In this document: piece by piece, positions 1 through 34,336 of the stretch
Numbering within the stretch: the first letter of the stretch is position 1
How the letters are laid out: each line of letters begins with the position of its first letter
Source: Gammaproteobacteria bacterium
GTDB taxonomy: Bacteria; Pseudomonadota; Gammaproteobacteria; SZUA-229
DNA length: 34,336 bases
Assembly (NCBI GenBank): GCA_026197015.1
Contig: JAPHRB010000078.1
Location: 1-34,336 of the forward strand
Direction of reading: 5' to 3'
Made by a program: the position numbers and the translations under genes
The notes under the pieces: generated by a model
Told to the model about the DNA's origin: nothing
Database searches by the model: none
The model's input: only the letters and a program-made list of their open reading frames with translations

Positions 1-705
1 CGTGAAATCAGCTGCCGTTAAATCTGTGTAAAAAGGCATCATTTGATCTGGGTTCAGCATGCCTTTGTAGACAATAACTTTTGTTGATAGAGAGCAAACG
101 TAAAATAATTCTTGTTGCGTGATGTTTTCATCGTTGCGAATTGTGTGCCCTGCATCTTTACGTAAGATGTACAGTTTACGTTCAAATTCTTCACTAGTGA
201 CACCATCAGCTGCAGCTATAAATAACTGCTCCATATGAGGTTGCGCTGCGCGCGCGGTGGGGCCGATGTCCGCTTTTATCGGATCAACCGGCAGTTCACG
301 CCAGCCAATCAGTTTTTGGCCTGATTTCTCAATCAATTCATTAATTAGTTTCTTGCAGGTCGCACGTTCGGTTTCATTAACCGGTAAAAACACATTGCCA
401 GCGGCATATTGGCCTTTGGCTGGTAAATCTGCGTTTAAGTCTTCTTTGGCTACACGAGTTAGGAATTCGTAAGGCAGGCTTGTCATAATGCCGGCGCCAT
501 CACCCGTATTGGCTTCACAGCCACATGCGCCACGGTGTACCATGCGACGTAAAATATGGTCTGCATCTTCAACGATTTGATGACTGGCCTGGCCTTTAAT
601 ATGCGCCACAAAACCTACACCACAGTTTTCCGTTTCATTGGCAGGGTCATATAAGCCATGCTTGTTTGGTCGGGTGTATTGGTTAAAGATCTTGTTGTTA
701 CTCAT
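1..705 (-). CDS. gltB: Glutamate synthase large subunit, N-terminal part (partial)
   Basis: This reading frame runs off the left edge, so the ORF track omits it. Translated from the ATG at 705-703 it starts MSNNKIFNQYTRPNKHGLYD and stays open to base 1 (about 235 residues). It contains the class-II glutamine amidotransferase core: CGVGFVAHIKG, with the presumed N-terminal nucleophile Cys after a short propeptide, then MVHRGACGCEANTGDGAGI. This is the glutaminase domain of the glutamate synthase large subunit, which releases ammonia from glutamine for transfer to 2-oxoglutarate. The FMN/Fe-S synthase domains lie outside the window. An AAGAGG ribosome binding site precedes the ATG. galU lies upstream on the same strand, 242 bp away. 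The family is clear. Whether gltD follows cannot be seen. Confidence 0.93.
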   Translation of the reverse strand, partial: MSNNKIFNQYTRPNKHGLYDPANETENCGVGFVAHIKGQASHQIVEDADHILRRMVHRGACGCEANTGDGAGIMTSLPYEFLTRVAKEDLNADLPAKGQYAAGNVFLPVNETERATCKKLINELIEKSGQKLIGWRELPVDPIKADIGPTARAAQPHMEQLFIAAADGVTSEEFERKLYILRKDAGHTIRNDENITQQELFYVCSLSTKVIVYKGMLNPDQMMPFYTDLTAADFT

Positions 706-947
706 CGTTTGCCTCTTAAATGCTTGATTTTATTCAAGTATTTTATGAATTTCGCCGTCCGGATTTGACTCAGGGTGGAACTGTCACTAGAGTGAGTCGC
801 GGACAAGGGGTCGGGTATTTTACAGGAAAATAAAGCTAAAACAAAGAAATTGTGGAACAGGTATGATAATGGATTAAGTGCAGGTAAAAGCCACAAAAAA
901 CGCACTGATAAGTTAGATCTTACCAGTGGCTAGCAGACTGGGTTGAC

Positions 948-1781
948 TTATCTTTTTTTAAATATATTTTCGTAGCAGTAATTGGTGGCTTCAACGAAGC
1001 CCTCAACGCTACCACAGTCAAAACGACGACCTTTAAATTTGTATGCCATAACGCAGCCGTTTTTAGCCTGTTTTTTTATGGCGTCGGTTAACTGAATTTC
1101 ACCACCAGCTCCGGGTTTTGTATTGCTTAATAGATCAAAAATATCCGGCGTTAAAATATAACGGCCGATAACGGCCAGGTTGCTAGGGGCTTTATCGGCG
1201 GGTGGTTTTTCGACCATGTCTTTTACACGAAAGATATTGTCGCTAATCATTTCTCCGTCGATGACACCATAACTACTGATATTTTCTTTGGGTACTTCTT
1301 CAATTGCAATAATAGAGCAACGGAACTGATTATATAAAGCAACCATCTGTTTCATAACACTGTCTTCGCCTGGCTCGGTTATGCATAAATCGTCTGCGAG
1401 GATTACCCCGAACGCCTGCTCTCCAATCATGTTTTTACCCGCAAGAACCGCGTGACCAAGGCCTTTCATTTCTTTTTGAGGAGTATAGGTAAATGTGCAG
1501 TTGTCTAACAGATTGCGAATGTCAGTTAATTTTTCTTCTTTGCCGGTGCCGGATATTTCATTTTCTACTTCATAACTGATATCAAAGTGATCGGCAATAG
1601 CGTGTTTGCCCCTGCCGGTAACAAAGGAATTGTGGACCATGCCGGCATTTAATGCCTCTTCTACTGCGTAATGAATTAAAGGTTTGTCTACTACAGGTAA
1701 CATTTCTTTTGGGATGGATTTTGTTGCAGGTAGAAAGCGGGTACCGTAACCGGCTACCGGGTAGAGACACTTGGTGATCAT
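948..1781 (-). CDS. galU: UTP-glucose-1-phosphate uridylyltransferase
   Basis: Makes UDP-glucose from UTP and glucose-1-phosphate, feeding lipopolysaccharide, capsule and other glycan synthesis in the cytoplasm. The N-terminus carries the nucleotide-binding signature PVAGYGTRFLPATKSIPKEM, followed by VDKPLIHYAVEEA, ILADDLC, VEKPP and GEIQLTDAI, in the order expected for GalU. I choose the ATG at 1781 (MITKCLYPVAG) over the track start at 1799. An AAGGA ribosome binding site sits directly upstream of it, and the extra six residues are not typical of the family. That gives 277 residues, close to the usual GalU length of about 280-300. It is separated from hemE by a terminator inside a repeat region, so it is probably transcribed from its own promoter. 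Confidence 0.93.
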   Translation of the reverse strand: MITKCLYPVAGYGTRFLPATKSIPKEMLPVVDKPLIHYAVEEALNAGMVHNSFVTGRGKHAIADHFDISYEVENEISGTGKEEKLTDIRNLLDNCTFTYTPQKEMKGLGHAVLAGKNMIGEQAFGVILADDLCITEPGEDSVMKQMVALYNQFRCSIIAIEEVPKENISSYGVIDGEMISDNIFRVKDMVEKPPADKAPSNLAVIGRYILTPDIFDLLSNTKPGAGGEIQLTDAIKKQAKNGCVMAYKFKGRRFDCGSVEGFVEATNYCYENIFKKR

Positions 1782-1836
1782 GGTTGAAATCCTTAGCAAT
1801 AATATGATTAATTTTTTAGCATCATACTAAAAAACA

Positions 1837-1957
1837 AGTCGTAAGTCATAAGTCGTAAGTTTGTAAGTCAAAAAACAAAGTCAAAGACAAAAAAAAGCAG
1901 GCTCACCTTAGGTGGGCCTGCTTTGACTTACGACTTCGGACTTATGACTTACGACTA
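1837..1957. repeat. Inverted arms of 7-bp tandem repeats around a terminator
   Basis: Both arms are built from a heptamer close to AAGTCGT/AAGTCAT. The left arm (about 1838-1870) reads AAGTCGT AAGTCAT AAGTCGT. The right arm (about 1924-1957) is its reverse complement with one variant unit. The arms enclose the hemE terminator hairpin, so the whole 120 bp can fold into one long hairpin. The right arm begins at the hemE stop codon. Confidence 0.8.
1889..1924 (-). terminator. Intrinsic terminator downstream of hemE
   Basis: The GC-rich stem AGCAGGCTCACC / GGTGGGCCTGCT has a 3-base loop and one T-G wobble. The run of A residues at 1889-1896 on the plus strand becomes a U tract for transcripts coming from hemE on the minus strand. 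Confidence 0.85.
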
Positions 1958-3028
1958 TGTTTTATGATACTGCTCACTTAATTCATGAACTGAGTCGACC
2001 AGCACTTTAACGTGTTCTGGATTGATATCAGGCGTTATGCCATGACCTAAATTAAATACATGGCCTTCGCCGGTACCAAAATCTTTAAGGATTTTTCCAG
2101 CTTCTTTGCGAATAACCTCAGGTGATGCATATAAAGTAGTAGGGTCCATATTACCCTGTATGGCAACACGATCACCGACGGCAGCTTTTGCATCGACAAT
2201 ACTGGTGCTCCAGTCTATGCCCAGAGCGTTACATCCGGTATCCGCCATAAGGTTTAACCATTGGCCTCCGCCTTTGGTGTATAAAATAATGGGTACTTCT
2301 CTACCGTCTGCTTCGCGGGTCAGATTTGATACAATTTTTTGCATGTAATCTAATGAAAATAAGCGATACATTTCAGGGTTCAGGTTGCCGCCCCAGGTAT
2401 CAAAAATCATGACGGCCTGTGCGCCTGCAGCAATTTGTGCGTTCAGGTAACTGGTTACTGACTCTGCGATTTTGCTCAATAGTTGATGTGCCAAAGCCGG
2501 GTCATTGAATAACATGGTTTTGGATTTGCTAAAGGTTTTGCTGCTGCCACCCTCTATCATATAAGTAGCCAGCGTCCATGGGCTTCCAGAAAAACCGATT
2601 AAGGGTACGTCGCCGTTTAATTCTCGACGTATGGTGCGAACGGCATCCATAACATATTTAAGTTCGCCTTCCGGGTCAGGGATGGGTAAATTTTTAACAT
2701 CAGCCGCAGAGCGGATAGGGTTTGAAAACTTGGGGCCTTCACCAGATTCGAAGTATAAACCCAGGCCCATAGCATCAGGAATGGTTAGAATATCTGAAAA
2801 TAAGATAGCCGCATCAAGATCGAAGCGCCTTAAAGGCTGCATGGTTACTTCACAGGCCAGATCAGGATTCATGCACAGGCTCATAAAGTCGCCCGCCTGT
2901 TCACGGGTTGCGCGATATTCAGGTAAATATCTACCTGCCTGACGCATTATCCAAACAGGTGTTTTATCTACTGGTTGTTTTAGTAGGGCGCGAAGAAAAC
3001 GATCGTTTTTTAGTTCTGTCATGTTCAA
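1955..3028 (-). CDS. hemE: Uroporphyrinogen decarboxylase
   Basis: Decarboxylates the four acetate side chains of uroporphyrinogen III to give coproporphyrinogen III in heme synthesis. It is a cytoplasmic enzyme with no cofactor. The 357-residue length matches the family (about 354). Seen in order: [14 protein letters not shown] near residue 30 (substrate-binding Arg), [19 protein letters not shown] with the catalytic Asp, [26 protein letters not shown], and the C-terminal [16 protein letters not shown]. The start could be the ATG at 3028 (MNMTELKN) or the one two codons later at 3022 (MTELKN), which is the more usual N-terminus. The stop codon falls in the heptamer repeat. A terminator follows immediately, and an 80-bp palindromic element separates it from yqeY. 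Confidence 0.96.
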
Positions 3029-3042
3029 AGTCTTCTGTTTTT

Positions 3043-3122
3043 GTCATTTCCGAATGGCGTGTGTCGGAAATCTAGCGACCTTATAGACACTGGATCCCCA
3101 ACAAAGGCATTCGGGGATGACA
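3043..3122. repeat. 80-bp palindromic intergenic element
   Basis: It begins GTCATTTCCG and ends CGGGGATGACAG, so the ends form a short inverted repeat (GTCAT/ATGAC). It contains two internal hairpins: ATTTCCGA/TCGGAAAT at about 3046-3071, and ATCCCC/GGGGAT at about 3094-3118. The layout resembles the small palindromic elements with ends like GTCATCCCCGA that are dispersed in many gammaproteobacterial genomes. Only one copy is visible here. Confidence 0.6.
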
Positions 3123-3150
3123 GGATAAATGCATGTAACTTTAGAATAAG

Positions 3151-3603
3151 TTAGGCGTTTAATTGAGCTTTTATTTTTCCGCTCACCGCGCCCATATCAG
3201 CACGGCCTTGCATCTGGGGTTTAAGAATGCCCATTACCTTGCCCATGTCTTTTATTGACTCGGCACCGGTATCACCAATGGCTTTGGCGATCATCTGGCT
3301 TATTTCTTCATCACTTAGTGCTTCAGGCAGGAAGTCCTGTAAAATTGAAACTTCGTATTCTTCCTGTTCCCGCAAATCATCTCTGCCGGCTTCTTTGTAC
3401 TGGCTAATGGATTCACGTCGCTGCTTTACCATTTTATCGAGCACAGCAAGTACGCGATCGTCATCTAGTTCAATTCGCTCATCAACTTCTATCTGTTTGA
3501 TAGCGGCGAGCACTAGACGAATTACACCCAGACGTTTTTTATCGCCACCTTTCATGGAGGCTTTCATGTCTGCTGTCAGAGTTTGCTTGAGACTGTTGCT
3601 CAT
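3151..3603 (-). CDS. yqeY: GatB/YqeY domain protein
   Basis: This 150-residue cytoplasmic protein belongs to the YqeY family, which is related to the C-terminal tRNA-recognition region of GatB. The exact role is unknown. Recognisable features are LKQTLTADMKASMKGGDKKR at the N-terminus, the helical middle VVKQRRESISQYKEAGRDDL-like segment, and the C-terminal MGKVMGILKPQMQGRADMG. The length is typical (about 148-150). It starts 12 bp after the rpsU stop and must be co-transcribed with it. In many gammaproteobacteria rpsU-yqeY continues into dnaG and rpoD. Here hemE follows instead. Confidence 0.93.
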   Translation of the reverse strand: MSNSLKQTLTADMKASMKGGDKKRLGVIRLVLAAIKQIEVDERIELDDDRVLAVLDKMVKQRRESISQYKEAGRDDLREQEEYEVSILQDFLPEALSDEEISQMIAKAIGDTGAESIKDMGKVMGILKPQMQGRADMGAVSGKIKAQLNA

Positions 3604-3615
3604 TACGAAGCTTTT

Positions 3616-3843
3616 TTAGCGACGACGATGAGGGTTACGAGTTAAGCGCTCGCGCTCTTTCGATAATTTTTTCAGGTTACGTTTTACAGCTGCAGCTGCT
3701 TTACGTTTACGTTCTGTAGTGGGCTTTTCATAGCACTCACGACGACGAATCTCGGTTAAGATTCCAGCTTTTTCGCATGAACGTTTAAATCGACGTAGAG
3801 CAACGTCAAACGGCTCGTTGTCTTTAACTTTTACTTGTGGCAT
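3616..3843 (-). CDS. rpsU: 30S ribosomal protein S21
   Basis: This small basic protein of the 30S subunit platform helps initiation on natural mRNAs. The 75-residue sequence is clear: [35 protein letters not shown], and an Arg/Lys-rich tail. It is slightly longer than the 71-residue E. coli protein. It is first in a two-gene unit with yqeY. It is divergent from tsaD across 146 bp that contain a palindrome at 3886-3910 (ACCGATTGG/CCAATCCGGT), which may belong to the rpsU promoter or leader region. Confidence 0.97.
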
Positions 3844-3989
3844 TCAGAACTCTCACTCTAAAATAGAACTTAATTTATTAACAGATACCGATTGGTTGCC
3901 CAATCCGGTATCGTGGAACCGCGGGATTATAGCCCCTTGAGCGATAATTTCCAAATTAAATATGAATAAAATTCAGGATATTGTGAAGA

Positions 3990-5018
3990 ATGATCGTTTT
4001 AGGTATTGAATCCTCCTGTGATGAAACAGGATTGGCCGTTTATGATTCGGAGCGGGGGCTGTTGGCTCACGTTTTGCATTCACAAATTGCTTTGCATGGC
4101 GAGTATGGTGGGGTGGTTCCGGAATTAGCGTCGCGGGATCACGTGAGATATCTGCTGCCTTTGGCGAAACAGGTTTTAAAGCAGGCGGGTCTTGCTAAAA
4201 CTGAATTAGACGGCATCGCATACACCGCCGGCCCTGGGTTGATGGGAGCGTTAATGGTGGGGGCCTGTACTGGAAGGGCAATGGCAATGGCTTTAGGGGT
4301 GCCCGCTGTAGCTGTGCATCATATGGAAGGGCATTTGTTGGCACCTATGTTAGAAAATGAGGCGCCAGCGTTTCCTTTTGTTGCCCTGCTGGTTTCCGGA
4401 GGGCATACCTTACTGGCGCAAGTTAAAGGGGTTGGGCAATATGAGCTGTTAGGTGAAAGTCTGGATGATGCTGCGGGAGAGGCTTTTGATAAAACAGCAA
4501 AAATGTTGGGGCTGGGTTATCCCGGCGGGCCAGTTCTGGCTAAATTAGCTGAGCAGGGCGAGACAGGTATTTATAAGTTTCCGCGTCCAATGTGTGATCG
4601 GCCGGGTCTGGATTTTAGTTTTAGTGGATTGAAAACCTTTAGCCTGAATACCTGGCAAAAAGAAGTTGAGCTGGGCAATGACAATGAACAGACACAGGCC
4701 AATATTTGTCGTGCATTTGAAGAAGCGGTAGTTGATACATTAATGATTAAGTGTAGAAGGGCTATTCAGCAGGTGGGCGCCCAAACACTGGTGATAGCCG
4801 GCGGGGTTGGAGCGAATCTGCGATTAAGGGCTTCATTGCAGGAAATGATGCAAAAAGAGGGCGGTGAGCTATTTTATCCCAGAGTTGAATTTTGTACAGA
4901 TAATGGAGCGATGATTGCGTATGCTGGTGCCTTAAGGCTGCTGGCAGGAGAAGCGGAGCCATTGGCAATTAATGTGAGAGCAAGGTGGCCGATGAGCGAG
5001 TTGGCAGCGATTAATTAA
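3990..5018 (+). CDS. tsaD: tRNA N6-threonylcarbamoyladenosine synthase subunit TsaD
   Basis: Transfers the threonylcarbamoyl group to A37 of ANN-decoding tRNAs, acting with TsaB, TsaE and TsaC. The 342-residue length is typical. The ASKHA fold is marked by [14 protein letters not shown] at the N-terminus. The metal-binding HHMEGH motif puts His111 and His115 exactly where the family has them. [20 protein letters not shown] and GGPVLAKLA follow, then the C-terminal NVRARWP. It is divergent from rpsU, as in many relatives. An inverted repeat element lies directly after the stop codon. Confidence 0.97.
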
Positions 5019-5037
5019 TGGGCTTACCCTGTTCTGG

Positions 5038-5199
5038 CACATCTCCATCGGGGAAAGACCGCCGCTGTTTGGCGCTCTGTCCCCTAAACCCATACCACTA
5101 AGAGTTTTACGGAGTCGACACCCTACACTGTCAGCTTCTGGTGGTATGGGTTTAGGGGACAGGGCTCAAAAAGCGAGACCTTTCCCCGATGGAGAAGTG
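5038..5199 (-). repeat. Element A copy 1 (about 162 bp, inverted ends)
   Basis: The outer inverted repeats are CACATCTCCATCGGGGAAAG on the left and its near-complement ending at 5199. Inside is a perfect 22-bp inverted pair at 5077-5098 and 5141-5162 (CTGTCCCCTAAACCCATACC...). Read on the minus strand it aligns with the copies at 33571-33730 and 34143-34267, including the internal AGCTGACAG and AAAACTCTT stretches. No open reading frame of note lies inside, so it looks like a non-autonomous element. It separates the convergent tsaD and plsY genes and could act as a transcript end for both. Confidence 0.85.
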
Positions 5200-5234
5200 C
5201 CTGAGCAGAGCAAGCTGTTAACAGCGCAAGCTGC

Positions 5235-5852
5235 TTATTTTTTCTTTGATCCGATTTTATCTTCCTGGCCCGCCAGTAATTTTTTGATATTGCTTTTATG
5301 ACGCCAGATTAACATTAGTGCCATAAATGTCACACAAACTGTTATAACCGGTGACTGTGTAATAAACCAGGCTAAAACCGGTGAGCCTGCAGATGCAACC
5401 AGAGCAGAGAGTGAAGAGTAACGTAACGTAACTGCCATAAATAACCAGATGACAATAGTGCCCAGCCCTAACATCCAGTGAATACCAAGTAATACACCTA
5501 ATATTGTTGCTACGCCTTTACCGCCCTTAAATCCATAATAAAGAGGATATAGGTGCCCTAAAAATGCGGCTACAGCGGTCGCGGCAATAATTTCATCTTG
5601 CATATCCAGCGCAACGGCGATTGAAACAGGGATCAGGCCTTTTAACATATCCCCAAGAAGTGTGATGATGGCGGCTTTTTTGCCGCCTTCTCGCAGTACG
5701 TTGGTAGCGCCGGGATTGTTTGAACCAACCGTTCTAGGATCGGACAATCCCATTATTTTACACGTTACAATGGCAGTAGACACTGAACCGAGTAAATAGC
5801 CGAACAGCGTAAAGCCAATTATAAGTATAATGGGTTGTTGTAATAGATCCAC
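5235..5852 (-). CDS. plsY: Acyl-phosphate:glycerol-3-phosphate acyltransferase
   Basis: Inner-membrane enzyme making lysophosphatidic acid from acyl-phosphate (produced by PlsX) and glycerol-3-phosphate, the first acylation in phospholipid synthesis. The 205-residue protein has about five membrane segments. It shows the three conserved PlsY loops: GSVSTAIV near residue 22, GSNNPGATNVLREGGKKAA near 43, and FKGGKGVATILG near 108. The C-terminus is basic (HKSNIKKLL...GSKKK). The gene is convergent with tsaD and divergent from bioH. In relatives it often sits next to tsaD and folB; here folB is 27 kb away. Confidence 0.95.
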   Translation of the reverse strand: MDLLQQPIILIIGFTLFGYLLGSVSTAIVTCKIMGLSDPRTVGSNNPGATNVLREGGKKAAIITLLGDMLKGLIPVSIAVALDMQDEIIAATAVAAFLGHLYPLYYGFKGGKGVATILGVLLGIHWMLGLGTIVIWLFMAVTLRYSSLSALVASAGSPVLAWFITQSPVITVCVTFMALMLIWRHKSNIKKLLAGQEDKIGSKKK

Positions 5853-5922
5853 AAAGAAGTCCAGTAGGTAATAATGAATACAGCGCGCAATTTAGCACGA
5901 AATGAAACATCGGTGAAATGCT

Positions 5923-6693
5923 ATGCAAGGGCCTGATTCTAAAGTGACCTGCCTGTTTGTACACGGTTGGGCAATGAATAGTAGTGTATGGGAACCCGTA
6001 GTGGATAAACTGCCTGAGTGGATTGATACACAGCTTATTGATTTGCCCGGGCATGGGCAAAGAGTTAATGAGTCTTTATCTAATTTACAAAATCTGACAG
6101 AGGATTTGTTGCAACAATGCAGGCACACAAAAGCACAATACCCTCATGGCCAGCCGTTATATTTAATTGGCTGGTCATTAGGTGGTTTACCGTGTATACA
6201 GTTGGCGATGGATCACCCGGAGGAAATCAGTGGTTTAATGCTGGTAAGTAGCAACCCCTGTTTTGTTGACAAAGAAAACTGGAAGTATGGAATTGATGCG
6301 GCTATTTTTGAGCAGTTTTCTCAGTCACTAAAAAAGGATTTTTCAGGTACAATTCGCCGATTTCTTTCTTTGCAGGTTAAAGGTTCAGAGTCAGGAAGGC
6401 TTGTTTTACGGGGTTTAAGGGAAAAAATATTACAGCAATCCAGGCCTCATGAGCTTAATCTTGATGCGGGTCTGGAAATATTAAAACAGACTGATTTACG
6501 TAGTCAGTTAAAAAAAATAAAGCTGCCTGTCAACTGGATACTTGGTGGACAGGATGGGCTGGTGAAAAAACAGTTAGCAGAAGAGCTGGATAATGTCATG
6601 GTTTTTAATAATGCAGGGCATGCCGCTTTTTTATCACATACAGATGAGTTTATTGAGCAACTTATAAAATCACTGACATGTATTCATAAATAA
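5923..6693 (+). CDS. bioH: Pimeloyl-ACP methyl ester esterase
   Basis: Removes the methyl group from pimeloyl-ACP methyl ester, ending the disguised fatty-acid phase of biotin synthesis. It is an alpha/beta hydrolase of 256 residues, the usual BioH size. The oxyanion region FVHGWAMNSSVW is near residue 12. The nucleophile elbow GWSLGG places Ser85, the acid is Asp211 in GGQDGLV, and the general base is His233 in NAGHAAFL. A GGTGA-like ribosome binding site precedes the ATG. bioC follows within 14 bp, so the two form an operon covering the entry and exit steps of pimelate assembly. The other bio genes are not in the window. Confidence 0.93.
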   Translation: MQGPDSKVTCLFVHGWAMNSSVWEPVVDKLPEWIDTQLIDLPGHGQRVNESLSNLQNLTEDLLQQCRHTKAQYPHGQPLYLIGWSLGGLPCIQLAMDHPEEISGLMLVSSNPCFVDKENWKYGIDAAIFEQFSQSLKKDFSGTIRRFLSLQVKGSESGRLVLRGLREKILQQSRPHELNLDAGLEILKQTDLRSQLKKIKLPVNWILGGQDGLVKKQLAEELDNVMVFNNAGHAAFLSHTDEFIEQLIKSLTCIHK

Positions 6694-6706
6694 ACTATTG
6701 GTACCT

Positions 6707-7594
6707 ATGAGTCAAACAGAAAAACACCGTATTCAGAAACATTTTGATGCAAAAGCAATTTGTTATGAATCTTCAGCCGTATTGCAGCGTAATGTTTGTA
6801 AAGAGTTATTGCAGCGTCTGGATTTAACTAATATAAAACCATCAGTGATTCTTGATGTGGGCTGTGGTACCGGTTGGGGGACCCAGGACTTATTAAAAAA
6901 ATATAAAAAAGCAAAAGTGCTTTCATTAGACTTGTCTCCTGAGATGTTAAAACAAACTAAAAGCAAAGGTGGCTGGTTGAGAAGGCCTGCCTTAATTTGT
7001 GCTGATGCTGAAGATATACCCCTGCAAGATGAATCTGTTGATTTAATTTTTTCGAGCCTTATGCTGCAATGGTGTGATTATAAAAAAGTGTTTGCAGAAT
7101 TTAAACGACTCTTAAAACCTGATGGGCTGTTAATGTTTTCAACGTTTGGTCCTGATACGTTAAAAGAGTTGAAAAAAAGCTGGCAACAGGTTGATTCAAA
7201 TACGCATGTTAATGATTTTACTGATATGCACGATTTAGGTGATGAGCTGATTCAGGCTGGCCTGGCTGAGCCTGTCATGGATATGGATTTGCTTACTTTA
7301 ACTTACCAGGATGTGAAAGCGGTTATGCTCGACCTGAAATCTATTGGTGCCAATACTATTTTAAAAAATCAGCATAAAACTGTTGAGAAAGGTCTGGTTA
7401 CGCCAGGCAAGTTGAAAAGAGTAATAACTCATTATGAAAAATATAGAAAAAACGGGGTTATACCGGCAAGTTATGAAATAGTTTATGGGCATGCGTGGAA
7501 AACAAAACAAAGAGAAACAAAAAAATCTCAGCAAGGTCGTGTTAGTGGAGAGTTTGCGATTGCAGTTGAACAGATAAAAAAACAATCAAACTAA
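6707..7594 (+). CDS. bioC: Malonyl-ACP O-methyltransferase
   Basis: Methylates malonyl-ACP with S-adenosylmethionine so that fatty-acid synthase can extend it to pimeloyl-ACP methyl ester. The sequence shows the BioC N-terminus (IQKHFDAKAICYE), the class I methyltransferase motif VILDVGCGTGWGTQDLL, the acidic SLDLSPEML, and ADAEDIPLQDESVDLIFSSL, MLQWC and FSTFGPDTLKEL, all typical of BioC. I prefer the ATG at 6707 (MSQTEKHR, 295 residues) over the TTG at 6698 used by the track. Neither has a strong ribosome binding site, so coupling to bioH is likely. The length agrees with the family. Confidence 0.93.
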   Translation: MSQTEKHRIQKHFDAKAICYESSAVLQRNVCKELLQRLDLTNIKPSVILDVGCGTGWGTQDLLKKYKKAKVLSLDLSPEMLKQTKSKGGWLRRPALICADAEDIPLQDESVDLIFSSLMLQWCDYKKVFAEFKRLLKPDGLLMFSTFGPDTLKELKKSWQQVDSNTHVNDFTDMHDLGDELIQAGLAEPVMDMDLLTLTYQDVKAVMLDLKSIGANTILKNQHKTVEKGLVTPGKLKRVITHYEKYRKNGVIPASYEIVYGHAWKTKQRETKKSQQGRVSGEFAIAVEQIKKQSN

Positions 7595-7699
7595 AAGCGA
7601 AGGTAAATTTTTAGTTTACTGAGTGTAATTAATTAAATTGTTAAAGTTTGTGCTTTATCAGGTAAAAATATTGCTCGAGCGAACACCGCAAAACTTAAT

Positions 7700-8272
7700 C
7701 TAAAGAGATGAAGACATACCAGTAAAAATCAAACCCCATATGGCAATACCTAAAATGATCCATGCAATATTGGCGGGGCTAAAGTAATTGTTTGTTAGAC
7801 CTTGTGGGTCATCACAGGCGGTATTAATTGCGTATTGAGCCTTGTATAAAGCCCGTGCCATTAGTCCCAGAAATATGAAACCGGCAAAATCCGTCATGGG
7901 AGTACCAATGTCTTTGGCAGATAACTGGTCGCTAATGTTTGAAAATATAGCACTAACTACATAAGTGGTAGCGATAAGGCTGTGATCCCATTTGTATGAA
8001 ATGTTTTTATGTTGCAGCGTTTCGTTAACATTTCTAAAAAGAGAATGCGTGAAGAATATTGAAAAGAGACCTCGCATAACGGGCCAGACATTTGAGTTGG
8101 TTGTGGCTTTGTGCAAAGACCAGTTTTTATAAAACCAGTAGATACCATAAATGCCCAGTGTTGATATAAACAGGGTTATGAATTTTCTTATAGAAACAAC
8201 GTAATAAGTGGCAGTGGTTTCACTTTCAGTTGATAAATCTGCTTGCGGTGCCTGGTAAATGTTATTTTCCAT
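7700..8272 (-). CDS. Predicted multi-pass inner membrane protein
   Basis: This 190-residue protein has no assigned function. It opens with a short soluble tail, NNIYQAPQADLSTESE. The 'YQAP(Q)A' style start recurs in several unrelated small membrane protein families of gammaproteobacteria. Hydrophobic segments follow at about residues 30-47 (FITLFISTLGIYGIYWFY), 68-75, 100-115, 128-142 and 167-187. The TLGIYGIYWFYKNW motif recalls DUF4234-like proteins, but I cannot confirm membership. It lies downstream of rpoH on the same strand and is separated from it by a strong terminator, so it should have its own promoter. Confidence 0.75.
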   Translation of the reverse strand: MENNIYQAPQADLSTESETTATYYVVSIRKFITLFISTLGIYGIYWFYKNWSLHKATTNSNVWPVMRGLFSIFFTHSLFRNVNETLQHKNISYKWDHSLIATTYVVSAIFSNISDQLSAKDIGTPMTDFAGFIFLGLMARALYKAQYAINTACDDPQGLTNNYFSPANIAWIILGIAIWGLIFTGMSSSL

Positions 8273-8300
8273 AAAATTAATCTGATAATTATTTTGTATA

Positions 8301-8331
8301 AAAAAAGGCGCTGTATAAGCGCCTTTTTTTT
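8301..8331 (-). terminator. Intrinsic terminator downstream of rpoH
   Basis: A GGCGCT-GTATA-AGCGCC hairpin is flanked by seven A residues on the left and eight T residues on the right, so it can work in both directions. For rpoH on the minus strand, the left A run supplies the U tract. Confidence 0.9.
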
Positions 8332-8356
8332 GAGTTAATATGTTACGTGCCCTGTT

Positions 8357-9217
8357 TTAAGCTTCAAGACAGTTTCGCAATTTTTTCATCGCATTTTTTT
8401 CTAACTGACGAATGCGTTCAGCAGAAACATCGTATTTTGCAGCCAGTTCATGAAGAGTTGCTTTTTTGTCATCATTCATCCAGCGAGACATTAAAATATC
8501 ACGACTTCTTTCATCAAGCGTCTGCAGTGATTCAGTTAGTGCTTCACTTCGCTGCTCCTGCCAGTCATTTGATTCTAGCTGTTGGGCAGGATCATGAGCC
8601 GGGCTTGCCAGGTAAGTAGATGGAGCGAGCATTGCGTCATCGTCATCATCTGAAGTAGCATCAAAAGCCATATCATAGTTACTTAGGCGTGACTCCATTT
8701 CCAGTACGGTCTCAGGTTTAACGCCAAGGTCTTTAGCTACACCTTCAACTTCTTCCGGTGTAAACCAGCCTAGACGTTTTTTAGAGCTACGTAAGTTAAA
8801 AAATAGTTTACGTTGAGCTTTGGTAGTGGCTACTTTAACAATTCTCCAGTTTTTCAGTACATATTCATGAATTTCAGCACGAATCCAGTGAACTGCAAAT
8901 GAAACCAGCCTTACATTATGATCAGGGCTGAAGCGCTTAACTGCCTTCATCAGGCCAACATTACCCTCCTGAACCAGATCAGCCATTGGTAGACCATAAC
9001 CCTGATAACCACGGGCGATGCGAATAACAAAACGAAGATGAGACATAATCAATTTTTGTGCAGCTTGAAGGTCTCCATGTTCAGACAGGCGATAGCCATA
9101 CTCACGTTCTTCCTCTGCTGTAAGCATAGGAAAAGCTTGTGCATTCTGAATATATTGATCCAGGCTGCCGCTCGAAATAGGCAGGTGGTTATTTGCAAGT
9201 ACCAGTTCGTTTGACAT
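8357..9217 (-). CDS. rpoH: RNA polymerase heat-shock sigma factor (sigma-32)
   Basis: Directs RNA polymerase to heat-shock promoters such as those of chaperones and proteases. The length, 286 residues, matches E. coli RpoH (284). Region 2 reads [18 protein letters not shown] and [20 protein letters not shown]. The RpoH-specific box [18 protein letters not shown] is intact, which distinguishes it from RpoD and RpoS. Region 4.2 is the C-terminal [27 protein letters not shown] serves as ribosome binding site. A perfect CIRCE operator begins 27 bp upstream of the ATG, pointing to HrcA repression. The gene is the last in the ftsY-ftsE-ftsX cluster but has a terminator after it and probably its own promoter. 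Confidence 0.97.
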
Positions 9218-9243
9218 ATTAGCTCCAAAGTTCTGTGTTTATA

Positions 9244-9270
9244 TTAGCACTCTTTTGTTTAGAGTGCTAA
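9244..9270 (-). promoter_or_regulatory. CIRCE operator (HrcA binding site) in front of rpoH
   Basis: TTAGCACTC, nine bases, then GAGTGCTAA: an exact match to the consensus CIRCE element bound by the heat-shock repressor HrcA. It lies 27 bp upstream of the rpoH start codon. A possible -10 hexamer (TATAAT on the minus strand, 9315-9310) sits about 40 bp further upstream, which would put the operator in the transcribed leader, as at other CIRCE genes. The promoter is tentative; the operator is certain as sequence. Confidence 0.93.
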
Positions 9271-9352
9271 TGCCTGTATAAGTTCCAGCTAATGTATGAA
9301 ATGATGTTTATTATAAGGGAGAAAGTGGCTTGAGGGGCCGGCAGATCAGGGT

Positions 9353-10213
9353 TTACTGGATCATGGTGAGAGAGTTGTCAGGGTGATGAATCTCTAAATA
9401 CTGTTTTCGCAGCATTAACAAGTTGTTAAGTCTGGCGATTAACATAGCTTCACCTACGGGTTTCTCAAGAATATCATTGGACCCGGAGGAGAAGATTCGG
9501 TTCAATCCGTCAGGGTCTGCATCGAAATTACTAGAGGTGGTTACAAGTATAGGAAGCTGCTCATAACCCAGTCCGAGACCATGGCGAATTTCGCGAATAA
9601 GATCTCTTCCGCTCATATGTCCTTCGAGTTGTATGTCTGTCAGGAGTAAATCAAAGGGTTGAATATTGTCTTTACTGAACGAATGTTGAATATGTTGTAG
9701 AGCCTGTTCGGCATTTATGGCATGCAGGTAGTTATAGTCATGTTTGCTAAGCAAATTTTTTGTGGCAAGGGCTACAGTGGCGCTGTCTTCAACATATAAA
9801 ATATTACCGGTAATCATGGCGTTGGGCGGCTCTGTATTCAAAAATGAATTAATATAGTCGACCAGCTTTTGTTGCCCAAGTTTTTTATCAAAGTAACCAT
9901 TTACCAGATTGCAGGCCATTTTTTCTTCATAAATGCCCATTTTCTCACCGGATATAACAATCAGAGGGGTATTTCTTACACCCAGGTCTGTGCGAATTTT
10001 GTTTATCATTTCATGACAGTCGATGTCAGGCAGGTTTCTGGAGGATGTAATTAAGGCGTATTTGTGTTCAACCAGCAGGCGAAATGCCTCATCCACATTC
10101 ATGGCGGCATCCACGATAACATTGGGAATGTTTTTGGCAATCAGTTTGCTAATAATAGCCAGACTGGTGCCTGAATGGTCGATAAGTAGAACCCGCTGTG
10201 CTGCTGATGACAT
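9353..10213 (-). CDS. Response regulator with two receiver domains, no output domain
   Basis: The 286 residues are made of two CheY-like receiver domains. The first (about 5-125) begins RVLLIDHSGTS, but the phosphorylated Asp is replaced by Ser in ALITSSRNLPDID, so it probably cannot be phosphorylated. The second (about 138-275) is intact: ILYVEDSATVAL with the acidic pocket, phosphoacceptor Asp in LLLTDIQLEGHMSGRD, VTTSS, and the conserved Lys in EKPVGEA. No DNA-binding, GGDEF or HD domain follows. It is likely a phospho-relay or protein-interaction regulator. The gene is inserted between ftsX and rpoH, a place where relatives normally have nothing. It could be co-transcribed with either, but 295 bp separate it from ftsX. 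Confidence 0.88.
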   Translation of the reverse strand: MSSAAQRVLLIDHSGTSLAIISKLIAKNIPNVIVDAAMNVDEAFRLLVEHKYALITSSRNLPDIDCHEMINKIRTDLGVRNTPLIVISGEKMGIYEEKMACNLVNGYFDKKLGQQKLVDYINSFLNTEPPNAMITGNILYVEDSATVALATKNLLSKHDYNYLHAINAEQALQHIQHSFSKDNIQPFDLLLTDIQLEGHMSGRDLIREIRHGLGLGYEQLPILVTTSSNFDADPDGLNRIFSSGSNDILEKPVGEAMLIARLNNLLMLRKQYLEIHHPDNSLTMIQ

Positions 10214-10508
10214 AATATTTTGACTCTCTACCTGCCCTGTATTCCTGAGAGCTTGAAATATGTTTGTATTTTAATTTTTATACTTAAAATGATAGTCACA
10301 AAGTGCCATAACTAAGCTATTCAGGTAAGGCATCTAGTCGATAGTTTAAGTCTGCTTGTCTTAAATATAGCAGTTGTAATGAATTTTGTTATACATGAAC
10401 GGGGTAAGCGAGGTTTTCAGGAAAAGAAAACTTTATAAATAGTTGAAGTTTATTAAATGCTGGGGAGGGTAAATCTCCAGCAAACCCCTAACATTTACTT
10501 ATGCGGTT
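10214..10508. other. Intergenic region between ftsX and the response regulator
   Basis: 295 bp without a gene. A weak hairpin at 10459-10481 (GCTGG...CCAGC) just after ftsX may end its transcript. The rest is AT-rich and probably holds the response regulator promoter. No repeat seen. Confidence 0.4.
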
Positions 10509-11465
10509 TTAGCTTGGTTCTATTTCACTTAGGTGTCGGCCGACCGCAATCCATGATCCGAACAGACCAAGAAAACAACTAAAAGCAATTAGATTAAGGC
10601 CTTCGATAAAACTTAAACCTTTTAGCTGGAAGCCGCTGTTGTATAAACTGGCCAGATGTTCTACTGAGTTATCTAACAATCCGATCGATAATGAAGTGAG
10701 AAACCAGGCGAATAAACCACCGCCAATGCCGTACCATAACCCAGTGTAGAGAAAAGGCCGTCGAATAAAGGCATCAGTGCCGCCAATCAGCTTTGTTACT
10801 TCAATTTCTTCACGGCGATTTTGGATATCGAGTCGAATAGTGTTGCCTACAACCAGTAGTACAGCAACGCCTAACAGGCTTGCAATCACCCAGATTGCAC
10901 GTTGTGCGATTTCCAGCATGGCGAATAAACGTTTCACCCATTGTAAATCTAATTGTGCCAGTTCTACCTGTTTCTGATTATTTAGTTGCTTTAGGAGGTG
11001 GCGAATTTTATCGGGTCGTTTTGCATCAACAACAGGTTGAATAGTCAGTACGTGAGGTAAGGGGTTGTCGCCAAGTGATTCAATGGCATTACCAAAACCG
11101 GATATTTTTTTAAACTCTTTAAGTGCCTGTTGCTTGTTAATCATGGAGATATTATTAACATCTTCATACAGACGTAATTTGTCCATTAATTTATTTGCCT
11201 GGGTTTCGGTTACATCATGTTTAAGAAAAACCGATATCTGAGCGCTATTGTCCCAGCCAACACTAACGTTACTGGCATTATTTAATAATACAAACATGCC
11301 TGCGGGTAAAGCCAGGGCAATTGCAATAACAGCAATGGTCATAAACGAGGAGGCGGGTTGGCGGGTCATTGCGCCAAGGCTAGCGATGAGGGTGCGCAGA
11401 TGATTAATGCCCCAGGCTTTAAATGGACTGCTTTTGGCTAACTGGTTGCTATCTGCTCTAGCCAT
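10509..11465 (-). CDS. ftsX: Cell division protein FtsX
   Basis: Inner-membrane partner of FtsE. FtsEX couples ATP hydrolysis to activation of peptidoglycan hydrolases (through EnvC in E. coli) at the septum. The 318-residue protein has a cytoplasmic N-terminus, one membrane span at about 40-62 (AVIAIALALPAGMFVLL), a periplasmic loop to about 185, then three more spans: AIWVIASLLGVAVLLVVG, GIGGGLFAWFLTSLSIG and LIAFSCFLGLFGSW. This is the FtsX layout. The cytoplasmic RREEIEVTKLIGGTDAFIRRPF stretch is a family hallmark. It overlaps the 3' end of ftsE by 8 bp, so translation is coupled. Confidence 0.95.
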   Translation of the reverse strand: MARADSNQLAKSSPFKAWGINHLRTLIASLGAMTRQPASSFMTIAVIAIALALPAGMFVLLNNASNVSVGWDNSAQISVFLKHDVTETQANKLMDKLRLYEDVNNISMINKQQALKEFKKISGFGNAIESLGDNPLPHVLTIQPVVDAKRPDKIRHLLKQLNNQKQVELAQLDLQWVKRLFAMLEIAQRAIWVIASLLGVAVLLVVGNTIRLDIQNRREEIEVTKLIGGTDAFIRRPFLYTGLWYGIGGGLFAWFLTSLSIGLLDNSVEHLASLYNSGFQLKGLSFIEGLNLIAFSCFLGLFGSWIAVGRHLSEIEPS

Positions 11466-12138
11466 GGTTTGTTAGATCCAGATCATTGTGAGAAAGCAGG
11501 CCTTTATTCAGGCTCACTACCGGGCTGCCCATTTCTTTAATAAGTTTTAAGTCGTGACTAGCGATAAGCACGGTAACCCCGACGTCATTAAAACGTGCAA
11601 AAAGCTGCATTATTTCTTTTGATAATTCGGGGTCAAGGTTACCTGTAGGCTCATCAGCTAAAAGTAAGCCGGGTTTGTGAACAATCGCACGAGCAATGCC
11701 TACCCTTTGTTGTTCACCGCCAGATAATGTGATGGGTGCAGATTTTTCTTTATTTAATAAGCCAACCTGATCGAGCGAGGCGCGAACACGTTTGCCAATT
11801 TCTTTATGCTGGTAACCCGCGATAATTAGTGGCAGGGCAACATTATCAAAAACGGTACGATCATATAAAAGGTGATGGTTTTGAAAAATAATACCGATAT
11901 TTCGTCGAATATAAGGGATTTTTCGGTTGCCGACGCTACTTAAATTGACACCATCCAATACCAGGTTTCCACGACTCGGGCGTTCAATTAAAGCAATAAG
12001 TTTGAGTAAGGTGCTTTTTCCCGCGCCGGAATGCCCGGTTAAATAGGCCATTTCTCCACGAGGCAGGTGAAAACTCACATTGCTTAAGGCTTCATGACCA
12101 CCGGGGTAGCGCTTGCTGACATTATCAAAACGAATCAT
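11458..12138 (-). CDS. ftsE: Cell division ATP-binding protein FtsE
   Basis: ATPase of the FtsEX septal complex. The 226 residues contain Walker A GHSGAGKST (about 37-45), the Q-loop in IGIIFQNHHLL, the ABC signature LSGGEQQRVGIARAI, Walker B LLLADEPTGNLDP and the switch His in LIASHDL. The N-terminus MIRFDNVSKRYPGGHEAL is typical of FtsE. The length matches E. coli (222). ftsX follows with an 8-bp overlap. Upstream, a small lipoprotein gene separates it from ftsY, where relatives have ftsY and ftsE adjacent. Confidence 0.96.
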   Translation of the reverse strand: MIRFDNVSKRYPGGHEALSNVSFHLPRGEMAYLTGHSGAGKSTLLKLIALIERPSRGNLVLDGVNLSSVGNRKIPYIRRNIGIIFQNHHLLYDRTVFDNVALPLIIAGYQHKEIGKRVRASLDQVGLLNKEKSAPITLSGGEQQRVGIARAIVHKPGLLLADEPTGNLDPELSKEIMQLFARFNDVGVTVLIASHDLKLIKEMGSPVVSLNKGLLSHNDLDLTNHG

Positions 12139-12208
12139 GCGAGCTATTTTGCACTAAGTTATTGATGGTGAAAAGAAATAGCTCAAAATCAGTTGGTAAA
12201 TGTGTTTG

Positions 12209-12745
12209 TTATTGCCTGGGCTCTGCAAAGTTAAAGGTAAAATAATCACCTAATGTTTTTTGCATCGCTGAAACAGGAAAATTGCCGTCAAGTTTGTCTG
12301 CCCATGCGGAGCAAACCAGTTTTATAATGTCTGAGTTATGATCTGAGTGTAAATAAACTTCAGTAAAATAATTAATAATGTTTGGGCCTGAAGCCTGTTC
12401 CTGGCCGTCTTCAATGCGACGAATTTTAAAGGTGTCTGGTTGAACTGTGCGCGGACCAAAGGCTTTCATTTTAAGGCTGCAACTTATGTTGTATAGGTCT
12501 TTGTCTTTATCGGTGGTGATTTTACCCCACTGAATAATAGTATGAGTATTACCCTCACCTATGAACAGGTTTTTATTTAAACTTAATGTGGAGCCATCAG
12601 GTATATCAAAAGCAATTGAAGAGGGGTTAAAAGCAATTGAAGAGGGGTTATTAGAATGTAATGACTGGCATGAGCTAACGATTAGAGATGTAACGATAAT
12701 CAATAGTGCTTTCAATTTTGTTTCCTTGCGCATTATAAATTTCAT
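12209..12745 (-). CDS. Putative small lipoprotein of unknown function
   Basis: A 178-residue secreted protein with a lipoprotein signal: basic MRKETKLKA, hydrophobic LLIIVTSLIV, and lipobox VSSC with Cys26. Two start codons are possible, 12745 (MKFIMRK) and 12733 (MRKETK). Neither has a good ribosome binding site. After the lipobox the segment NPSSIAF occurs twice in a row, encoded by a perfect 21-bp tandem duplication. The rest is mixed beta-like sequence with two further Cys residues (SCSLKM and LVCSAW) that could form a disulphide in the periplasm. I do not recognise the family. It lies between ftsY and ftsE on the same strand. Confidence 0.75.
   Translation of the reverse strand: MKFIMRKETKLKALLIIVTSLIVSSCQSLHSNNPSSIAFNPSSIAFDIPDGSTLSLNKNLFIGEGNTHTIIQWGKITTDKDKDLYNISCSLKMKAFGPRTVQPDTFKIRRIEDGQEQASGPNIINYFTEVYLHSDHNSDIIKLVCSAWADKLDGNFPVSAMQKTLGDYFTFNFAEPRQ
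12608..12649. repeat. Perfect 21-bp tandem duplication inside the lipoprotein gene
   Basis: Two identical adjacent copies of AAAAGCAATTGAAGAGGGGT(T). Each encodes NPSSIAF in frame on the minus strand, so the reading frame is preserved. Perfect identity suggests a recent slippage event and possible copy-number variation. Confidence 0.95.
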
Positions 12746-12821
12746 CGTTAAGTATACAGTTAGTTACGATTGTTATTCATTATTAGTTGTATTTGTTAAG
12801 AAATGTTTTATATACCGATTA

Positions 12822-14120
12822 TTAGTCAGGTATTTTATCTAATAATGCGTCAACAAACTCAGTTGCATGAAATTCGCGTAAGTCATCAATGCCTTCGCCG
12901 ACACCGATAAAACGGATAGGGATGGAAAGTTTCTCTGCAATGGCAAATAAAATCCCACCTTTAGCTGTGCCATCGAGTTTGGTGAGTACTAATCCGCTTA
13001 AACCCATCGCTTCATTAAATTGCTGGGCCTGAATTAAACCGTTCTGCCCAAAACCCGCGTCCATAACCAGTAAAGTCTCATGTGGGGCAGTGTCGTCAAG
13101 TTTACCCATTACCCGTTTAATTTTTATTAACTCATCCATTAAGTTGTTTTGAGTATGTAAACGTCCGGCCGTGTCAGCAATGACAACATCTATATTTTTA
13201 GATTGCGCAGATTCAATCGCATCATAAATAACTGAGGCTGAATCTGCGCCAGTACCCTGGGCTACAACCGCAATTTCATTACGCTCGCCCCAGGTTTGTA
13301 ATTGCTCTACCGCGGCTGCGCGGAAGGTGTCACCCGCTGCAAGCATTACGGATTTACCCTGGTTTTGAAAACGTTTAGCCAGTTTACCGATGGTGGTGGT
13401 CTTGCCAGCACCATTTATGCCGATAACTAAAATTACGAAGGGTGATTTTTTATTCTCTATTAGCAGAGGTTTGCTTACAGGTTGTAAAATTTCAACCATG
13501 TCATCACAAAGCGCATTAAACAGGGCTGTCGGATCATTAAGTTCATTACGTGAAACACGTTTTGTGAGGTCAGTGATGATGCGTGAGGTCGCCTCTATGC
13601 CGACATCGGCGGAAAGTAAACGTGTTTCCAGTTCTTCGAGTAATTCATCATCAATGGTTTTCCTGCCCAACAACAGGTCTGCCATACCATCAGTTAAGCC
13701 AGCGCGAGTTTTTCCAAGACTATCTTTTAGATAAGTTAATGTGCTTTCTTCTTTTGCTTTTGCCCACTCTTCAGCTGTCGGCGGGCTGAAGGAAGCCCCG
13801 GATTTGACTGCTCCTGGCTCTACCGTTCGTGGTTTATCAATTGTCGGCTCAGTTGTAGGTGTGTTAGTTGTTGAGGCGGGGTCTTCTTTGTTCTCATCGC
13901 TAGCAACTGTAACTTGTGTATCTGCCTGAGTTGTTTCAGCCGGGGGCGTGGCTGAAGCGGCTTGTCCGCCCGGTGTAAATGATGCACCGGACTTTACAGT
14001 TGCCTGTGAAGGTGTGCTTACAGGTTCGCTGAGTTTATCAATGAGCTCGCTTGAAGACTCATTGTCAGACTCGGAAGTGTTTTCAGGTGTTTCTTTAGTG
14101 CGACGTAAAAAACCAAACAT
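12822..14120 (-). CDS. ftsY: Signal recognition particle receptor FtsY
   Basis: SRP receptor GTPase that docks ribosome-nascent chain complexes at the membrane. The 432 residues comprise an acidic, low-complexity N-terminal A domain (about 1-125), then the N domain (LTYLKDSLGKTRAGLTDGMA) and G domain. GTPase motifs seen: GINGAGKTTTIGKLAKRF (G1), DTFRAAAVEQL, DTAGRLHTQ (G3), TKLDGTAKGG (G4), and the C-terminal GVGEGIDDLREF. The A domain carries two near-identical segments, VKSGASFTP and VKSGASFSP. It is divergent from the M16 peptidase gene across 115 bp. Confidence 0.97.
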   Translation of the reverse strand: MFGFLRRTKETPENTSESDNESSSELIDKLSEPVSTPSQATVKSGASFTPGGQAASATPPAETTQADTQVTVASDENKEDPASTTNTPTTEPTIDKPRTVEPGAVKSGASFSPPTAEEWAKAKEESTLTYLKDSLGKTRAGLTDGMADLLLGRKTIDDELLEELETRLLSADVGIEATSRIITDLTKRVSRNELNDPTALFNALCDDMVEILQPVSKPLLIENKKSPFVILVIGINGAGKTTTIGKLAKRFQNQGKSVMLAAGDTFRAAAVEQLQTWGERNEIAVVAQGTGADSASVIYDAIESAQSKNIDVVIADTAGRLHTQNNLMDELIKIKRVMGKLDDTAPHETLLVMDAGFGQNGLIQAQQFNEAMGLSGLVLTKLDGTAKGGILFAIAEKLSIPIRFIGVGEGIDDLREFHATEFVDALLDKIPD

Positions 14121-14235
14121 AATTTATTAAATAACTTGTATATCAGGAGGGGCTTATCCTATCATCGCGTGGAACTAAGGTTAAGCTTCATAGTCATTCT
14201 AAGAGGCGAAAATCATAATTAATCGGACAAATTGA

Positions 14236-15693
14236 ATGATATTAAAGAAATATAGAGTTGTTTATGCGCTGTCAGGCGTCCTGTTTGGCTTATCAGCCTG
14301 TCAGACAAACCCGCAACATGTAACTGAAAAAGATTCAAGCCAGCCTGATGACATTAAACAAGTTAGTAAGTTAAGTGAATCAGGTGTTGTCAGTTTCAGG
14401 TTAGATAATGGTATGAAAGTGTTAGTCAAACCTGATCATCGTTCACCGGTGGCGGTCTCCCAGGTGTGGTACAAAGTGGGTGGCTCTTATGAATATAATG
14501 GTGTTACCGGTGTCTCACATGCGCTTGAACATATGATGTTTAAGGGCACGAAAAATTTAAAAGCAGGTGAGTTTTCGGAAATAATAGCTGCCAATGGTGG
14601 TAGTGAAAATGCCTTTACCGGTAAAGACTACACTGCTTACTTTCAGCGCATATCCAGTGATCGTTTAGAGTTATGTCTGAAACATGAAGCAGATCGCATG
14701 CGAAATTTACAATTAAATGAAGATGAGTTTAAAAAAGAGATTGAAGTCATTAAAGAGGAGAGGCGCTCACGCACCGATGATAAACCTACATCATTAACCT
14801 ATGAGCGATTTAATGCAGCAGCATTTATTAATTCAAGTTACCAGCAGCCCATTATTGGCTGGATGGGAGATCTGGATAGTATGCGACTTGAAGATTTAAG
14901 TCAGTGGTATCAAACCTGGTATGCACCGAATAATGCGACGTTGGTGGTGGCGGGAGATGTTGACCCTGAGCAAATTAGAGGCTGGGCAGAAAAATATTTT
15001 GGCGTATTAAAACCTTCAGATATTGTGCCACCTAAGCCACGTCGTGAAGTTGAGCAAAAGGGTGAACGACGAATCACCGTTAAGGTGCCGGCAAAAGTGC
15101 CTTATTTATTGATGGGTTATAAAGTGCCCGTTATGAATACAGCGCAGGATGAAAAAGATGTATATGCACTAGAAGTTCTTGCCGGGGTACTTGATGGTGG
15201 CGATAGTAGCCGTTTAAGCCGACGTCTGGTGCGTGAGAGTGAAATAGCTACGTCAGCCGGCGCAGGTTATGACCCTTACGCGAGGCAGCAAACTCTGTTT
15301 TTGTTTGAGGGGTCTCCACGTGAAGGACATACGATTAAAGAGTTGGAGTCGGCTATTAAAAAACAAATTACAGCTATTCAAAATGAGTTGCCATCACGGC
15401 AGGAGCTTGACCGAGTTAAAGCACAGGTAATGGCATCATCTGTATATGAAAAAGACTCTGTTTTTTATCAGGCTATGCAGCTAGGAACGTTAGAAACAGT
15501 TGGTGTGGGCTGGCAGAAAAAAGATGAATACCTGGAAAAAATTCAGCAAGTCACCGCTGAACAAGTTAGACAAGTAGCAAAAAAATATTTAAAGGACGAT
15601 AGTCTGACCGTTGCCGTGTTAGATCCGCAATCAACAGAGACTAATAAACAAAGTAAAGGCAGTCGTCTTACAGGAGGCCGTCATGGTCATTAA
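14236..15693 (+). CDS. M16 family zinc metallopeptidase (catalytic subunit), lipoprotein
   Basis: A 485-residue pitrilysin/insulinase-family protease. It has a lipoprotein signal with lipobox LSAC and Cys22, so it is probably anchored in an envelope membrane. The inverted zinc motif HALEH gives His95, Glu98 and His99. The distal acidic ligand lies in EVIKEERRSR at about 174-175. The second M16 domain follows (PYLLMGYKVP and onwards). The next gene encodes a paralogue without the zinc motif, and the two overlap by 11 bp. This is the usual paired arrangement of an active and an inactive M16 subunit forming one chamber. The same pair sits beside ftsY in pseudomonads. The physiological substrate is unknown. 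Confidence 0.92.
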   Translation: MILKKYRVVYALSGVLFGLSACQTNPQHVTEKDSSQPDDIKQVSKLSESGVVSFRLDNGMKVLVKPDHRSPVAVSQVWYKVGGSYEYNGVTGVSHALEHMMFKGTKNLKAGEFSEIIAANGGSENAFTGKDYTAYFQRISSDRLELCLKHEADRMRNLQLNEDEFKKEIEVIKEERRSRTDDKPTSLTYERFNAAAFINSSYQQPIIGWMGDLDSMRLEDLSQWYQTWYAPNNATLVVAGDVDPEQIRGWAEKYFGVLKPSDIVPPKPRREVEQKGERRITVKVPAKVPYLLMGYKVPVMNTAQDEKDVYALEVLAGVLDGGDSSRLSRRLVRESEIATSAGAGYDPYARQQTLFLFEGSPREGHTIKELESAIKKQITAIQNELPSRQELDRVKAQVMASSVYEKDSVFYQAMQLGTLETVGVGWQKKDEYLEKIQQVTAEQVRQVAKKYLKDDSLTVAVLDPQSTETNKQSKGSRLTGGRHGH

Positions 15694-17002
15694 TAAAAGT
15701 ATAATTATTGCAGGCTGTTTATTGGTAATGGGTCAGGTCGTTGCGTCTCCCGATATTCAGCACTGGCAAACTAAAAATGGTGCAGATGTTTATTTTGTAG
15801 CCTCTAATGATATTCCAATGGTTGATGTGCGCATTGTTTTTGATGCAGGTAGTGCTCGTGATGCGGAAATGGGTAAAGAGTTGTCGGGCACAGCCGTAAT
15901 GACTAATGGTCTTTTATCAGAAGGAGCCGCTGGGGATGATGCGCAGGTGCTGGCCGAAAAGTTTGAAGCAGTTGGCGCTTCATTTGCTAATGGCTCGTTA
16001 AAAGATATGGCGTGGTTAAGTGTGCGTAGCTTACGCAACGATAGATATCTGCAACCTGCATTAATTAATTTGAAAAATATTTTAAGTTTACCTGAATTTT
16101 CAGAAACCTCCTTTAGTCGTGAATTAGAACGCTTAAAAATTGCTGTAAAAGCTGGTAAACAGTCACCGTCTACAATTGGTGCACAGCGGTTTTATGCGGA
16201 ACTTTATGGTGATCATCCTTATGCGTTACCAAGTGAAGGCACTGAAGAGAGTTTGAAAAAGTTAAAACTGAAACATCTTAAAGATTTTTATAAAAAGTAT
16301 TATGTCGCAAAAAATGCAGTAATTAGTATTGTCGGCCAATTAACAAAAAAAGAAGCCGAAAAAATTGCCTCGGATCTGGTTGCCGATTTGCCTTCAGGTC
16401 AGCAAGCAAAAAAATTACCGGCGGTTAAAGCATTAACAGAATCTAAAACCATACATATTGATTTTCCATCCAGGCAAAGTAGCGTGCTCATGGGGCAGGT
16501 AGGGTTGGCCAGGGGGGATGTGGATTATTATGCATTATATCTTGGTAATCATGCATTTGGTGGTAGTGGTTTTGGTTCAAGATTAATGCAAAAAGTGCGT
16601 GAAGAACGAGGGTTAGCTTACAGTGTTTATAGTTATTTTTCACCTATGCATGCGCAAGGGCCGTTCATGATTGGTTTACAAACACGTAATGACCAGCTGG
16701 ATGAGGCTATGGGTATAGTGCATGCTGAATTAGATAAATATATCACTCAAGGGCCTGAGTTAGATGAGTTAGATGATAGCTTAAAAAATATTACCGGTGG
16801 TTTTCCATTGCGAATTGATAGTAATAAAAAAATTGTCGAGTATTTGTCCGTTATAGGGTTCTATGATTTGCCATTAGATTATCTGGATACATTCGTAGAC
16901 AGTGTTAACTCACAGGATAAGAAAAAAGTTGACGATGCATTGCAGCGTAGAATTCATCCGGACAAAATGTTAACGGTAATTGTGGGTGCTAAGAGCAAAT
17001 AG
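15683..17002 (+). CDS. M16 family protein, non-catalytic partner subunit
   Basis: 439 residues with a signal peptide (INKSIIIAGCLLVMGQVVAS). It shares the M16 fold but lacks HxxEH: the corresponding position reads KELSGTAVMTNGLLSEGA. It keeps the Arg/Tyr substrate-binding feature typical of the inactive half, EERGLAYSVYSYF at about residue 310. A strong AGGAGG ribosome binding site precedes the ATG inside the end of the upstream gene, so translation is coupled. Together the two proteins would form a heterodimeric periplasmic or membrane-attached oligopeptidase. Confidence 0.9.
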   Translation: MVINKSIIIAGCLLVMGQVVASPDIQHWQTKNGADVYFVASNDIPMVDVRIVFDAGSARDAEMGKELSGTAVMTNGLLSEGAAGDDAQVLAEKFEAVGASFANGSLKDMAWLSVRSLRNDRYLQPALINLKNILSLPEFSETSFSRELERLKIAVKAGKQSPSTIGAQRFYAELYGDHPYALPSEGTEESLKKLKLKHLKDFYKKYYVAKNAVISIVGQLTKKEAEKIASDLVADLPSGQQAKKLPAVKALTESKTIHIDFPSRQSSVLMGQVGLARGDVDYYALYLGNHAFGGSGFGSRLMQKVREERGLAYSVYSYFSPMHAQGPFMIGLQTRNDQLDEAMGIVHAELDKYITQGPELDELDDSLKNITGGFPLRIDSNKKIVEYLSVIGFYDLPLDYLDTFVDSVNSQDKKKVDDALQRRIHPDKMLTVIVGAKSK

Positions 17003-17027
17003 TTTTTACTCTTAGTGATAAGCGTTA

Positions 17028-18142
<1,115 letters not shown>

Positions 18143-18181
18143 AGACTTGTTGTGAGTAAGGACGAAATAAGCTGATTTAGG

Positions 18182-18222
18182 GTATAATCATCCACTAATA
18201 TTACCAGTCTCCCGGTGAGACT
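18182..18222 (+). promoter_or_regulatory. Possible promoter and leader hairpin before the ferredoxin gene
   Basis: A TATAAT hexamer at 18183-18188 is followed by a small hairpin AGTCTC-CCGGT-GAGACT at 18206-18222 in the presumed leader. No good -35 box is visible, so this is tentative. The hairpin could instead be a weak end for the coaD transcript. Confidence 0.35.
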
Positions 18223-18248
18223 CTTAAAATTTTAAATGTAGGGCTTAA

Positions 18249-18503
<255 letters not shown>

Positions 18504-19328
18504 GCCACCTGTTGTGTGAAAAAAGGCTCCATTTATGCCAGGGGGTTGCTTAAAGCGTTAAAAGTAAAAGGCAGAGGAAACCGCAAATAAACGCGAAGGA
18601 GCGCAAATATTAATTTAACTCGTTCCCACGCTCCCGCGTGGGAATGCATAGCTAGTCAGGTAACACATACCCAGCAACCCTCTTCACTCCAGTTACCAGT
18701 TCCTTACACCATAAAAAGTCGATTCCCTCCATGAAACAAACAATGTTTGTTTACTGCGATATGGGTCGAGATAACTCAGGAGCTTCATATTTATTAAATG
18801 AAAGGGTTTCACTAGCTGTATTTAAAAGATGGAATAAGTTCTGCACCTGAAAGCGTACGGAGTCTGGGTTAGTACATTGAAACCTATGCATTCCCACGCA
18901 GGAGCATGGGAACGAGAACATCTAAATGCTTTTATCCGTGTTTTAGTGCCTCTGTGTCAAATTCTGCAGATTCATACCAATACGCTAAGCTGTATGCATT
19001 CTCACGCAGGAGCACGTAGTAAATGAACGCAAATGATCACTAAAATACATCCACGTAGCTGTGACATTAGTGCATCCATGCACGTCAACGCAAATATTAA
19101 ATTTATAGGTATTACTTAAAAATCATCTTCTGTGACGAGAATTAAGTGAGCTCACAGTGGAAATGGATCTTTAACTATTACTTGCAGATAATTTCTAAGG
19201 CATAACATCAACAGGTTAAGTTAACGTCTGGCCATTTACGGGATCTTTTTTTAGTTTTAAGATGTAATCAGAAGTTGTAAAGCCGAAAAATCAGGGCAAA
19301 CACGTGTGTTGTGTCTAAAGGATGAAAG
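18504..19328. other. Repeat-rich intergenic region between the ferredoxin gene and ggt
   Basis: 825 bp with no convincing gene. It holds a strip of 'CCGCAAATAAACGCGAA'-like sequence (18580-18610), the 298-bp element B variant (18619-18916), a damaged half-end at about 18994-19020 (ATGCATTCTCACGCAGGAGC), and further scraps of ACGCAAAT repeat at 19024 and 19089. The last 150 bp before ggt look unique and probably hold its promoter. Confidence 0.7.
18619..18916. repeat. Element B, long variant (298 bp) with a different interior
   Basis: The ends are the same 31-bp inverted repeats as in the two 198-bp copies: CTCGTTCCCACGCTCC... at 18619-18649 and the complement at 18886-18916. Each end is itself a hairpin (TTCCCACGC/GCGTGGGAA). 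The interior is about 236 bp and does not resemble that of the other copies. It holds a 39-residue open frame (18731-18850, MKQTMFVYCDMGRDNSG...) lacking a ribosome binding site, and a perfect AAACAAACA/TGTTTGTTT palindrome. Confidence 0.8.
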
Positions 19329-20984
19329 ATGAAAAAAACATTCGCCATATTATTATTCATTTTTTCTTCAAATCTACATGCGGCAGCGGGTATTGCTACA
19401 GCGCATCCGCTGGCTACTGCAGCTGGCGAAAAAATTCTGGCTCAAGGAGGCAATGCATTTGATGCGGCGGTTGCTATCAGTGCTGCGTTGGCGGTGGTTG
19501 AGCCATATAGTTCAGGCATAGGTGGTGGTGGTTTCTGGCTGTTACATCGTAGTAGTGATGGTTTTGAAATCATGATTGACGGGCGTGAAAAAGCCCCTTT
19601 GAAATCACATAAAGATATGTATCTCGATAAAAATGGTGATGTGATACCTCAGGCATCAATTGATGGAGTACTATCTGCGGGCATCCCCGGAGTTCCGGCG
19701 GCACTTGAACATTTATCAAAAAAATACGGCAAATTAAGTCTCAAACAAAGTTTACAGCCAGCTATTGAATATGCGCAAAACGGTTTTAAAGTTAGTGAGC
19801 ATTATCAGCGTATGGCAGGTTTTAGATTAGCTGCGTTAAGGGCATCACCTGCGGCAGCAAAGATTTTTTTAAAAAATAATAATGTACCTGATAAAGGTGA
19901 TGTTATTAAACAGTCTGATCTGGCAAAAACATTAAAAATTATTGCTGAAAAGGGATCAGCGGGTTTTTATACCGGCGAACTGGCGCAAAAGTTTATTAGA
20001 GGGGTAAAAGAAGCGGGGGGAATCTGGAGTCATGAGGATCTGAAAAAATATTTTGTTGTTGAAAGAAAACCCATTACCGGGCGCTTTCATGAAATGAAAA
20101 TAACCTCTGCTGCACCACCTTCTTCAGGCGGAATTGCATTGCTAGAAATGTTAAACCAGTTATCCCATTATTCGTTAAGTAGCCTGGATAAACCACAGGT
20201 TATTCATCTGGTTGTAGAAGCAATGCGTAGAGCATACCGTGACAGGGCGCAGTTTCTGGGTGATACCGATTATGTCTCTGTGCCTGTTAAGCGCTTACTA
20301 AGTCAAGATTATGCTGCTGGGTTAGCAGCAAGTATTCATCCGGATAAGGCCATGCCAAGTAATTTATTACCGGGTGTTGTGCATGAAAATAATAGTAAAG
20401 ATACAACGCATTTTTCTGTGATTGATCACCAGGGAAATAAAGTTGCGGCTACCTTATCCATTAATTACCCGTTTGGTTCCTGCTTTGTTCCGCCAGGCAC
20501 AGGGGTTTTATTGAATGATGAGATGGATGACTTTTCATCTAAACCAGGTGTGGCAAATGCCTATGGTCTGGTCGGTGCAGAAGCTAATGCAATTGAACCG
20601 GGAAAACGCATGTTATCCAGTATGTCACCAACCTTTCTGGAAACTGATGATCGAATGGCAGTTATCGGAACACCTGGTGGGAGCCAGATAATAACCATGG
20701 TTTTACTGGGTAGTTTGAGGTTTTACTTTGAAGAAGATGCCGAAGAGATAGTAAACGGGCCAAGGTTTCATCATCAGTATTTGCCTGATCAGGTTTCCTA
20801 TGAGCCTGGTGCTTTTAGTAAAGAAGCGTTATTGATTTTACAAAACAAAAATCATGTTTTAAAACAGTCAAAACGTAATTGGGGCAATATGCAGTTAGTG
20901 ATTTGGGATAAAAGAAACAAAAAAATGAGCGCCGCATCAGATAAGCGAGGTATGGGCAAAGCGAAAGTAATAACAGATAAATGA
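19329..20984 (+). CDS. ggt: Gamma-glutamyltransferase precursor
   Basis: Periplasmic enzyme that cleaves or transfers the gamma-glutamyl group of glutathione. The 551-residue proenzyme has a signal peptide (KKTFAILLFIFSSNLHAAA). The large subunit shows GGNAFDAAVA, EPYSSGIGGGGFW and DGREKAP. Self-cleavage is expected before Thr359 in KDTTHFSVID, releasing the N-terminal nucleophile of the small subunit. After it come the GGT features LNDEMDDFS, PGKRMLSSMSPTF and GTPGGSQIITM. It stands alone on the plus strand after the repeat region. The nearby hydantoinase/oxoprolinase-like gene is 7 kb away, so a joint role in glutathione breakdown is only a guess. Confidence 0.95.
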   Translation: MKKTFAILLFIFSSNLHAAAGIATAHPLATAAGEKILAQGGNAFDAAVAISAALAVVEPYSSGIGGGGFWLLHRSSDGFEIMIDGREKAPLKSHKDMYLDKNGDVIPQASIDGVLSAGIPGVPAALEHLSKKYGKLSLKQSLQPAIEYAQNGFKVSEHYQRMAGFRLAALRASPAAAKIFLKNNNVPDKGDVIKQSDLAKTLKIIAEKGSAGFYTGELAQKFIRGVKEAGGIWSHEDLKKYFVVERKPITGRFHEMKITSAAPPSSGGIALLEMLNQLSHYSLSSLDKPQVIHLVVEAMRRAYRDRAQFLGDTDYVSVPVKRLLSQDYAAGLAASIHPDKAMPSNLLPGVVHENNSKDTTHFSVIDHQGNKVAATLSINYPFGSCFVPPGTGVLLNDEMDDFSSKPGVANAYGLVGAEANAIEPGKRMLSSMSPTFLETDDRMAVIGTPGGSQIITMVLLGSLRFYFEEDAEEIVNGPRFHHQYLPDQVSYEPGAFSKEALLILQNKNHVLKQSKRNWGNMQLVIWDKRNKKMSAASDKRGMGKAKVITDK

Positions 20985-21052
20985 GTTTTACTCAAAAGTG
21001 CTAAAGATTACCTTATATTTATCGCTTATGCTGATTTAAAAAGAGTATGTTT

Positions 21053-21328
21053 CTATTCCAGCCCAAAACTGTCATTTTGAGTATTACCGGTTCTGCTTTC
21101 AATGTCTTTTATCTGTTCAATGCATCTTAATAATTTCATGCGCTCGCGCTCTGCCTGTCCGTGATTCATATATCGGTCAGCCGCTTTAAGTAAATCTTCA
21201 TAATGCTTCAGGCGATAATTATGATTAAGTAGTGCCTTGGCAATAAAGAACGGGTCCTTATCATGCTCTTTCATTGTGGCGCAAGCGACTAAAGCGGTTT
21301 TTAGTTCAATTTCAGTAGGTTTGCTCAT
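21053..21328 (-). CDS. Conserved-looking small cytoplasmic protein, unknown function
   Basis: A 91-residue, charged, probably all-helical protein (ELKTALVACATMKEHDKDPF, IAKALLNHNYRLKHYEDLLKA, ERMKLLRCIEQIKDI). No membrane segment or signal. I do not recognise the family. The frame is well formed, begins with a plausible ATG and lies alone between ggt and mog, convergent with ggt and divergent from mog, so it is likely real. Confidence 0.7.
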   Translation of the reverse strand: MSKPTEIELKTALVACATMKEHDKDPFFIAKALLNHNYRLKHYEDLLKAADRYMNHGQAERERMKLLRCIEQIKDIESRTGNTQNDSFGLE

Positions 21329-21429
21329 ATAAATACAGCTAGTTGTTTGTCTATATTGATTATAGGAAATTAAAATTAATTATTTATTGATATAATGCAG
21401 TTCTTATAGCGTTATTTACAGGTTTGTTT

Positions 21430-21963
21430 ATGTCCAAAATTAAAATAGGTGTTTTAACTGCTTCAGACCGGGCCAGTGCAGGTATATATGAAGACCTTTC
21501 GGGGCAGGCCATAATAGAGACCTTAAATGAGTACCTGACTTCAGAATGGGAGCCAGTCTACAAGGTGATTGCTGATGATCAACCTGGTGTGGAAGAGGCA
21601 TTGATAGACATGGCGGACCAGCAGGGTTGTTGCTTAATTGTAACAACGGGTGGTACAGGTCCGGCGCCGAGAGATCTGGTGCCTGAGGCAACGGCTTCTG
21701 TGTGTGAAAAAATGATGCCCGGTTTCGGCGAACTGATGCGACAGGTGAGTTTGCAATATGTGCCCACCGCCATTTTGTCGAGACAAACAGCGGGTATTAG
21801 AGGTAAAAGCCTGATAGTTAATTTGCCCGGCAAACCCAAGTCGATACGAGAGTGCCTTGATGCGGTTTTTCCTGCAATACCTTACTGTATTGATTTAATT
21901 GAAGGGCCGTATTTAGAAAATGATGAAAACATAGTAAAGGTCTTCCGTCCAAAAGCAAAATAA
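21430..21963 (+). CDS. mog: Molybdopterin adenylyltransferase
   Basis: Adenylylates molybdopterin before molybdate insertion in molybdenum cofactor synthesis. I choose the ATG at 21430 (MSKIKIGVLTASDRASAG, 177 residues), preceded by ACAGG, over the TTG at 21424. The MogA signature TTGGTGPAPRDLVPEAT is at about residue 73, followed by PGFGELMRQVSLQ, LSRQTAGIRGKSLIVNLPGKP and the C-terminal catalytic-domain end. It matches MogA rather than MoaB: the length and the insertion around PGF..LMR fit. No other moa/moe genes are nearby. Confidence 0.92.
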   Translation: MSKIKIGVLTASDRASAGIYEDLSGQAIIETLNEYLTSEWEPVYKVIADDQPGVEEALIDMADQQGCCLIVTTGGTGPAPRDLVPEATASVCEKMMPGFGELMRQVSLQYVPTAILSRQTAGIRGKSLIVNLPGKPKSIRECLDAVFPAIPYCIDLIEGPYLENDENIVKVFRPKAK

Positions 21964-22246
21964 AAGTAGTTGCTGTATGCTGATGTATTAAACCTTGATA
22001 TTAACAAGGTAATATTTTCATCAACCTTAATACTCTGCTTAATGCTGATTATGGTTGACTGTAAAAGCATTATTGATTTTATCTATCGTAATGATAGAAA
22101 TTATTTACATACGATTGAGCGAAAAGGGTTTGAATTTCCGTCAATTAACTTTATCTTATCTATCTGAAATTTTAATAACACCTCTAATGAGCCACAAATA
22201 TCTATTTATGGCCATAAGTTAGAGCTAAATAACTAAGGAGCCTGTC

Positions 22247-22852
22247 ATGGGTGTACTAGTAGGTCGTCAAGCGCCAGATTTTGATGCAGCAGCAGTTTTA
22301 GGTAATGGTGAAATTGTTGATAATTTTAATTTTAAAACTGCAACTAAAGATAAATATGCAGTGGTTTTCTTTTACCCATTAGATTTTACTTTTGTTTGTC
22401 CTTCTGAATTGATTGCTTTTGATCACCGTCTTGCGGAATTTAAAAAGCGTAATGTTGAAGTGATTGGAGTATCTATTGATTCTCAGTTTTCACATAATGC
22501 ATGGCGTAATACGGCAATTAATGATGGTGGTATCGGTCAGGTAGGTTATACATTGGTAGCGGATGTTAAACATGAAATTTGTCAGGCATACGATGTAGAA
22601 CATCCTGAAGCCGGTGTCGCATTCCGTGGTTCATTTTTGATTGATCTTAGCGGTACAGTTCGTCATCAAGTCATAAATGATCTGCCTTTAGGTCGTGATA
22701 TTGATGAAATGTTACGTATGGTCGATGCGCTTCAGTTCCATGAAGAGCATGGTGAAGTATGTCCTGCTGGCTGGAAAGACGGTGATAAAGGTATGGATGC
22801 GTCACCAGGCGGTGTTGCTGATTACCTGGCAGCAGAAGCTGATAAGCTTTAA
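22247..22852 (+). CDS. Typical 2-Cys peroxiredoxin (AhpC/Prx1 type)
   Basis: Reduces hydrogen peroxide and organic peroxides using thiols. The 201 residues contain the peroxidatic Cys51 in DFTFVCPSEL and the resolving Cys172 in GEVCPAGW. This pairing and sequence belong to the Prx1/AhpC subgroup. The GGIG motif that marks sensitivity to over-oxidation is present (DGGIGQVGY), but the C-terminal YF motif is absent. A strong ribosome binding site (AAGGAG) precedes the ATG. The gene stands alone, with 283 bp upstream for its own control region. No AhpF or reductase gene is adjacent. Confidence 0.95.
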   Translation: MGVLVGRQAPDFDAAAVLGNGEIVDNFNFKTATKDKYAVVFFYPLDFTFVCPSELIAFDHRLAEFKKRNVEVIGVSIDSQFSHNAWRNTAINDGGIGQVGYTLVADVKHEICQAYDVEHPEAGVAFRGSFLIDLSGTVRHQVINDLPLGRDIDEMLRMVDALQFHEEHGEVCPAGWKDGDKGMDASPGGVADYLAAEADKL

Positions 22853-22860
22853 TTGAAGCC

Positions 22861-22918
22861 AGTTTGGTAGCCATGAACTTCTGCTGATATAAAATCAGAG
22901 GTTTGTGGCTAACCAGTT
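22861..22918. terminator. Long imperfect hairpin between converging genes
   Basis: AGTTTGGTAGCCATGAACTTCTG at the left pairs imperfectly with CAGAGGTTTGTGGCTAACC... at the right over about 20 bp. It sits just after the peroxiredoxin stop and ends in the stop codon of the small gene on the other strand. There is no U run, so termination is a guess. Confidence 0.35.
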
Positions 22919-23090
22919 AATAAGCTCCCTCCATTACTCTACCAACATCTTCAAAAAAACTACCATCAAAGTTACCGTCATTTTCAACATATATTCCTAA
23001 TACTATCAGGCCTATAAATAACGCTATAAATATGATCGCACCTATGATCTGTGCTGTGTCAAGCGTCTTGCGTTTACGTTTATTCGGCAT
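22917..23090 (-). CDS. 57-residue single-span membrane protein (not in ORF track)
   Basis: Reading the minus strand from the ATG at 23090 gives a 57-residue frame. It has a strongly basic head MPNKRKRKTLDTA, one hydrophobic span IIGAIIFIALFIGLIVLGIY, and an acidic tail VENDGNFDGSFFEDVGRV, ending with TAA. This positive-inside layout predicts one membrane helix with the acidic tail in the periplasm. A weak GAGA ribosome binding site lies about nine bases upstream. It follows mutM by 136 bp on the same strand. The biased composition speaks for a real small gene, but I know no family. Confidence 0.6.
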   Translation of the reverse strand: MPNKRKRKTLDTAQIIGAIIFIALFIGLIVLGIYVENDGNFDGSFFEDVGRVMEGAY

Positions 23091-23226
23091 AATTCAATCT
23101 CGTATTAGTTATGAGCATCCTAAAATAAAACGTTATAAAATTAAAGGGTTGGCGAAAAAACAGGCAAAATATCATTCATTCTGGGTGTAGAGTGTGTGTT
23201 ATTGACAAGAAAAACAGGGTTATGAA

Positions 23227-24042
23227 TTATTTCTGGCATGTAGTGCAATAATAAGTGGATCTTTGAGCCTGAATAATTTGTTTGATTAAATTGCCGCAAT
23301 TGATGCAGGGCTCTGATTCCCTTCCATAAACACAAAGTGTTTGTTGAAAGTAACCCGGTTTACCGTCTTCATTAATAAAATCTTTTAATGTACTTCCCCC
23401 TTGTTTGATAGATTTTTTCAAAATAGCTTTTATTTTGGGTACTAAATTCTGGTAACTTTTCAAAGAAATTTTATTCGCTGCTCGTCTGGGATTAATGCCG
23501 GCAGCAAATAAAGATTCATTTGCATATATATTGCCGACACCAACAACGATATGGCTATTCATCAGAAATGTTTTTATGGCTACTTTTCTGTTGCGGCTGA
23601 TTTCAAATAAGTACTCAGCAGTAAACTCATCGTTTAGTGGTTCGGGACCGAGATTAATTAATAATTTATGTTTTAAAGGATCTGATCTTGACCATAAAAC
23701 GCAGCCAAATCTCCTTGGGTCGCGAAGCCGCAATACTTTATTATTGCTAAATGTTATATCAAAGTGATCATGTTTTTCAGCGGTTACGGATTTATTGAGT
23801 ATGCGTAAACTACCGGACATGCCCAGATGTAAAATAACGGTGCCGGCTGAAGTGTATAGTAAAATGTACTTACCACGGCGATCAACTTTTTTAATTACCT
23901 GGCCGAGAAGTTGTTTTTTAAGAGTGCCAGGAACTGGCCAGCGCAGGTTCTTATTCCGAATAATAACATCAGTTACTGTTTTGTTTAAAATGTGAGGTTT
24001 TATGCCTCTGCGTGATGTTTCTACTTCGGGTAATTCAGGCAT
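23227..24042 (-). CDS. mutM: Formamidopyrimidine-DNA glycosylase
   Basis: Base-excision repair enzyme removing 8-oxoguanine and formamidopyrimidines, with AP lyase activity. The 271 residues start MPELPEVETSRRGI, giving the catalytic Pro1 (after Met removal) and Glu2. DRRGKYILL holds the conserved Lys near residue 58, and HLGMSGSLRIL follows. The helix-two-turn-helix is VGVGNIYANESLFAAGINP. The C-terminal zinc finger is CINCGNLI...YYCTTCQ. The start overlaps the end of the DUF4340-like gene by 8 bp. mutM is therefore translated from the same message as an ABC transporter module, an unusual location for a repair gene. Confidence 0.97.
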   Translation of the reverse strand: MPELPEVETSRRGIKPHILNKTVTDVIIRNKNLRWPVPGTLKKQLLGQVIKKVDRRGKYILLYTSAGTVILHLGMSGSLRILNKSVTAEKHDHFDITFSNNKVLRLRDPRRFGCVLWSRSDPLKHKLLINLGPEPLNDEFTAEYLFEISRNRKVAIKTFLMNSHIVVGVGNIYANESLFAAGINPRRAANKISLKSYQNLVPKIKAILKKSIKQGGSTLKDFINEDGKPGYFQQTLCVYGRESEPCINCGNLIKQIIQAQRSTYYCTTCQK

Positions 24043-24892
24043 CAGGTAAGTCCGGGTTAATTATGCCAAGCAATAGATTCTTCATGGATTTATCAAGATG
24101 ATATTCAATATTTAATGCAGGTAACGAAAGAATTAACCAGGGGTCGGTGCTTGTTATATTAAAAATTATAGTTTTATTATTAGAGCTTATGGTGATTTTT
24201 CCTAAGGATTTTTTATTAACCAGTTCATGCACAGCAAAAGCTTTTGCTAATTTCCAGTGTTCTAGAAAAGATTGTATTTGATCTGCATTTAGATGATTGT
24301 TGCCTGAAGAGATCCATAAACTGTCGTTGCCGAGGCGTAGGTTTGTTTCAGGGGTTTCAATTTTTGTAATTTTAAAGTCTTCGTTAAGAAGAGATAAATT
24401 TACAAAACTGCTGGCGTGGGCACTGACTAATGGATAAGTCTGATCGTTTATTAAGACCATTTTGTTTTCAGTCAGTAAATAACGTTTATTATTTAAACTG
24501 TTTATTTTTCCGAAAAAAACATCTGTATCATTAAATGTAATATGTGCGCGTGGGGTGTCTAGTGCATAGTCAGCTAATCTTAGCTCGTTAATTTCATAAC
24601 TTTTATTGACAGGTGTTTGAGTCAGGCCAAGAAGACTATTTAATCTAAATTGATGAGCGTTTATCTGGTATGGGGCTTGCATATACCAATTATTATTTTC
24701 TTTCTTTATAAAAATAATGTCATTATTATCAGGCTTGTGAATTTTAATATGATTAATGTTATTTATATCAAGAGATGTTAATAGGAGTTGCCTGTTGCCA
24801 GTATCTGTAGAGTAAAAATAGATTGTAATAGCTATAACCAGAAATATTAACAAGCTTAAATTAAGGAGATTTCGGCTGTTCATTAGTGACAT
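24035..24892 (-). CDS. DUF4340-like membrane-anchored protein of the Gld-type ABC set
   Basis: A 285-residue protein with one N-terminal membrane anchor (LLNLSLLIFLVIAITIYFY) and a long extracytoplasmic part. The order of short beta-rich units (INHIKIHKP..., NNWYMQAPYQINAHQFRLNSLL) resembles DUF4340 proteins. These accompany Gld-like ABC transporters in many gammaproteobacteria. The function is unknown. The start codon overlaps the stop of the GldG-like gene (TAATG), and the gene's end overlaps mutM by 8 bp. A second ATG at 24883 is an alternative start. Confidence 0.8.
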   Translation of the reverse strand: MSLMNSRNLLNLSLLIFLVIAITIYFYSTDTGNRQLLLTSLDINNINHIKIHKPDNNDIIFIKKENNNWYMQAPYQINAHQFRLNSLLGLTQTPVNKSYEINELRLADYALDTPRAHITFNDTDVFFGKINSLNNKRYLLTENKMVLINDQTYPLVSAHASSFVNLSLLNEDFKITKIETPETNLRLGNDSLWISSGNNHLNADQIQSFLEHWKLAKAFAVHELVNKKSLGKITISSNNKTIIFNITSTDPWLILSLPALNIEYHLDKSMKNLLLGIINPDLPDA

Positions 24893-26268
24893 TAATTTTT
24901 TTTGCGTTTAACCCAGATGACTGCGCCTATAATAAAAAAAAGTATAGGTAGAGTAATTAAAAACAGTAAGCCTAATAAGGCGGCAACCGGTGCTGTGAGA
25001 TTAAGTTTCAGATCGGGGGCGTTTTTAGGGTTTATAGAAATAAGGTTGTCATTTCGGGTTAACCAGTTAAGTGTGTTTATAACAAACTCAAGGTTTGCAC
25101 CATTACCCAGTTTGTTATTTGCAATGAAATCAGTGTCTCCAATGATAACAGCTCGTTGTGTATTTGATTTTGAGTCAGGTTTAATTTGACGATGTAGAGC
25201 AATGCCAATGCTTAAGGGGCCTTGCAGATCTTTTTCTTTATTAAATTCCACACCCAGTATGAAGTTATCAGTTTCAGACCAGCTGTTTTCAGAAGAAATC
25301 AATAAGTCTGATGTTATCCAGCTGTTTTTTGCATCATTGCTTTTCTGGTTGCTTGATATGGCTGTAGCGGTTGTAAATAAAGTAAAATACTTCATTTTTT
25401 CTGTAATGGGGTGACGTTTATACTCAAGTATAGGAATAATGGCAGGGTGGCTAAGCTGTAACATGCGATTAACTTCCTTATTGTTGTCGACAACCACGCC
25501 GTCAATAAAATTTATATTGAGTTCTGCGGCAAGACTTAGTTGAGAATCGTCTATACCAGGGTCCTGTAACCATAACAATTGACCACCGTCTTTTATATAT
25601 TGTAGTATCTTGTTTTTCTCGTTTGCTAATAATGGTTTATTAATTGAGCCGAGTATTAGTACGCTGTTTTCAACAGGTAATACCTGTTGTAATAAATTGA
25701 TCTCGCTTATTTTGAAACCTTTGCCAGTGAGTTTGCTGGCAAGCTCACTGTAACCAATAGCTGATGTGTCGTGCGGACTTCTTTCACCGTGTTGGCTTAC
25801 AAATAAAAGTTCAGGTTTATGATTTCGGTGTAAGCGAATCAGTGCATTGCTAATGCTTTCTTCAGATAAAGTATCAACACGTTCAATTTGTCCGTTATAT
25901 TCAATAACGGTTTGCCCATAACGATTGATATTATCTGCTTTAGCCTGCTCAATAAAGATATCGGGATTAATTAGTTTAAATGTAAAATCGCTTTTATTTT
26001 GTTGATAACGATTTAATATTTCAGTAATCGCCTTGTTTAGAGCAGGATCATCAGCCTGGTAGCTGCGTAGATTAACAGGAAAAGGAAGTTCTTTTAATAA
26101 TAATAAGGTGTCATTACTTAGCGAGTGTCGTTTACCAGCAGTCCAGTCGCTGCGCTGGTTATATTCATTACTCATCCATCCAGCAAAGCCGATGCAGGCA
26201 AGTAACAAGACTATAAAAATCAGGTGTTGTATACGGTATTGTAAGTGAGTCTTTGGCGTGGCTTTCAT
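24892..26268 (-). CDS. GldG-like ABC transporter auxiliary protein
   Basis: 458 residues with a membrane span near the N-terminus (LIFIVLLLACIGFAGWM), a large periplasmic domain, and a C-terminal span (APVAALLGLLFLITLPILFFIIGAVIWV) followed by KRKK. Central motifs KPELLFVSQHGERSP, LLWLQDPGI and AVIIGDTDFIANN agree with the GldG/IftG-like substrate-interaction family. In gliding Bacteroidetes GldG works with GldF and GldA. In proteobacteria the same trio exists without gliding, and its cargo is unknown. It overlaps both neighbours by 1 bp. Confidence 0.85.
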   Translation of the reverse strand: MKATPKTHLQYRIQHLIFIVLLLACIGFAGWMSNEYNQRSDWTAGKRHSLSNDTLLLLKELPFPVNLRSYQADDPALNKAITEILNRYQQNKSDFTFKLINPDIFIEQAKADNINRYGQTVIEYNGQIERVDTLSEESISNALIRLHRNHKPELLFVSQHGERSPHDTSAIGYSELASKLTGKGFKISEINLLQQVLPVENSVLILGSINKPLLANEKNKILQYIKDGGQLLWLQDPGIDDSQLSLAAELNINFIDGVVVDNNKEVNRMLQLSHPAIIPILEYKRHPITEKMKYFTLFTTATAISSNQKSNDAKNSWITSDLLISSENSWSETDNFILGVEFNKEKDLQGPLSIGIALHRQIKPDSKSNTQRAVIIGDTDFIANNKLGNGANLEFVINTLNWLTRNDNLISINPKNAPDLKLNLTAPVAALLGLLFLITLPILFFIIGAVIWVKRKKN

Positions 26269-27020
26269 TAACTTTGCAGCCTTTGCGAGTCTAGCTGGCG
26301 AATACTAAGTAATATAAAACCGAGGCTAAATAAAACAAAGTAGGCAATGTCGGCCGTGTTTACGATGCCGCGTAACATCTGGATACTATGATGCGTTATA
26401 GACAGGTAATTAAAGAAGTTTTCACCTTGCGTAGTGGCATTGCCGGCTATATTGATAATAAAGAATAAAATTAACAAACCAAATGTACCAGCCGCAGCAT
26501 TAACCGGCTGATTACTTAGTGAAGACATATATAGGCCGAGTGAAATAAAAGCCGCTATGGTTAAAAACTGCCCGAGCATTCCCGCTGCAATTTTTCCCAT
26601 GTCCAGATCGGTAGAAGAAAACAGCGATAATGGCATCAGGCCAATCATTAAAATAACAATAATAAAAAATGCAAGAGCGCCCAGGTATTTGCCAAGTATT
26701 ATTTCGGTCATGGATACAGGTGAAGACAGTAGTAACTTTAAAGAACCGTTCTGTTTCTCTTCACTGAGTAGTCGCATGGTTATAAGAGGGCATAATATTA
26801 ATAATAAAATTTTAGAGAAATCGAAAAGGGGGGCAATAACCAGGTCAGTCACGCCGGGAGCATTTTTGATTTTAATTAACTCCGGCTGTAATGTGAAAAA
26901 ATAATCAATAAAACCCAGAAATTTCCAGGCCATTATGCCCTGTATAACACCTAATATTATCCATGCCAGGGGGCTTAGAAAAAGACTGCGCAATTCTCGT
27001 AGTGCGATATGTAATATCAT
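26268..27020 (-). CDS. ABC-2 type permease, GldF-like
   Basis: 250 residues with about six membrane spans (e.g. LAWIILGVIQGIMAWKFLGF, ILLLILCPLITMRLL, FFIIVILMIGLMPLSLFS, LGLYMSSLSNQPVNAAAGTF). The cytoplasmic loop RLLSEEKQNGSLKLLLSSPV is the ABC-2 exporter signature, in which E-E-K-x-x-G-S-L contacts the ATPase. It overlaps the ATPase gene by 4 bp (ATGA) and the GldG-like gene by 1 bp. It should form the export channel of this set. Confidence 0.9.
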   Translation of the reverse strand: MILHIALRELRSLFLSPLAWIILGVIQGIMAWKFLGFIDYFFTLQPELIKIKNAPGVTDLVIAPLFDFSKILLLILCPLITMRLLSEEKQNGSLKLLLSSPVSMTEIILGKYLGALAFFIIVILMIGLMPLSLFSSTDLDMGKIAAGMLGQFLTIAAFISLGLYMSSLSNQPVNAAAGTFGLLILFFIINIAGNATTQGENFFNYLSITHHSIQMLRGIVNTADIAYFVLFSLGFILLSIRQLDSQRLQS

Positions 27021-27964
27021 GCGGCGTCCAGCCTTGATTGTGCCGCAGTCGTGTTATCACCGCTTGTTAAGTTGAGAAAAACCTGTTCCAGAGTGTTCTC
27101 AACAGGGCTTATTTCCAGTAACCCCCAGTTACTTTCAACACAATGTTTACTTATGTCGGCAAGTGATGAATCGAGTTTATTTCCAGAGAGTATATATTGG
27201 TTAGCAGATACTTCGCTTACTGAGGTGACGCCGGGTAATGATTTAAGCTGCTCAATATTGGCAGCATTCTGTAAACGTAAAGTCACCTGATTGGATTGTT
27301 TTAGTTCGCTCAATTTTTTGTTAATGACCGATTTTCCATGATGAATCATTTGTACTCGATTACACACAGCCTGTACTTCAGGCAGTATATGTGTTGATAA
27401 AATAATACCGTGCTGCTCGCCAAGCTGTAAAATTAATTTTCGAATTTCAAGCATTTGAATGGGGTCGAGCCCTACAGTTGGTTCGTCAAGAATAATAACT
27501 TCTGGCTGGTGAATGATTGCCTGGGCGATGCCTACGCGCTGCTGATAACCTTTTGATAAGTTAGCAATCAGCCGATGGTTATAACCTTCAAGGCCGCATT
27601 GCTGAATTGCCTGCTTAAGTAAGTCTTTTATTTGCGATGTATTAACCCTGCGTAACTTTGCTGCATAAGTTAAATACTCTGTAACGGTAAGCTCCGGGTA
27701 CAGAGGGGGTTTATCCGGCAGGTAACCAATATTCTTTTTAGCGATATCTGGATTGTCGAGCAGGTCGACTCCATTAATTATTATTTCACCTTCACTCGGT
27801 GCCAGTACGCCGCACAACATTTGTAGACAGGTGGATTTGCCGGCACCGTTTGGGCCGAGCAAAGCGAGTATCTCACCTTGATGCAGTTCAATGGAGACGT
27901 TATCCACTGCGAGAGTTTCACCGTAGTAACGATGTAAGTTATTTGCTTGAATAAGGACTGACAT
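27017..27964 (-). CDS. ABC transporter ATP-binding protein, GldA-like
   Basis: ATPase of the Gld-type exporter. I choose the internal ATG at 27964 (MSVLIQANNLHRYYGE, 315 residues). The 12 extra residues in the track version are hydrophobic and foreign to the family. Motifs: Walker A LLGPNGAGKST, Q-loop IGYLPDKPPLYPELTV, signature LSKGYQQRVGIAQAI, Walker B VIILDEPTVGLDP, switch ILSTHILPEV. The extra C-terminal domain (about 220-300) is usual for drug/GldA-type exporters. It is the first gene of a five-gene unit ending in mutM. Confidence 0.92.
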   Translation of the reverse strand: MSVLIQANNLHRYYGETLAVDNVSIELHQGEILALLGPNGAGKSTCLQMLCGVLAPSEGEIIINGVDLLDNPDIAKKNIGYLPDKPPLYPELTVTEYLTYAAKLRRVNTSQIKDLLKQAIQQCGLEGYNHRLIANLSKGYQQRVGIAQAIIHQPEVIILDEPTVGLDPIQMLEIRKLILQLGEQHGIILSTHILPEVQAVCNRVQMIHHGKSVINKKLSELKQSNQVTLRLQNAANIEQLKSLPGVTSVSEVSANQYILSGNKLDSSLADISKHCVESNWGLLEISPVENTLEQVFLNLTSGDNTTAAQSRLDAA

Positions 27965-28116
27965 GCTGCAAAATAGTATCAGGAAATACCCAGCATACAA
28001 GCATTAAGATTGTAGATATTGCTGAATAAAGCAGATTAAGCACCATACCTCCTTTTTAGACTCTGTTGCTTTATTTCATATAAAATATAAATTTTTAAAA
28101 ACGTGTAAATACAATA

Positions 28117-30129
28117 ATGAAAACTCACTGGTTAGGTGTGGATACCGGCGGCACTTTTACCGACTTTGTCTATTTTAATGGAAAATCAATCGTTATCCAT
28201 AAAGTGCTTTCTACGCCTTTAGCACCTGAGCAGGCAATACTGCAGGGCATTAGTGAGTTAGGCGTGCCTCATGATGGGCTGCAGTTAATTCATGGCTCAA
28301 CTGTAGCGACTAACGCAGTGTTAGAGGCTAAAGGGGTTAAAACGGTTTATATAACCAATAGCGGTTTTTCAGATGTCTTAACAATAGGTCGCCAGGCGAG
28401 GCGTGATTTATATAATCTTATGCCTAAACCTGCCCCGCCTTTGATTCCTGCTGATTATTGTATGGAAATCAATACTCGATTAAATGCAAAAGGAGAATTG
28501 TTGCAGGCCCTGAAGCAACATGATATTCAAACTCTGCTGGATGCGACAGGCAAAATAAAACCTGATGCCATAGCCATCAATTTATTATTTTCTTTTCTGG
28601 ATAATAAGCAGGAATTGGAAATTCGCAAACAGTTAGTTGAGTGTTTTGATGATATTTTTGTAACGTGTTCGAGTGATGTATTACCGGAGTATAAAGAATA
28701 CGAAAGGGGAATAGTCACGGCGTTAAATGCCTATGTGGGCCCGTTAATGCAGGGATATTTAAACCGCTTACAGCTTAAACTGGAGGAGGGCGTGGTGGGT
28801 GATACTGCAGCTCCCTGTTTATCTGTATTGCAAAGTAGTGCTGACACAATAAAAGCCGAGCAAGCTGGTAATCACGCGGTTAGATTACTGTTGTCTGGCC
28901 CTGCGGGTGGGTTAAAAGGCGCGTCGTATGTTGCCGGACTGGCAGGTGAGAATAAGTTATTAAGTTTTGATATGGGAGGCACGTCTACCGATGTTGCTTT
29001 GATTGATGGTGAAATAAAGTTAAGCAGCGAAGGGCGAATTGGTGAATACCCGGTAGCCGTTCCCATGGTTGATATGCATACCATTGGTGCTGGTGGAGGA
29101 TCAATAACTTATGTTGATGCCGGTGGTTTATTAAATGTGGGGCCTGAGTCAGCTGGTGCGGTTCCCGGCCCAGCCTGTTATGGGCAGGGTGGTCAGAGAG
29201 CGACAGTGACTGATGCAAATTTAATACTCGGGCGCTTGCAGGTAAATGCTTTTTTAGGTGAAGGTATGCAGCTGGATATTGATGCCGCAAAAGAAGCTAT
29301 GCAAAAAATCTCTATAACTTTAGGTTTATCAGTAGAGGCAGCGGCAGAAGGCGTGATAAAAATCGCTAATGAACATATGGTGCGTGCACTTAGAAGCATA
29401 TCTGTTCAGCGGGGTTATGATCCTCAGGGTTTCGTATTAACCTGCTTTGGCGGAGCAGGTGGTTTGCATGTTTGTGCATTGGCTGATGCATTGAGTATGC
29501 GGCGAGCCATTGTGCCGGTTCATGGTGGCGTATTATCTGCATTAGGTATGCTGGTGGCTGCGCCAGGTCGTGAACTTTCTGTTTCCTGTATTCAGCTGTT
29601 AGCAGAGTGTGACTGTCAGGTGTTAGAGAAAAAATTTGCCAGACTTGAATCTCGGGGTGTCGATGATATGGCTGGAGAGTTGATGGCAAAACCCAAACTT
29701 CAGCGCTCAGTTGATTTGCGTTATAAGGGGCAGAGTTTTACATTAAATTTGAAATGGTGTGAAACCCACGAAAGCACTGATTTTAAAAATCTTGAGCAGT
29801 TATTTCATGAGCAGCATAAAAGCACTTATGGTCATAGGCTCGATTTGCCAGTTGAGCTTGTAAATTTAAGGGTGAGCATAAACGGTGACGTGCCACCCTT
29901 TGAGTTGCCGGTAATTAAAACCGATAAAACGTTGAGTAAAACCAGATTTGTAAACTGTTATGGCATTGAAAAAGCAGTGGGTCTTTTTCAGCGTGATGAA
30001 TTAAATAGCGGACAGAAAATTACGGGTCCAGCATTAATTCTTGAGAAGGTATCTACGACGTTAATTGATGTTGGCTGGTATTGTGTTGTAGATGATTGGG
30101 GAAATTTATTGTTGTATCGTGAAGTTTGA
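28117..30129 (+). CDS. Hydantoinase A / oxoprolinase family protein
   Basis: 670 residues. It resembles HyuA, the ATP-dependent N-methylhydantoinase/5-oxoprolinase A subunit, of the ASKHA fold. Seen: VDTGGTFTDFVYF at residue 8, IHGSTVATNAVLEAKG at about 60, LSGPAGGLKGASYVAG and LSFDMGGTSTDVALI at about 255-290, HTIGAGGGSI at about 322, and FGGAGGLHVCALAD at about 445. Known relatives open hydantoins, 5-oxoproline or act in acetone carboxylation. The substrate here cannot be told. The usual HyuB partner is not encoded next to it on either side, which is unusual. It is divergent from the ABC unit. Element A, B and folK-tail remnants follow it. Confidence 0.9.
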   Translation: MKTHWLGVDTGGTFTDFVYFNGKSIVIHKVLSTPLAPEQAILQGISELGVPHDGLQLIHGSTVATNAVLEAKGVKTVYITNSGFSDVLTIGRQARRDLYNLMPKPAPPLIPADYCMEINTRLNAKGELLQALKQHDIQTLLDATGKIKPDAIAINLLFSFLDNKQELEIRKQLVECFDDIFVTCSSDVLPEYKEYERGIVTALNAYVGPLMQGYLNRLQLKLEEGVVGDTAAPCLSVLQSSADTIKAEQAGNHAVRLLLSGPAGGLKGASYVAGLAGENKLLSFDMGGTSTDVALIDGEIKLSSEGRIGEYPVAVPMVDMHTIGAGGGSITYVDAGGLLNVGPESAGAVPGPACYGQGGQRATVTDANLILGRLQVNAFLGEGMQLDIDAAKEAMQKISITLGLSVEAAAEGVIKIANEHMVRALRSISVQRGYDPQGFVLTCFGGAGGLHVCALADALSMRRAIVPVHGGVLSALGMLVAAPGRELSVSCIQLLAECDCQVLEKKFARLESRGVDDMAGELMAKPKLQRSVDLRYKGQSFTLNLKWCETHESTDFKNLEQLFHEQHKSTYGHRLDLPVELVNLRVSINGDVPPFELPVIKTDKTLSKTRFVNCYGIEKAVGLFQRDELNSGQKITGPALILEKVSTTLIDVGWYCVVDDWGNLLLYREV

Positions 30130-30167
30130 GTTCGTTCAGCTTTGGGTGGTTTGGGTTAACGATACAG

Positions 30168-30219
30168 AGCGCACCATATCGATTGAAAGTGGGCGGCGGT
30201 CTTTCCCTGAGGAGATGTG
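30168..30219. repeat. Element A remnant (one end only)
   Basis: ACAGAGCGC... followed by GGTCTTTCCCTGAGGAGATGTG corresponds to the right end of element A at 33690-33730, with several changes. The left end is missing. Confidence 0.65.
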
Positions 30220-30302
30220 TCTTAACAGGGCAGGTTGTTAACTTTAGACAATAACTGGTTAGTTGTTGGTTGGTTTGCTATTTACTGAAATCAAACTCTA
30301 TT
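30220..30302 (-). pseudogene. Inverted copy of folK 3' end and downstream flank
   Basis: On the minus strand this reads AATAGAGTTTGATTTCAGTAA, then a TAG stop (30280-30278), then the flank CTAAAGTTAACAACCTGCCC... up to the element A end. It matches the last eight codons of folK and the 55 bp after it (33489-33575), with scattered changes. It cannot be expressed as folK. Confidence 0.75.
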
Positions 30303-30305
30303 ATT

Positions 30306-30503
30306 CTCGTTCCCATGCTCCTGCGTGGGAATGCATAAAAAGCTGACAGTATTCTATTTATTTCAAAACGAGTAATAAATACCATGCCGCTATAGAGAAA
30401 GCTTTCATAAAGAATCTACTGTGTCTCTATTCGTGTGGACAAATTTAAGATAAATAGAGAACCGTTATCCGTATGCATTCCCACGAGGGAGCATGGGAAC
30501 GAG
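30306..30503 (+). repeat. Element B copy (198 bp, hairpin ends)
   Basis: The inverted 31-bp ends at 30306-30336 and 30473-30503 (CTCGTTCCCATGCTCC... and complement) are each able to fold into a hairpin. The 136-bp interior (AAACGAGTAATAAATACCAT, GTGTCTCTATTCGT, AAATTTAAGATA) matches the copy at 33803-34000, which has exactly the same length and orientation. Confidence 0.9.
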
Positions 30504-30548
30504 TTAATTTAATATTTGCGTTCATTCGCGGTTTCCCTTGCTTTTGGC

Positions 30549-31748
30549 TTAGATACTATTTAAAACATCTTCTGCCCAGTTAATGGCTTCGATATTAACG
30601 TCTGACAGGTCTTCCGGGCTTAAATCAGCGAAACGAATATTCATCCAGTCACCTTCTTCCTGAGCCAGTGTACAATTAATGGCTTCGCCTAAATCACCCT
30701 CACGGTTTAATAACGCGGCTATTACATTATCAGTTAATGGCAGTGGTGAAATTAACTCTTCAAGGCTTTTATCCATAAGCAGGTCGAGAGATGAAAACAT
30801 GCCCACTGTAAAAAAACTGTCAGCAGGTTTTAAGTTGGCCTTATTTGCGAGTAATTCGCAACTGCGAGCACGCACCATAGAAATGCGCACTTGCTCACGG
30901 GGTTTATTGTCCATACCGCTTAGTGCCATCATGGAAGCCCAGGTGCATAATTGTTTGCGACCTAACATCACTGTAGCGTGTTGAATCGAATCAATTTTGG
31001 AGGAGCGGGAAAAAAAAGCAGAATTCATTAACTGTAAAATTTTATAACTCAAAGCGACATCCTTACTGATGGTGTCAACTACAGTATCGGTATCGGTTTC
31101 CGAGTTATGCAAAATGGAGAGTAGATTAATGATACTCATCTGGTTTGAATCTAAAGCTTCACCGCTGATTATGCGGGGTCGATTCAGGAAATAACCCTGA
31201 ATATAATCCACACCTACTTCACGACAGATGTCATAAGCATCATGGTCTTTCACATGGTCAGCAAGAATAACAGGGTGAAGCTTTTTTAATATTCTTAAGT
31301 GGGCGTGTATTTCAGCGGCTGACAGGTTTTCAATATTTATATCAATCACACTTGCCATGCTCGCAAGAGGCTGTAGTGGTGGGTATTGCAGGTAGTTATC
31401 TAAAGCCAGTTTGAAACCGGCGGTGGTAAGGCGTTTAGCACCCTCAATTACGTCATCAGTTACATTAATATATGAAGGGATCTTTAATATGACTCTGTCG
31501 GCAGGCAAAGGTAGTTCGTAATCACTTTTTAAAAAATGTTCAGTCAGGGTTATAAAAGCGATATTTTTGCCAACCAGTTTATCTATGCCTATTTCCATAA
31601 AAGCATTGATAATTACCTGTGAGGTAGCCATATCTCCCTGAATGGATTCACCACTTTCGTCTTTGGTGGAGTGAGACATTAATTCATAGGCATATACATC
31701 CAGATCACGGGTGTAAATAGGTTGTCGTCCAACAAAAATTTCAGCCAT
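30549..31748 (-). CDS. HDOD domain signalling protein with degenerate EAL domain
   Basis: 399 residues. The N-terminal half (about 1-195) is an EAL-like fold without the catalytic residues: FVGRQPIYTRDLDVYAYELM has lost the EAL triad, and the metal ligands are not recognisable. So it should not cleave c-di-GMP. The C-terminal half (about 200-385) is an HDOD domain (ILQLMNSAFFSRSSKIDSIQ, VMLGRKQLCTWASMMAL). This YuxH/CdgJ-type layout is known from proteins that influence motility and biofilm, but the mechanism is unclear. It lies downstream of rpmG on the same strand behind a terminator. Confidence 0.88.
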   Translation of the reverse strand: MAEIFVGRQPIYTRDLDVYAYELMSHSTKDESGESIQGDMATSQVIINAFMEIGIDKLVGKNIAFITLTEHFLKSDYELPLPADRVILKIPSYINVTDDVIEGAKRLTTAGFKLALDNYLQYPPLQPLASMASVIDINIENLSAAEIHAHLRILKKLHPVILADHVKDHDAYDICREVGVDYIQGYFLNRPRIISGEALDSNQMSIINLLSILHNSETDTDTVVDTISKDVALSYKILQLMNSAFFSRSSKIDSIQHATVMLGRKQLCTWASMMALSGMDNKPREQVRISMVRARSCELLANKANLKPADSFFTVGMFSSLDLLMDKSLEELISPLPLTDNVIAALLNREGDLGEAINCTLAQEEGDWMNIRFADLSPEDLSDVNIEAINWAEDVLNSI

Positions 31749-31853
31749 TGGTAATATTCTTTTTTATTTTGTTATTTCTGTTTATTAATATAGCCCATAA
31801 CCAGACACATTTTTGTTGATTTGTGCTGCGAACGTCACAAATATAACAGACAT

Positions 31854-31882
31854 AAAAAAACCCGCTAAATAGCGGGTTTTTT
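31854..31882 (-). terminator. Intrinsic terminator downstream of rpmB-rpmG
   Basis: A CCCGCT-AAAT-AGCGGG hairpin has seven A residues before it and six T residues after it, functional in both orientations. It ends the rpmB-rpmG message and isolates the HDOD gene. Confidence 0.9.
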
Positions 31883-31898
31883 GAGGTATATAGAAACA

Positions 31899-32054
31899 TT
31901 ATTTGATTTTTGCTTCTTTATACGTCACATACTTGCGAACCACGGGATCAAACTTTTTGATCTCCATTTTTTCAGGCATGTTTTTCTTGTTTTTGTCTGT
32001 GGTGTAAAAGTGACCAGTACCAGCAGATGAAACTAACTTAATTTTTTCACGCAT
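31899..32054 (-). CDS. rpmG: 50S ribosomal protein L33 (not in ORF track)
   Basis: A 51-residue frame too short for the ORF track: [20 protein letters not shown], then [20 protein letters not shown] and [11 protein letters not shown], stop. This is the zinc-free (Cys-lacking) form of L33, in the large subunit near the E site. It starts 11 bp after rpmB on the same strand, the classical rpmBG pair. GGGGAAAG upstream serves as ribosome binding site. Confidence 0.96.
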
Positions 32055-32065
32055 TGTCTTTCCCC

Positions 32066-32302
32066 TTAAACCTTCTCGCCACGAGCACGCATTTCAGTTA
32101 ACACAGAGTCTATGCCTTTCTTGTCGATAAGACGCATACCTGAAGTTGAAACACGTAATTTTACATAACGCTTTTCGCTTTCCACCCAAAACCGGTGGTT
32201 GTGTAAATTAGGCAAAAAACGACGACGTGTTCTGTTTTTCGCGTGTGATACATTATTACCGGTCATAGGTTTCTTGCCTGTAACCTGACATACTCTAGCC
32301 AT
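32066..32302 (-). CDS. rpmB: 50S ribosomal protein L28
   Basis: 78 residues: [60 protein letters not shown]. Typical L28 length and sequence, without the zinc-binding Cys pairs. First gene of the rpmB-rpmG operon. Confidence 0.97.
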
Positions 32303-32660
32303 GGATGACTCCAGTCAAAACTAATATATAGAGAGCAGGTTGGGTGGCTACACCGAACATACTCTGGAAATCTGAGGGGCGTGATCATACCGGATTTAGG
32401 ATGCCTAAACAAGTAATTCTGATTAATTCTCTCGTCTTTGGCTTTGAGTATTGGCAGGCTGTTCTGCTTCATTGTATAGTATCGTCAAATATGAGCAGTA
32501 GTAAATTCGCTAACTTATTGAATTTATTGATAACCCATAAAAAACACAGGTCTTTCTTATGCAAAAACATTATATAGTAAGAGTCTGCCTGAAACTGGTG
32601 GTTTGAGGTAATAAAATCTCATATACCTGATAATTAACCCCCTTTTAAGAAAATGAAATT
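32303..32660. other. Gap between rpmB and folB
   Basis: 358 bp between divergent genes. Two track ORFs here (32263-32472 minus and 32344-32577 plus) overlap each other and look like chance frames. The region must hold the promoters of rpmB and folB. I see no repeat or structured RNA. Confidence 0.5.
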
Positions 32661-33014
32661 ATGGATATTGTTTATATACGCGATTTACGCATCGAAACAG
32701 TGATAGGTATTTACGACTGGGAGCGTGAAATTCGTCAAGTTGTCAGTCTGGATCTGGAAATGGGTACAGATATTCGTCGTGCTGGAGAAACAGACCATAT
32801 AGACGACACGCTAGATTACAAATCGGTGGCTAAGGCATTAATTGAGTTTGTCGGTAAATCAGAGTTTCAACTGGTTGAGGCGCTGGCAGAACAGTGTTCG
32901 CAAATAGTGCTTAATGATTTTAATGTGCCCTGGTTGCGTTTGCGATTAAGTAAACCCGGTGCCGTGACAGGCTCGCAAGATGTGGGTGTATTAATCGAGC
33001 GAAGCAAAGAGTAA
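32661..33014 (+). CDS. folB: Dihydroneopterin aldolase
   Basis: Cleaves 7,8-dihydroneopterin to 6-hydroxymethyl-dihydropterin and glycolaldehyde in folate synthesis. 117 residues, typical length. MDIVYIRDLRIETVIGIYDW with the conserved Glu and Tyr, then DTLDYKSVAKAL, LVEALAEQ and LRLSKPGAV containing the catalytic Lys. folK follows 4 bp later and performs the next step. Confidence 0.96.
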   Translation: MDIVYIRDLRIETVIGIYDWEREIRQVVSLDLEMGTDIRRAGETDHIDDTLDYKSVAKALIEFVGKSEFQLVEALAEQCSQIVLNDFNVPWLRLRLSKPGAVTGSQDVGVLIERSKE

Positions 33015-33018
33015 ATAC

Positions 33019-33513
33019 GTGGCCTGGGTATATATCAGTTTAGGTAGCAATATTGACCGGGAGGCGCTTACCCGTGCCGGCGTGGATGCGTTACGACAAA
33101 AGTATGGTGAATTACTATTGTCATCAGTATATGAAAGCGAAGCGGTGGGTTTTGAGGGGGATAGTTTTTATAATATGGTTATCGCCCTGCAAACCGATGA
33201 CGCAGTGTTAGAAGTAGCGCAGGTCTTACACACAATAGAAGACGAGCACGGACGAGATCGCAGTGGCCCAAGGTTTTCTTCAAGAACCCTTGATCTGGAT
33301 TTATTACTCTATGATGATCTGGTGTTCGATGAGGGCAAATTACAGATCCCCCGGGATGAAATATTAAAACGCGCCTTTGTATTATGGCCCATGGCAGAAC
33401 TCGCACCTGATTTAGAACACCCTCAGGTTAAAAAAACCTATGCCGAGTTATGGAACGAGTTTGATAAAGAGAAAGAGAAGTTAGAACCAATAGAGTTTGA
33501 TTTCAGCAAATAG
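33019..33513 (+). CDS. folK: Hydroxymethyl-dihydropterin pyrophosphokinase
   Basis: Transfers pyrophosphate from ATP to 6-hydroxymethyl-7,8-dihydropterin, giving the substrate of dihydropteroate synthase. 164 residues beginning with GTG. VYISLGSNI at residue 4, SSVYESEAVGF at about 35, FYNMVIALQT at about 51, the RSGPRFSSRTLDLDLLLYDD ATP/Mg motif at about 80, and AFVLWPMAELAPD at about 115. AAAGAG upstream acts as ribosome binding site. The last 27 codons are duplicated downstream at 34003-34085 and the last eight are found again, inverted, near 30.28 kb. Confidence 0.96.
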   Translation: MAWVYISLGSNIDREALTRAGVDALRQKYGELLLSSVYESEAVGFEGDSFYNMVIALQTDDAVLEVAQVLHTIEDEHGRDRSGPRFSSRTLDLDLLLYDDLVFDEGKLQIPRDEILKRAFVLWPMAELAPDLEHPQVKKTYAELWNEFDKEKEKLEPIEFDFSK

Positions 33514-33695
33514 CAAATCAACTGATAACTAACCTGGTTTATCTAAAGTTAACAACTTACCCCGCTAAGACACATCTCCATCGGGGAAAGGTCAGTGCTT
33601 TTCTGCCCAGTCCCCTTAATCCATACCGCCAGGAGCTGACAGAGTGGCTAGACGACTTCGCAAAACTCTTGATGGCATCTAAACAGGGGACAGAG
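33431..33695 (+). repeat. Direct repeat unit 1: folK tail plus part of element A
   Basis: 265 bp repeated at 34003-34267 with a constant offset of 572 and no gaps. I count 11 mismatches by eye, about 96% identity. It contains the folK 3' end, the 57-bp flank and most of element A. Confidence 0.92.
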
Positions 33696-33730
33696 CGCAA
33701 AAAGCGCGGTCTTTCCCCGATGGAGATGTG
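33571..33730 (+). repeat. Element A copy 2 (160 bp, inverted ends)
   Basis: Ends CACATCTCCATCGGGGAAAG and CTTTCCCCGATGGAGATGTG are perfect 20-bp complements. The interior holds CCCTTAATCCATACC, AGCTGACAGAG, AAAACTCTTGATGG and AACAGGGGACAGAGCGC, all shared with the copy at 5038-5199 in reverse orientation. Confidence 0.92.
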
Positions 33731-33802
33731 CCTTAACAAAAGTAGCGCCATTACCCCGAGTAAAGCAGGCAGGTGTGAGAATCGTTCTAGTTCCAGTTTT
33801 AA

Positions 33803-34000
33803 CTCGTTCCCATGCTCCCGCGTGGGAATGCATAAAAAACTCACAGAATTCCATTTATTTCTAAACGAGTAATAAATACCATGCCGCCATAGGGTAAGCT
33901 TTTATAAAGAAACTACGGTGTCTCTATTCGTATGGCCAAATTTAAGATAGATAGAAATCCGCTATCCGTATGCATTCCCACGCAGGAGCATGGGAACGAG
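33803..34000 (+). repeat. Element B copy (198 bp, hairpin ends)
   Basis: Ends at 33803-33833 and 33970-34000 are 31-bp inverted repeats, and each is also a hairpin (TTCCCATGC/GCGTGGGAA). Interior and length match the copy at 30306-30503. The folK tail duplicate begins two bases after its right end. Confidence 0.92.
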
Positions 34001-34002
34001 AC

Positions 34003-34085
34003 AAAAAACCTATGCCGAGTTATGGAACGAGTTTGATAAAGAGAAAGAGAAGTTAGAGCCAATAGAGTTTGATTTCAGTAAATAG
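34003..34085 (+). pseudogene. Duplicated folK 3' fragment
   Basis: Copy of the last 27 codons and stop of folK (compare 33431-33513), in the same orientation, with two base changes (GAACC to GAGCC and CAGC to CAGT). No start codon region is present, so it is a non-functional fragment. Confidence 0.92.
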
Positions 34086-34142
34086 CAAACCAACTGATAA
34101 CTAACCTGGTTTATCTAAAGTTAACAATTTACCTCGCTAAGG

Positions 34143-34267
34143 CACATCTCCATCGGGGAAAGGTCAGTGCTTTTCTGCCCTGTCCCCTTAACCCATACCA
34201 CCAGGAGCTGACAGAGTGGCTAGACGACTCCGCAAAACTCTTGATGGCATCAAAACAGGGGACAGAG
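34143..34267 (+). repeat. Element A copy 3, truncated
   Basis: Left 125 bp of element A, identical in layout to 33571-33695, then abruptly replaced at ...GGGGACAGAG by TGAAGCTCCCCC. The missing 35 bp may lie beyond the insertion, outside the window. Confidence 0.88.
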
Positions 34268-34336
34268 TGAAGCTCCCCCAGTTTAACGGTCACTTTTAAT
34301 CAGAGACATTAGTCTCTCAGAGGAGTGCCCCAATGA
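34268..34336 (+). mobile_element. Left end of a probable insertion sequence
   Basis: Begins TGAAGCTCCCCCAGTTTAAC exactly where element A breaks off. TG ends followed by a C-rich then TTTAACGG stretch resemble terminal repeats of IS3-type elements. An AGAGGAG ribosome binding site at 34318-34325 precedes an ATG at 34333, which could start the transposase. Only 69 bp are visible, so the family is a guess. Confidence 0.55.

Follow-up and report, generated by a model that had tools for sequence, protein, structure and literature searches.

Sigma-E control of rpoH, the gene encoding sigma-32, is known from Escherichia coli, and the textbook account of sigma-32 control rests on this species, where hrcA is absent. 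According to the accessible part of one source, the E. coli rpoH promoter P3 is the promoter through which RpoE was first found (PMC8103513). A CIRCE, the operator of HrcA, was predicted at rpoH of Geobacter sulfurreducens in 2004 (PMC545781, accessible part). The accessible parts of PMC10696704, PMC9866376, PMC13377108, PMC11764788, PMC8103513, and PMC3224663 do not report a CIRCE at rpoH. Here, we describe a CIRCE at rpoH in the window, the whole stretch of 34,336 nt that was analyzed, which comes from a marine gammaproteobacterium represented by a 75% complete MAG.

CIRCE and predicted promoter elements upstream of rpoH

A sequence-only reading of the window had placed a perfect CIRCE before rpoH, and both the site and the gene were confirmed. 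Positions 9244–9270, read on the plus strand, are TTAGCACTC-TTTTGTTTA-GAGTGCTAA, with 0 mismatches to CIRCE; we annotate them on the minus strand as a predicted HrcA binding site of the form TTAGCACTC-N9-GAGTGCTAA. This is the sole match with ≤3 mismatches in the window. Because shuffled versions of the window gave a mean of 0.04 matches at this threshold, the perfect copy is not due to chance. The gene that follows (8357–9217, minus strand) encodes sigma-32, a protein of 286 aa that matches TIGR02392 (rpoH_proteo) with 411.6 bits (cut-off 323). It contains QRKLFFNLR, a motif known as the RpoH box, and chaperone and protease control of the RpoH protein may therefore be retained. Its ribosome-binding site, assigned from the sequence, is GGAG (9223–9226, minus strand), located 5 nt before the ATG, and the gap between CIRCE and ATG is 26 nt.

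Upstream of rpoH, the same strand carries a response-regulator-like gene (9353–10213, minus strand), followed by ftsX and ftsE and, at a greater distance, ftsY. Since the gene immediately upstream of the CIRCE is co-directional with rpoH, rpoH is the gene that the CIRCE can serve. The product of the upstream gene has 286 aa, two stretches of which match response-regulator receiver domains; the gene stands between ftsX and rpoH, which are adjacent in E. coli.

The CIRCE is interlocked with predicted promoter elements that were absent from the sequence-only reading. GGAACTT (9280–9286, minus strand), a predicted sigma-E -35 element, lies 9 nt upstream of the CIRCE. The predicted sigma-E -10 element, TCTAA (9259–9263, minus strand), straddles the border between arm and loop of the CIRCE: its first two bases end the left arm, and its other three open the loop. 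Together, GGAACTT-N16-TCTAA has the form of a sigma-E promoter (GAACTT, a 16-nt spacer, and TCNNA), and its GAACTT-N16 spacing is the same as that of P3 in the DNA upstream of E. coli rpoH (GAACTTGTGGATAAAATCACGGTCTGA). The genome to which the window belongs also carries the sigma-E gene, rpoE (TIGR02939, 321 bits, above the cut-off); in the genus, a simple pattern detected no sigma-E-type promoter before rpoE. Because the predicted sigma-E promoter overlaps the CIRCE, the HrcA site would work alongside an E. coli-type sigma-E input and not instead of it.

At the 3′ edge of the CIRCE, TAATAT (9241–9246, minus strand) is a possible overlapping sigma-70 -10 element, and TTAGCA (9265–9270, minus strand) would be a weak sigma-70 -35 element at an 18-nt spacer. 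A sigma-70 consensus scan did not list this pair. When the mRNA of the rpoH 5′ region was folded, no clear thermosensor emerged.

Conservation at rpoH and dependence on hrcA

The site recurs in relatives, a check that the sequence-only reading had proposed. Usable DNA upstream of rpoH was available for 28 family members: all 28 carry a CIRCE (≤2 mismatches) there, 26–53 nt from the rpoH match, and all 28 have GAAC exactly 15 nt before it. We also scanned GTDB genomes without reference to rpoH, using the exact pattern GAACTT-N9-CIRCE with the loop left free, and recovered at least 118 loci. The specificity for rpoH was observed directly, with rpoH immediately downstream (tblastn) in 114 of 118 loci among the matches listed. 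One non-rpoH match (L175) is the CIRCE of an opposite-strand rpoH, read in reverse. Two incomplete loci (L119 and L114) hold the beginnings of RpoH-like reading frames, and a third (L130), a putative rpoH locus at most, has an upstream reading that resembles the ftsX side of other loci. Named records belong to the gamma- and betaproteobacteria, for example Alcanivorax, Methylomonas, Thioalkalivibrio, Silanimonas, Rhodocyclaceae, and Chitinilyticum; unclassified Proteobacteria MAGs are also among the matches. A predicted HrcA operator at rpoH is thus widespread and not a local oddity. A degenerate pattern combining CIRCE with the GYGLP codons of rpoH was dropped, as it missed about one third of the loci. 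Three loci, L116, L161 (Catenovulum), and L205 (G046), have a second CIRCE-like sequence, partial or complete, in tandem with the rpoH CIRCE.

Across the 118 loci among the matches listed, loop bases 1–3 are biased to T, A/C, and A (0.65, 0.27, and 0.84 bits), and bases 4–8 are flat, near 0 bits. Loop position 3 is A in 82 of these 118 rpoH loci (69%), versus 8 of 42 groES sites (19%; p = 2e-8). Compared with groES CIRCE loops, bases 1–3 are therefore selected as T-A/C-A only at rpoH. The three bases 3′ of the CIRCE are likewise conserved in the 118 listed loci, as A/T-A-T with up to 1.42 bits, which would fit an overlapping sigma-70 -10 element.

HrcA control presupposed an hrcA gene in the genome, and the gene is present, interrupted by a contig break only. 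A profile search with PF01628 gave matches at the ends of two contigs, C55 and C108. These ends share the 16-nt sequence CAATACCCGCCTCAGA, so the split arose in the assembly and does not mark a damaged gene. By sequence, the longer piece is related to the solved HrcA structure 1STZ. On C108, hrcA is followed by grpE, dnaK, and dnaJ. No CIRCE was found before hrcA or anywhere on C108 (best 7–8 mismatches), and a sigma-32-type promoter, CTTGAATCTTAATTGATTAGCCCCAT, lies between hrcA and grpE (about position 7044 of C108, minus strand). The 75% complete MAG yielded no second CIRCE at ≤3 mismatches, and groES is absent from the assembly. Each of four genomes of the same genus has two CIRCE sites (≤2 mismatches), one at rpoH and one, perfect in all four, at groES. 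For this genus, we therefore predict a direct HrcA regulon made up of groES(L) and rpoH.

Dependence on hrcA was observed directly across the class. Among 276 genomes drawn from it, the composite of GAACTT and CIRCE (≤2 mismatches allowed) occurred together with hrcA in 106 and alone in 1, with 99 having hrcA only and 70 neither (Fisher p = 4e-17, only a guide because genomes of the same family are not independent). Composite-positive genomes number 107 or 108, and a few of the matches are reverse readings of a CIRCE. We followed this up in the rpoH upstream regions of 38 hrcA-positive genomes without the strict composite and 24 hrcA-negative genomes, chosen from the better rpoH matches and not at random. 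A CIRCE (≤3 mismatches) was present at rpoH in 34 of the 38 hrcA-positive genomes versus 2 of the 24 hrcA-negative genomes (p = 1e-10). Many of the 34 have the sigma-E motif at a slightly shifted spacing, or a sigma-E -10 just upstream of the CIRCE, and a minority of genomes show no recognizable sigma-E motif at rpoH.

In hrcA-negative lineages, the CIRCE is mostly gone, and the predicted sigma-E promoter often survives. Several such genomes have lost the right arm and retain GAACTT-N16-TC..A and even GGCACTC, which resembles the left arm, a pattern that loss of HrcA with sigma-E control retained would be expected to leave. In L270, L280, and L284 (family f70, hrcA-negative), the left arm TTGGCACTC is kept inside the sigma-E promoter and the right arm is lost.

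There are exceptions. One genome has the composite with no hrcA found (G119), and two keep a 3-mismatch CIRCE without hrcA (G103 and G218). G052 has a CIRCE at rpoH and no hrcA match; G185, of the same genus, has hrcA. In G100, the composite (L324, C8:46800-49500) precedes a ClpB-like reading frame, and its rpoH has no CIRCE. G049 has hrcA and a groES CIRCE and no CIRCE at rpoH. The marks of an HrcA/CIRCE regulon are found at rpoH: a CIRCE in the promoter region, hrcA in the same genome, and conservation in relatives with loss alongside hrcA. The sequence-only reading had placed sigma-32 below HrcA, and the presence of hrcA, the conservation of the site, and its tracking with hrcA across the class all argue for this order.

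Proposed control of rpoH by HrcA and sigma-E

We consider it very probable, on these comparisons, that HrcA occludes a sigma-E-driven rpoH promoter and so joins envelope-stress and GroEL/HrcA inputs. From the elements and their distribution we infer HrcA binding, repression, feedback from GroEL, and use of the promoter by sigma-E. In other bacteria, HrcA is known to be controlled by GroEL. In the proposed scheme, GGAACTT-N16-TCTAA, corresponding to E. coli P3, would act as the sigma-E-type promoter of rpoH, with the left CIRCE arm supplying the first bases of the -10 element. Free GroEL would keep HrcA active, and HrcA bound over the -10 and start region would block sigma-E RNA polymerase, as well as any sigma-70 polymerase that uses the 3′-edge TAATAT. 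Once GroEL is taken up with unfolded protein, HrcA would leave the DNA, releasing groESL and rpoH together, so that rpoH output would be set by sigma-E activity (envelope) and by loss of HrcA (cytoplasm). Sigma-32 would then drive grpE-dnaK-dnaJ. Because the dnaK operon has a sigma-32 promoter and no CIRCE, HrcA would reach it only through sigma-32. Counting against the proposal, some genomes have the CIRCE just downstream of the sigma-E -10 element and not on it. The minority with no recognizable sigma-E motif, as well as G119, G103, and G218, also count against it.

HrcA might instead repress rpoH only through a sigma-70 promoter whose -10 element is TAATAT, with GAACTT not serving as a sigma-E -35 element. 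In nearly all loci among the matches listed, the CIRCE overlaps at its 3′ edge with TAAAAT, TAATAT, or a close variant, and TTAGCA could act as the weak -35 element at 18 nt. However, a GAACTT at fixed distance has no reason under sigma-70, the loop bases fit TCNNA, and GAACTT is kept in several hrcA-negative genomes. Moreover, E. coli P3, which has GAACTT-N16-TCTGA, is sigma-E-dependent (PMC8103513, accessible part). We therefore regard exclusive use of sigma-70 as improbable; the conservation of TAA-A/T-AT along the 3′ edge of the CIRCE suggests a possible partial contribution of a sigma-70 promoter beside sigma-E.

The inverted repeat could also act in mRNA, as a 5′ stem-loop for rpoH mRNA stability or translation, and not as a DNA operator. 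In Bacillus, an effect of CIRCE at the mRNA level has been reported, and the CIRCE here forms a perfect palindrome near the start codon. However, the predicted transcription starts lie inside or downstream of the CIRCE, and transcripts would therefore lack the left arm; in addition, the exact CIRCE sequence is kept, not pairing alone, and it is lost along with hrcA, which makes a role in mRNA very unlikely. Least credible of all is a relic, with HrcA no longer of consequence at rpoH and the left arm surviving solely for its share in the sigma-E -10 element. Some hrcA-negative genomes, in which the left arm TTGGCACTC persists without the right arm, would fit this reading. However, the right arm, although no part of the sigma-E promoter, has no mismatch in the window, in any of the four genomes of the same genus, or in many hrcA-positive genomes of other families.

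Comparison with known systems

The proposed occlusion of a sigma-E promoter by HrcA at rpoH has partial counterparts elsewhere. The groESL CIRCE of the same genomes is the same operator and presumably binds the same repressor. Unlike the rpoH site, it follows a TTGAC...TAT-type promoter and has different loop bases, and in the genomes inspected its -35 position lacks GAACTT.

Permina and Gelfand (2003) reportedly cover beta- and gammaproteobacteria. The literature searched, in its accessible parts and with that study and RegPrecise outside it, gave no description of a sigma-E promoter and a CIRCE at rpoH as one composite. G. sulfurreducens resembles the window in having a perfect CIRCE upstream of rpoH (at position -51 there) and in the predicted place of HrcA above sigma-32 (PMC545781, accessible part). 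In contrast to the window, it is a deltaproteobacterium, the one species in that study; it also has a CIRCE at hrcA-grpE-dnaK-dnaJ, an operon at which we found none here, and the accessible text describes no sigma-E promoter at its rpoH (PMC545781).

E. coli P3 shares GAACTT-N16 with the window, followed there by TCTGA, and the order of ftsX then rpoH. Unlike the window, it has no CIRCE, and an hrcA search of the E. coli control genome gave no match. P3 is one of several rpoH promoters and lies some 50 nt farther away from the start codon. On balance, we lean toward the view that a three-tier circuit, in which rpoH is driven by a sigma-E promoter that contains an HrcA operator, is the majority and probably the ancestral form of sigma-32 control in hrcA-bearing Gammaproteobacteria (betaproteobacteria included), that this composite has so far gone undescribed, and that P3 is a remnant left after loss of hrcA and the CIRCE arms. 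If this holds for most hrcA-bearing gammaproteobacteria, chaperonin load and envelope stress would meet at one promoter, HrcA would govern the DnaK branch only via sigma-32, and the origin of E. coli-style control would become a concrete, testable story of loss. By comparison with the window, the arrangement in E. coli looks pared down through loss of the repressor.
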